Origin: a virus
Direction: 5' to 3' (one strand)
IMG/VR virus record: IMGVR_UViG_3300018719_000029
Location: 1 to 41,608 of that record
Length of the DNA stretch: 41,608 bases
Position 1 is the first letter of the stretch. Every line of letters begins with the position of its first letter. The translations under genes were made by a program, and so were the position numbers. The notes beneath the pieces were generated by a model. The model was given only the letters and a program-made list of their open reading frames with translations, was not told where the DNA came from and made no database searches. Shown here piece after piece: positions 1 through 41,608 of the stretch.

Positions 1-201
1 TTATAAGGGCTTTTTTCGTTTAAACGCATCACCTAATGGTACGTTGTATATCGACAACAGCCTGACAGCAACATCAATAGGAGCCTTCCCAGGTTCTGAT
101 TCGTAGCGTGATAATGTTCTTTCAGATATATTGATCATGGTTGATATCTGTTTTTGAGAGCAACCGCTTTTTATTCGCGCTTCTTTTAAGTCTGGCATCA
201 T
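1..201 (-). CDS. Small XRE-type HTH regulator
   Basis: A 66-residue helix-turn-helix protein. Residues of the type CSQKQISTMINISERTLSRYE form the two DNA-contacting helices of the XRE/Cro fold. It is divergent from the HTH gene at 306, with about 105 bases between the starts, which resembles a Cro/CI-type switch. I chose the tandem ATG codons at 201/198 because AAGGAG lies about 10 bases upstream; the reading frame is open to 243, but that start has no SD. The stop codon TAA occupies bases 1-3, so the window was cut exactly at this gene's end. Role as Cro-like repressor is inference; no operator was proven. Confidence 0.75.
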   Translation of the reverse strand: MMPDLKEARIKSGCSQKQISTMINISERTLSRYESEPGKAPIDVAVRLLSIYNVPLGDAFKRKKPL

Positions 202-305
202 TTCATGATCACTCCTTAGTGCTAATTGTATGTTTACTGTCATCTGTCTAAATGTTACAATTTACCGCGAATAATCCTTTTAAATAGAAAGGAGACATAC
301 ATTTC

Positions 306-521
306 TTGCACATCTCCAGAGGGAGATGCTTGCTTCCTGATCTGCTCAAACAAAAGAAATGGACACAAACCTATTTTGCAAAAAGGACAGGCCGGAGCGT
401 GCGCATGATATCCCACTTTTGCAATAATGAGCGGGCCATGTTGCCCGAGGATATGTATGTAGCCTCGATGGTGTTAGAATGCAAAATGGAGGATCTATAT
501 GAGTGGGTACATGAGAAGTAA
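306..521 (+). CDS. Small Cro/CI-type HTH regulator
   Basis: A 71-residue protein with TQTYFAKRTGRSVRMISHFCNN as the HTH and a C-terminal MEDLYEWV segment, the usual ending of the small helix-turn-helix proteins in Firmicute prophages. The start is TTG; an AAAGGAG site lies 11 bases upstream and no ATG fits the frame. It is transcribed away from the HTH gene at 1-201. It is too short to be a full CI repressor with an oligomerisation or cleavage domain, so a lysogeny role is inference. A perfect palindrome at 554-572 follows its stop codon. Confidence 0.75.
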   Translation: MHISRGRCLLPDLLKQKKWTQTYFAKRTGRSVRMISHFCNNERAMLPEDMYVASMVLECKMEDLYEWVHEK

Positions 522-553
522 GCATGCGGTTAATTCCGCTCTCCCCTGGTATT

Positions 554-572
554 TTGGAACAATTTGTTCCAA
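554..572. promoter_or_regulatory. Operator-like palindrome
   Basis: A perfect inverted repeat of two 8-base arms (TTGGAACA / TGTTCCAA) around ATT. It lies in the 338-base non-coding stretch between the HTH gene ending at 521 and the gene starting at 860. It resembles an SOS box, but the GAAC-GTTC spacing is five bases rather than four, so it is more likely the operator of one of the adjacent HTH proteins. Function is inference. Confidence 0.5.
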
Positions 573-729
573 CGACCTATACCTATTTCATACTACCCAC
601 ACCCCTTTTAAACTAAGTAATTACTACTATATGTCGGTATTTGAAAGCGTTTCCTTCACCTCTTTGCCACATTTCCTACTTAGGCATTAAATATGTCGAA
701 TTTTGTATATCGTTTGCCCTAATTATATA

Positions 730-743
730 CGAACGTAGGTTCC
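730..743. promoter_or_regulatory. LexA (SOS) box, distal
   Basis: CGAACGTAGGTTCC matches the Gram-positive LexA/DinR consensus CGAACRNRYGTTYC at 13 of 14 positions. It lies 100 bases upstream of a second box in front of the gene at 860, in a stretch with no convincing ORF. The region just upstream is AT-rich (TATATAC) and could be a promoter. Confidence 0.6.
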
Positions 744-800
744 TGTTCAATAGAAAAGTTACCGTTTTGGTAACAATATTGCCACATTGGAAAGTTTCAC

Positions 801-844
801 TTGAATATTCTAAACATTTCGGCATAAAATAAGAACAAATGTTC
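801..844 (+). promoter_or_regulatory. Sigma-A promoter with overlapping LexA box
   Basis: A -35 TTGAAT (801-806) and a -10 TAAAAT (825-830) are separated by 18 bases. Immediately downstream, covering the expected transcription start, is GAACAAATGTTC (833-844), which fits the GAAC-N4-GTTC core of the Gram-positive SOS box. LexA binding here would block transcription of the gene at 860 until DNA damage. Confidence 0.6.
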
Positions 845-859
845 TTAGAGGGTGATGAA

Positions 860-1294
860 ATGCCTCCACATGATTTATCATCAGAGGATCAATCTTACGT
901 TAAGCTATACCTCTTGTTGCCGCTGATCCTGTCGGCGTTTGAACGTGATAAGAAGATAGCCGAGAAGGTATTTAAAACGCCTAGACCATATATAAATCTG
1001 ATGGAATCGGCCATGCGCAAAGTTGATGCGGATCTTAAAGAGGTTAGAAAGAGGTTTCGGGAGTTGGGTTTGAAAGTGTATGAGGAGCAACGGACGGACG
1101 ATTTTATAGTTGCAAAATATCTTTGCCGGGGATACCACTATGATATGACGCTTAATGTAAAGCTTGTGGTTGCGGAGTCGAGTGTATTAATGGAGAAGTA
1201 TTTGGGGTTAGATATCATGCAGTATATAGATACGTCTGTACTAGGCGGCAAAGAACAGTATGACGTGCCATCAGATAAAGTAAAGACCACTTAG
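860..1294 (+). CDS. Probable SOS-controlled phage protein, unknown function
   Basis: A 144-residue soluble protein that I do not recognise. It is alpha-helical and charged in its first half (KVDADLKEVRKRFRELGLKV), with no signal peptide or membrane segment. The frame is open from an ATG at 839, but that ATG lies inside the LexA box; the ATG at 860 has GAGGGTG about 5 bases upstream and is preferred. Transcription should start around 837 from the promoter at 801-830. Its stop is 4 bases from the convergent stop of the RHH gene. The SOS site suggests a role in induction or damage response, for example antirepression, but nothing in the protein shows which. Confidence 0.65.
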   Translation: MPPHDLSSEDQSYVKLYLLLPLILSAFERDKKIAEKVFKTPRPYINLMESAMRKVDADLKEVRKRFRELGLKVYEEQRTDDFIVAKYLCRGYHYDMTLNVKLVVAESSVLMEKYLGLDIMQYIDTSVLGGKEQYDVPSDKVKTT

Positions 1295-1298
1295 GCTT

Positions 1299-1508
1299 TT
1301 AACCTTCGGTGGTCTTTGCTTTGTCACGTTCCATTTTCTCTTTCATGGCTTCTTGAATGTAACTATTCAAACTCATGCCCGCCGCCTCTGCGGCTTCTTT
1401 GTAGACCGCCTTAAGGCCCTTTTTGACATCAAGCGGTATCCTCTCGTAAGTCGCATCATTATATTTACGCTTGGCCTTATTGGCCGCTTCGCCTCTTGGG
1501 TTAGCCAT
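1299..1508 (-). CDS. Ribbon-helix-helix DNA-binding protein
   Basis: A 69-residue protein of the Arc/CopG type. The strand YERIPLDV is followed by helices KKGLKAVYKEAAEAAGMSLNSYIQEAMKEKM, the usual RHH arrangement ending in a Lys/Glu-rich tail. The start ATG at 1508 has GTGAGGTG upstream; the open frame extends further but crosses the promoter. Its own promoter lies at 1533-1561, and two palindromes in the divergent promoter region are the natural operators, giving likely autoregulation. The divergent partner is a 38-residue membrane peptide at 1625. An antitoxin-like role is possible but unproven. Confidence 0.8.
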   Translation of the reverse strand: MANPRGEAANKAKRKYNDATYERIPLDVKKGLKAVYKEAAEAAGMSLNSYIQEAMKEKMERDKAKTTEG

Positions 1509-1532
1509 AAATAACACCTCACTTTTGATACC

Positions 1533-1564
1533 ATAATACACTAAAATATATACTCGTACAAGTA
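1533..1564 (-). promoter_or_regulatory. RHH promoter with imperfect operator
   Basis: On the minus strand a -35 TTGTAC (1556-1561) and a -10 TATTAT (1533-1538) are spaced by 17 bases. The -35 lies within an imperfect palindrome, TACTCGTACAAGTA at 1551-1564, which is a variant of the perfect palindrome at 1581-1598. The two palindrome centres are 32 bases apart, about three helical turns. Confidence 0.65.
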
Positions 1565-1573
1565 AAATAACTC

Positions 1574-1602
1574 TTGCATTTATACTCGTACGAGTATATA
1601 AT
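1574..1602 (+). promoter_or_regulatory. Peptide promoter with perfect 18-base operator
   Basis: A -35 TTGCAT (1574-1579) and a perfect -10 TATAAT (1597-1602) are spaced by 17 bases. The spacer is almost entirely occupied by the perfect palindrome TATACTCGTACGAGTATA (1581-1598). A protein bound here would occlude RNA polymerase on the plus strand; the RHH protein encoded divergently is the obvious candidate. Confidence 0.7.
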
Positions 1603-1624
1603 AAAGATAGGAGGTGAGACAAGG

Positions 1625-1741
1625 ATGAAGAAAAAGAGAAAGAAACAGCAAGATAATCGGGTTTCAAACATCGCGCTAATGACGGCCATCGTTAGCCTGA
1701 TGAACTCGATTATCACCCTCATCATCACGTTGAGCCGCTAA
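1625..1741 (+). CDS. Tiny single-TM peptide, toxin-like
   Basis: A 38-residue peptide. Residues 2-12 are strongly basic (KKKRKKQQDNR) and residues 15-36 form one hydrophobic helix ending in Ser-Arg. AGGAGGTG lies upstream of the ATG and a consensus promoter lies before that. Basic N-terminus plus one membrane helix recalls the small hydrophobic type I toxins and holin-like peptides of Firmicutes, though I see no sequence match to a named family. A GC hairpin follows at 1749. The operator in its promoter and the divergent RHH gene suggest tight repression. Confidence 0.6.
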   Translation: MKKKRKKQQDNRVSNIALMTAIVSLMNSIITLIITLSR

Positions 1742-1748
1742 ACTCACA

Positions 1749-1770
1749 GCCCGCTTCGGCGGGCCCCCTT
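1749..1770 (+). terminator. GC hairpin after the first peptide
   Basis: GCCCGC-TTCG-GCGGGC (1749-1764) is a stable six-pair stem with a UUCG tetraloop. The following tract is CCCCTT rather than a U-run, so termination may be partial and the second peptide at 1844 could be co-transcribed. Confidence 0.45.
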
Positions 1771-1843
1771 CTCGGGGATGGTGAAATATAAAGGTGCTGT
1801 TTCTTTCTCGTTTTATCCAGTATACCACAAAGGGGATTGAATT

Positions 1844-1927
1844 ATGAATAAACTCACGGCAGCTATGATTATAAGCATCGTTGCATTATGTATAAGTGTT
1901 GTGTCTCTGATCTTGGTGTTGACGTGA
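1844..1927 (+). CDS. Tiny hydrophobic peptide
   Basis: A 27-residue peptide, almost entirely one hydrophobic helix (residues 5-27, containing IISIVALCISVVSLILVL). AAGGGG lies 8 bases before the ATG, which is the main evidence that it is translated. It follows the 38-residue membrane peptide in the same direction and is followed by a hairpin terminator at 1938. It may be a second small membrane toxin or a holin-like peptide; the function is not known. Confidence 0.5.
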   Translation: MNKLTAAMIISIVALCISVVSLILVLT

Positions 1928-1937
1928 TAATGATAAA

Positions 1938-1964
1938 GCCCACCGACCATATAGGTTAGTGGGC
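1938..1964. terminator. Convergent-gene terminator hairpin
   Basis: GCCCAC and GTGGGC arms with an inner GACC/GGTT extension around ATATA. It lies between the plus-strand peptide (stop at 1927) and the minus-strand BRO gene (stop at 1974). The minus-strand reading is followed by TTTATC, so it most likely ends the BRO transcript and may serve both directions. Confidence 0.6.
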
Positions 1965-1973
1965 TGTAGTTTG

Positions 1974-2696
1974 TTACTTGGCTTCTTCGCCTGCTGGCCG
2001 TAAACGACCGCCACGTGGCAATGCGCGAACCACTTGATTTTCGGTGAGAATTGCTTTAATATCGTGGTAGGATAAATGTAAATCAAGAAGATTAGAGATA
2101 TGCCTTTCGACCGTAAGAACTGCCTCAAGTTCATCGGTTGTTAGGTGATCTCTTATTTTTTCGCCTTTTTTCAGTCCGAGTTCAGAGATTAGTCCTTTCG
2201 AATTCATACCCAAAGCACACTTATAAGCGAGTTCAGTGTAATGCTTATAGTAATGATGCTTATTCGGACTTTCCTCTACGTTATCGCGTATGGAGTCTGT
2301 GAGTGTGTGGCGTACAGTAATGCCAGCATCTCGTAAAACTTGTTGTGTAATGCGACCGGTTCGGATTGCCTCAACAATATCCCAAGTCCAGTCAATAAAA
2401 GCATCTGCATCAGGCTGCCGAGTGTGGCGACATACTTCATAAATTCCTCTTGGTGTATATGCAACATGTTCTCTTAGCCGACCGTCAACCCCTCTCAATT
2501 TGAGAGACCTTGATAACGGATCTAATCTGTCTTTGTTTCTAGCGTGGATATTAAGAATCGCTTGATTGGGGTCTGCAAATTTTAAAGCCGTTCCGATTTG
2601 TTCACGAGTCATGTAAATCTCGTTTGTATCCTCGTCCAACCAGAAATCACACTTAATCCCCAAAAACTCACCTTGCTTAACCAATCTCAATTTCAT
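1974..2696 (-). CDS. BRO-family antirepressor
   Basis: A 240-residue protein with a BRO-N domain over about residues 10-115 (IKCDFWLDEDTNEIYMTREQ... YTPRGIYEVCRHTRQPDADAFIDWTWDIVEAIR). The C-terminal part, rich in KGLISELGLKKGEKIRDHLT, resembles the additional DNA-binding or oligomerisation region of phage antirepressors. Such proteins inactivate phage repressors during induction. AAAGGAG precedes the ATG at 2696. The gene has its own promoter at 2827-2855, but a terminator and an inverted repeat lie in the leader, so expression may be controlled by read-through. It lies far from the second antirepressor-like gene at 40.5-41.2 kb. Confidence 0.85.
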   Translation of the reverse strand: MKLRLVKQGEFLGIKCDFWLDEDTNEIYMTREQIGTALKFADPNQAILNIHARNKDRLDPLSRSLKLRGVDGRLREHVAYTPRGIYEVCRHTRQPDADAFIDWTWDIVEAIRTGRITQQVLRDAGITVRHTLTDSIRDNVEESPNKHHYYKHYTELAYKCALGMNSKGLISELGLKKGEKIRDHLTTDELEAVLTVERHISNLLDLHLSYHDIKAILTENQVVRALPRGGRLRPAGEEAK

Positions 2697-2720
2697 TCAC
2701 ACCGCTCCTTTTCTCGCACC

Positions 2721-2825
2721 TATAGTAGTTTAATCCGAAAGACACAGGCCAGAATAAGCAGCGAACAAAAAGCCCCGAGAATTTAACTTCCCAGGGCTTC
2801 TGACCGATGCTTTCGGATCTACTAT
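2721..2825. repeat. Inverted repeat flanking a leader terminator
   Basis: Left arm 2722-2728 plus 2733-2741 (ATAGTAG, ATCCGAAAG) pairs with right arm 2810-2825 (CTTTCGGAT, CTACTAT), 16 base pairs with a four-base bulge. The arms enclose the terminator hairpin at 2771-2799 and lie between the promoter and the BRO ribosome binding site. In RNA, the 5' end could pair with the segment just before the BRO SD. Confidence 0.7.
2767..2799 (-). terminator. Rho-independent terminator after lysis genes
   Basis: On the minus strand, AGCCC...GGGCT arms (2771-2799) with a longer imperfect inner stem are followed by TTTT. It ends the lysis operon (holin stop at 2856) and also lies downstream of a promoter at 2827-2855. 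Confidence 0.75.
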
Positions 2826-2826
2826 T

Positions 2827-2855
2827 ATCATAACCCAATTGGTGCAATTTGTAAA
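2827..2855 (-). promoter_or_regulatory. Promoter upstream of BRO leader
   Basis: Minus strand -35 TTTACA (2850-2855) and -10 TATGAT (2827-2832), each 5/6, with an exact 17-base spacer. Transcription would start near 2820, just ahead of a terminator, giving either a short RNA of roughly 55 bases or, with read-through, the BRO message. Confidence 0.6.
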
Positions 2856-3098
2856 CTAGACGATGTTGGGTTTATTTGTGTCATCGTCTTTTTTATCAAT
2901 GAATCCCTTCCCAGCTTCCGGGTTACTTACGATCCCCAGTACAACCAGCACACCCAAAACGGCGTTTACAGCGGTCATAATCTCGTCGTATTTCTCCGGG
3001 GCAATAGAATATCCGAAGATGTTTCCAAACGCCTGTACAGCCAAAAGAATAGCCGATGCCAACGATACCCATACGCCGTAGTTTTTCCATTTGTTCAT
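2856..3098 (-). CDS. Holin, phi-LC3 (phage_holin_1) type
   Basis: An 80-residue protein starting MNKWKNYGVWVSLASAILLAVQAFGN, the typical beginning of the phi-LC3/LL-H holin family. There are two membrane segments (about residues 8-30 and 43-60) and a charged tail (KKDDDTNKP). Holins accumulate in the membrane and open it at a set time so the endolysin reaches peptidoglycan. AGGAGG precedes the ATG. It is the last gene of the lysis operon, directly after the peptidase gene, and is followed by a terminator. A second, unrelated holin lies on the other side of the peptidase. Confidence 0.88.
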   Translation of the reverse strand: MNKWKNYGVWVSLASAILLAVQAFGNIFGYSIAPEKYDEIMTAVNAVLGVLVVLGIVSNPEAGKGFIDKKDDDTNKPNIV

Positions 3099-3100
3099 GA

Positions 3101-3874
3101 TTACTTTGCCTCCTTATTAAAAAGCCCCAAATTGAAAAGCATCTGAATCATCTTGATTTCCGACAGGCTCTTATCTGCGCTGGTCTTGATGGCTCCGGCT
3201 GCTTTAGCGGCCCCTATAGCCTCAACGGCCCACGCTGGCGGTTCCTGGTTTCCAGAAATATTAATATGCTTCTCAATGGCTTCTACGCGCTTAGACAGCG
3301 CCTCAAATTCTTCTCTTGTCACTTCGTCGTCCTCCTTAGATATGATCCAATATTGTTTGGCTTCACGTTTAAATACCGACTCTTGGGCCTTGACTTTGCC
3401 ATCATTGCGGACGCCTTGATCAATAAGTCCATCAGCGCCATATTTGCGGTTGTCGTGGTTAGGATCAAAGACATCAATCCATCCCGGCTTGCTGATCCCG
3501 ACGAGCAAAATAAAATGACCGCCCCCGGTAAAGTGCCCTTTACCCATTGAGGCGATCACCAATTTCCCTTCTTTAAGCGCTGACTTTACAACTTCCAAGT
3601 TTCCAGTCTGCTTACATTCCAAACCATGATCCTTCGCAGCTTTTGCAAAGAACCCCCAAGCTGTCCCGTTGTTTGCGGTACGGTAGCCCTTTTTGATGGC
3701 GTAACGGCACATTTCAGGCGGTAGAATCTCCCTACCTAAGTAACTGCTCGCCGCCATGGCAAAACAAGTGGGACCGCATCCTGACGCCCCTATTGTCTCT
3801 CCTGCGTCCCCGTCAATGGTGTAAGGGGTATTCTTCCACCTGGGGTCCTCTTGGCTGTAGTAAACAAGCTTCAT
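3101..3874 (-). CDS. C39-like cysteine peptidase, probable endolysin
   Basis: A 257-residue protein. Residues 1-160 form a Peptidase_C39_2 (papain-like) domain: SGCGPT with nucleophile Cys33, GGGHFILL with His120, and VFDPNH with Asp137 make a plausible triad. Residues 175-200 (DDEVTREEFEALSKRVEAIEKHI) look like a short coiled coil, and the C-terminal 40 residues may be a wall-binding or targeting tail. Its position between two holins marks it as the endolysin, cutting a peptide bond in the cell wall. It shares a 4-base ATGA overlap with the upstream holin. C39 domains are less common in lysins than amidases, so the bond cut is not known. Confidence 0.8.
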   Translation of the reverse strand: MKLVYYSQEDPRWKNTPYTIDGDAGETIGASGCGPTCFAMAASSYLGREILPPEMCRYAIKKGYRTANNGTAWGFFAKAAKDHGLECKQTGNLEVVKSALKEGKLVIASMGKGHFTGGGHFILLVGISKPGWIDVFDPNHDNRKYGADGLIDQGVRNDGKVKAQESVFKREAKQYWIISKEDDEVTREEFEALSKRVEAIEKHINISGNQEPPAWAVEAIGAAKAAGAIKTSADKSLSEIKMIQMLFNLGLFNKEAK

Positions 3875-4326
3875 TCCCCTCCCCCTCCATTCTGTTCAGT
3901 GTTTGAATCCTCTTGCCCTTTTTTCACTCCGGCCTTTTCTTGCAATACAGCCACGGCGTTTATAAATGCTGGCGGCATCGGTATACCCATCTTCCCGGCG
4001 TTTTCGATGATCGAGAGCAATTCATTTGCAATGTAGAAAAAGATAACGGCGTCCCGGAGGAAATGCATATCCCCCAAAACACCGTCGATCACATGAGCCA
4101 CAGTAACAAACAAGAAGATACCGACTTTTTTGGCTATACCGATGTAGCCTTTCATGCTTCGCAATTCGCCATTTATCCACGCCGCCGCCCAACCGGTTAA
4201 AAAATCGATAACAACCAAAATCAATAATGCGTTTAACATTGCTGTCCACCCTCCGTAGAGATACCCGACAATCGCCCCTAGCGCTGTAGATACCATTCTA
4301 ATTATTTGAGGAGTGTTTTCATTCAT
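3871..4326 (-). CDS. Holin, TcdE/Cph1-like (phage_holin_4)
   Basis: A 151-residue membrane protein with about four hydrophobic segments (residues 8-30, 31-50, 67-85, 88-107) and a hydrophilic, Gly/Glu-rich C-terminus. The motif LNALLILVVIDFLTGWAAAWINGELRSMKGYIGIAKKVG is the hallmark of the toxin-secretion/phage-lysis holin family. It overlaps the peptidase start by 4 bases, so the two are translationally coupled. With the phi-LC3 holin downstream, the lysis cassette has two membrane components; one may be a holin and the other an accessory or antiholin. Confidence 0.88.
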   Translation of the reverse strand: MNENTPQIIRMVSTALGAIVGYLYGGWTAMLNALLILVVIDFLTGWAAAWINGELRSMKGYIGIAKKVGIFLFVTVAHVIDGVLGDMHFLRDAVIFFYIANELLSIIENAGKMGIPMPPAFINAVAVLQEKAGVKKGQEDSNTEQNGGGGE

Positions 4327-4344
4327 CCCCGTTTCCCCCGATCA

Positions 4345-4512
4345 CTATTTCTTCTCTTTTATTTCATCAAGACGCCTTTTAACGGCCTCCTCAATGCCTT
4401 GTAAAAACCTTTCCTCTTGTCCGGGATGATACCCCGCCACCGAAGATATAACGGCGCAAATATCGCTTACAGTAGGTTCGATTTCAATAGTCAATCGTTT
4501 GATTGTAGCCAT
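4345..4512 (-). CDS. Small protein upstream of the lysis genes
   Basis: A 55-residue soluble protein (MATIKRLTIEIEPT... IEEAVKRRLDEIKEKK) with a basic helical C-terminus. It is not recognised. AAAGGGG lies before the ATG at 4512; the frame is open to 4548 but that ATG lies within a terminator hairpin. It is the first gene of the lysis operon and lies right after the minus-strand terminator at 4537-4560. Confidence 0.6.
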   Translation of the reverse strand: MATIKRLTIEIEPTVSDICAVISSVAGYHPGQEERFLQGIEEAVKRRLDEIKEKK

Positions 4513-4536
4513 GTTATTTCCCCTTTCAGGCATAAT

Positions 4537-4560
4537 AAAAAGCCCCATCGTTTGATGGGA
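4537..4560 (-). terminator. Rho-independent terminator
   Basis: Minus strand CCCATC-AAAC-GATGGG stem (4544-4559) followed by GC and five T. It stops transcription entering the lysis operon from upstream. Confidence 0.7.
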
Positions 4561-4589
4561 CTGTCAAAATAAATACCTAATGATATAAT
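4561..4589 (+). promoter_or_regulatory. Promoter of the lipoprotein gene
   Basis: A perfect -10 TATAAT (4584-4589) with an extended TGA before it, and a weak -35 CTGTCA (4561-4566) spaced by 17 bases. It reads against the rest of the late operon. Confidence 0.65.
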
Positions 4590-4610
4590 AGGCAAAAAGG
4601 AGGTGTAAAT

Positions 4611-5063
4611 TTGAAGAAATTAGGTATTTTTACTATTTTGGCATTTGTTTTTTTGGTTGGTTGTGGTGATTCTAAAACCAGCACAGCATCGCTAACCGCT
4701 TCTGACTACATTGATAAATTAAAAGAAGCTGGCCACCCAATAGGGTTGGTGGTCGATTACACTGCCGAAACAGACCCCAACGAACTGCTTGGGCGCCCCA
4801 ACCAATACACATCTAAATCCAACTTTGCCGACACGACAATAGAACAATTAGATCCCACCGATCCTGATGGCGGAAGTGTTGAAGTTTTTAAAACGAAAAA
4901 GGATGCAGAAAACAGAAAGAAATACATAGACAATATTGGTGAGAGCATGCCGATGTTAACCGAGTACAGCTACATAAACGGCACCGCTTTATTACGTCTA
5001 AGCAAATCCCTTACTCCTGATCAGGCCGAAAAGTATAAAGGAACGTTTATGGAAATTAAATAA
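4611..5063 (+). CDS. Predicted lipoprotein (cargo gene)
   Basis: A 150-residue protein with a lipoprotein signal: Lys-Lys, a hydrophobic stretch and lipobox LVGC at residues 15-18, so the mature protein starts at Cys18 and sits on the outer face of the host membrane. The rest is soluble and mixed alpha/beta, without a domain I recognise; similar short lipoproteins occur in Bacillales genomes. The start is TTG with AGGAGGTG upstream. It is the only plus-strand gene inside the late region and has its own extended -10 promoter and its own terminator, the classic signature of a moron expressed in the lysogen. Superinfection exclusion or host fitness are possible roles. Confidence 0.75.
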   Translation: MKKLGIFTILAFVFLVGCGDSKTSTASLTASDYIDKLKEAGHPIGLVVDYTAETDPNELLGRPNQYTSKSNFADTTIEQLDPTDPDGGSVEVFKTKKDAENRKKYIDNIGESMPMLTEYSYINGTALLRLSKSLTPDQAEKYKGTFMEIK

Positions 5064-5070
5064 GAATTAA

Positions 5071-5109
5071 AAACGAGCTCTAGAATGATTTTCTAGGACT
5101 CGTTTTTTT
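5071..5109. terminator. Bidirectional terminator between convergent cargo genes
   Basis: A long stem, AAACGAG...CTCGTTT outside and CTAGAA...TTCTAG inside, around TGAT, with T-runs on both strands. It serves the plus-strand lipoprotein gene and the minus-strand stalk-domain gene. Confidence 0.85.
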
Positions 5110-5111
5110 GT

Positions 5112-5663
5112 TTATTTTTGAAGTTCTGATATTTTCGTTTCATATGTTTTGATATTTTTGCTAAACTGTTCAATCCTAGATTTGTATGATGCAATCATCT
5201 CTTCCTTTTTCTTGTCATCTAGGTTTTGATCATTTTTGACTTGCTCGATGCCAGTTTCAAGGTTACTTATTACTTCCTTTGCACTTTGTATAGAGTTTTG
5301 CAAGCTCTTTATTTGCTCGTTTTCATTTGAATTAGGTTCCACCACTTGTTCCTCCTTCGGTGTTGTGTTGGACTCAGGAGAAATATTGTTGTCAGACTTA
5401 TCTGCTGTAACTGTTTTAGTGTCTGCTTTATACCCAGCATCGTAGCCTAGAGCATTAAGGACAGACCGAACAGGCAAATAAGTTGAACCTTGATAAACCA
5501 AGGGGTCAGCATCAAGTTGCTTTTCCTCACCGTTTACAACGAATTTGATCTTTGCGAAGGTTGCTTGAACAAACTCTTTTGCTGGTGCCGCCATTGTCGT
5601 AGTTGTCATTCCTATTAATACACCAATAAAAAGTATAGTCACAGTGTAAAGTACTTTTTTCAT
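5112..5663 (-). CDS. Secreted stalk-domain protein with coiled coil
   Basis: A 183-residue protein. Residues 1-26 are a signal peptide (MKKVLYTVTILFIG... MAAPA). Residues 35-88 match the copper-amine-oxidase N-terminal (stalk) domain: KFVVNGEEKQLDADPLVYQGSTYLPVRSVLNALGYDA. After an Asn/Glu-rich linker, residues 115-183 are a long coiled coil. Stalk domains are abundant in exported Paenibacillus proteins and are structural, not oxidases. The gene lies between tail and lysis genes, ends at a bidirectional terminator and has AGGAGG before the ATG; it is probably a host-derived cargo gene. Surface location is predicted, function unknown. Confidence 0.75.
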   Translation of the reverse strand: MKKVLYTVTILFIGVLIGMTTTTMAAPAKEFVQATFAKIKFVVNGEEKQLDADPLVYQGSTYLPVRSVLNALGYDAGYKADTKTVTADKSDNNISPESNTTPKEEQVVEPNSNENEQIKSLQNSIQSAKEVISNLETGIEQVKNDQNLDDKKKEEMIASYKSRIEQFSKNIKTYETKISELQK

Positions 5664-5714
5664 AAGTAGACCTCCTGCGTTTTTCCTACATTCTACATCA
5701 AAACACAGGTAAAA

Positions 5715-7175
5715 TCATCCTATTTGTACACCGTTTACATAGACACCACCAGATGCTTCTAACCTTAATTCCCGATCGGCATGGATGTAACCATCTCTAG
5801 CAAACCAAATTTGCATATCATTGATTAGATCTTGAATTGCAAATACTAAGTTTCTTCCTGAAATACCGGAGTAAATGTTGATGTCAGCGAAATCCGATTT
5901 CATCTCTACTCCCTTCCCGCCTGAACTGCTTGTTCTTACGGTTGCGCCCGTCACTCGCCCACCTTCAATTTCAGAACCTATAATTGTTGATGCTCGTATA
6001 GTTCCTGAAAAGTCTCCATCGACACCACGGAGAGTCCCTGTAAACGTACCACCGGCTGCGGACAAGTCTCCCGAGAATGTACCTCCTGCTGCTACCAAAT
6101 CCCCGGTGAATGTCCCCCCTGCCGCCTGAAGGTTACCGGTGAATGTTCCTGATGCTGCTTGTAGCTCCCCGTTAAACTTGTAGATGTTGTTTTGCGGATC
6201 GAAGTAAAGCGCATCAGTATATGAGCCGTTGCCATTTCCTTTTTGCATTCTGAATTCATCGGCATTCCATATAGAGCGGGCGCGTTTGTCGTAGCGTTCA
6301 GTTACAATGCCTTGGTCCGGTCCGATTTTAACGCCGTACATCCATTTATCCTTGCCGACGGTGGTGGTTTGGATGCGGTATATATCGTATTGGATACCAT
6401 GGATGTAGTTTGCAATTTTTACGCTGCTGTTGATTCGTTCCCGTGGTGAGTAAGTATATTCGATGATCCGTTGCTGTTCGTTAATCCCAAGTTCCTCGTC
6501 GATAACATCAACCGTGTCGCCTAGCTCAAAGTATTCTAAGCCCTTAAATTCAGGTAGCGTATTAAGTTCCAACACATTTACCTCATAGGCTGTCAACACC
6601 TGTCCAGATTGCCCGTTAACGTCTTTAACAATGCCCCGAAGGTTTTTACCTAGGCGAAACTGCACGCCCCTGTCTTGGCCCCTGCGATTAAGTAGTGACA
6701 CCGAGTATCCGAAATACATCAATTCTCCGCCAGTTTGCTCGGCAATCGTTCTGACAACGGCCCGAGCGTCGATGTTTTCCTTTAGATCAATGCTTATCAA
6801 TCCGGTAGGCTCTACGGTACCAACAGAAAATCCGGTGCCTTCTAAGGCCCTTTGGAGTAGTTGAAACGGCGTTCCCGTGTGGATGAATCCACCTTCAAAC
6901 AAACGAAAGAGCAGATCATAACCGACCTGCTCACATTCGACTGCTATTTCAATTGTTCCAGCGTCTGATCTTGTGCGCCTGTGATGGATGATGTTAAAAA
7001 GTTGGCCTTCAACTTGGGCGAAGTTACCGACTTGGATATACTGGCTTTTGTCCTCGTCCATATAGACGGAAAATCTAAGCGTATAAGCGCCGTTTATCTG
7101 CTCGTTGATCTCGTCATTAAAGTAATCTTCCAGCACCGCTACGGGCTTTCTTGATCTGTTTAAGATGGTTATCAA
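5715..7175 (-). CDS. Tail endopeptidase/Tal-like baseplate protein
   Basis: A 486-residue tail-tip protein. Residues 1-270 resemble the gp27-like hub domain of prophage tail endopeptidase (Tal) proteins: ITILNRSRKPVAVLEDYFND... GTPFQLLQRALEGTGF... ELGDTVDVIDEELGINEQQRI. Residues about 337-392 are a run of ten-residue repeats (AAGGTFTGDL type) predicted to make a beta-helical shaft, and the C-terminus (REL.LEASGGVYVNGVQIG) is typical of fibre shafts. It probably forms the central tip and attachment point for the host. The start is TTG at 7175 with GGAGGTG upstream. No clear peptidase residues are evident. Confidence 0.82.
   Translation of the reverse strand: MITILNRSRKPVAVLEDYFNDEINEQINGAYTLRFSVYMDEDKSQYIQVGNFAQVEGQLFNIIHHRRTRSDAGTIEIAVECEQVGYDLLFRLFEGGFIHTGTPFQLLQRALEGTGFSVGTVEPTGLISIDLKENIDARAVVRTIAEQTGGELMYFGYSVSLLNRRGQDRGVQFRLGKNLRGIVKDVNGQSGQVLTAYEVNVLELNTLPEFKGLEYFELGDTVDVIDEELGINEQQRIIEYTYSPRERINSSVKIANYIHGIQYDIYRIQTTTVGKDKWMYGVKIGPDQGIVTERYDKRARSIWNADEFRMQKGNGNGSYTDALYFDPQNNIYKFNGELQAASGTFTGNLQAAGGTFTGDLVAAGGTFSGDLSAAGGTFTGTLRGVDGDFSGTIRASTIIGSEIEGGRVTGATVRTSSSGGKGVEMKSDFADINIYSGISGRNLVFAIQDLINDMQIWFARDGYIHADRELRLEASGGVYVNGVQIG
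5998..6165 (-). repeat. 30-base tandem repeats coding AAGGTFxGxL
   Basis: Five to six imperfect 30-base units encode QAASGTFTGN, LQAAGGTFTGD, LVAAGGTFSGD, LSAAGGTFTGT and a diverged LRGVDGDFSGT. The units are in frame inside the tail-tip gene and likely vary in number by slippage or recombination. Confidence 0.8.
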
Positions 7176-7211
7176 TGTATCACCTCCAATATTTTACGCC
7201 ATAGTTTTATC

Positions 7212-7325
7212 CTATCCCGCCTTAATAGCTGTCTTGTACGGATCAGGTATGTCTTCCAAAACAACACGGCTCATGCTGAGTAAAAAGAGATAAAGGCGAA
7301 GTTTTCTTGCATCCAGTTCTTCCAC
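7212..7325 (-). CDS. Small CD1375/XkdX-like tail protein
   Basis: A 37-residue protein starting GTG (VEELDARKLRLYLFLLSMSR...) and containing LEDIPDPYKTAIKAG. Short proteins of this form (Leu/Tyr helix then a 'VP/IP..YK' end) occur at this position in many Firmicute phage tail operons. GGGGGTG lies 5 bases before the GTG, which is 3 bases after the upstream stop codon. Assignment to the CD1375-like group is tentative. Confidence 0.55.
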   Translation of the reverse strand: MEELDARKLRLYLFLLSMSRVVLEDIPDPYKTAIKAG

Positions 7326-7328
7326 GCT

Positions 7329-7619
7329 TTACACCCCCAATTGTAATGCAGTGAGATCGGCGACAAGTTGTTTTAGCTCGGCTATTTCTTCTTCCAGTGT
7401 TTTAGTAGCTACTGGACTTTCTGGCTTGTAACTTTCAAAGATTTCGTTAAATCCAACTCCGTCGATGTTCTTTACGCGAAGAGATTCTCCTGCGTTCTGT
7501 CGGTTAAAAAATTGCTTGTACAGTTCCTCAGATATTTCCCTATCGCCATCACTCGCCAGTTCGGGGATTGATTCTTTAAAACCAAACCCATCAGAGGTCA
7601 AAAAGATATATTTAGGCAT
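7329..7619 (-). CDS. Small tail-fibre-associated protein
   Basis: A 96-residue protein (MPKYIFLTSDGFGFKE...). The last 25 residues (LEEEIAELKQLVADLTALQ) are a short leucine-zipper coiled coil. It lies directly after the fibre gene and before the CD1375-like peptide, the place where XkdW-like or fibre-assembly proteins are usual. A role as fibre chaperone or accessory is inferred from position. Confidence 0.65.
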   Translation of the reverse strand: MPKYIFLTSDGFGFKESIPELASDGDREISEELYKQFFNRQNAGESLRVKNIDGVGFNEIFESYKPESPVATKTLEEEIAELKQLVADLTALQLGV

Positions 7620-7635
7620 TGATCACACCATCCTT

Positions 7636-8583
7636 TTAGTAGCCAATTGACATCCATTTGTATTTGTATTTTACATTGGCGGTGCCGCGAGCATAGATGC
7701 GGAATTGAGTGCTGTTGAGTGCAAAAACACTACCCGATCCCGCACTAAGATTAGCGTCAGATGCCGTTTGACTTGACATTGACATTACGATATTAGATGT
7801 AGTATGGGCATGAGGAAATGTCCATGCTCCCGTGTCGTAGACTCCACTGCTATTCATCGTTAGGTCAGCAGTGCCCCACTGTATTATAAGGCCTGACGCA
7901 AGCGTCTGATATCCACTTTCTGCCAATTCAACCTGATTATTTTCCGTATTAAAAGTTTGCGACCAACGAGACCAACCGCTATCGTAAATACGAGAGTACT
8001 CCGTACGTGTATAACCGGCCTCATAGTAAATTGTTTGCTTTATAAAAAGGTTTTGCCTTTCTACTCTTAAGATGATTAAGCGTGCAGTAGAAGAGGTTAC
8101 GGGTTCATTACCTTTAGCCCCCGTAATAATACCAGAGTAGACACCTTGTGCAGTCAACTCATTAAAATCTGAAAAATCAGGAATCGCTTTGAACAACCCG
8201 ATAAATCCGCTGTTGTTTATTGTATCAACTGCGCTTTGATTCGCTTTTCCAGATAATGCATTCGTCACATCTGCCAAATGTTCATCAGAGGAATCTAATC
8301 TAGCCCCCAATACAGGGTATCCACCCCGAGCGTCAACAATTTCTGTGTTGTCATTTCCGGACTGTGCAACAATTTCACTAATACGTCCATTAACATTATC
8401 GATGGCTTCTTTTACATCATCCCCAGGCACTTGCCCTGTGTACATTATATCTTCTGCCTTGTGCGCCGTTTTAGAGCCTATGTGACCGGTCAATTCAGTA
8501 TTCAGATTCTGAAAGTTTTGGTTGATCTTTGGGTTACTGACTCTTAGTTTCTCATTAAGAGGTATATTCTGAATATCAGCCAT
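7636..8583 (-). CDS. Tail fibre with knob and gp53-like tip
   Basis: A 315-residue fibre. Residues 1-125 are a helical shaft with coiled-coil character. Residues about 140-210 resemble the pyocin-knob domain (GVYSGIITGAKGNEPVTSSTARLIILRVERQNLFIKQTIYY... SGWSRWSQ). Residues 225-315 match the gp53-like C-terminal receptor-binding domain (ASGLIIQWGTADL... WTFPHAHTT... YKYKWMSIGY). It probably binds the host surface and sets host range. AGGGAGGGG precedes the ATG. It follows Dit in the tail operon. Confidence 0.8.
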   Translation of the reverse strand: MADIQNIPLNEKLRVSNPKINQNFQNLNTELTGHIGSKTAHKAEDIMYTGQVPGDDVKEAIDNVNGRISEIVAQSGNDNTEIVDARGGYPVLGARLDSSDEHLADVTNALSGKANQSAVDTINNSGFIGLFKAIPDFSDFNELTAQGVYSGIITGAKGNEPVTSSTARLIILRVERQNLFIKQTIYYEAGYTRTEYSRIYDSGWSRWSQTFNTENNQVELAESGYQTLASGLIIQWGTADLTMNSSGVYDTGAWTFPHAHTTSNIVMSMSSQTASDANLSAGSGSVFALNSTQFRIYARGTANVKYKYKWMSIGY

Positions 8584-8597
8584 TACGTTCCCCTCCC

Positions 8598-9410
8598 TTA
8601 TGCTGGGTACTTAGCGTTAAATATGACATCAACAGTTACATTGAGGTTTGTTCCGCCCACAATCAAATCAGATGTTCCAGGCGGTAACTTACCAAAGTTC
8701 GCGTTTGTGTTTTGCAACACGTTTTGCGTTCCGATTCTTGCGGTTTTGCGTTTAAAGTCAATTGTCAAAGTCCCGCTCATAGGCGAGATATATGAAAAAA
8801 CAACGCCGCCTATCGTAAGTGAAAGAGTAGAAAAAGAACCCGTCACTTCCACGACAGGTTCGATGTTTAATTTTCCAAAGTTATTAATTTGAACCGTTCC
8901 CGGACCGTTAAAGCTGAAAGAGTAATCATCCGACCATGAGAAATCATCATCCCATGTGTAGTCCGTGTCCCAGGTAAGTAAATCGGATGTTGATTGGACC
9001 CCGTATGCAAACGGATCATAAGCCGTAAACGGCAGGGTGAACAGCCCCAGTCCTACGGCCCTGTTAATTTGGAGGTCTCCGCTATACCTGACATAATACT
9101 GCCTGTCTGGTTGATTGCGAAAAATAAGCGGCATAGTTTTCGGCTTGCCATCAGGGCCGATCAAATAGGCTGCCAAATCAGAGACTAGCTTTTGTAATTC
9201 AATCGAATTACGAGCCACCAATGCGCATTCTAGTGGCATCTGTCGCGGGCCCAAATATGCACCGAAATCATAGGCTCCATGCATATTGGGTATTGAAACA
9301 ATGTTATCCACCGTTGGAGGAGCAATAGGGCGCTGCGATTCTCGCAACACCCTCATACCAAGCTCCCGTGGAGTTTTGTCACCTAGATATAAAACTACAT
9401 CTGCACTCAC
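8598..9410 (-). CDS. Distal tail protein (Dit)
   Basis: A 270-residue protein of the Sipho_tail/Dit family, which forms the hexameric ring between tail tube and tip. Visible features: N-terminal ring domain (GDKTPRELGMRVLRESQRP... PNMHGAYDFG... LGPRQMPLECALVA), a TLPFTAYDPFAYG motif typical of Dit, and a C-terminal beta-rich galectin-like part (VVEVTGSFSTLSLTIGG). The start is GTG, overlapping the tape-measure stop by 4 bases (GTGA), with GGAGGTG 9 bases upstream. The gene order tape measure-Dit-fibre/Tal supports the call. Confidence 0.9.
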   Translation of the reverse strand: MSADVVLYLGDKTPRELGMRVLRESQRPIAPPTVDNIVSIPNMHGAYDFGAYLGPRQMPLECALVARNSIELQKLVSDLAAYLIGPDGKPKTMPLIFRNQPDRQYYVRYSGDLQINRAVGLGLFTLPFTAYDPFAYGVQSTSDLLTWDTDYTWDDDFSWSDDYSFSFNGPGTVQINNFGKLNIEPVVEVTGSFSTLSLTIGGVVFSYISPMSGTLTIDFKRKTARIGTQNVLQNTNANFGKLPPGTSDLIVGGTNLNVTVDVIFNAKYPA

Positions 9411-12400
9411 CCGGGTGCACCTCCCAACCCTCTTGTATTGCTTGTGATTACGCCGCCCAATTTTTGAGCGAGTACGTTGATATCGTTGTCGTTTCTGACA
9501 TGGAAATTAGCCCCCCGGAACATGTCCGCGAAGTTGTTTGTGATTTGGCTTCCTCCCGCCGTTGCCCCTGGGTGATTATCAACAATCCCTCCCGCTGGAA
9601 TAGCAATAGAATTCATGCCAGGGATCGCCGCACTTGCAAGGGCTTGGGCTTGCCGCTCGATGTCGGAAACCTTGTCCTTTAGACCAAGTTCAAATCCTTC
9701 CCCTGTAAACTCGCCAATCTCCCTCATAACCCTAGAAGGTGACTTGATTGTCAGTTTATTCCTGAATGTCTTAGGAACGCTTGTAGCTGTTACGCCCGCC
9801 CATTCCGAAATTTTGTTGCCCATGGAATTAAGCCCATCAAGCAGACCCTGTACAATGTTCTGGCCTATTTCCTTAAGATTGATGCTCTTCAAAAAGTTTT
9901 GAATATCGTTCCAGACATTTACGAAAAACTGCTTGGCTTGCTCTAATTTTGCGGATACACCAGCTTTAAGTTCTTCGAACTTTTGGAGTCCTTCTGTTTT
10001 TACGTTGTTGAATATTTCCTTCGCCTTGTTCCACAAGTCACTAAAAAATTTTTTCATCCCCTGGTCTATTTCGTACGTGATACGCATCCAACCGGCCTTA
10101 AAGCTTTCCCATCTGCTTAAAATCTCGCCGGTCTCCCAATCGACATTATCAATATGGCTCTTGGCTTGCTTTTTGGCTTCGTCGACAACCTTGGTATGCA
10201 TATCCTCGGCTTGCTTTACAGATTCGTCACGTTGCCGCTTGGCTTCGGCTATCAGCTTGTCGGCCTGTTCTGCGGTTATAGTGCCCATCTCGTCGCGTTG
10301 CTTTTTGATTTGAGCGACGACCACCTGGTATTGGTCTTCTGCTGTCTTTTTGGCTTCATCACGCTGTTTGATGCTGTTTTTGACTACTTCGGCGGCTTGT
10401 TGTGCAGTCAGGTCAGACGCTTCTTCTTTCAAACGTTCCAACAGTTCCGTTTGTTGGTCCACGCTATCCGTAAGGACTTGCACGGCGGTACCTGTCATGC
10501 TTTCCTGGATCTTTACGATCTCGTCATATTCCTGTTGCGTTATGCCACGCTTTTGTTTCATAGCGGCGAGCATGATTTTGGCCACGCGGTTTTGACCATC
10601 TTGCAGTTCTTTTTCCTGGGAAGCCTGGGCTTCCTTAAGCCGATTTAATGCTTCCTCTTTCTCTTTGGCCGTTAATTCCTTGGAGTTAGCAAGGAAGATT
10701 TGCATTTGGGAAAGCTGCGTTTGATGGTCCTTCTTCATTTTGTCGGTGATCTCGTCGCCCATGGCAAAAAATGTATCCGCAATGTTTGATGCGGTCTCTT
10801 CGGTAACAGCACGACCGGACCACTTCAAAGAATTGAGTTCAACCATGGCCTTGTTTCGAAGACCAAGGAACGCGTCGACAACCTCCTCAGACGCTGTTTC
10901 TGCGCTCTCTCCCAAATCTTCCATGGCCGGTACGACCCCATTAACAACGGAGTCAGTGAACTCATCCGCTGACAGAGTGGCTGCATCAAAACCGGTTGTG
11001 AGGCCCCCTAATCCGGCTCCGCCTCCACCGCCAGTATCTGCGCCGCCAGTCTTGGATTCAATTGATTTCAACTTTTCTTCCAAGGCTTCAAGTGATTTTA
11101 CCTGTTCGTCAATCACCGGGGCGATGTTAACCGCTTCTTTTACAGCATCGCCCATGCTCTGCATTTCGGAGTTAAGACCATTTTTAAACGCATCAGCAAA
11201 TGATTGCCCAGCGTCCTGCCATTTCGGGTTGTATGTTTGAAGAAGGCGGATAATCTCATCATTGTTCTTTGCAACAATCAGCTTGCGGGCCTCGGCTTGA
11301 AGGTTTTCCTGCTGTGTAAGTTGGTCGAAATGTTCTTTAAACTTATCCTTCTGCGCCTGGAGTTCAGATTGGACCGAGGTTGTCCGTTCCTTCTCCGTCT
11401 CCTTCAACCCTTCATAGTGATCTTTAAGAGCCGTCTTCTGCTCGGATAACCCAGCTTGAACTGCTGCTGTGCGCTCCTTCTCTTGTTCCTTAATCGCATC
11501 AATCTCGGCCTTTAACTGCTCTTTACGGAGATTGGCCGCCTCTTTCGCTGCATCAATTTGAGCCTTTAGCGCTTCTTTTTGTGTTTTCCGCTGCTCAAGC
11601 AATTGTGAACGCTCGTAATCCGCGATGGTCTTTGCTAGGTCCTTTTGGATTCTTTCTCGTTCCTCTGCCGTTTCCGCAGCAAGTAACTGTTTGTTTAGCT
11701 CGGCAACTTTTGCCTGATGCTCTTGCTCCTTCGCAGCCTTTTCCTCGGCTTCGGTTTGTCCGTCAATTGCATCGATTTGATCTTGAAGACCCTTCACCTG
11801 TTTGTAAAGTTCTTCGTCTATCAACTTTAGCTTTTCGGTGTATTCCTGATCGTAAATTTTCAGCCGGGCGTCCGATGCTTTCTTTTCAGCGTCGATTTGT
11901 TTATCAAGCGCTTTGGTTCGGTCTTCCTGTTCTGACTCCAAGTTTTTAATGATTTGCTCGGAAGACTTTTTCTCCGCTTCAATTCTCTTGTCGATTGCCG
12001 CTGTCTGCGCTTTCTCTTGCTCCTCGTATTGCTTTTTCAACGAAGTAACAATCGCATCGCCAAGCTTATTAATCATGTCCGTGTTTTTGGACAATTCATT
12101 TTTAGCCTGGTCAATTTGCTCTCTTAGCGCATCCGTAACGCCTTTGAGGTTTTCTTTGGCATCCTTAGCGGCCTTTTTGGTGCCGCCGCCTACCCCGGAA
12201 GCGATTTTGTCCCCTAATTCCTTGGCTTGTGCTCCTGAAGTTTTGGAGGTATCGGCAAGAGATTGCTTCGCACTATCACGGAAATTTTTAAAGCTACCGG
12301 ATGCCCTATTAAACGCCTTTTCTGACGCCTCTCCGTAAGTTTGTACAGCCGGGATAGATTGCTGGCTCATGTATCTATTAACAGCCACGAAAGCCGCGAT

Positions 12401-14398
12401 AAGCGCTCCTATGGCTGTTATAACAAGTCCAATAGGGCCGAGCATTCCTCTGATGGCTACACCCATGATACTCGCCGCCCGGGAGGCTATGGTCATACCG
12501 CCCGCCGAAGCTGTGGCAGCCGTTGAAAAAGCGGCTGTAGCGACGGCGGCGGTCTTGTTAGCCGTTGTGATCGCTCCGATTGCGCCCGATAGTTTTGAGA
12601 ATATCCCGATCATGCCGGATACTGACGATGTAATTTTGCCTAAGATAATCAGTAGCGGACCGGCAACCGTAACAACTCCGGCAATGCCAACCACGGTATT
12701 CCTTGTTGAATCATCCAAATTAGCGAACCAAGTCGCCCCTGCGGCCAATTTTTCAATGAGCGGCTGTAAGCTATCGAGCAGTTTCATCATTGCCGGAATC
12801 AGCGCTTCGCCCAAAGTGATCGCCGCATCCGTCAAGCGATTTTTAAATATTTTGAGTTGGGATTCTGTCGTGGCATAACGTTGCTCAGCCTCATTAGTCA
12901 GCGCCACATTCTCATCCCAAGCACGATTAGCTAGTTCCAACGAATTACGCATAACATCCCCAGCACCTGCCGACCGGAGTAAAGCGTCCCGCAGGCGGAT
13001 TTCAGACAATCCGAGAGCATCGATGACCCCGAACGTATTCCCGCCAGCTTCGTTAATCTTGCCCAGTCCCTCAATAAAGGCAAGTATGGCCTGTGCTGCA
13101 TCATCTTTAAATGTTTTAGTAAATTGGGCTGATGTCATACCCGCTACAGCAGCAAAATTCTCCAGATCCTTGCCGCCAGAATTGACAGATGATGCTATCT
13201 CAATCATTAGCCTCGAAATAGCAGTACCACCAGCCTCAGCTTCAATACCAACCGATGACAAAGACCCTGCAAAGGCTAAAATTTGATCCTCTGTCAATCC
13301 GATAGTATTACCAGCGCCAGCTATACGCAGACCCATTTCTACGATCTCGGACTCTGTTGTTGCTAAGTTATTACCTAGGGCGACGATGGTTGATCCGAGT
13401 CGATCAAACTGACTCTGTGGCATTTGAGTGATGTTTGCGAGCCGTGCAAGTGCCGTGGCCGCCTGATCGCTGCTTAAGTTTGTAGCAACACCCAAGTCAA
13501 CCATGGTCCGCGAAAATCCAAGGATTGCATCGGTTTTAATCCCGAGTTGTCCCGCTGCTTCTCCAACCCTTGCGATTTCTGTTGCGGCGACCGGAATTTC
13601 TTTGGACATCTCGCGTATGCCCGTACTAAGGTGGGCAAATTGCGCTTCCGTTGCATCAACTGTCTTTCTTACGCCTGCAAATGCACTTTCAAAGTCAATA
13701 GCCGCTTTAACCGACAAACCACCAACGGCAGCTAATGGGGCGGTGACGGACATGGTGAGTCCTTGCCCGGCCTTGGTCATTGCGTCACCGGCAGTCTGTA
13801 ACTTGTTGCTTACTCCACCAAGGGTCTGAGAAAGCTTGTTCCAACCTGATTCCTGCTTTATAATTTCAGCGTTTGTTTTATTTAATTCGGCGGCCAACTT
13901 AGCATACTCCGCCTCGGCTTTATTGGCTTTTGTGGTGTTGGAGTCGATTGATTTCGCATTACTTTCGATGGTTTTGGATGTCTTTTGATACTCCTGGTTA
14001 AGTGCATCCAGTTCCGCTTTAAGTTTTTGCGTTTCTTCCGATTCCTTGCCGGTTGCTTTAGCGCTGGCCTCGTACGCTGCCTGTGTTGCAGCGATCCTTT
14101 GCTTGAGCGATTCCGCAGCCTGGCTGTTTTTGTCCATGTTGTCTTTGGATTTTTGTAAGGCTTCGTGATAAGCCGTTACTTTAGCCCGCTGAATGTCCAT
14201 TTGCCGGTTAAGCGCATCAGATTTCAACTTCAGTGCATCGGTGCCGCTTCCGTAGGCTTTCAGGACCGCCGATCCTTTGTCGAATTCTGATTTAACCAAC
14301 TTCATTTGGCGATCCAGACCGGATAATGTTTTCTCTAGCCCGGAATCATCAATTGCTATCCTGGTGACTAGACCGGCGACTTCGATGTTCTCCGCCAT
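9407..14398 (-). CDS. Tail tape measure protein
   Basis: A 1663-residue protein, the largest gene. Residues 1-200 are coiled coil; residues 200-560 hold the TP901 tape-measure core (SVTAPLAAVGGLSVKAAIDFESAFAGVRKT... ARVGEAAGQLGIKTDAIL). Hydrophobic segments near 570-600 and 650-680 are the usual membrane-active region, and residues 760-1150 are long Lys/Glu/Gln coiled coils (EKERTAAVQ.. repeats). It sets tail length and enters the host membrane at DNA injection. Using the general rule of about 0.15 nm per residue, the tail would be about 250 nm (inference). No lytic domain was seen. Confidence 0.95.
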   Translation of the reverse strand: MAENIEVAGLVTRIAIDDSGLEKTLSGLDRQMKLVKSEFDKGSAVLKAYGSGTDALKLKSDALNRQMDIQRAKVTAYHEALQKSKDNMDKNSQAAESLKQRIAATQAAYEASAKATGKESEETQKLKAELDALNQEYQKTSKTIESNAKSIDSNTTKANKAEAEYAKLAAELNKTNAEIIKQESGWNKLSQTLGGVSNKLQTAGDAMTKAGQGLTMSVTAPLAAVGGLSVKAAIDFESAFAGVRKTVDATEAQFAHLSTGIREMSKEIPVAATEIARVGEAAGQLGIKTDAILGFSRTMVDLGVATNLSSDQAATALARLANITQMPQSQFDRLGSTIVALGNNLATTESEIVEMGLRIAGAGNTIGLTEDQILAFAGSLSSVGIEAEAGGTAISRLMIEIASSVNSGGKDLENFAAVAGMTSAQFTKTFKDDAAQAILAFIEGLGKINEAGGNTFGVIDALGLSEIRLRDALLRSAGAGDVMRNSLELANRAWDENVALTNEAEQRYATTESQLKIFKNRLTDAAITLGEALIPAMMKLLDSLQPLIEKLAAGATWFANLDDSTRNTVVGIAGVVTVAGPLLIILGKITSSVSGMIGIFSKLSGAIGAITTANKTAAVATAAFSTAATASAGGMTIASRAASIMGVAIRGMLGPIGLVITAIGALIAAFVAVNRYMSQQSIPAVQTYGEASEKAFNRASGSFKNFRDSAKQSLADTSKTSGAQAKELGDKIASGVGGGTKKAAKDAKENLKGVTDALREQIDQAKNELSKNTDMINKLGDAIVTSLKKQYEEQEKAQTAAIDKRIEAEKKSSEQIIKNLESEQEDRTKALDKQIDAEKKASDARLKIYDQEYTEKLKLIDEELYKQVKGLQDQIDAIDGQTEAEEKAAKEQEHQAKVAELNKQLLAAETAEERERIQKDLAKTIADYERSQLLEQRKTQKEALKAQIDAAKEAANLRKEQLKAEIDAIKEQEKERTAAVQAGLSEQKTALKDHYEGLKETEKERTTSVQSELQAQKDKFKEHFDQLTQQENLQAEARKLIVAKNNDEIIRLLQTYNPKWQDAGQSFADAFKNGLNSEMQSMGDAVKEAVNIAPVIDEQVKSLEALEEKLKSIESKTGGADTGGGGGAGLGGLTTGFDAATLSADEFTDSVVNGVVPAMEDLGESAETASEEVVDAFLGLRNKAMVELNSLKWSGRAVTEETASNIADTFFAMGDEITDKMKKDHQTQLSQMQIFLANSKELTAKEKEEALNRLKEAQASQEKELQDGQNRVAKIMLAAMKQKRGITQQEYDEIVKIQESMTGTAVQVLTDSVDQQTELLERLKEEASDLTAQQAAEVVKNSIKQRDEAKKTAEDQYQVVVAQIKKQRDEMGTITAEQADKLIAEAKRQRDESVKQAEDMHTKVVDEAKKQAKSHIDNVDWETGEILSRWESFKAGWMRITYEIDQGMKKFFSDLWNKAKEIFNNVKTEGLQKFEELKAGVSAKLEQAKQFFVNVWNDIQNFLKSINLKEIGQNIVQGLLDGLNSMGNKISEWAGVTATSVPKTFRNKLTIKSPSRVMREIGEFTGEGFELGLKDKVSDIERQAQALASAAIPGMNSIAIPAGGIVDNHPGATAGGSQITNNFADMFRGANFHVRNDNDINVLAQKLGGVITSNTRGLGGAPG

Positions 14399-14421
14399 AT
14401 TTTACCCTCACCCCCTGTCCG

Positions 14422-14607
14422 TCACAGTCCCATTGAATCGAGGAGACTATCTTGTTCTTGCTTGGCTTCTCGACCCGAATGTTTCAAAAGTTGGAAATAA
14501 AAAAAGATATCCATCTCGTCGATTTGGGCAAGTGTCCATCCTTGTTTCATGAGATTAAGATAAAAGTCATTTATAAAGTCCTGAGGATCATAATCCTCGT
14601 TTAGGCG
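14422..14607 (-). CDS. Tail chaperone extension (gpT-like), -1 frameshift product
   Basis: A 61-residue open frame with no start or SD of its own, entered by -1 slippage at C CCA AAC (14607-14613). It begins RLNEDYDPQDFINDFYLNL and continues through LMKQGWTLAQIDEMDIFFYFQLL. The 159-residue fusion of the two frames would be the G-T chaperone form, in which the T part binds the tape measure protein and the tube subunit. The position directly before the tape measure gene is exactly where gpT parts are found. Confidence 0.85.
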   Translation of the reverse strand, partial: RLNEDYDPQDFINDFYLNLMKQGWTLAQIDEMDIFFYFQLLKHSGREAKQEQDSLLDSMGL

Positions 14608-14613
14608 TTTGGG
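14583..14613 (-). promoter_or_regulatory. Programmed -1 frameshift site of the tail chaperone
   Basis: The slippery heptamer C CCA AAC (14607-14613) lies in the right phase two codons before the zero-frame stop. Eight bases downstream is a perfect stem GAGGAT-TATG-ATCCTC (14583-14598), the kind of structure that stimulates -1 slippage. Confidence 0.85.
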
Positions 14614-14900
14614 TCCGGCTCTGCTCCGATTGCTTCCGATCCCCCGTTAATGATCTCCTCACAGATCGCAACAACGGTAGTCAAAACCTTACGGGCGTCA
14701 ATGCCGTCATAGCACTGATCAAAGGTAAACTGATTGCCGAATGCAGAAACGATAAAATCGATAAGCGAATCTACGGTTTCCGCTTGAACGCCTTCGCTCA
14801 ATTGCTTTTGCATTTCCAACGTCTTTCTGAAAACACGTCCCGGGACAAACGACTGAACAAACTCTTTTTCTTGACCTTCGATTACCAGTTTAATTTTCAT
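14601..14900 (-). CDS. Tail assembly chaperone, zero frame (gpG-like)
   Basis: A 99-residue protein (MKIKLVIEGQEKEFVQSFVPGRVFRKTLEMQKQL...) of the small alpha-helical tail chaperone type. It lies between the tail tube and tape measure genes. It coats the tape measure before tube polymerisation and is absent from mature virions. Its end EPDPNA encodes the slippery sequence that leads to the 61-residue extension. GGAGAAAG precedes the ATG. A terminator just upstream (14921-14942) lowers read-through from the tail tube gene. Confidence 0.88.
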   Translation of the reverse strand: MKIKLVIEGQEKEFVQSFVPGRVFRKTLEMQKQLSEGVQAETVDSLIDFIVSAFGNQFTFDQCYDGIDARKVLTTVVAICEEIINGGSEAIGAEPDPNA

Positions 14901-14920
14901 GTTCTTTCTCCTTTCAAATT

Positions 14921-14942
14921 AAAAGGGGCGGCGAACCGCCCC
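14921..14942 (-). terminator. Terminator after the tail tube gene
   Basis: Perfect seven-pair stem GGGGCGG/CCGCCCC with a CGAA/TTCG tetraloop, followed on the minus strand by TTTTAATTT. It lies after the extended tail tube stop (14951) and before the chaperone SD; it probably sets a high tube-to-chaperone ratio. Confidence 0.8.
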
Positions 14943-14950
14943 ATCATGGT

Positions 14951-15235
14951 TTAAGGTGTTGGCACCCAATCAAGCACTGCACGGTACTTAACCTTGGCCT
15001 TTGTGAACACGATGAACTCATATTTCCCTGCTGGGTTCGTTTCTTTAAACCACAGCGTTTCATCAGCATTCGGGACCAGGTTAACCCCATCGCGGGTGAT
15101 ATAAATCAAGTTGTTTTCTGCGAGGGAAATTCTCGCTCCGCTTGAATCCTTCAGTTCGAACTCAACGTGATTTACTCCGTTGTGCTCTCCCTCTTGCCCC
15201 GTTGGATTCCATGTCGCCTCAAGCGGAGGTGTTAA
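14951..15235 (-). CDS. Tail tube C-terminal Ig-like extension (-1 frameshift)
   Basis: A 94-residue frame without its own start, reached by -1 slippage at C CCA AAT (15235-15241) in the last codons of the tail tube gene. It begins LTPPLEATWNPTGQEGEHNG and ends LDWVPTP. It aligns end to end without gaps with the capsid extension at 17455-17739, about 56 of 94 residues identical. Length, beta-strand pattern and attachment by frameshift fit the phage Ig-like/Big domain decorations, which may bind carbohydrate or cell surface. The fused protein would be 283 residues. Confidence 0.8.
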   Translation of the reverse strand, partial: LTPPLEATWNPTGQEGEHNGVNHVEFELKDSSGARISLAENNLIYITRDGVNLVPNADETLWFKETNPAGKYEFIVFTKAKVKYRAVLDWVPTP

Positions 15236-15801
15236 TTTGGGAGGTATACCGTATCGAAGAATTTGCTTAAGAATTCGGTTGTAACTCCTGCATCACCGTC
15301 AGTTACAGAGTACTGCCAGCGCTCATCCGTAGAGCGCGAGATAAACGTCGCGTTAAGGGTAGGCGTTTGGTATGCCGGTGTATCTGCCTTCGTATTGGCC
15401 TCCTCGGACCCGAGAGTAAAGCGGCCCTTATACAGCCATACATACCGGAACTTGCCGTTAGAAAGGCGACGACGGTAACCAAGGGCTACATACGGGCCCA
15501 AGTCCGTGGACCTTTTATCAAGGCCTCCGTTATCATCAATCGTATGACCGAGCAAAATAGCTTGATCCTCCGTTGCAACCTCGGCCACATTGAGGGTTAC
15601 AGCCACATCACCCATCGAACTTACAGTGTCATATGCCATATCATCAGCGTATAGGGTTGCACTATTAACCGTTGGTGTGATGGTCGCCTGAATAGCCCCG
15701 GGAATACGTTTAGGGACCCCATATGTTTCGGTTACTTCGTCAGACATTACGGCATAGTACAACGAATCTAAGCCGACAGGAATTTGTTTCTTTCCAGCCA
15801 T
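15232..15801 (-). CDS. Major tail (tube) protein
   Basis: A 189-residue tube subunit of the phi13/TP901-type family: MAGKKQIPVGLDSLYYAVMSDEVTETYG near the start, then beta-rich repeats (AIQATITPTVNSATLYADDMAYDT... VALGYRRRLSNGKFRYVWLYKGRF) and DGDAGVTTEFLSKFFDTVYLPN at the end. Hexamers of it stack to make the tail tube. I chose the ATG at 15801 (GGGAG upstream) over one seven codons earlier. A -1 shift at the last codons adds the 94-residue domain. A terminator at 15826-15846 lies before it. Confidence 0.9.
   Translation of the reverse strand: MAGKKQIPVGLDSLYYAVMSDEVTETYGVPKRIPGAIQATITPTVNSATLYADDMAYDTVSSMGDVAVTLNVAEVATEDQAILLGHTIDDNGGLDKRSTDLGPYVALGYRRRLSNGKFRYVWLYKGRFTLGSEEANTKADTPAYQTPTLNATFISRSTDERWQYSVTDGDAGVTTEFLSKFFDTVYLPN
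15235..15241 (-). promoter_or_regulatory. -1 slippery heptamer of the tail tube gene
   Basis: C CCA AAT in phase, directly before the TAA stop of the zero frame. A weak CCTC-CGCTT-GAGG stem (15217-15229) begins 5 bases downstream. The same heptamer class (C CCA AAY) is used in the chaperone gene. Confidence 0.75.
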
Positions 15802-15825
15802 TTTTTCACTCTCCCATTTCAAATT

Positions 15826-15846
15826 AAAAAAGACCCGTTTGGGGTC
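15826..15846 (-). terminator. Terminator upstream of the tail tube gene
   Basis: Minus strand GACCC-CAAAC-GGGTC hairpin followed by six T. It lies between the tail terminator gene (stop at 15861) and the tail tube SD, so the tube gene probably has its own promoter or relies on read-through. Confidence 0.7.
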
Positions 15847-15860
15847 GTTTTGTTGTGTGA

Positions 15861-16229
15861 TTATTCTGTTTCCAGCAGCACCGTGCGGTACCGCAGTGAT
15901 TTATGATAGACCTGTACGTCTTTTTCGTACTGATCCGTTGCCAGCGTCCGACCCCATCCATGTTCCTTCATGGTCCGGTCCACCTCACCGGAAATAGCCG
16001 ACGTGCTTTCCTTTGACCATACGTCGATTTGAATGATCACTTCGGACGCATACGCACGATCATCAGCAAAATACCGATCGAGGTTCGTCACTTCAAAAAA
16101 TGTTATCCGTGGATATCCATGCGCCTCTGGAGCTACAAGTTGATAAATATGCTCGCCTCCAAGCAGTGAAACAAGGGTTGCATTCGACAAAAGGGCGCTT
16201 CGGACGCTCTTTTTTACATCGGTAATCAT
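15861..16229 (-). CDS. Tail terminator / DUF3168-like protein
   Basis: A 122-residue protein of the gp17/DUF3168 group, with the typical run VKKSVRSALLSNATLVSLLGG... HGYPRITFFEVTN... VIIQIDVWSKEST... YRTVLLE. It caps the growing tail tube and joins it to the head. It overlaps the gp10-like gene by 4 bases and precedes the tail tube gene, the normal order. Confidence 0.85.
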   Translation of the reverse strand: MITDVKKSVRSALLSNATLVSLLGGEHIYQLVAPEAHGYPRITFFEVTNLDRYFADDRAYASEVIIQIDVWSKESTSAISGEVDRTMKEHGWGRTLATDQYEKDVQVYHKSLRYRTVLLETE

Positions 16230-16612
16230 CCGCCTTTCAGCCCCCCTTTGAATGCATCAACCAAGACCTGAAGCGCTTGGGACCGACGGGCACGGAAAGC
16301 AGGATCTTTGTACGGCTGCGCGGCCATTTTTGAAGTCCCAAACTCTAGGAAGTGCCCCCGCCAACTCGTCTTTTTGGATTGTCGGACAAGAACATATTTC
16401 ATCCCGTCTTTTCGAGCCACCCGAGATACATAAATGTCATCGCGAATATGCGGCCCCTGGTCCGAAACTGCGACTATTGACCTTTCCTCTTGGGCAATGA
16501 GTTCTCCGGCCTCTCTTAACGCCTTACTCTCAACCTTAGCCGAGGCTTCCCCAAGACGGCGGCGGATGTCGGCAAGAAAAGCGTCTACGCCTTGCAATTC
16601 TATGCCGCTCAT
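16226..16612 (-). CDS. HK97 gp10-like head-tail/tail completion protein
   Basis: A 128-residue protein with the HK97-gp10 pattern: IELQGVDAFLADIRRRLGEASAKVESKALREAGELI, a central basic beta region, then GHFLEFGTSKMAAQPYKDPAFRA, the family signature. It belongs to the head-tail interface. It overlaps both neighbours by 4 bases. Confidence 0.9.
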   Translation of the reverse strand: MSGIELQGVDAFLADIRRRLGEASAKVESKALREAGELIAQEERSIVAVSDQGPHIRDDIYVSRVARKDGMKYVLVRQSKKTSWRGHFLEFGTSKMAAQPYKDPAFRARRSQALQVLVDAFKGGLKGG

Positions 16613-16983
16613 CCATCCTCACGCTCCATTACCATGATCCAAGTTTCAGTACCGTCACCCTGAATATCATCTAAAACGGCCTTGATGTCGTAAATTCGGT
16701 CAACTTCTTTTTCGCCGACCGTCTTTTTACCGTGAATAACACGCATATCCGCAGTGACACCGGTACGAAATCTGATTTCAAGTTGAAGCATTTTGTCCAC
16801 GTTTAAACCGTCGGCCTGAAAGGTTTCCCTCCACCTGGAGGTCAGGGGCTTACGTGCAGCCCAAAGTGTCATCCAATCAGCCCAAACGCTCTTGGAAATG
16901 CCTTCGTCGTCAGTGACAGTTTGTTTACTCTGTATCCGAATCCTGCGGTTGTACTTTTTCGGATTTGTCAGCTTCTGTGCCAT
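16609..16983 (-). CDS. Head-tail adaptor (SPP1 gp16-like head closure)
   Basis: A 124-residue protein of the phage_H_T_join family: NRRIRIQSKQTVTDDEGISKSVWADWMTLWAARKPLTSRWRE... RVIHGKKTVGEKEVDRIYDIKAV. It closes the connector after packaging and receives the tail. The ATG at 16983 is preferred to a GTG three codons earlier because of GGCGGGTG upstream. It overlaps the small gene before it by about 59 bases in another frame. Confidence 0.85.
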   Translation of the reverse strand: MAQKLTNPKKYNRRIRIQSKQTVTDDEGISKSVWADWMTLWAARKPLTSRWRETFQADGLNVDKMLQLEIRFRTGVTADMRVIHGKKTVGEKEVDRIYDIKAVLDDIQGDGTETWIMVMEREDG

Positions 16984-17170
16984 GCGGTTCACCCGCCTCT
17001 ACTTGCCCCGATTTGGCCCGGCCTCTTGACTTGATCTCTTGCCCGATCCAACCGCCATTTTGCAGTTTTTCAATACGCTCCTTGTTGGAGGATTCGAACT
17101 TACTGCCGATTTCGTAGATATCAGAGGTTTCACGGTCCCGGAATTTCTTTAAAACCGGATATTTCGCCAT
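16925..17170 (-). CDS. Small connector-region protein, unknown
   Basis: An 81-residue protein. Residues 1-45 (KYPVLKKFRDRETSDIYEIGSKFESSNKERIEKLQNGGWI) look like the short 'YP-V-K-F-D-...-Y-GD' capsid-region proteins found between capsid and connector genes; the rest is a charged, disordered tail. GGGGTGA lies 8 bases before the ATG at 17170; a GTG at 17179 that overlaps the preceding stop is an alternative. Confidence 0.65.
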   Translation of the reverse strand: MAKYPVLKKFRDRETSDIYEIGSKFESSNKERIEKLQNGGWIGQEIKSRGRAKSGQVEAGEPHGTEADKSEKVQPQDSDTE

Positions 17171-17175
17171 ACTTA

Positions 17176-17448
17176 TCACCCCGTTTTCAGTTGCAAAATG
17201 ATCGATATAAGAGAAAAATTCACTTCATCGATCTTGATACCTGGGTTGCGGTTCTCGTAGTTCAAAGCGACAAGAAGCATGACCGCCAGTTGATATTTGG
17301 CGGTCTCCTTCTTGTCTGCCGGTACTCCCGCTTCGGCCAGGTATTCTTCCGCCGAGGACATCAAAAAAGCGAGGTAATCATCATCCTCGCTGCCATCAAT
17401 CCTCAAATGCGATTTTAAAAGATCAATACTTAGCGGCATCTTATCCAC
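17176..17448 (-). CDS. Head-tail connector (gp6-like)
   Basis: A 90-residue protein of the phage_connect_1/gp6 family: SIDLLKSHLRIDGSEDDDYLAFLMSSAEEYLAEAGV then a helix and KYQLAVMLLVALNYENRNPG. Twelve or thirteen copies form a ring under the portal. It starts 7 bases after the stop of the capsid extension frame. Confidence 0.9.
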   Translation of the reverse strand: MDKMPLSIDLLKSHLRIDGSEDDDYLAFLMSSAEEYLAEAGVPADKKETAKYQLAVMLLVALNYENRNPGIKIDEVNFSLISIILQLKTG

Positions 17449-17454
17449 CCCTTT

Positions 17455-17739
17455 CTATGGGGTCGGGACCCAATCCAGCGTCGCGGCGTACAATTTACTG
17501 CTAACGGTCAGCACTTCAAATGCGTACTTACCCGCCGGGTTGTTGTCGCTGAACCAAAGTGTCTCCTGATCATCCGGCGCTAGGTCCTTACCGTCTTTCT
17601 TGATATACACCACCGCTCCAGCAGCGAGGGAAATACGGGCTCCTCCTCCATCCAACAGTTCGAACTCGGTGTGATTCACACCATTATGTTCTCCCTCTCG
17701 GCCTGTTGGTTTAAATGTTGCGGGAGAAGGAGTTACGCC
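17455..17739 (-). CDS. Capsid C-terminal Ig-like extension (-1 frameshift)
   Basis: A 94-residue frame reached by -1 slippage at A AAA AAG (17739-17745) near the end of the major capsid gene. It begins GVTPSPATFKPTGREGEHNG and ends LDWVPTP. It is homologous to the tail tube extension over its full length with no gaps. The open frame continues upstream only as out-of-phase capsid sequence and there is no SD, so independent translation is unlikely. The fused capsid protein would be 472 residues; a minority of subunits would carry the domain on the particle surface. Confidence 0.82.
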   Translation of the reverse strand, partial: GVTPSPATFKPTGREGEHNGVNHTEFELLDGGGARISLAAGAVVYIKKDGKDLAPDDQETLWFSDNNPAGKYAFEVLTVSSKLYAATLDWVPTP

Positions 17740-18872
17740 TTTTTTGCGATACGGAATGCGGATTTCAGAAGCAGTTGTTGGTCGAACCATGCAGTCAGTA
17801 CAAACAGATAGTCGCCAGATTTTACGTCTTTGTCTGTTTCATAAATCAAGGAACCGTCATAGTTCAAGCGCGCGTAACTGAAATCACCGACGATAGGATC
17901 AACGGCGGAGTCAGAGAAGACTACCGGTTTGCCTAGGACTTGCTCCGGCTGTGCATTGTACAGCGTAGTACTTCCGTTAGCCAAAGTCTCGATGATATCC
18001 ATGTAGTCGGCGTAACGCATAACAATCTTGGCTCTTTCCCGATAATCTTCGTGCAAATCGGCGATTGCGGCCTTGATTGCCTTGTACAGATCAGCGCCCG
18101 TTACCTGTTTAACAGCATTCTGAGTAGAGTAAAACGACATGTGCTCTTCTCCTGCTTTCGGGGTAGTGGCAAATGATACTTTCTTTTCCTTTGCGGCCAG
18201 ACCGGAACGAAGCGCGTTCTCCACATAGTTCACCAGATCCAGATCAGAGCCGTGAATGACAGTGTCAGAAATAGCAGCAAAAATTTTAAACTTGTTGCGT
18301 CCGAAAGTTACTTTATCCCCGGTCAGTGCAAGTTCCTTCGCTGTTTGTTCATCTGTAATGAAGTCGTCATCTGCGATGGAATAAGCGATTTTCGGCAACT
18401 CAAGCCCTTTGATATTGGACATTCCGATCACATTGCGGAGTGGATTGGTTGTGAGTGGTTCGGAAATCAACTCATTGCTAAGGTTGGTCGGCAAAAAGTT
18501 TTCTCCGCCCGTTCCGTTGCCAGTAGGAATTGCGCGCAACGCGTTCAATGCATCTTGTGAAACTGGACGCCCCTGAATTGTTGCACGGATGAATTCAGCC
18601 TTTGCAGCAATCAGTTTCTCCTTATCATTACCGGCAGCGAAAACAGGGTTTTCACGATTCAACTTTGCTTGCTGCTCCTTTTCCATCTTGTCGTGCTGCT
18701 CTTTCAACAGATCAAAGCGATCCTGCAAGTCGTTCTTCTCGCTTTTCAGATCATTAATTTCGTTCATTGGCACGGAAGGGTTCGCCAATTTGTCGACCAG
18801 TTGGTTTTCGATATTTTGCAGTTGAGCGCCTACTGTTGCCATTTTGTTTTTCAATTCAAACAGTGTATTCAT
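17733..18872 (-). CDS. Major capsid protein, HK97 fold
   Basis: A 379-residue protein. Residues 1-70 are a coiled-coil delta/scaffold domain (LQNIENQLVDKLANPSVPMNEINDLKSEKNDLQDRF). From about residue 100 the HK97 fold begins (NGTGGENFLPTNLSNELISEPLTTNPLRNVIGMSNI), with the later segments GKPVVFSDSAVDPIVGDFSYARLNYDG and VLTAWFDQQLLLKSAFRIAKKA typical of phage capsids. The delta domain should be removed by the protease encoded just upstream. GGGGGATTG precedes the ATG. A -1 shift at the end produces the longer form. Confidence 0.93.
   Translation of the reverse strand: MNTLFELKNKMATVGAQLQNIENQLVDKLANPSVPMNEINDLKSEKNDLQDRFDLLKEQHDKMEKEQQAKLNRENPVFAAGNDKEKLIAAKAEFIRATIQGRPVSQDALNALRAIPTGNGTGGENFLPTNLSNELISEPLTTNPLRNVIGMSNIKGLELPKIAYSIADDDFITDEQTAKELALTGDKVTFGRNKFKIFAAISDTVIHGSDLDLVNYVENALRSGLAAKEKKVSFATTPKAGEEHMSFYSTQNAVKQVTGADLYKAIKAAIADLHEDYRERAKIVMRYADYMDIIETLANGSTTLYNAQPEQVLGKPVVFSDSAVDPIVGDFSYARLNYDGSLIYETDKDVKSGDYLFVLTAWFDQQLLLKSAFRIAKKA
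17739..17745 (-). promoter_or_regulatory. -1 slippery heptamer of the capsid gene
   Basis: A AAA AAG in correct phase, two codons before the zero-frame TAA (17733-17735). This is among the most efficient -1 slippery sequences in bacteria. I see no strong downstream hairpin. Confidence 0.75.
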
Positions 18873-18874
18873 TT

Positions 18875-19609
18875 TTACAATCCCCCTAGGATATCAGTTA
18901 TTTTTTCGAGGTTTTCTTTCGATTCAGCCAGCATTTTTTGCCGTTCTGAGTCAGGCATCACGTTGTTTTCAGTCTTGATGAGTGCGCTTTTGATCGATTC
19001 AGGCACGTTTTTGAACCTGCTAAGCAGTTCCGCGTCTACGCTGGCAGCGATCTCTTTCGCCTCGACGACTTGATCACACAAACCATATTCAAGGCATTCC
19101 TGGGCCGTGAGCCAGGTTTCATCGTCCAAGAGCTCCACAAGCTTTTCGCGCGATAGCTTATCGCCCGTCTTTCCAAGGTAGGCTTCCATGATGCTTTCGC
19201 GGATTCTATCCAGGTCGTCTGCCTGTTTTCTCAATTCCTGCGCATTCCCCATGGCCAATGTCCATGGATTATGAACCATCATCATGGCATTCCGGGGCAT
19301 AATTACGTTGTCAGCAGCCATCGGAATCACACTGGATATACTCGCAGCGATTCCGTCGACGTGAGCGTTGACCCTGGCCTTATGGCGTTTCAAGATGGTG
19401 TAAATCGCTTGCCCTTGGAATACGGACCCGCCGGGAGAGTTAATATACACATTTAGAGTGTGGATGTCTCCAAGGGCGTCAAGTTCGTCCTTAAAGCTTT
19501 GCGCCGTGGTCTCGGAGTCGTCCCATTTGTACGAAACAATATCACCGTAGATGTATAACTCACCGGTCCCGTTTACAGCATTTTTGAAGTCCCAAAATTG
19601 TTTTTTCAC
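18875..19609 (-). CDS. ClpP-like prohead protease
   Basis: A 244-residue serine protease of the S14/ClpP group that matures the head. NSPGGS (57-62) forms the oxyanion region, GIAASISS carries nucleophile Ser90, MMMVHNP carries His113, and Asp163 in DDETWLTA completes the triad. The tail from about 190 is helical and probably scaffold-like. The start is GTG, overlapping the portal stop (GTGA), with GGAGGTG upstream. Its place between portal and capsid is standard. Confidence 0.93.
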   Translation of the reverse strand: MKKQFWDFKNAVNGTGELYIYGDIVSYKWDDSETTAQSFKDELDALGDIHTLNVYINSPGGSVFQGQAIYTILKRHKARVNAHVDGIAASISSVIPMAADNVIMPRNAMMMVHNPWTLAMGNAQELRKQADDLDRIRESIMEAYLGKTGDKLSREKLVELLDDETWLTAQECLEYGLCDQVVEAKEIAASVDAELLSRFKNVPESIKSALIKTENNVMPDSERQKMLAESKENLEKITDILGGL

Positions 19610-20841
19610 TGTGATTTCACCTCCTTCCCGGTCCTCAAAGGATCATCAATTGGCGCTAAATCTTTGCTCATGTAAAGCTTGTCTCCACCTTCCGCAGGAG
19701 GCAGTTCTTCAAAAGCACGTACCTCGTTTGGCTTGAACCATCCTGAACGGATGCCTTTGAAGTAAAACTCTCCCCTAGTCCGTGTATCGCCACGCAAAAA
19801 AGCGCCCTGATTGAACTTGAAATAAAGTCCCCTTCGGCGCTCTTCTGGAGTAAGCAATTTGCGATTGAATTCCTGTTCATATTGGCGAAGAATAGGCATA
19901 AGCGTGTTTTGCACAAAGTCCAACGATAACTGCTCCATGCTGTTGTAACTGACTCCGTCAGTCTGACCAAGCATATGAACCGGCATATTGTAGACCATGG
20001 CAACCCGGGCTTTGGTGATTTTTTCGACTTCAAACACCTTGGAATCAATAAAGCTCCTCTGGATGGGAGAAATGTCAACTCCCGATTCCTGAATGATGAC
20101 CCCGCCGTTATCCTTGTAGAACTGCTTAAAGTTATCCAGGATTTCTTTCTTTTTTTCTGCTGATAAGTGCGTTGCCATCTTAAGAACGAACGATGCTTTC
20201 ACCGCCATATCCATCGAATCAAGGCTGAATTGACGCACTTTTTGATCAAAATCAACAGTATTTTGAAGGACATCTATCGGGCTGATACCCTTGTAACCCA
20301 CAGAGTTGTATGCGATCGTCTGCCCAGTAGCTGCAATGTGTTTGACATGAATCATGTCCATGTTATGCACGTAATACAGACCTGCCGGAGCATCAATCTG
20401 ATACCATAATTCTCCTGTCTTTTCTTCAATGACAGGTTCAACTCGGGATGGATCTAGGAGTAATAACTGTTCTACCTGGAATCTGATGTTGTACATCTTG
20501 AGTGCATATCCATTCCCGTAGGTGTCGCGCATTACCTCCAGCGTTCGAATGAAGTCAAAACTCGTCATGTTCTTATTTGGGGAGTTAGCCACCAAATCCG
20601 AGACATGGTTGTTCACTACCGAGAAGTCTTGATATAACTTTACCGGCAGGCTGGCCATCGCATTCGATAACCTGGAAACAGCCGCAAAGATCGTTTCGTT
20701 ATTCGCCAATATATTACTTGTCCTGGTCGCGAATATGTTGCTTGGCGAGAACCATTTCGTAAAGTTGTACCCATCACCGCTATACTTATTTCGTAGTGCA
20801 TCCCAGGCTATTTTGAGTCTGCTTTTCAATTTCAGTTTCAT
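19606..20841 (-). CDS. Portal protein, HK97 family
   Basis: A 412-residue portal. Recognisable parts: NNETIFAAVSRLSNAMASLPVKLYQ near residue 50, LLLDPSRVEPVIEEKTGELWYQI, HVKHIAATGQTIAYNSVGYKGISPIDVL, and the C-terminal GWFKPNEVRAFEELPPAEGGD that ends most HK97 portals. The dodecamer forms the DNA channel and docks the terminase. The ATG at 20841 overlaps the terminase stop by one base; a GTG at 20844 is the alternative. The SD (AAGGGGG) is unusually close to either. Confidence 0.93.
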   Translation of the reverse strand: MKLKLKSRLKIAWDALRNKYSGDGYNFTKWFSPSNIFATRTSNILANNETIFAAVSRLSNAMASLPVKLYQDFSVVNNHVSDLVANSPNKNMTSFDFIRTLEVMRDTYGNGYALKMYNIRFQVEQLLLLDPSRVEPVIEEKTGELWYQIDAPAGLYYVHNMDMIHVKHIAATGQTIAYNSVGYKGISPIDVLQNTVDFDQKVRQFSLDSMDMAVKASFVLKMATHLSAEKKKEILDNFKQFYKDNGGVIIQESGVDISPIQRSFIDSKVFEVEKITKARVAMVYNMPVHMLGQTDGVSYNSMEQLSLDFVQNTLMPILRQYEQEFNRKLLTPEERRRGLYFKFNQGAFLRGDTRTRGEFYFKGIRSGWFKPNEVRAFEELPPAEGGDKLYMSKDLAPIDDPLRTGKEVKSQ

Positions 20842-22598
20842 CACCCCCTTAGCAGGTCATTAATAGAAATCACCTGAACATCACCGGTTGGTTCTGGTCT
20901 TGACAACTTCTTCATGACATCGGTGTGAGCATTCAAAAAGGCCGCAAAACCGTCTATTTTACGGTAGCGACCTATTTTTGCCGGTATTTTATTGCGGTTT
21001 CGGTCCTCGACCATTTTCACGTTGTTAACGTACCAACGGAAAAGCCGGTTGTTGTTGAAAATAACATTGCCGTCCAAGAACCGTTCTTTCACATCATCTA
21101 CCGCCGGGCCAAGAGTAAGATAACCTTGTCGCACGACTTCCATATTAAACCCCTTGGCAGTTAGCGACTCAACCAAACCCGTAGCCTTTGCGGGGTCGAA
21201 AGTAATCTTTTCGATTATGAACTTCTTGGATTGTTCTTCAAACCACTCTCCAACAAGCTCTTTTCGGATGTACTCATCTTTAACGATTGTCAGCAATCCC
21301 AACTCTTCGTACTCTCTGTACGGGATCTTCTCATTCTCCAGCAGCACTTTCTTATAAGGCACCCAAGAGTGAGACAATACCGCAACTTCGCCAGTTTCAA
21401 CAAGAGGGAATTCTAGACAAGCACTCGTGAAGTCCTCTGTATCAGATAAGTCGAAGCCCCCGACGCACGGAACAGTTACCAAATGGTCAAAGTCGATTTC
21501 CTTGTTGTTTTTCTTAAGCGTTTCAAAATCAAGGAACGATTCTTCTGAACTATTAACGAACATATTGAACTTCTTTGTGATAAAATCGTTTCGTTCCGAT
21601 GGTACGCGCTTCGCTTTCTCCCAGTCCTCTATCATGTCCTGGAGCTTTAACGATACTCCGATGTTTGGATTAGCCTTTATCCACATATCCGGTTGTTCAA
21701 ACTCTGATTCGTCATCCAACTCGGCTATATAGTAAAACGTCCTCTCATCCGATTGTTCTGCATGCACTCCATTCAAAACATCATCGCCCTGCTCGTAATA
21801 AGTTACAAGCGGGCCATCCAATTGATATCCGGCAGTAGAAATGTAAATTAGCAGCGGTTGGTCCCGGGAACCACGAGAGTTTTTGATAACGTTGATTAGC
21901 TTGTAATCTTTGTACTCGTGGATTTCGTCAAACACACCAATATGTGTATTTAAACCATCCAGCTTTTCCGAGTCCGAAGCCTGCGGTTCAATTTTGGAAA
22001 AGGTTTTGTCAAAATGGATTGCATCACGTAACGGACGAAATCTTTGCCGTAACTTCGGAGACGCTTTGACCATTGCTTTCGCTTCGTCAAACAGTAACCG
22101 CGCCTGCTTCATGGAGTTGGCAAGCAACGGTATGTCGGCCCCGTTTTCCCCATCCTTGCTAACTCCATACAAGGATACCCCGGAAATGAGCGTCGTTTTC
22201 CCGTTCTTCCGACCAACAAAAATAAGGCCCTCCTTAAAGCGCCTTAATCCCGTATCCTTATGAACCCATCCGAACAAGCTCCCCAATACAAAATGCTGCC
22301 ACGGTTGTAAAATGAGTTGTTTGAAGTTACCTTTTGACGGCTTGCAGTACTTCTCAATAAAACGGATAGGCCTGTGGGCTTTTTCCTCATCGAAAACATA
22401 AGGGAATTTCTCTGTTCCCGCCCTCTCCAAATCTCTAAGATGCCGTTTACAAGCTAGAATCACCTTTTTACTGGCGATTATATTACCGGCTACAACTTGT
22501 TCGGCGTACCAGGTGGCGAGCAATATTGATGATGGATTATTTAAAACATGAATGATTCCAGTTTTAGAAGTCTTCGAAGTCGTCTTCTTCATCGCCAT
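20841..22598 (-). CDS. terL: Terminase large subunit
   Basis: A 585-residue packaging motor. The ATPase half has Walker A GRKNGKTT (129-136) and Walker B VFDEIHE (222-228). The nuclease half starts near 400 with GGFDLSDTEDFTS and continues to KIDGFAAFLNAHTDVMK. This is the HK97/P27-associated TerL type that cuts at cos. It overlaps the small subunit gene by 35 bases in another frame, so initiation is probably coupled. Products: ATP-driven DNA translocation and end cutting. Confidence 0.95.
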   Translation of the reverse strand: MAMKKTTSKTSKTGIIHVLNNPSSILLATWYAEQVVAGNIIASKKVILACKRHLRDLERAGTEKFPYVFDEEKAHRPIRFIEKYCKPSKGNFKQLILQPWQHFVLGSLFGWVHKDTGLRRFKEGLIFVGRKNGKTTLISGVSLYGVSKDGENGADIPLLANSMKQARLLFDEAKAMVKASPKLRQRFRPLRDAIHFDKTFSKIEPQASDSEKLDGLNTHIGVFDEIHEYKDYKLINVIKNSRGSRDQPLLIYISTAGYQLDGPLVTYYEQGDDVLNGVHAEQSDERTFYYIAELDDESEFEQPDMWIKANPNIGVSLKLQDMIEDWEKAKRVPSERNDFITKKFNMFVNSSEESFLDFETLKKNNKEIDFDHLVTVPCVGGFDLSDTEDFTSACLEFPLVETGEVAVLSHSWVPYKKVLLENEKIPYREYEELGLLTIVKDEYIRKELVGEWFEEQSKKFIIEKITFDPAKATGLVESLTAKGFNMEVVRQGYLTLGPAVDDVKERFLDGNVIFNNNRLFRWYVNNVKMVEDRNRNKIPAKIGRYRKIDGFAAFLNAHTDVMKKLSRPEPTGDVQVISINDLLRG

Positions 22599-22881
22599 TC
22601 ACAACCTTTTTACGCTGGGCAGGCGTCAGTCCGAGAGACTTCAAGAGATTATTAAGCGTCTGGACAGTCTTGGTCAACTCGATCGCTAGCGGATTTTTAA
22701 CCAAATTTGTAGCTCCAGCCTTATTTGTATACTCGTACATAAGAGGGTTGTCTTTTATTTCGTCTTTCAGCCTCCTATAAAACTCGTGCGTCTCAATGTA
22801 TAGCTTTATCAATTCCTCATCGGATTCTTGGTAGTTATCACCGAGATATTCCCTCACGCTTTTTGCCGTTGGTCCTGCCAT
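22564..22881 (-). CDS. terS: Terminase small subunit, P27 family
   Basis: A 105-residue protein of the P27/phage_terminase_4 family: DEELIKLYIETHEFYRRLKDEIKDNPLMYEYTNKAGATNLVKNPLAIELTKTVQTLNNLLKSLGLTPAQRKKV. It recognises the packaging site and recruits TerL. AAAGGGGGT precedes the ATG. The intergenic region just upstream lies between it and an HNH endonuclease, a typical place for cos. Confidence 0.92.
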   Translation of the reverse strand: MAGPTAKSVREYLGDNYQESDEELIKLYIETHEFYRRLKDEIKDNPLMYEYTNKAGATNLVKNPLAIELTKTVQTLNNLLKSLGLTPAQRKKVVNGDEEDDFEDF

Positions 22882-23036
22882 CTGGGTTACCCCCTTTCAT
22901 GAAAATTTTATCCGCGCGGAAAACGCAGGAGGCACGCCGGTCCCCAACGAAATGAACATAGACTTCCTTGGGAGGGGGGGTACATCGATTCAGGTGCCAT
23001 CCCACTCCTTTTAGCCGCTTCAAGCGCCAAATCAAT
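22882..23036. other. Candidate cos region
   Basis: A 155-base non-coding stretch between the HNH and small terminase genes. It includes a run of eight G (plus strand, near 22973-22980) and GC-rich segments such as CCGCGCGG (22912-22920). In HK97-type phages with P27 small subunits and an adjacent HNH protein the cohesive-end site is usually here. I cannot place the exact cut. Confidence 0.4.
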
Positions 23037-23342
23037 TCACCATACTTCGTCATTGGCTCTCGACTGTATCACCGTTACTCTCGTGCTGGTATGCTTGACC
23101 TTGCCTCTCCCCTTCTCCGGGTGCTCCTTGTTGTGGCATGTAGGACATATGCTTTCCAAGTTCTCCTCGTCCAGTGCTAGGTCAGGGTAGTCTTCCAAAG
23201 GCTTGATGTGATGGACTGTGTTGGCTGTTGTTATCTTCCCTCTCCTTAGACATGGCTGACATAGATAGTGATCTCGATTGAGTACAAACTTCCTACATCT
23301 TAGCCATTCCTTTGATTTGTAAAAGGGATTTACTTTTTTCAT
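23037..23342 (-). CDS. HNH endonuclease, packaging-associated
   Basis: A 101-residue HNH protein: zinc-binding CQPC, then HHIKPLEDYPDLALDEENLESICPTCHNKEH with the catalytic His-His, Asn and His. HNH proteins next to terminase are required for cos cleavage in HK97-like phages. The start at 23342 overlaps the previous stop (ATGA) and has no SD of its own, so it depends on coupling. The last 20 residues are a basic tail. Confidence 0.92.
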   Translation of the reverse strand: MKKVNPFYKSKEWLRCRKFVLNRDHYLCQPCLRRGKITTANTVHHIKPLEDYPDLALDEENLESICPTCHNKEHPEKGRGKVKHTSTRVTVIQSRANDEVW

Positions 23343-23722
23343 TTCGATGCAATGATAGGTATGATTGCACCAATGGCAATACCTATAGCGAAGGCTACAA
23401 ACGCCCAATGGTTTCTCATTAATGCCTTACCTATCCCGCTCCTGCCAACAACGAAATTACGAATGTTCCTTCGATGTGCTGCCTTCAACCTCTTCATAGA
23501 TGTCTGCTCAATGTACTTGATGGAGTACGGCATAATGAGACTTCCATATCTCCTATACAACTGGAACATTTCTTTCAATTCTTGTGCAGTGTAAGGCTTG
23601 GCTCTTTCCTCGGTGCGTAAGAGTTCTTCAATCACATCGTCTGTCAGCAGTTTAAATCCGTGCCGCTTCAACCATTTTGTTTTATTGGAGTAAATATTGT
23701 TTGTGTCCATGGAATTAATCAT
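23339..23722 (-). CDS. Phage protein with C-terminal membrane helix
   Basis: A 127-residue protein. Residues 1-100 are basic and helical (TKWLKRHGFKLLTDDVIEELLRTEERAKPYTAQELKEMFQLYRRYG... SMKRLKAAHRRNI). Residues 105-125 are one membrane helix (WAFVAFAIGIAIGAIIPII) so the body lies in the cytoplasm. I do not recognise a family. GGGGG lies 8 bases before the ATG; the gene overlaps both neighbours by 4 bases. Confidence 0.7.
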   Translation of the reverse strand: MINSMDTNNIYSNKTKWLKRHGFKLLTDDVIEELLRTEERAKPYTAQELKEMFQLYRRYGSLIMPYSIKYIEQTSMKRLKAAHRRNIRNFVVGRSGIGKALMRNHWAFVAFAIGIAIGAIIPIIASK

Positions 23723-23850
23723 GATCTCTTCCCCCTTTCGTTTTGCAAATATAAAGCTAGTAGCAAATAAAACGGGATTAGCTCGGCAACCTTCAAAGCT
23801 GCTGACACAAAGGCCGCTATAATCAAGGCCGTCTCAAAGAATCGAAGCAT
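23719..23850 (-). CDS. Small membrane protein
   Basis: A 43-residue peptide (MLRFFETALIIAAFVSAALKV...) with one or two hydrophobic segments (residues 6-18 and 26-34) and a basic tail. AGGGGGCG precedes the ATG and the stop overlaps the next start by 4 bases. Function unknown. Confidence 0.6.
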   Translation of the reverse strand: MLRFFETALIIAAFVSAALKVAELIPFYLLLALYLQNERGKRS

Positions 23851-23873
23851 CAATGACGCCCCCTGTCTTTTGT

Positions 23874-24197
23874 TCATGAATGTTCAATACGTGTTCTCAA
23901 TTCCTCCATCTTCTCTTTGATCTGCTGCTTAAGCTCTGCTTCTCTCTTAGCAACCTTTCTCTTAGCTTCCTTTGTGTGATCTGGACCAAGACTGGCGAAC
24001 ACCTTATGTGCACGTCTTATGCGCGCCTGTATGTTCCTTATCTCTGCATCTGTGTAATGAGATACATACTCGTGACTACAATGAGGGCAAACGAAATACA
24101 CTTTGTCTACGCCTCCAGATAGCCGCTGTGTTTGTATTTGATCTATGGCAAAGTCATTGCCGCACCCAGCGTCACAACGTGAGAGAAGTCCGTTCAC
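23874..24197 (-). CDS. Zinc-ribbon phage protein
   Basis: A 107-residue protein. An N-terminal zinc ribbon is formed by Cys8/Cys12 (RCDAGCG) and CPHC (residues 37-40). The rest is a charged helix (EAKRKVAKREAELKQQIKEKMEELRTRIEHS). Such proteins occur before terminase in many Firmicute siphoviruses. DNA or RNA binding is likely, the partner is unknown. Confidence 0.75.
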   Translation of the reverse strand: MNGLLSRCDAGCGNDFAIDQIQTQRLSGGVDKVYFVCPHCSHEYVSHYTDAEIRNIQARIRRAHKVFASLGPDHTKEAKRKVAKREAELKQQIKEKMEELRTRIEHS

Positions 24198-24201
24198 TCC
24201 A

Positions 24202-24441
24202 TCACACCTTCCTGTTAATCCGTCTGTTCTTAGACGAGTATCTTCTTTCGTCTAACTTTAGATAGGTATACTCAACAATCAACACTACGAGAGTCAGTAC
24301 CGACCCACCCCAAAACGGAGCGGTTACCCACCACCACGACCAATCAATTACGCCGCACAGCTTCAAGGTGACGAATACCACTCCGAGCAATCCAACAACT
24401 CCAATACCTCCGCTGCTATTACTACCTGTTTCCTTCGCCAT
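24202..24441 (-). CDS. Membrane protein, Fragile-X-F-like
   Basis: A 79-residue protein with two membrane helices (residues about 13-30 and 36-57: GVVFVTLKLCGVIDWSWWWVTAPFWGG) and a basic tail. The KLxGxIxWSWWWVxAPxW pattern matches the small 'transmembrane Fragile-X-F' proteins of phages. The ATG at 24441 has GGTAGGTG upstream and lies within the end of the DUF3310 gene. Confidence 0.8.
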   Translation of the reverse strand: MAKETGSNSSGGIGVVGLLGVVFVTLKLCGVIDWSWWWVTAPFWGGSVLTLVVLIVEYTYLKLDERRYSSKNRRINRKV

Positions 24442-24658
24442 TTTCTTCACCTACCGTTTCTATCAGCTTGTTTAAGTACCATTGGGCCTTTTTAAGATCC
24501 TCTACGCCGTTCTTTCTCTTCCATCTCCATAAATATTTCAAGATGTTACCGGTGGTATATGCTTCAAATCCTGTTAGGTCTTCTGTAGCTACCTGTATGG
24601 CGTCAATACACTCGATCTTTCCGGAAGTATAATGAGTTGGGTTTATTGGATCATTCAT
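24422..24658 (-). CDS. DUF3310 (SaV-like) protein
   Basis: A 78-residue protein with the full DUF3310 pattern: INPTHYTSGKIECIDAIQVATEDLTGFEAYTTGNILKYLWRWKRKNGVEDLKKAQWYLNKLI. It is widespread in phages; annotation as a nucleotide kinase is not supported here by a P-loop. AGGTGATCC precedes the ATG. Confidence 0.9.
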   Translation of the reverse strand: MNDPINPTHYTSGKIECIDAIQVATEDLTGFEAYTTGNILKYLWRWKRKNGVEDLKKAQWYLNKLIETVGEENGEGNR

Positions 24659-24662
24659 AGGA

Positions 24663-24824
24663 TCACCTCACACATAAAACAATGAAAATTAAGAACAACA
24701 TACTATAGATCGCTTGTTGGTATTCGCCCTTCCGATAGTGTCGACTACCTATAATGGCAATCACCGTCCCTCCGATAAGCATTAGCGCTCTTAACGTAAG
24801 TATCATCCACTCTATCCAATTCAC
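24663..24824 (-). CDS. Small membrane protein
   Basis: A 53-residue peptide starting GTG with GGAGGTAGGAAG upstream. Two hydrophobic helices (LTLRALMLIGGTVIAIIG and SMLFLIFIVLCV) flank a short basic loop (SRHYRKGEYQQ). Four bases separate it from the DUF3310 start. Function unknown. Confidence 0.6.
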   Translation of the reverse strand: MNWIEWMILTLRALMLIGGTVIAIIGSRHYRKGEYQQAIYSMLFLIFIVLCVR

Positions 24825-24836
24825 CTTCCTACCTCC

Positions 24837-26027
24837 TCACACATAATGAATTGATTCAAGCTCTTTTTCGCTGTATTCGAATAACATGAATCTTTTATGC
24901 GCTCCTACAAATCCGTTGTCACGATGCCATTTATCCGTGATGTTCCGTGTTGCCAGCGTCCTTACTGCCATGCCGAATACGTCTTTTGTTTCCTCGACGT
25001 GTAAATGTCCCGTGTGGATCTCCCTGTTCTTTGCTCCGCTCCATTCCAACGGGAACTCTATCGGGAATATATTGTGAAGGTTTTTTCTGGCTTTATCTCC
25101 ATGTGTGATGCCTATGAAGTTATCCCCGAAGACGTAAGCTTTTCTTTCCTGCATTTGATCATCCACATTTACTTGCGGGTATCGCTCTTTGATTAGCTGT
25201 ACAAAAGCCCAGGCGAAACTCTCGTCATGGTTGCCGATCGAATAGACAATGTTCACTTTGTTTGATTGCCTTATCGCATGTTCTATCAGCGGTTCGAAGA
25301 ACTTTCTCGCATCGTTCCAAGCCTTCACCATGTCCGCCGCTTCAATCTGCGTCCCGTTAGCCGTCTGCCCTCTGAAATTGTCATTGTGGAGCATGTCTTG
25401 GCCCAAAATAAATAAAACCTCCTCCCATTTACAGAGAGAAAGCTTTTCGATGATCTTTTGTTGTGTTGGTTTATAGTATTCATAATCCGAGATACCAAAG
25501 TGAGCGTCGAAAATGGGGATTTCAAGCATCCTCTTTTCGGTCACCTTGGCCGGATTAGACGTAATGACGATTGGTTTTATGTTTTTGATCTCTTCTATTA
25601 GGTCTGCTATGTTCGGCCCGTTGCTTTTTGGCTTAACGGTTATTTGGCTCGAAAACAGCGTTACCGTGCCGTCTTGTTTGTTGTGTTGATTCCATTCAGA
25701 CCATTTGGAGGATATCAATTCCCACTCGTTAGGATTGTACCCATGGGCATCAAGCAAGTATTTTGGGTCTTTGATCTTTTCTTTAGCGATCCGTACCAAC
25801 CTATCCGATCTATGTGCCCCATTTGGCAGTATTTCAAACGATTCTTTGTATCCGGTAGGTGCTGGAGAAGCTTCCACGCGTTTTAGACGTTTACGGACAC
25901 CTTCCGAGGATATGAACAACTTGAATTCCTCGGTCAATTTCGCGGCAATTTCTGCGAGCGTGCCACTCCCTCTCAATTCTTCCAAACGCCTTATTTCCTC
26001 TGGTGTCCATGTCGAATGTTTCTTCAT
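24837..26027 (-). CDS. Metallophosphoesterase with N-terminal HTH
   Basis: A 396-residue protein. Residues 5-50 (TWTPEEIRRLEELRGSGTLAEIAAKL... GVRKRLKRV) form a SANT/Myb-like HTH. Residues 168-390 are a calcineurin-type phosphoesterase: FDAHFG (Asp174, His176), GQDMLH (Asp211), GNHDES (265-270), THGD (His309) and HTGHLHVE (338-345). The combination suggests a nuclease or phosphatase acting at a specific DNA site. It lies between the late regulator/tRNA region and the terminase genes, so packaging or head-related DNA work is possible. AAAGGAGG precedes the ATG. Confidence 0.85.
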   Translation of the reverse strand: MKKHSTWTPEEIRRLEELRGSGTLAEIAAKLTEEFKLFISSEGVRKRLKRVEASPAPTGYKESFEILPNGAHRSDRLVRIAKEKIKDPKYLLDAHGYNPNEWELISSKWSEWNQHNKQDGTVTLFSSQITVKPKSNGPNIADLIEEIKNIKPIVITSNPAKVTEKRMLEIPIFDAHFGISDYEYYKPTQQKIIEKLSLCKWEEVLFILGQDMLHNDNFRGQTANGTQIEAADMVKAWNDARKFFEPLIEHAIRQSNKVNIVYSIGNHDESFAWAFVQLIKERYPQVNVDDQMQERKAYVFGDNFIGITHGDKARKNLHNIFPIEFPLEWSGAKNREIHTGHLHVEETKDVFGMAVRTLATRNITDKWHRDNGFVGAHKRFMLFEYSEKELESIHYV

Positions 26028-26063
26028 CCAAGCACCTCCTTTGCATTGTCTTTTTATTTCTTA

Positions 26064-26137
26064 TGCTCCCTGTTGGACTCGAACCAACGACCACCGGGAT
26101 ATAAGCCCGGCACTCTTACCATCTGAGTTAAGGGAAC
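26064..26137 (-). tRNA. tRNA-Ile (anticodon UAU)
   Basis: A 74-base cloverleaf: acceptor GTTCCCT/AGGGAGC, D stem ACTC/GAGT, anticodon stem CCGGG/CCCGG with loop CTTATAT (anticodon UAU), T arm GTTGG-TTCGAGT-CCAAC, discriminator A, CCA not encoded. It reads AUA, a rare isoleucine codon in many hosts. It is intact in every stem. Confidence 0.9.
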
Positions 26138-26150
26138 GTAAAAAAACGCC

Positions 26151-26282
26151 TTATTGGCGACTGAATTTTGATTTCGCACAACGACATATACCAATTATGA
26201 TTAAGCCGATGAAAATTCCGGGAATGAACCATAATTTGTGATACCAAGGCATTGCTCTCAATAACGCATATTCTAATCCCAA
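26151..26282 (-). CDS. Small membrane protein near tRNA-Ile
   Basis: A 43-residue peptide (start TTG, AAGGAG 8 bases upstream; MGLEYALLRAMPWYHKLWF...) with one strong membrane helix (FIPGIFIGLIIIGICRC) and a basic C-terminus. It lies just upstream of the tRNA on the same strand. The frame is open further upstream but without an SD. Function unknown. Confidence 0.55.
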   Translation of the reverse strand: MGLEYALLRAMPWYHKLWFIPGIFIGLIIIGICRCAKSKFSRQ

Positions 26283-26436
26283 AATAATCAACTCCTTTGT
26301 TATGTACACCGCTTTATTTAGGCAGCGGCAGCCTCCACGATCCATACCTTATGCGCTGTGGTCACGCAAGCGATAAACGCCGGAGGTCGTTTGTCAGGTC
26401 TGGAGTAGCCAATATATAGAGGTTATGAATACCAAA

Positions 26437-26465
26437 TTAAAAAGAGCAACGTTTGACCGCTGCTC
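26437..26465 (-). terminator. Rho-independent terminator after the tRNA-like element
   Basis: Minus strand GAGCAGCG-GTCAAA-CGTTGCTC stem of eight pairs (one G-U) followed by TTTTTAATT. It ends the transcript carrying the late regulator and the tRNA-like sequence. Confidence 0.8.
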
Positions 26466-26562
26466 CTTGGTCTACATATGGATTTGGGGCGCTGCGGTTT
26501 ACCACATCAACCTAATCAAGGCTCGTGGCCGGACCATAGTCGCGATGACTTAGCCCCGGTCG

Positions 26563-26660
26563 TGGGCTCCTGTGTTGGACTCGAACCAACTTCTCAACGC
26601 CTTAAAGCAATTATAGAACAAAATCATAATGCCAACCACACTAGACTGAGCTACGCTTAA
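26563..26660 (-). tRNA. Degenerate tRNA-like sequence
   Basis: A TAGCTCAG D-arm start (about 26647-26653), a T arm GTTGG-TTCGAGT-CCAAC identical to that of tRNA-Ile, and ACAGGAGC-CCA at the 3' end are present. The 5' acceptor arm (TTAAGCG) does not pair with the 3' arm, the D stem is broken, and the anticodon region is abnormally long with a nine-base loop containing TTTTG. It may be a decaying phage tRNA (perhaps Gln) or a chimera of two. Confidence 0.45.
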
Positions 26661-26747
26661 CCTTTAACGCATGATCAGCATTATCATTGCACATGATTAT
26701 GTGCCTCTATTAATAAGGTGGCATCCGATAGGGTTAAAAACCGATTT

Positions 26748-27305
26748 TTAGAGCGCCAGCAGAAAAATGTTATTATTTAAGCTTTCGTTTACCTTTTTCT
26801 CTGCTTTCACGATGAACTCATGAACTGTTACTTGTGATATGTTTAACGCTTTGGCTATCTGGCGTTCAGAATAACATCCACAGTATTTCATCTCGTAACA
26901 TTCGCGTTCTCTTGGAGTTAGAAGGTATAAAGCTTCCTCGATCATTTCCCGTTCGCTGTCTGTTATCGTTGTTGGGCTGCCACAGGCAGCAGGATTGGCG
27001 AACGATTGCATTTTTAACGGGTCCATAACTATTTCTAGTTGTTCCCTGGATCTTCTGTGTATGGACCGCCTGGAGCCTTTGCCGTGCCCTCTATTCAGCC
27101 AGTCTATCGCAAAGTTTAGATTGCTCATATACCAGTTGATCCGCTCACAATCTTCTTTTGCTTCGTTAAGCATGTATACCAGTTCTTCATTGCCGGGGTC
27201 TGCTTCGCTCTTTTGCTCCAGTTCTTTGCGCTTTACATCAGCTTTTATCTTTACTTTGTGTAGCTGATACCTAGTCAATCGGTAGCTTTTTAGTAGGTCG
27301 CGCAT
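26748..27305 (-). CDS. Sigma-70 region 4-like late regulator
   Basis: A 185-residue protein. The C-terminal part (about 125-172: LLTPRERECYEMKYCGCYSERQIAKALNISQVTVHEFIVKAEKKV) is a sigma-70 region-4 helix-turn-helix. The N-terminal half is coiled coil (HKVKIKADVKRKELEQKSEADPGNEELVYMLNEAKEDC). Proteins of this form at the end of Firmicute phage early operons (ArpU/Xpf type) switch on late transcription. The ATG at 27305 has GGAGGGG upstream, two bases after the previous stop. It should act on a promoter near the late operon start. Confidence 0.8.
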   Translation of the reverse strand: MRDLLKSYRLTRYQLHKVKIKADVKRKELEQKSEADPGNEELVYMLNEAKEDCERINWYMSNLNFAIDWLNRGHGKGSRRSIHRRSREQLEIVMDPLKMQSFANPAACGSPTTITDSEREMIEEALYLLTPRERECYEMKYCGCYSERQIAKALNISQVTVHEFIVKAEKKVNESLNNNIFLLAL

Positions 27306-27307
27306 CC

Positions 27308-27514
27308 TCACCCCTCCAATATGTCCATCAAATCTATTTGGCCTTCTGTCGAATACTCCGACCTATCCACTATCAGACCTTCATCAACCCACTTTTGCGG
27401 CGCTTCCTTGGCGTAGTGAGGCCAGACCATCTCCCCGGCTCTGTGACGCTTTGGATCGGCGTTTTCGGCCTTCTGGGTCCACACCCAAAATGATTTAGCT
27501 GATATTTTGGTCAT
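27308..27514 (-). CDS. Small early protein, unknown
   Basis: A 68-residue soluble protein (MTKISAKSFWVWTQKAENADPKRH... MVWPHYAKEAPQKWVDEGLIV). I do not recognise it. GGTGATGA lies before the ATG at 27514. It overlaps the previous gene by 20 bases and ends 2 bases before the late regulator. Confidence 0.6.
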   Translation of the reverse strand: MTKISAKSFWVWTQKAENADPKRHRAGEMVWPHYAKEAPQKWVDEGLIVDRSEYSTEGQIDLMDILEG

Positions 27515-27896
27515 ATTCATCACCATTTGCTTTTCTAAATGTGTCCCTATGTGCTTTTCTTCCTCCAGGCTTAATTCCTAAAACTCTTGCCCTGATTCGT
27601 AGGGCCTTTGGTGTACGTTCAGGAATAAACCGGGCGGATAATTCTATGAAATCAGCCTTTGGATAAGCTTTCATCAGTGATACAAGTTCCCTATCGTCTC
27701 GTTCTGTCCATCTATACCGGGCACCCGCTCCGGCCTTCTTCCGTTTGTGGAATATCACTACCCCGGCCTTGACATCTAAGTAAGTGACTGCGAAGCCATT
27801 CGCCCGATGGTCGTATATAATCCTATCCACATCTTTTAATGACATATTGTCAATATAAACCCTTTTATATGGATGCTCGCCTTCCCATTCATACAT
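27495..27896 (-). CDS. SANT/Myb-like DNA-binding protein
   Basis: A 133-residue protein. Residues 62-115 (YRWTERDDRELVSLMKAYPKADFIELSARFIPERTPKALRIRARVLG) fit a Myb/SANT helix-turn-helix. The N-terminus is beta-rich (EHPYKRVYIDNMSLKDVDRIIYDHRANGFAVTYLDVKAGVVIF). It is the first gene after an intergenic repeat and has GGGAGGG before the ATG. A regulator role next to the late activator is plausible. Confidence 0.7.
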   Translation of the reverse strand: MYEWEGEHPYKRVYIDNMSLKDVDRIIYDHRANGFAVTYLDVKAGVVIFHKRKKAGAGARYRWTERDDRELVSLMKAYPKADFIELSARFIPERTPKALRIRARVLGIKPGGRKAHRDTFRKANGDEYDQNIS

Positions 27897-27940
27897 GTTT
27901 TATCCCTCCCTAACCCCGATATCCGGCCCCCGCTTCGCTG

Positions 27941-27974
27941 GGTTTATTCGGTCGCTTGTCGAGGGCCTTCGGCC
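27941..27974 (+). repeat. Intergenic repeat, copy 1
   Basis: Core TTTATTCGGTCG followed by CGAGGGCCTTCGGCC. It shares its core with copies at 30915-30945 and, inverted, 31935-31961. It lies in the 84-base gap before the SANT-like gene; GGCC-TTC-GGCC can form a hairpin. Confidence 0.55.
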
Positions 27975-27980
27975 TATTTG

Positions 27981-28472
27981 TTACGCTGTCGCCTTTTCAG
28001 CATCTTCGATGACTTTGAAAAATTCGCTAGCCTTAATTTCCTTGAACCCATGGGGCGTTTTTTCTTGGCACGGGTCTATAGAACAATAGACAATGCCATC
28101 AATTTCGAACAATCTACTACGGTATCTTCCACCTTCAGGGCTAATGTAGAAGATCAGCCGGGGCTTATGCTTTATTCTGATTCCGGCTTCCTTTAACGTC
28201 TTAACCCAAGCCTTAGCGACTTTAGAATTACCTTTGAACTTCTGTAAACCATCGTTTATAGGTAACGCGAGAACCTGACCAAAATTTTCCTTATCCTTAT
28301 CCGTTGGCACGATATAAAAAGCAGTATCAGTTACAAAATAAGATTCCGACTCGATATTGTTTGCTTGATTAAACTCATGAATCAATTCTCTAACACGAGA
28401 ACGGTTTTCTTTATATTCAAACCAATCTTTATGCAATTCACTTTCCTCGGTAACAATAAAATATCTTTCCAT
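27981..28472 (-). CDS. Early phage protein, unknown
   Basis: A 163-residue soluble protein (MERYFIVTEESELHKDWFEYKENRSRVRELIHEFNQANNIES...). The middle reads FYIVPTDKDKENFGQVLALPINDGLQKFKGNSKVAKAWVKTLKEAGI; no known motif. Length and position resemble conserved hypotheticals of Firmicute phages. I chose the ATG at 28472; the longer frame has no SD. Confidence 0.7.
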   Translation of the reverse strand: MERYFIVTEESELHKDWFEYKENRSRVRELIHEFNQANNIESESYFVTDTAFYIVPTDKDKENFGQVLALPINDGLQKFKGNSKVAKAWVKTLKEAGIRIKHKPRLIFYISPEGGRYRSRLFEIDGIVYCSIDPCQEKTPHGFKEIKASEFFKVIEDAEKATA

Positions 28473-28509
28473 ACTCTTTATCTCTCCCTTTGGTTTATGA
28501 TGGGGTAAC

Positions 28510-28614
28510 TCACCGCTGTCGGCCCATTTTGTAAAAATTCCATATGATAAATAACAGGGAAGCAAGAACCACTACGACAACTACTGAAAAAATCGATATG
28601 ACAAGGATCTCCAC
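28510..28614 (-). CDS. Small membrane peptide
   Basis: A 34-residue peptide starting GTG with AAGGGAG upstream. Residues 2-27 form one membrane helix (EILVISIFSVVVVVVLASL...), followed by NFYKMGRQR, a basic cytoplasmic end. Function unknown. Confidence 0.55.
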   Translation of the reverse strand: MEILVISIFSVVVVVVLASLLFIIWNFYKMGRQR

Positions 28615-28651
28615 TTTACTAGCTCCCTTTGGTAATGGGTTGTTTAGGGGT

Positions 28652-28924
28652 TTATTCCTCCCCTGGTAGGTTAATAGAGGTCCATTCAGCTAACCCCATA
28701 ACTACATATCCTTCTTTCACATATGCCGGATCATCCAAGATGTACGATACTTTCTTACAAATGGCTGAACCCGTGTACTCGTTATCATTCGGGTCAAACT
28801 CTCGTAATACCAGCATGTCGCCTACTTTAAAGTTCCTGTCATTGCTCCGTATCTCAAAGGTTTTTGATCCGTCCCATACAGCTTGGAAGTATTGAGGCCA
28901 TATTTTAAGCTCGTGTTTGTTCAC
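28652..28924 (-). CDS. DUF3850/ASCH-like RNA-binding protein
   Basis: A 90-residue protein with the DUF3850 signature HELKIWPQYFQAVWDGSKTFEIRSNDRNFKVGDMLVLREFDP, a PUA/ASCH-like beta-barrel thought to bind RNA. The start is GTG (AAGGAGG upstream), overlapping the preceding stop by 4 bases. Confidence 0.9.
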   Translation of the reverse strand: MNKHELKIWPQYFQAVWDGSKTFEIRSNDRNFKVGDMLVLREFDPNDNEYTGSAICKKVSYILDDPAYVKEGYVVMGLAEWTSINLPGEE

Positions 28925-29286
28925 TTTGCTTCTTCCTCCTTATCTCCGTATAGGGATGACAACGTTTTGAATGCTTCATGATATACTCGGGCTTCGACTG
29001 TGTATGCTTCTGCTTTATTAGTCATCTTTAGGATTCGTTCTAGGGATTCACGTAGTTTATTTTCCCGGGCTTCTGCGGCTTCTGCTCGTTCTCTGTGCTT
29101 ATGTAGCGCCGCGCAAGCTGCATCATAGGCTTCTGGTGTCGGGTATTGCCTGAATGCTTCTAAGCGCCATCTCTCGGCTTCTGCGTGCCAGTGCGATGCG
29201 ATTTTATATAAGTCCTCATCGTCCGGGTCTCGCTCCCATTCATTCAGTTCTTCAAGATACCGTTTATCCTTGTGCCAGTCTCTCAT
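28921..29286 (-). CDS. RDWHKD coiled-coil protein A
   Basis: A 121-residue helical protein starting MRDWHKDKRYLEELNEW. The stretch from residue 55 is coiled coil (AALHKHRERAEAAEARENKLRESLERIL). The RDWHKD start is shared with the next gene, so the two are partial paralogues. No known function. Confidence 0.7.
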   Translation of the reverse strand: MRDWHKDKRYLEELNEWERDPDDEDLYKIASHWHAEAERWRLEAFRQYPTPEAYDAACAALHKHRERAEAAEARENKLRESLERILKMTNKAEAYTVEARVYHEAFKTLSSLYGDKEEEAK

Positions 29287-29810
29287 CCCTGCGTCTCCTC
29301 CTTCTCTAGGGGATAAAAGGGCCGTAAGAGATTAATCATTTTCTCTACGGTATCTAAGGGATCATCAAATGGGTCCATTGCTTCCCATGCATCGAGAGCT
29401 TCTTTTATTGCCGCTTGTGTTTTATCTGCTCGTTCTCGTTCTTCATGAGCAAGATCAATAACGTTTTGATACATTTCTCTTGCTTCATCCCTAGATGCAT
29501 CAGTAATACGCAAGAGGTTTGTTTTATGGTTAAGTTGCTCTTCAAGTTTATCTGCCCGTTCTTTTACCTGTTCTAACTGCTTCATCTTGATATCCAACAT
29601 TTGCTCCAAGTTGTCCGCACGTTCTTTCTCTGCTGCGGCCTTCTCCCTTAATTGCAAAGCGTCGTCCCGGACTTCTGCGTATTGTTGAAGCCAGTACATC
29701 GGCATTTGCGGTTGTTCTGCAATTAGGTCACGTGTTGCCCATCCTGATCCTCTCTGGAAGTCTTCGCACAACTTCATATCCTTGTGCCAGTCTCTAACCT
29801 GTTTAGTCAT
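29283..29810 (-). CDS. RDWHKD coiled-coil protein B
   Basis: A 175-residue helical protein (MTKQVRDWHKDMKLCEDFQRGSGW...) with a long coiled coil (residues 45-140; EKAAAEKERADNLEQMLDIK). The true start at 29810 follows GGAGGTATCCC, and the SD is formed by the end of the preceding gene, which it overlaps by 8 bases. It shares RDWHKD with the neighbour downstream. Confidence 0.7.
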   Translation of the reverse strand: MTKQVRDWHKDMKLCEDFQRGSGWATRDLIAEQPQMPMYWLQQYAEVRDDALQLREKAAAEKERADNLEQMLDIKMKQLEQVKERADKLEEQLNHKTNLLRITDASRDEAREMYQNVIDLAHEERERADKTQAAIKEALDAWEAMDPFDDPLDTVEKMINLLRPFYPLEKEETQG

Positions 29811-30171
29811 GGGATACCTCCAAAAGTTCGTAGTCCGATTTTTTCCCACATTTAGGACAAATAAAGAATGCACCCTCTCCTGGAGCCTCATTAATGCGTG
29901 TGATTGGATATCCACACTTTTTTTCAGTTGCTAAATCCCAATCTCGGTCTGACGACGTTTCGTTGCAGTGGTAACATCTTCTCACCTTATCCCCCGGCTT
30001 TATGGTTGGTACTGGAGCAGGATCGGGGTCGAACTTCCCTTCGTTTATTGCGTCTTCGATAAGATCAAACTTTTCAAGAGGCGGCACAGTCGTAGTCCAG
30101 AATTTATCTGCTTCCTCGCTCTTCTCTAGCCATTCCAGCAGCTTATCTGCATCTATTAGCCTTTTATCCAT
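29803..30171 (-). CDS. Zinc-ribbon protein with PTIKPGDKVR segment
   Basis: A 122-residue protein. N-terminus MDKRLIDADKLLEWLEKSEEADKF is the 'LIDADxL' start of many phage proteins. Residues about 55-66 read APVPTIKPGDKVR, a KOW-like segment also present in the gene at 30318. A zinc ribbon follows: CYHC (68-71) and CPKC (103-106). The start ATG lies after GGAGGTATCCC; its stop overlaps the next gene. Confidence 0.7.
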   Translation of the reverse strand: MDKRLIDADKLLEWLEKSEEADKFWTTTVPPLEKFDLIEDAINEGKFDPDPAPVPTIKPGDKVRRCYHCNETSSDRDWDLATEKKCGYPITRINEAPGEGAFFICPKCGKKSDYELLEVSHD

Positions 30172-30325
30172 GGGATACCTCCACAATCTCATATCGTTCA
30201 GCACCGTACAGCGCGCGCCCTAATTCTGCTTCTTCTTCCGAAGGTTTTTTGTCGATAATTAAACTTTCAAGCTTATCCAAGCCGGATTTAAGGTTGTATA
30301 AGATCACCTGATACTGTTTAGTCAC
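30164..30325 (-). CDS. Small helical protein of the overlapping cassette
   Basis: A 53-residue protein (start GTG, GGAGGTGG upstream; MTKQYQVILYNLKSGLDKLE...) ending in ERYEIVEVSHG. The end EVSH- is the same as in the gene at 29803 because both encode the SD of the next gene. Overlaps of 8 bases at each end. Confidence 0.65.
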   Translation of the reverse strand: MTKQYQVILYNLKSGLDKLESLIIDKKPSEEEAELGRALYGAERYEIVEVSHG

Positions 30326-30698
30326 TCTCTACCACCTCCAATTTGTCTAAACGGTAGTATGCTGGATACGGCTCCCACATCGATCTTTTCTTGTCGTAAT
30401 TGGGCCATTCAACGCGCACTCTCTGCCCACTTGCGGATATCTCAAGCACATTTCCTATTCCGAGATATTTCATTTTTCTGTCTTTATGTCTCACCTTATC
30501 TCCCGGCTTTATGGTTGGTAAGGGGATGGGACCGGGGTCTTTCTCGTCATGCAGTACAAATATGTCTTTCGTTTCTTGGTCGTATCCAACGACAATAAGT
30601 ACACCCTCTTGCTTTCCTGCTCTGATTTGAAGCGTCTTTCCGTCAAGTTCTTCCCACTCAAACGGCTTTATGTCCCTAAACAAAGTTTGTTTATCCAT
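30318..30698 (-). CDS. KOW/SH3-like early protein
   Basis: A 126-residue protein (MDKQTLFRDIKPFEWEELDGKTLQIRAGKQEG...) with PLPTIKPGDKVRHKDRKMKYLGIGNVLEISASGQRVRVEW, an SH3/KOW-like barrel that suggests nucleic acid or ribosome/RNA polymerase contacts. The PTIKPGDKVR segment is shared with the gene at 29803. The start overlaps the upstream gene by 8 bases. Confidence 0.7.
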   Translation of the reverse strand: MDKQTLFRDIKPFEWEELDGKTLQIRAGKQEGVLIVVGYDQETKDIFVLHDEKDPGPIPLPTIKPGDKVRHKDRKMKYLGIGNVLEISASGQRVRVEWPNYDKKRSMWEPYPAYYRLDKLEVVESD

Positions 30699-30861
30699 TG
30701 CCTCTTACCTCCCCTAATAAGTACTGCGCAAACTCGTTATTGACCGTGATTTTCTTTTTGCCCTTGCATAAATAGCATGTTTCCTGTATTGGTAAGTTGT
30801 TTTCGCCCGGCACTGCTTCCCATCCCTTGCCATCACATTCATAGCAATCTATCTCTCTCAT
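30691..30861 (-). CDS. Small DnaJ-type zinc-finger protein
   Basis: A 56-residue protein (MREIDCYECDGKGWEAVPGENNL...) with two CxxCxGK-type halves (CYECDGKG and CYLCKGKKK), the layout of the DnaJ cysteine-rich domain. GGGAGGG precedes the ATG. Its stop overlaps the next start by 8 bases. It probably binds zinc; partner unknown. Confidence 0.7.
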   Translation of the reverse strand: MREIDCYECDGKGWEAVPGENNLPIQETCYLCKGKKKITVNNEFAQYLLGEVRGNG

Positions 30862-30914
30862 TGTTTATATCCCTCCCTAGACCTAGACCTTATACGGCAA
30901 CCGCCTGACGGCTA

Positions 30915-30945
30915 AGCTTATTCTGTCGGACGATGGCCTTCGGCC
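30915..30945 (+). repeat. Intergenic repeat, copy 2
   Basis: Core CTTATTCTGTCG-GACGATGGCCTTCGGCC, similar to copies at 27941 and (inverted) 31935. It lies in the 93-base gap upstream of the zinc-finger gene, with an AGGGAGGGATA-AAAC ribosome site after it, as in copy 1. Confidence 0.55.
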
Positions 30946-30954
30946 TGGTGCATA

Positions 30955-31098
30955 CTATTGCTTTTTTCCCTTTAGGATCGTCGCTATAGCAGCCCTTAAT
31001 TGTTCGCCATTCTTGCTTTTGTCGTATTGCTCTACGGCTGCCTGTAACCGGTCGGATACATCCTGTAGGACTTTAAAATATAGGTCAGCTTTGTTCAT
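30955..31098 (-). CDS. Small helical early protein
   Basis: A 47-residue protein (MNKADLYFKVLQDVSDRLQA...) predicted all-helical and basic at its end. Its ATG overlaps the preceding stop by one base (TAATG), indicating coupling. Function unknown. Confidence 0.6.
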   Translation of the reverse strand: MNKADLYFKVLQDVSDRLQAAVEQYDKSKNGEQLRAAIATILKGKKQ

Positions 31099-31898
31099 TA
31101 AACACCGCACATCCCCTCACACTCGTTGCCAAACCCATCGAAATCGAATTCAAGTTGATTCTCGTTCAAATCCACTTCATCCAGCGGCACACAGCTCCGA
31201 TGTAGGAAAACTTGGCCTTTCATCCTCGGCATGTTACGGATCGCCTTATCGACCATTACAGCATCTTCCCAAGCCTTTGGTTTATTTCGCTTCATATCCA
31301 GCCACGTGGCGTCTGAATGGAAGGGGCATCCGATACACGACGACTTTGGAGGCACGGGATATCCATTTCGGGATAGCCAGTTCATGCAATCTAGTCGATT
31401 CATCATTTTTTCGATTAAGGGATACCGATTTATGATCCAACGCTCCCGAGAAGTTTTCACACGCTCGATCTCGTCCGTGCTGATGCCCATCCACATTGTT
31501 ATGGGTTCCTTGATCTCTCGGGCTGTTTTTACTCCCAAGAATCGTTTCACGGCCCTGCGAACTGGTTGTATCTTGTATTCGTCCGTACACTGTCGCATTA
31601 CCATCCCCGTGTTTCCTTCATCGTCAAGGGTGAAGAACGGCAAGGAAGCCACTCTGGAACCGTCCTCTGCTGCCTTTAACAAGTCCTCCCGAATGTTTCC
31701 GTTTGATGTAAATTCAACAAGGATTCCATACTTCTCAATTTCTTTCTTAAGCCATTTGGAATATTCATATGTTTCTTCTTCCTCCCAACCGGGATCAGAG
31801 AAAACTATTAAATCCGGTTTAGGTTCAATCTCGCCTCGGCAAGCCATAAGAGCCATACAGGATGACTGAACACCAACACCAAGCGATATTACATTCAT
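31098..31898 (-). CDS. PP-loop ATPase, PAPS-reductase/DndC-like
   Basis: A 266-residue protein of the PAPS reductase/N-type ATP pyrophosphatase superfamily. N-terminal LGVGVQSSCMAL is a modified PP-loop, followed by IVFSDPGWEEEETYEYSKWLKKEI. Later cysteines (MRQCTDEYKI and SSCIGCPFHSDATW) resemble iron-sulfur or metal sites as in DndC and some tRNA thiolation enzymes. Such enzymes adenylate a substrate and often transfer sulfur. Possible roles are base or tRNA modification or countering host defence; the substrate is unknown. GGGAGCG precedes the ATG. Confidence 0.8.
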   Translation of the reverse strand: MNVISLGVGVQSSCMALMACRGEIEPKPDLIVFSDPGWEEEETYEYSKWLKKEIEKYGILVEFTSNGNIREDLLKAAEDGSRVASLPFFTLDDEGNTGMVMRQCTDEYKIQPVRRAVKRFLGVKTAREIKEPITMWMGISTDEIERVKTSRERWIINRYPLIEKMMNRLDCMNWLSRNGYPVPPKSSCIGCPFHSDATWLDMKRNKPKAWEDAVMVDKAIRNMPRMKGQVFLHRSCVPLDEVDLNENQLEFDFDGFGNECEGMCGV

Positions 31899-31934
31899 TG
31901 TGCCACGCTCCCAATGTTGTTTTTTTGCGGTTTT

Positions 31935-31961
31935 GCCGCCATCGTATCGACCGAATAATCC
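31935..31961 (-). repeat. Intergenic repeat, copy 3 (inverted)
   Basis: On the minus strand GGATTATTCGGTCGATACGATGGCGGC, the same core as copies at 27941 and 30915 but in the opposite orientation. It lies in the 88-base gap upstream of the PP-loop ATPase gene. Confidence 0.5.
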
Positions 31962-31986
31962 CTAGCCGTATAAGGGTGTATAAGGG

Positions 31987-32349
31987 TTATCCTTTCAGGT
32001 GGGATAGGGCAGTACGGGCCTTCTCGCCTAATATCGTTTGATTTCCTAGCTTATAATTACGATCATCTGCATACCATTCCAGCGCCTCTACCAACTTTTC
32101 TTTTTCATTCAGCAGGTATTCCCAATATTTTTGTGCAGCGTAGGGACTTCGATCTTCAAGCGTAATCATCATGCTATCCATCTCATTATTGAGCCGTTCG
32201 TTTTCCCTTTGTAGTCTTTCTACTTCTGATAGGAGAAGCCGTGCTTCTTCTGTGGTCATTACAACGTTCAATTTTGTTTTGGGTAATTCTGTATTTGCAG
32301 CTTCTACCAAATCAACTTGTTTGCGAAAATCTTGTATCCGGTCATTCAT
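31987..32349 (-). CDS. Coiled-coil early protein
   Basis: A 120-residue protein with a coiled coil at 35-75 (TTEEARLLLSEVERLQRENERLNNEMDSM) and the motif VEALEWYADDRNYKLG common to many small phage early proteins. GGAGGC precedes the ATG, which overlaps the previous gene by 8 bases. Function unknown. Confidence 0.7.
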   Translation of the reverse strand: MNDRIQDFRKQVDLVEAANTELPKTKLNVVMTTEEARLLLSEVERLQRENERLNNEMDSMMITLEDRSPYAAQKYWEYLLNEKEKLVEALEWYADDRNYKLGNQTILGEKARTALSHLKG

Positions 32350-32563
32350 GGTGAGCCTCCTTGCCCATCACAATGATACGTTCGCCTGTCATGTCTCCCT
32401 TTACGATAAAACCAACGACTTCAAGAGTTCTGCCGCTTGCAAGGTGGATACTTTCGCGGCCTTTGCGTTGTATCGCTTTAGCCAATTCGCCCATCAAACT
32501 TGGTGGCAACTTGACGCTTTCATATCCTCCGTCTTTGATCATTGCCGTTATATTAATTTCCAT
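32342..32563 (-). CDS. Small early protein, unknown
   Basis: A 73-residue soluble protein (MEINITAMIKDGGYESVKLPPSLMGELAKAIQRKGRESIHLASGR...). Probably beta-rich. GGAGGC lies before the ATG. Not recognised. Confidence 0.6.
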   Translation of the reverse strand: MEINITAMIKDGGYESVKLPPSLMGELAKAIQRKGRESIHLASGRTLEVVGFIVKGDMTGERIIVMGKEAHHE

Positions 32564-32596
32564 CCTCTTTAGCCTCCTTTAGATGATGAGGGGTGA

Positions 32597-32890
32597 TTAA
32601 ACCTCGTCCTCGCTGTAAAACACGCTTGCTACAAGCTCGTATACCGCTATTGCCTCCCAAGGATAGTCAGCTTTGATTTTGATTACTAAGATGTCGTTCT
32701 CATTGGTGAAATCAATAGATATACTGCCGCCTGTGCCGTCATCAAACACAAACTTTATCTCGTCTCCGTTATCAATTAAGTCTCTTTCTTCGATGCTGTA
32801 ATTATGTTCAAGGGCTGCTTTTACCAAGCTTTTAGCCGATTCTTTGGTTTGATCATTGACACAAACGAGCAATACATTTTCCACGTTCAT
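32597..32890 (-). CDS. Early protein, unknown
   Basis: A 97-residue acidic protein (MNVENVLLVCVNDQTKESAKSLVKAALEHNYS...) with a likely alpha/beta fold. GAGAGGAAG is close to the ATG. Between it and the dUTPase gene lies a 99-base gap without an ORF. Not recognised. Confidence 0.6.
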   Translation of the reverse strand: MNVENVLLVCVNDQTKESAKSLVKAALEHNYSIEERDLIDNGDEIKFVFDDGTGGSISIDFTNENDILVIKIKADYPWEAIAVYELVASVFYSEDEV

Positions 32891-32989
32891 CTTCCTCTCA
32901 AATTTTAGTTTTTCTCCCCGAAAACTTTGTTTAATGGTTAAGCCGTTTCTATGGCCTTATGGGAGGCTCTAGTTTTTTTACCCTTCCGT

Positions 32990-33499
32990 TTATACTCCCG
33001 TATGTCCAAAACCGCCAGAATCACGCTCTGTGGGGCTTAAAACATCACTCTCGATTAACTCCACTCTTTTGACTGGGCAAATTACGCCTTGAGCGATCTT
33101 TTCGCCTTTGTTAATCATGTACGATCCTTGACTGTACTCGTATGGTTCGCCACTCTTTGTTCGTTCGAACATCGTCTGCCCTTTTAAATCAAGGATCACG
33201 CATGATTCATCAAACAAAGATACGTTGTCAACGATTACTCCAACAGGGCCACGGTACGAGGAATCGATAGTGCCAAGTTGCACCCGGAGCTTAGTTTTTG
33301 ATGTGATGCCCGATCTAGGACGAATCTGCATTTCATAACCAGCCGGGATCTCAAAAGCAAGGTCCGTTTTAATTGCTGTCGTTTCTCCTGGGCAAATCAG
33401 GACCGTCTCCGCTGCGATCAAATCAAAACCACTATCGCCAGGCTTTGCATACGCTGGAATAACTGCGTCTGGATGGAGCTTTTTTACTTTTAATTGCAT
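32990..33499 (-). CDS. dut: dUTPase
   Basis: A 169-residue trimeric dUTP diphosphatase with all five motifs: GDSGFDL (21-27), RPRSG (60-64), GTIDSSYRG (76-84, catalytic Asp79), KGEKIAQGVI (131-140) and ERDSGGFGHTG (158-168). About 15-20 residues are inserted between motifs 3 and 4 (FERTKSGEPYEYSQGSYM). It removes dUTP and supplies dUMP for replication. GGCGGTG precedes the ATG. Confidence 0.95.
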   Translation of the reverse strand: MQLKVKKLHPDAVIPAYAKPGDSGFDLIAAETVLICPGETTAIKTDLAFEIPAGYEMQIRPRSGITSKTKLRVQLGTIDSSYRGPVGVIVDNVSLFDESCVILDLKGQTMFERTKSGEPYEYSQGSYMINKGEKIAQGVICPVKRVELIESDVLSPTERDSGGFGHTGV

Positions 33500-33501
33500 A
33501 C

Positions 33502-34023
33502 TTACACCGCCTTTGTCTTTTTCTTCGATTTTGGACCGCCTAGAATCGCTTGTATGACTTCCTGCTGATATTTGGTGCTTGCTGTACCCATCCGAATTGC
33601 TCGGGCTATTTGAGCCAATACGAAAGCGTCACGCACATTATCACTTTTGCTCTCAAATCCCCAATGTTTGTAAATGTGAACGGCTAGTTCGTCTTTCTTC
33701 GTTGTGCCCTTGCCGCTGGCAAATTTCTTTAGGGCGGTCGGCGCTGCCTCGATATATTTAATGTCTCTGCCGCTAAGCTCCATTCGAATGCCCCAGCCGA
33801 TGCCCCCAAGCAAAAAACCAGACTGTGAAGCAAATCCAAATCCCTCAATTACAATCACGTCGTTCGGTTCAACCTGTTCAGAAACTCTTTCGATAATTTC
33901 AATCATTCTCCATGGATCTTCTTCTTTACTGGTGATCTCCATCGAGTCTATGACTTCTCCGTTTTTGTCCAGGATTACAAGCCCCGTCTTTGTACTTGGG
34001 TCAATTCCGATAAATCTGGTCAT
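33502..34023 (-). CDS. RuvC-like Holliday junction resolvase
   Basis: A 173-residue RNase H-fold nuclease with FIGIDPSTKTG (Asp8), VIVIEGFGF (Glu60) and SDNVRDAFVLA (Asp128, Asp132) as the acidic active site. It resolves branched DNA before packaging. It overlaps the small gene upstream by 4 bases and ends 2 bases before the dUTPase start. Confidence 0.9.
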   Translation of the reverse strand: MTRFIGIDPSTKTGLVILDKNGEVIDSMEITSKEEDPWRMIEIIERVSEQVEPNDVIVIEGFGFASQSGFLLGGIGWGIRMELSGRDIKYIEAAPTALKKFASGKGTTKKDELAVHIYKHWGFESKSDNVRDAFVLAQIARAIRMGTASTKYQQEVIQAILGGPKSKKKTKAV

Positions 34024-34175
34024 TGTTTTTTCGCCCCTTTATGGTTTACTTGCTGCGGTGCCAAGCAGTAGTTCCGGCCTTCGATTTCGAAAACAGTGGG
34101 AATGCCTTTGGTTATTTTCTTAACGGTCGCTTTACGCTTATCACCGATTTGGACTGGTCTTTTGTTCTCTTCCAC
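34020..34175 (-). CDS. Small basic protein
   Basis: A 51-residue protein starting GTG with AAGGAGGAATCC upstream (MEENKRPVQIGDKRKATVKKITKGIPTV...). Basic and beta-rich, SH3-like in appearance (IGDKRKATVKKITKG... TVFEIEGRNYCLAPQQV). 4-base overlap with the resolvase gene. Function unknown. Confidence 0.65.
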   Translation of the reverse strand: MEENKRPVQIGDKRKATVKKITKGIPTVFEIEGRNYCLAPQQVNHKGAKKQ

Positions 34176-34187
34176 AAGGATTCCTCC

Positions 34188-34454
34188 TTACGCCATTTTT
34201 CCGAGCGCTCCGCCTTCTCGTCTTTTTACAAATCCGCCTCTACACTGGTCAACTGCCAAAATTAAAACCTCGTCTGGATCTCGACCAAGCACATCGGCAA
34301 TTTGCTTAATGCTCTTTCCTTCTCGCCACATAAGCTTGAATTCTTTGACTTGTTTTTCGTCCCAAACGAAATCAAGTTCCTCACATGCGATATGGATTTT
34401 ATTCCGTGTTACGTAAAAGTCCTCCGGTTTCATACCCTTCGGCAAGTTGGACAT
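34188..34454 (-). CDS. HTH-like early protein
   Basis: An 88-residue protein with a probable HTH (VKEFKLMWREGKSIKQIADVLGRDPDEVLILAVDQ). The ATG at 34454 has GGAG directly against it, which is too close; a TTG three codons later has better spacing (9 bases). The gene overlaps its upstream neighbour by up to 56 bases. A DNA-binding role is likely. Confidence 0.65.
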   Translation of the reverse strand: MSNLPKGMKPEDFYVTRNKIHIACEELDFVWDEKQVKEFKLMWREGKSIKQIADVLGRDPDEVLILAVDQCRGGFVKRREGGALGKMA

Positions 34455-34614
34455 CTCCTTTCCTGTAAATCAATTCAGCTTCGGCTCTTATACGATCCGT
34501 CCAATTTCTGCTTTCGTCGTTCCTGACAGCCTCGGCCTCAAAACATTCCCGGGCGTACTGGATCGACCTCTCTATGTCCTTGTCTATCATTTCGTAGTCG
34601 TCAATGTGTTCCAC
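34399..34614 (-). CDS. Small acidic early protein
   Basis: A 71-residue protein (start GTG; AAGGAGG 10 bases upstream; MEHIDDYEMIDKDIERSIQYARECFEAEAVRN...). Helical and acidic; not recognised. It overlaps the neighbours at both ends. Confidence 0.55.
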   Translation of the reverse strand: MEHIDDYEMIDKDIERSIQYARECFEAEAVRNDESRNWTDRIRAEAELIYRKGDVQLAEGYETGGLLRNTE

Positions 34615-34876
34615 GACGCAATACCTCCTTGATTAAAAGCACATATACAGCGGGCCAGAGTAGCGCAAATGCTGCGTAGAAGGTTGGGGTTGTTATGTTT
34701 CCTGCCTGTAATAACCTGTTCAACTCTTTGACGTCCCTTTGCATCTCTTCCCGTTCTTCAACGTCATATTGCTCATCGTTCGCTTTATTTGCCATTGATG
34801 ATATGGCTAAGTGAATAAACCCTCCGGTTGCTAGGCCGATCAAAATGTATATCGTTAGCCAAGTCCACGCCCCCAC
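34601..34876 (-). CDS. Two-helix membrane protein
   Basis: A 91-residue protein starting GTG (GAGGTG upstream). Membrane helices at about 3-25 (WTWLTIYILIGLATGGFIHLAIS) and 65-85 (TPTFYAAFALLWPAVYVLLIKEVL) flank a charged coiled coil. Role unknown. Confidence 0.65.
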   Translation of the reverse strand: MGAWTWLTIYILIGLATGGFIHLAISSMANKANDEQYDVEEREEMQRDVKELNRLLQAGNITTPTFYAAFALLWPAVYVLLIKEVLRRGTH

Positions 34877-34879
34877 TTT

Positions 34880-35668
34880 TTACACCTCATCTTTCAGGCG
34901 GTAATTAAGCCCTTCTTCATCCAGAACCACTTTGTATTCCCTGCACATTTCGTTAATTCGGCTTCCTGTCGCTTCGTCAAATCCGCACATTCTAGCGATT
35001 GTCCATTCGCTACTGATCATCACAGGGAGACGGTTCAGGTATCGGTAATTTATAATTTCGAATATCCGTTCAAGTTGAAATTCAGTAGGCTTTTCACGGC
35101 CTTTAAAAAGATCGTCGATGTAAAGCACTTCAACCGTCTGCAATCGATGCATTTTTTCAGGTAACAGATCGAAGTTTGATTTCAAGTCCGCGCACCCCTC
35201 TACCCAAGGGAAGTACAGCACCCCTATGCCTTGATTAAGTAGATAATTGGCTGTAGCCATCAGGAGATGGGTTTTCCCTGCTCCGGGTCTACCCAAGAGG
35301 CAAAGTCCGTTGTTTCGTTCGTTCCGAATATCCTCAAATCCCTTGGCGTATTTATAAGCTGTTGCAAATGCTTGCTGAACTACAACCGGCCTAGTTTTCC
35401 ACTCGAAATTTTCGAAGCTCATTTCCCGGAAGCAATCGGTAATTTGACTGGCTTTAATCAATCGATCCATCCGGCGTCTTACAACACATTCGCAATCTCG
35501 CCAGTATTCAGCCCCATCAACCTTGTAGAAATATCCTTCCTGACCTAGGCATTTAGGACACTCATCAGGTGATTCCGAGTTTTTCGAGTTCGCTTGGGTC
35601 GAATGGTTTGTTTTTGTCTGCCGAAGCAAATTTACTCTGGCTTGTAGGTCTGTCATTATGTCCTTCAT
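34880..35668 (-). CDS. DnaC/IstB-like helicase loader
   Basis: An AAA+ ATPase of about 262 residues. Residues near 36-62 hold a zinc ribbon (CPKC... CEC). Walker A GRPGAGKTHLL is near 126-134 and Walker B VEVLYIDDLF near 185, then EFQLERIFEIINYRY and SSEWTIARMCGFDEATGSRI. It loads the host replicative helicase at the phage origin. The ATG at 35668 has GGAAAGC before it; another at 35656 has AAGGAC. It overlaps the replisome organizer by about 100 bases in another frame. Confidence 0.88.
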   Translation of the reverse strand: MKDIMTDLQARVNLLRQTKTNHSTQANSKNSESPDECPKCLGQEGYFYKVDGAEYWRDCECVVRRRMDRLIKASQITDCFREMSFENFEWKTRPVVVQQAFATAYKYAKGFEDIRNERNNGLCLLGRPGAGKTHLLMATANYLLNQGIGVLYFPWVEGCADLKSNFDLLPEKMHRLQTVEVLYIDDLFKGREKPTEFQLERIFEIINYRYLNRLPVMISSEWTIARMCGFDEATGSRINEMCREYKVVLDEEGLNYRLKDEV

Positions 35669-36377
35669 GCTTTCCAAAAACGCCGCCTCCTTCCTGGTAG
35701 TCTTTGTATCTCTCTTCGTTTAAAAAGGTCTTGGGATGTTTGATATATTGCTGATCCGTTTTAAGGCGATCACATTGAGCCTTGTAATTCTCCGCGCATT
35801 GAATAATAAGTTGTGGGTCTTCGCCTCTCTTCAAAACTGTATTCCAAGTTTTAAAGGCTTCTTGCTTTCCTATCTTGCGAGGATAGATATTCCAGAAGGA
35901 TTCAAAATCAGGCGTATATTCTTTTTTCTTATCCTTCTTTTCATTCTTTAAGTTCTTATCATTCTTGTTAGTTGTTAGTTGATTGTTAGCTGTTTGTTGG
36001 CTGTTTGTTGGCTGTCGGTTAATCTCTTTGTTAGTCGTATCTCCGCAACCCTGATAAAGCCCCCAGTTTACAACGGTTATCAGCCTATTCTTCTTTGTTG
36101 ATTCGTTTGTTAAAAATCCATGCTTTTCTAATTTCAACAAAGCAGTTCTGATGTTTTGTGTTGTTACGTCAGATGCGCAATTTTCCTTCAAACTATCGAG
36201 CGAAGTAATGAATTGTCCTGGCTGTACTTCGTACACTTCACCGCGAAATTCCCACGTATTTGATTCGTGATTCGCAAGCAGAAGGATGGTCATCATCACA
36301 TCCCTCTGCTTGCTGTTCAGTTGTCGGTACATGGGACTTTTCATTACTTTTCGATGGAGTTTAATCCACCCGTCCAT
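35565..36377 (-). CDS. Replisome organizer / DnaD-like initiator
   Basis: A 270-residue protein. Residues 1-110 match the phage replisome organizer N-terminal winged helix (WIKLHRKVMKSPMYRQLNSKQRDVMMTILLLANHESNTWEFRGE... LEKHGFLTNESTKKNRLITVVNWGLYQ). A low-complexity Asn/Gln/Thr linker (115-150) follows, then a DnaD-like C-terminal part (ESFWNIYPRKIGKQEAFKTWNTVLKRGEDPQLI). It binds the origin and recruits the helicase loader encoded next. The linker DNA is repetitive and may be the origin. Confidence 0.88.
   Translation of the reverse strand: MDGWIKLHRKVMKSPMYRQLNSKQRDVMMTILLLANHESNTWEFRGEVYEVQPGQFITSLDSLKENCASDVTTQNIRTALLKLEKHGFLTNESTKKNRLITVVNWGLYQGCGDTTNKEINRQPTNSQQTANNQLTTNKNDKNLKNEKKDKKKEYTPDFESFWNIYPRKIGKQEAFKTWNTVLKRGEDPQLIIQCAENYKAQCDRLKTDQQYIKHPKTFLNEERYKDYQEGGGVFGKHEGHNDRPTSQSKFASADKNKPFDPSELEKLGIT
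35965..36034. repeat. Iterons, candidate replication origin
   Basis: TTGTTAG occurs four times (35965, 35972, 35983, 36028) and CTGTTTGTTGG twice back to back (35990-36000, 36001-36011), then CTGTCGG. The array lies inside the initiator gene, in its linker coding region, as in lambda and many Firmicute phages whose origin is within the initiator gene. Confidence 0.6.
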
Positions 36378-36385
36378 GTCACCAC

Positions 36386-36907
36386 CTACTTAGTAAATAG
36401 TTCCAATATTTCTTCTTCAGGTCTGTTCCCCATTCGGTATGGCAGTGCCAGAAAGTTCGCATCCTTGAAATAGACTGGTTGCATCCTACCGGATACTAGA
36501 ATGTCACCATCATATTCATCAACTGCCAAAAGGAGATTCTCGTTTACATATGCAAAGATATTGTTTTTCTTGAATACCCTCGTTCTTATCCCGGCCAAGT
36601 CATAAGAAAATCCTGTGTCTTTGGCTTTCTCTCCCTTGCTTGCTCCGTCCAAAATAGCAGCATGATCTATAGAATCCCCTTTTAAAATCGAACCCGAAAA
36701 ACGGTCATATCTGATATGTGTTCCTTCTTCTGGGAACTGTGTAAAAATTGCATATAAGGCAATCTGAACTTCCTTCGGAATCTCCCTGAACTGTACCAAC
36801 CAATACCTGTCCGTTAACGTGTGGACCCCATCCTTTAGCGACCACATCATATTCTTTTTTGATGCCTTGATTTGTTTTACAAGTCCCTTAACATTGATAC
36901 TTTTCAT
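36386..36907 (-). CDS. Early protein, unknown, replication region
   Basis: A 173-residue protein (MKSINVKGLVKQIKASKKNMM... DGVHTLTDRYWLVQFREIPKEVQIALYAIFTQFPEEGTHIRYDR). Beta-rich with a repeated tongue-like layout; it may be a clamp-like or nucleotide-binding fold, but I cannot show it. GGGAGG lies 10 bases before the ATG. It lies between HNH and initiator genes. Confidence 0.65.
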   Translation of the reverse strand: MKSINVKGLVKQIKASKKNMMWSLKDGVHTLTDRYWLVQFREIPKEVQIALYAIFTQFPEEGTHIRYDRFSGSILKGDSIDHAAILDGASKGEKAKDTGFSYDLAGIRTRVFKKNNIFAYVNENLLLAVDEYDGDILVSGRMQPVYFKDANFLALPYRMGNRPEEEILELFTK

Positions 36908-36945
36908 CTGCTTCGCTCCTCCCATGAGGGTCTATTTAATCTGGG

Positions 36946-37341
36946 TTAAAACCCACTTAATCGTGCTAATTCTCGTAATTCGGCCAGAATTGTTGTTGGG
37001 TCCGATCCGGTCTTTTTGCATTCCAAGTAATTCAGTAAGAGAGGCATCCATAACCGCTTATTCGAGTGAACAAGACGGTGCATAGGGTCGGAAAGTAAGA
37101 CACAGTTCCATACCTCATACTTGCCTCCACCGCCGCCCATGCCTCCGTACACCACACGATGTAGATGCAGACCGGGGCCGGGCTTGCCGCTAAGCAAGCA
37201 CCAATTCCCGTCCCGTTTCTTGACTTCTTCCCGGACCTGTTCTTTCGTTAGTTTTTTCTTCCGTTCTCGCAATGGTGTATCTACTTTGTTCCGGCGGCCT
37301 AACTGTTCATCTTTTGAAAATGGATGAAATCCAAATTCCAT
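36946..37341 (-). CDS. HNH-like protein with glycine-rich insertion
   Basis: A 131-residue protein. Residues 40-95 look like an HNH/recombination endonuclease core: RDGNWCLLSGKPGPGLHLHRVVYGG... YEVWNCVLLSDPMHRLVHSNK with His-His, Asn and His. Eight of nine residues in the MGGGGGK segment are Gly, an insertion between motif parts. A nuclease role in recombination or replication is likely, but the cysteine pairs of a typical zinc-bound HNH are missing. GGCGGTG precedes the ATG. Confidence 0.7.
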   Translation of the reverse strand: MEFGFHPFSKDEQLGRRNKVDTPLRERKKKLTKEQVREEVKKRDGNWCLLSGKPGPGLHLHRVVYGGMGGGGGKYEVWNCVLLSDPMHRLVHSNKRLWMPLLLNYLECKKTGSDPTTILAELRELARLSGF

Positions 37342-37352
37342 AGGATCACCGC

Positions 37353-37679
37353 CTATACTTCTGTTTGGTACTTTAATATCGTTTGTAGAGCCGATACTTG
37401 GACTTTTATAGCGTCAGCAGCTTCAATACCGGCCTTAAATTGGGCTTCCGTAAAATCACGCTGAAATAGCTTTTCATGCACATTGCCTTTAGCTACGTCC
37501 ACAATAAGGGTCGCTTGCATCCCTTCGGATTTTAGCTTTAGAATCTCCTGGGAGAGCGCCAGACGGTAATCACGTTCAGCCTCGGCCTTTGCCCTGCCCA
37601 GCCCGAAAAGTGCGTCTGCGGACTTGCTAAGGCGTTGAGAAGCGGCATGTATTTCTTTGGTTACGTTTAATAGGTCCAT
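37353..37679 (-). CDS. Conserved early protein, unknown
   Basis: A 108-residue helical protein (MDLLNVTKEIHAASQRLSKSADALFGLGRAKAEAERDYRLALSQEILKLKSEGMQATLIVDVAKGN...). This pattern is often seen between SSB and the replication genes in Gram-positive phages. AGGTGAAGC precedes the ATG. No named domain. Confidence 0.65.
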   Translation of the reverse strand: MDLLNVTKEIHAASQRLSKSADALFGLGRAKAEAERDYRLALSQEILKLKSEGMQATLIVDVAKGNVHEKLFQRDFTEAQFKAGIEAADAIKVQVSALQTILKYQTEV

Positions 37680-37687
37680 GCTTCACC

Positions 37688-38089
37688 TCAAAACGGCAAT
37701 TCTGAATCTGGAATATCTATAGGTTTACCGTCATCATGGAAAGGGTCAGATTGTCTATCCTTAGATTCGGATTTATTCGACTCCAAAAAACGCACATTGT
37801 CAGCAACAACCTCTGTGACGTATCGCTTCCCGTTGTCTGTATCCCAACTACGAACCTGAATCCGGCCCTCTACCGCCGTCAAACGTCCTTTGCGTAGGTA
37901 ATTAGCGCATGTTTCGGCAAGTTGCCTCCAAGCGACCACAGGGATAAAGTCGGTTTCCTTACCACCGTCTCCATTTTTAAAAGGCCGATCTACCGCCAGG
38001 GTAACGGTATAAACCGCTACTCCTGATGGCGTATATTTCAATTCCCCGTCCGATGTAGTACGTCCGATTAAGATAGACCGATTAAGCAT
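37688..38089 (-). CDS. ssb: Single-stranded DNA-binding protein
   Basis: A 133-residue SSB. Residues 1-105 are the OB fold (LNRSILIGRTTSDGELKYTPSGVAVYTVTLAVDRPFKN... IPVVAWRQLAETCANYLRKGRLTAVEGRIQVRSWD). The tail is acidic and ends DIPDSELPF, the tip that recruits partner proteins. AAGGAG precedes the ATG. It overlaps the ERF gene by 8 bases, so the two are coupled for strand annealing. Confidence 0.95.
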   Translation of the reverse strand: MLNRSILIGRTTSDGELKYTPSGVAVYTVTLAVDRPFKNGDGGKETDFIPVVAWRQLAETCANYLRKGRLTAVEGRIQVRSWDTDNGKRYVTEVVADNVRFLESNKSESKDRQSDPFHDDGKPIDIPDSELPF

Positions 38090-38723
38090 TTACTTTCTCC
38101 TTCCCGGCATTCTCCAGCCGTAAACAAAGTTCGTCGTATTCTTGTTTAGTTAGATCCTCTGCGTTTGTTTTCTGGTAGTCTTGCATAAGGGCTTTTTTAA
38201 CATCAGCCGCACTTATACCCCTGCTGCTTGCGATTGCAAACAGGCGCTTCACTTGACCTTCCGACCGTTTGTCAGGTTTGTTTTTGTATTCAACTTGATT
38301 GCCGGTAACGCCGTTGGCGTCATCATCTTTTTCCGTAGCAATTCCCAACATGGCCGATAATGAGTAACGTTTCATGTAAGTAATCTGGCCTCCCAAATCT
38401 TGCATAGCTGAACTAGCAATAGCACATAGTCGATCAGATTTAACCCACTCACCGGATTCGTGGAGTAACATAGTCTCCACGGAAATCATTAATCCTTGCT
38501 CGGTGAAAACGGTTTTTGCATCCTGAACGACAGCTATTTTGTTTTCTCTGTAAACCTCTTTAATCGCTTCAAATATGCCGTCCAAATCGGTATAAGAAAA
38601 CTCATAGCTTCCGCCTGTCTTGGTTTTAACAGTTACGTTGGTATTGTGCTTTGGGGTCTCAATCGCTCCCCACGCTGCGACTAACGCTTTTGAAATAGCT
38701 GCATTAGATTCTGAAAAGATCAT
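38082..38723 (-). CDS. ERF-family single-strand annealing protein
   Basis: A 213-residue ERF recombinase. Core: AAISKALVAAWGAIETPKHNTNVTVKTKTGGSYEFSYTDLDGIFEAIKEVYRENKIAVVQ... SAMQDLGGQITYMKRYSLSAMLGI, the typical ERF signature with a C-terminal helical domain. It anneals complementary strands in recombination-dependent replication together with SSB. GGTGA lies 5 bases before the ATG at 38723; the longer frame upstream is the previous gene's. Confidence 0.93.
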   Translation of the reverse strand: MIFSESNAAISKALVAAWGAIETPKHNTNVTVKTKTGGSYEFSYTDLDGIFEAIKEVYRENKIAVVQDAKTVFTEQGLMISVETMLLHESGEWVKSDRLCAIASSAMQDLGGQITYMKRYSLSAMLGIATEKDDDANGVTGNQVEYKNKPDKRSEGQVKRLFAIASSRGISAADVKKALMQDYQKTNAEDLTKQEYDELCLRLENAGKEKVNA

Positions 38724-38728
38724 ATATA

Positions 38729-39217
38729 TCACCGCACTCTCAAAGTTTTCTCTTGCACGACCTGGACGCCGGGAATGTCCTTGCCAGCCTTCCACGCTTC
38801 GATAATCTCTTTCTTTTGAAGTTTTGGAACCGGCGGTGGTGTGACAAAATACTTCTGCGGAATAAGGAATTCATCAATCACGGCAACCTTTGGTGGGTTT
38901 GTTTGGAGGGAAACGGTAAATAGTTCCCCTTTGACCTTTTCCAACTCCATGCGCTTCATGACGGTTTCCAGGTTGTCTTTTATCCGTTGAGCGTTGTTTT
39001 CAATAGCCGTACGTCTAGCTTGCAAGCGCGCTTCTTCCGCCTGAATAGCCTGCGCCTGGGCCTCTAGCGAACGAATTACCTTAACCGTGTTCTCAACCTT
39101 TTCCTCGATCTTCCCCTCGATACCAGACAAATACTCCTGTAATTTCTCGTTATCCGGGTCCTCACTCGCCATTTCCAGCAAAATTTCATACTGCTCCGAA
39201 AGCTCATATAATTTCAT
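38729..39217 (-). CDS. Siphovirus Gp157-like protein
   Basis: A 162-residue protein of the Gp157 family: coiled coil from about 15 to 90 (EKVENTVKVIRSLEAQAQAIQAEEARLQARRTAIENNAQRIKDNLETVMKRMELEKV), then KVAVIDEFLIPQKYFVTPPPVPKLQKKEIIEAWKAGKDIPGVQV. It occurs next to ERF or RecT in many Gram-positive phages; its role in recombination is not established. AGGAGG precedes the ATG. Confidence 0.9.
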   Translation of the reverse strand: MKLYELSEQYEILLEMASEDPDNEKLQEYLSGIEGKIEEKVENTVKVIRSLEAQAQAIQAEEARLQARRTAIENNAQRIKDNLETVMKRMELEKVKGELFTVSLQTNPPKVAVIDEFLIPQKYFVTPPPVPKLQKKEIIEAWKAGKDIPGVQVVQEKTLRVR

Positions 39218-39275
39218 AGGCTTTACAACCTCCTAAAAAATGTGATAAATTAACCGTAATAAAATTTGTTTAAGT

Positions 39276-39479
39276 TCACCCAACGTCCTCGGTTGCCGCC
39301 GAGGTCGTTTTCGTTTGTTCAGCTTCTTGTAAGGCCGTTTCCAAATTTCTAATAGCGACCTCCAAATCGTGGCTGATAAACATGCCTGCGATAACCATTG
39401 CTGTTCCTGGTGAGACGTTTTTCGTTCCGTCCTCCAGTGCCTTCAAGCTCTCCAGCGCTGCCAGTAGATACTTTTTCAT
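39276..39479 (-). CDS. Small helical early protein
   Basis: A 67-residue protein (MKKYLLAALESLKALEDGTKNVSPGTAMVIAGMF...) with helical character. GGAGGGGCC lies right before its ATG, strong evidence for translation. It overlaps the end of the upstream ORF by 131 bases in another frame. Function unknown. Confidence 0.6.
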   Translation of the reverse strand: MKKYLLAALESLKALEDGTKNVSPGTAMVIAGMFISHDLEVAIRNLETALQEAEQTKTTSAATEDVG

Positions 39480-39645
39480 TTGGCCCCTCCATTTCTTTTA
39501 AGATCCGCTTGTATTCGTCATATTGGAGCGTACTGCTGAACGCGAACTTCGGATGCTTGCCATCCTGAAACCTGCCTCCGACAATGGATAAGGCTAACCT
39601 TGCCGGAAAATCATCTCTCGCTGTAATCCTTATGGGCATATGCAA
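39349..39645 (-). CDS. Early protein with doubtful C-terminus
   Basis: A 98-residue frame. The first 55 residues (PIRITARDDFPARLALSIVGGRFQDGKHPKFAFSSTLQYDEYKRILKEMEG) look like a genuine protein with TTG start and AAGGTG upstream. The last 40 (AGELEGTGGRNEKRLTRNSNGYRRHVYQPRFGGRY) look like out-of-frame sequence of the next gene, so the original stop may have been lost by mutation. Confidence 0.5.
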   Translation of the reverse strand: MHMPIRITARDDFPARLALSIVGGRFQDGKHPKFAFSSTLQYDEYKRILKEMEGPNEKVSTGSAGELEGTGGRNEKRLTRNSNGYRRHVYQPRFGGRY

Positions 39646-39784
39646 ATTGATTCACCTTCCTTATAAGAACGCCTTCCGCGCAGTCCATAGCTTCTTTTGC
39701 GCAAGACTCACAATGCGGTTGCCAGTAACTACCTGTCCATACTTCGTATTCAGCAACTCGGGGGCAACCGGCACATTCAATCAT
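39611..39784 (-). CDS. Small Cys-rich zinc-finger-like protein
   Basis: A 57-residue protein (MIECAGCPRVAEYEVWTGSYWQPHCESCAK...) with CxxC pairs at 4-7 and 25-28, a likely zinc site. GGAGGCGGC lies upstream and the ATG is directly after the previous TAA. Overlaps the next start by 35 bases. Confidence 0.6.
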   Translation of the reverse strand: MIECAGCPRVAEYEVWTGSYWQPHCESCAKEAMDCAEGVLIRKVNQFAYAHKDYSER

Positions 39785-39925
39785 TTATGCCGCCTCCAAT
39801 CTGTGTGAGCATGCCTCCAATTCGTCAATTTCCATTTGCAAAAAGGTGATCCAACAAGGGTCTGTTACTTCTCCGCTTTCAAGCATCCAACGTAGTTCAG
39901 CTATTCTGCGTTCAACTTGATTCAT
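39785..39925 (-). CDS. Small helical early protein
   Basis: A 46-residue protein (MNQVERRIAELRWMLESGEV...TFLQMEIDELEACSHRLEAA) predicted to be a helical hairpin or coiled coil. GGGAG lies 7 bases before the ATG. Function unknown. Confidence 0.6.
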   Translation of the reverse strand: MNQVERRIAELRWMLESGEVTDPCWITFLQMEIDELEACSHRLEAA

Positions 39926-39939
39926 GGTCATGCTCCCTT

Positions 39940-40272
39940 CTATTTTGTTTTAGCTTTGTATAATGGCTCTTCAAACCACAAACTGAGTAAATAAGCGCAT
40001 CCGGCTTCTTTGTGTTCATGTTTGGGGTCCCAACTCCGCATGATTGCTGAAATGTGATTTAAAGCAAGTTTCTTATCGATTCCCTTTTTCGGAACACAAT
40101 CAAAGGATTCAAGCCCTCGGAAAAACCAAGTAGACACCAGGTCATTCCACTTTGTGTACCCGTTTTTAAATTCATCTGGAATCTTACTCATTGGAGGAAG
40201 TAACTTCTTCATATCCCCACCAAAGGAAAGGTCAAGCGCTGTTACTTCTTGCGGAAAATCATATTTGCTCAT
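39940..40272 (-). CDS. Conserved early protein, unknown
   Basis: A 110-residue protein (MSKYDFPQEVTALDLSFGGDMKKLLPPMSKIPDEFKNGYTKWNDLVSTWFFRGLESFDC...). This layout ('...P..IPDEFK......W..L...WFFRGL') occurs in Firmicute phage early operons. GAAAGGAGC precedes the ATG. Function unknown. Confidence 0.7.
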   Translation of the reverse strand: MSKYDFPQEVTALDLSFGGDMKKLLPPMSKIPDEFKNGYTKWNDLVSTWFFRGLESFDCVPKKGIDKKLALNHISAIMRSWDPKHEHKEAGCAYLLSLWFEEPLYKAKTK

Positions 40273-40298
40273 GTCTCATGCTCCTTTCGAACTTGTGA

Positions 40299-40517
40299 TT
40301 ACATATTCAACCGAGTTTTAGCTTTCTCCCAAATGTACTTTGGGGTGTATCCAAAATATTTCTTATTTACTAGCGCCGATATGCGAGAAGGCGAACAGCC
40401 ACATATTCTTGCAAATTCGGATTGTGACATTCCTTTTTGTCTTAGAGCCGCCTTGAGACGGTCAACATATTCTGGGTCGGTAACATCATTAATCCACTGT
40501 TGTGTATCGTTCATCAT
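40299..40517 (-). CDS. XRE-type HTH regulator
   Basis: A 72-residue protein with KGMSQSEFARICGCSPSRISALVNKKYFG as a clear HTH. The ATG at 40517 has GGATGA before it; the longer frame begins inside the antirepressor. Likely a Cro-like or early regulator. Confidence 0.75.
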   Translation of the reverse strand: MMNDTQQWINDVTDPEYVDRLKAALRQKGMSQSEFARICGCSPSRISALVNKKYFGYTPKYIWEKAKTRLNM

Positions 40518-40521
40518 TTTT

Positions 40522-41163
40522 TCATCCTGCGCGCCGGATCGGCTTCCAGGCATCAATAAAATTCAAAACCTCCTGCAACTCATGGCGCAAAACGTCTTTG
40601 TAACTCGGCACTCCCCAACGGTCCTTAATGTCTCGGTGTAATTGACGGTATAGTTCGCTTCGTTCTTCCCGGTCTGACACAAGGCTGTACACCTTTTGAG
40701 AAATCGCCTTTTGGAGTCTCCGTTGTTGGCCGCTGTCTAAGGTGATTTGACTATCCACCTTTTGCTCAACACCGTCCAAACGCTCCACTATCATTTCTTG
40801 GCTTGCTAATAGGTTGTGGGTTGCTTGCATAAGTGCTTTCAACGGGTCGGCCGGTCTATTGAGTTGTTCGCGCATTTGGTTAAATGCCCTGATGTACATT
40901 TCTTTGAAACGCGCAGCTTCTTTCCCCGTATATCCCATTACCAGGAATGAAAAGCCGTCCTGATTCATGATTACTTTTCTGCGATGCTGGCCTTTCGCGT
41001 CGATATAGTCAACCGACGCAAAATTGCGTTCGTTAAATTCGGCGCTACACTCCAGGTTATCAATGCTTCGCAATACGTCAGAGTGCCGTTTCCCAAATAC
41101 CTCCGCCACAGTTAAACTGTCTGTTACCGTCTTTCCATCTTGAATAAATACCAATTGGTTCAT
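40522..41163 (-). CDS. Rha/ORF6C-type antirepressor
   Basis: A 213-residue protein. Residues 1-100 match the Rha family (VTDSLTVAEVFGKRHSDVLRSIDNLE... YIDAKGQHRRKVIMNQDGFSFLVMGYTGKEAARFKEMYIRAFN). Residues 120-213 match the ORF6C domain (LDSGQQRRLQKAISQKVYSLVSDREERSELYRQLHRDIKDRWGVPSYKDVLRHELQEVLNFIDAW). Such proteins regulate or counter phage repressors. AAAGGAGC precedes the ATG. It is a second antirepressor-like gene in addition to BRO at 1974. Confidence 0.92.
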   Translation of the reverse strand: MNQLVFIQDGKTVTDSLTVAEVFGKRHSDVLRSIDNLECSAEFNERNFASVDYIDAKGQHRRKVIMNQDGFSFLVMGYTGKEAARFKEMYIRAFNQMREQLNRPADPLKALMQATHNLLASQEMIVERLDGVEQKVDSQITLDSGQQRRLQKAISQKVYSLVSDREERSELYRQLHRDIKDRWGVPSYKDVLRHELQEVLNFIDAWKPIRRAG

Positions 41164-41198
41164 CTGATTGCTCCTTTCAATGTCTTTCCTCCCTGCTG

Positions 41199-41366
41199 CT
41201 AGTTTGCGATTGAGGACGCCCTTTGGTTTCTTTTTCTCGGTGCCGTTTTTGGCTTAGCGTCCTCGCGCAAATGTTCAGCATACTTTATGGAGAGGCGAGT
41301 CATTAGAATATGCAACTTATCCCATGCATCTTCACTCAACCCAGGATTAAACGATTCTTTTCCCAT
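41199..41366 (-). CDS. Small basic early protein
   Basis: A 55-residue protein (MGKESFNPGLSEDAWDKLHI...) with a helical middle and basic end (KPKTAPRKRNQRAS). GGAGGGG lies 8 bases before the ATG at 41366. Function unknown. Confidence 0.6.
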   Translation of the reverse strand: MGKESFNPGLSEDAWDKLHILMTRLSIKYAEHLREDAKPKTAPRKRNQRASSIAN

Positions 41367-41386
41367 TTTCAGTCCCCTCCATAGCA

Positions 41387-41608
41387 TCAAGCTGTGTCTC
41401 GTCGTGTCTTTTTACGACACTGCGTTTCAAAAAAATTTTGTACGGGCACGCCTAACAATTTGCTTAGAACAACAATTTCATCAGCATAAATTCTAACTTC
41501 CCCATTCTCTTTTCTGGTATATGCTCTTAAAGATATACCTAAAGAATCAGCCACCTCCTGCCGAGTCAGCCCCTTATTTACACGAGCAGCTTTAATCGTG
41601 ATGATCAT
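41387..41608 (-). CDS. XRE-type HTH regulator at the window edge
   Basis: A 73-residue Cro/CI-type HTH (ARVNKGLTRQEVADSLGISLRAYTRKENGEVRIYADEIVVLSKLLGV). The ATG is at 41608, the last base of the window, so the SD and promoter are outside. The C-terminus is basic. As the first gene of the early operon it is the likely Cro-like regulator; a CI repressor and integrase are expected beyond this edge. Confidence 0.8.
   Translation of the reverse strand: MIITIKAARVNKGLTRQEVADSLGISLRAYTRKENGEVRIYADEIVVLSKLLGVPVQNFFETQCRKKTRRDTA

Follow-up and report, generated by a model that had tools for sequence, protein, structure and literature searches.

Homologous domains encoded in the −1 frame at the ends of the capsid and tail-tube genes of a Paenibacillus-type phage

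Frameshift-extended virion proteins in described phages and their probable counterparts in the window

The addition of Ig-like domains to major phage proteins by frameshifting is established (PMC5009743, PMC9022992, PMC8718954). In Lactobacillus phage A2, according to PMC5009743, two −1 shifts are needed, one yielding an extended form of the major head protein (gp5) and the other an extended form of the major tail protein (gp10). We computed an alignment of the two A2 extensions and found them to be homologous to each other, with a local score of 102 compared to 40 ± 7 for shuffled sequences. Both match Big_2 (2.1e-7 and 1.5e-17), and the heptamer C_CCA_AAA stands at both stops. Placing homologous domains on both head and tail is therefore not new, and A2 is a precedent for what an earlier note on this DNA had singled out as unusual, namely, the same domain on both proteins of one phage.

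The stretch of DNA analyzed here (referred to as the window), 41.6 kb long, is an IMG/VR virus record of a Paenibacillus-type phage. Its late genes lie on the minus strand in the order terminase, portal, ClpP-type protease, HK97-fold capsid, connectors, phi13-type tail-tube protein, tail chaperone, and tape measure. The window resembles A2 in late-gene order, in the −1 relation that ends both the capsid and tail-tube genes, and in having a mutually homologous pair of extensions; the tail-tube cores of the two phages are themselves homologous (25.6% identity, 9e-7). In contrast, the A2 domains belong to Big_2, while the window domains match neither A2 domain nor any Pfam family, and the window capsid gene uses A_AAA_AAG where A2 uses C_CCA_AAA. 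Because the window domain has no match to an Ig-family profile, we class the window as a variant whose workings resemble those of A2 and not as a member of the A2 domain family.

Listeria phages PSA, A118, and A500 also make frameshift products from the capsid (cps) and tail (tsh) genes of one phage (PMC5009743), but the shift is +1 in tsh and in PSA cps, and the extensions in PSA are short, reaching 47 and 24 amino acids past the stop, and do not match the window profile. With SPP1 gp17.1*, lambda gpV, and TpeX of the 936 phages, the tail tube is decorated by C-terminal domains, of which some are frameshift encoded (PMC8718954, PMC6669499); as described in those papers, however, these occur on the tail only and are FN3, Big_2, or CBM domains. 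Phage T7 10B and the T3 capsid extension are likewise minor −1 frameshifted capsid forms (PMC5009743, PMC3185693), although they are confined to the capsid and their extensions are unrelated to those of the window. What is new here is an undescribed domain family that, as far as sampled, is limited to Paenibacillaceae phages, together with A_AAA_AAG as the capsid slip site, a stand-alone gene form of the domain, and a documented transfer between capsid lineages.

Slip sites, open −1 frames, and the encoded domain

The major capsid gene (positions 17733 to 18872, minus strand) encodes an HK97-fold protein of 379 amino acids in the zero frame (PF05065, 1.4e-17; TIGR01554, 7.1e-31; phrog_10, 4.2e-56). 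Its 3′ end reads ...GCA AAA AAG GCG TAA, which places the slippery heptamer A_AAA_AAG (17739 to 17745, minus strand) in the zero-frame register, one sense codon ahead of the stop, and the −1 frame from this site encodes a C-terminal extension of 94 amino acids (17455 to 17739, minus strand). The major tail-tube gene, of the phi13 type, occupies 15232 to 15801 on the minus strand (TIGR01603, 6.7e-39; phrog_88, 8.2e-55). Although its open reading frame is open from a TTG at 15822, the most likely start codon is the ATG at 15801, which follows GGGAGAG, and the choice of start does not affect the finding. The tube gene ends ...CTC CCA AAT TAA, so that C_CCA_AAT (15235 to 15241, minus strand) lies in register immediately 5′ of the stop, followed in the −1 frame by an extension of 94 amino acids (14951 to 15235, minus strand) that is 60% identical to that of the capsid. 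These positions bear out the earlier claim of slip sites at the ends of the two genes, each opening 94 codons: both heptamers are in register, and both −1 frames are open.

To gauge how often such sites arise by chance, we counted in-register X_XXY_YYZ heptamers in 15 window genes and found them at 22 of 5,269 positions. At this frequency, a heptamer would fall near a given stop by chance in approximately 1 to 2% of cases, and two together in approximately a few in 10,000. Two of the 22 lie at the ends of exactly those genes that have homologous open −1 frames. A third −1 site or candidate in the late operon, C_CCA_AAC (14607 to 14613, minus strand), lies at the end of the gene for the G-like tail assembly chaperone (14601 to 14900, minus strand; PF23857, 3.4e-25), where it would open a T-like −1 extension of 61 codons (GT-like product; 14422 to 14607, minus strand; ...MDIFFYFQLL...). 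A frameshift of the classic G/GT kind is expected at this position. Separately, a small late gene adjoining the tail genes (5112 to 5663, minus strand) encodes a domain of the copper amine oxidase N-terminal type (PF07833, 8.6e-12).

The two extensions align without gaps over their full length, with 56 of 94 residues identical, and the global score of 299 stands far above the mean for shuffled sequences (−35; standard deviation, 12), in agreement with the roughly 56 ungapped identities noticed earlier. At the nucleotide level, 172 of 285 positions are identical, and identity at third codon positions is only 39%, indicating that the tail and capsid copies are old relatives and not the result of recent copying. 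Between pairs of extensions, differences fall mostly at third positions of the −1 frame, and dN/dS is well below 1 wherever dS could be estimated; purifying selection acts on the −1 frame in every such pair.

By sequence, the domain itself resembles no described family. Across 22 members, no Pfam family of any kind gave a convincing match (on the Ig-like side, the only hits were Big_3, with an E value of 0.067, and DUF4469, with 0.15, each for a single member), and searches of PHROGs, NCBIfam, and PDB sequences returned no match to the domain. AlphaFold2 nevertheless produced confident all-beta models of 6 to 7 strands for both copies (pLDDT of 95.2 for the capsid extension and 94.5 for the tail extension). 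Foldseek comparison of these models gave only weak matches, many of which were to sandwiches of the Ig, FN3, PKD, or a related type (best E values of about 0.005 to 0.009), with none at an E value of ≤0.001 and PDB TM scores of ≤0.48. The models are best described as a beta-sandwich of an undescribed family, for which an Ig-like fold is plausible. The earlier "Ig-like" designation is thus no more than plausible, with a confidently modeled beta-sandwich in its favor but no counterpart in Ig-family profile matches or in Foldseek matches at an E value of ≤0.001.

Relatives of the domain and descent of its copies

In the collections sampled, the domain was confined to Paenibacillus genomes and to IMG/VR virus records that are unassigned. 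It occurred in 10 of 400 genomes sampled from the family and 11 of 399 sampled from the order, these two samples overlapping, and 50,697 phage records contained no relative. Searches with single sequences gave few of these loci, and the remainder came from alignment and HMM searches. In every one of the 13 distinct capsids with the extension, A_AAA_AAG lies two codons ahead of the stop and the domain is in the −1 frame. Among the 77 capsid relatives readable in the viral collection, A_AAA_AAG is present in two, which are the two extended ones, and in none of the 75 unextended capsids; in 4 of the latter, A_AAA_AAA occurs together with a short −1 frame. Judged from these sequences, the slip site is strictly coupled to the extension among relatives. 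A search for paired extensions in relatives, as the earlier note had proposed, found the domain on both proteins in five phages: the window and those of P. anaericanus, P. turicensis, Paenibacillus sp. JJ-100, and G099. In all five, C_CCA_AAT or C_CCA_AAG stands at the tube stop.

The state of the tail gene varies. In L020 (approximately 9117 to 9190), C_CCA_AAG is kept at the tube stop, but the −1 frame yields no more than an acidic stub of 22 residues, an apparent loss of the domain; in L016, C_CCA_AAC is present and the extension is absent; and in L136 (8098 to 8994), whose tube core is 72% identical to that of the window, an in-frame Big_5 Ig-like domain (9.6e-21) replaces the frameshift extension. 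The tail state is therefore labile. We also considered stop-codon readthrough in the tails of L010 and L056, where a stop had been reported inside the matches; it was ruled out, as the stop sits upstream in the −1 frame. In four further loci (L060, L071, L074, and L077), −1 frames of 135 to 143 codons are open past the tube stop with no slippery heptamer, and each probably represents a gene in its own right, starting at an ATG (MPA...YFNP).

A second group of Paenibacillus prophages (L031, 6980 to 7435; L011; L028; L054; and others) carries the domain as a stand-alone gene. This gene has a Shine-Dalgarno (SD) sequence and start (GAGGTG-aacaga-ATG), encodes an additional C-terminal region of ~50 amino acids, and sits just 5′ of a virion structural gene; by sequence, it shows that the domain is modular. 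A start codon with its own SD, as for an independent decoration gene, was found only in these homologues and at neither window copy. Since the stand-alone form has ordinary start signals that the window copies lack, the latter appear to be made by slipping and not from starts of their own. The earlier note had named a separately expressed gene preceded by an SD, if found in other phages, as evidence against its frameshift reading. Such a gene does exist, but its different context, its own ATG, and its extra C-terminal region leave frameshifting in the window unrefuted.

In trees of the extensions, the capsid and tail copies from a given phage do not group together. Forcing the two window copies to be sisters was rejected (p-AU = 1.2e-8), which, along with the 39% third-position identity, rules out gene conversion or recent duplication inside the window phage. 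When a single origin of the tail copies was compared with a double origin, one single tail clade gave a p-AU of 0.26. In the capsid-core tree, the remaining 12 extended capsids form one clade, while the window falls inside an unextended clade (SH-aLRT of 98), with 81% identity to L057. The position of the window core in an unextended lineage indicates one clear horizontal transfer of slip site plus domain. Moreover, window DNA resembles L057 and L058 up to the codons for SAFRIAK and thereafter resembles the extended phages, including the next gene; this switch of identity partner at the junction indicates either that slip site, domain, and downstream DNA were recombined in at the end of the capsid gene or that the capsid core was swapped upstream of it.

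Probable production and possible role of the long forms

At the level of sequence, the coding design can be regarded as shown: slip sites, open −1 frames, homology, selection, coupling of slip site to extension, and no independent start for the tail copy. Programmed −1 frameshifting at both genes, as read by the earlier note, is well supported by the conservation of slip sites in relatives, selection on the −1 frame, and the startless tail copy. We infer that a fraction of ribosomes would slip −1 at A_AAA_AAG in the capsid gene and C_CCA_AAT in the tube gene, pass the stop, and add homologous beta-sandwich domains of ~90 residues to the C termini of a minority among the capsid and tube subunits. 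RNAalifold and single folds revealed no convincing conserved 3′ stimulatory RNA, RNAalifold giving one distant stem only. A candidate TTCNCC/GGNGAR stem located 10 nucleotides downstream pairs in 6 of 9 capsids (P = 0.02, post hoc, by scripted count) and is only suggestive as a stimulatory element.

Other routes to the extensions fit these data poorly. They might be separate small proteins, produced by reinitiation or internal starts, that bind the virion as free decoration. The stand-alone homologue, with its SD, ATG, and extra C-terminal region, offers a model for this, and the −1 frame of the capsid gene does contain a single in-frame ATG (17790), 17 codons 5′ of the domain. That ATG has no SD and lies within the capsid gene, however, and the tail −1 frame contains no in-frame ATG, GTG, or TTG from its upstream stop to domain residue 42. 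Reinitiation would also not require the heptamer that tracks the extension in relatives, and we hold this route to be very improbable. Transcriptional slippage, for which the A6 run within the capsid heptamer would be the substrate, is slighter still in likelihood as a source of the long capsid form: the run is short, the longest run in the tail C_CCA_AAT is three, and there is exact coupling to tandem-slip geometry. Frameshift errors of sequencing or assembly, and in-frame fusions that have decayed, have nothing in their favor beyond the split frames themselves, and they are a negligible prospect given that the identical −1 relation recurs at this place, under purifying selection, among 13 capsids and 5 tails of independent genomes.

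The main rival concerns not the frameshifts, which it accepts as real, but the role of the domain, which would be structural (capsid or tail stabilization or assembly control) instead of host binding. The title of a paper cited in PMC5009743 (ref. 145) reports that the frameshift-extended head protein of A2 is an essential capsid component, and the Ig domain of the lambda tail contributes an intra-ring contact (PMC8718954). However, one fold on two unrelated assemblies, an icosahedral shell and a helical tube, better fits a shared outside ligand than a common structural contact, and the tail domain is readily lost, as in L020 and L016, or exchanged for Big_5, as in L136. We therefore regard a structural role as unlikely, though a serious competitor. 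The sequence itself yielded no evidence for receptor binding by the domain; analogy with the tail extensions (TpeX) of lactococcal 936 phages, which bind host cells specifically (PMC6669499), lends support to a role in envelope binding. By that analogy, we infer a function in surface decoration or adsorption, in which the long forms would enter virions with the domain on the outside. Low-affinity, many-copy decoration that helps particles bind to or linger on the Paenibacillus envelope may be the most likely role.

The slip site and domain would travel as a cassette, which the window phage joined to the core of a lineage otherwise without it, and the capsid and tail copies would have diverged long ago and then evolved separately. 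We consider the account as a whole, from −1 slipping that adds homologous domains to a minority of head and tube subunits through decoration to cassette transfer, to be very probable. We propose more tentatively, at somewhat less than an even chance, that a slippery site plus an undescribed beta-sandwich forms a mobile decoration cassette in Paenibacillus phages, found at the same junction on different capsid lineages, on tail tubes, or as a stand-alone gene, with head and tail of one virion presenting the same ligand-binding surface.

Together with A2, the window would make two independent cases, built on unrelated domains, in which frameshifting puts one type of domain on both head and tail; this suggests selection for display over the whole particle. 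Its relatives supply natural contrasts (extended, stub, in-frame Big_5, stand-alone gene, and capsid-lineage transfer) that make the old question of the role of ancillary domains testable in culturable type strains.
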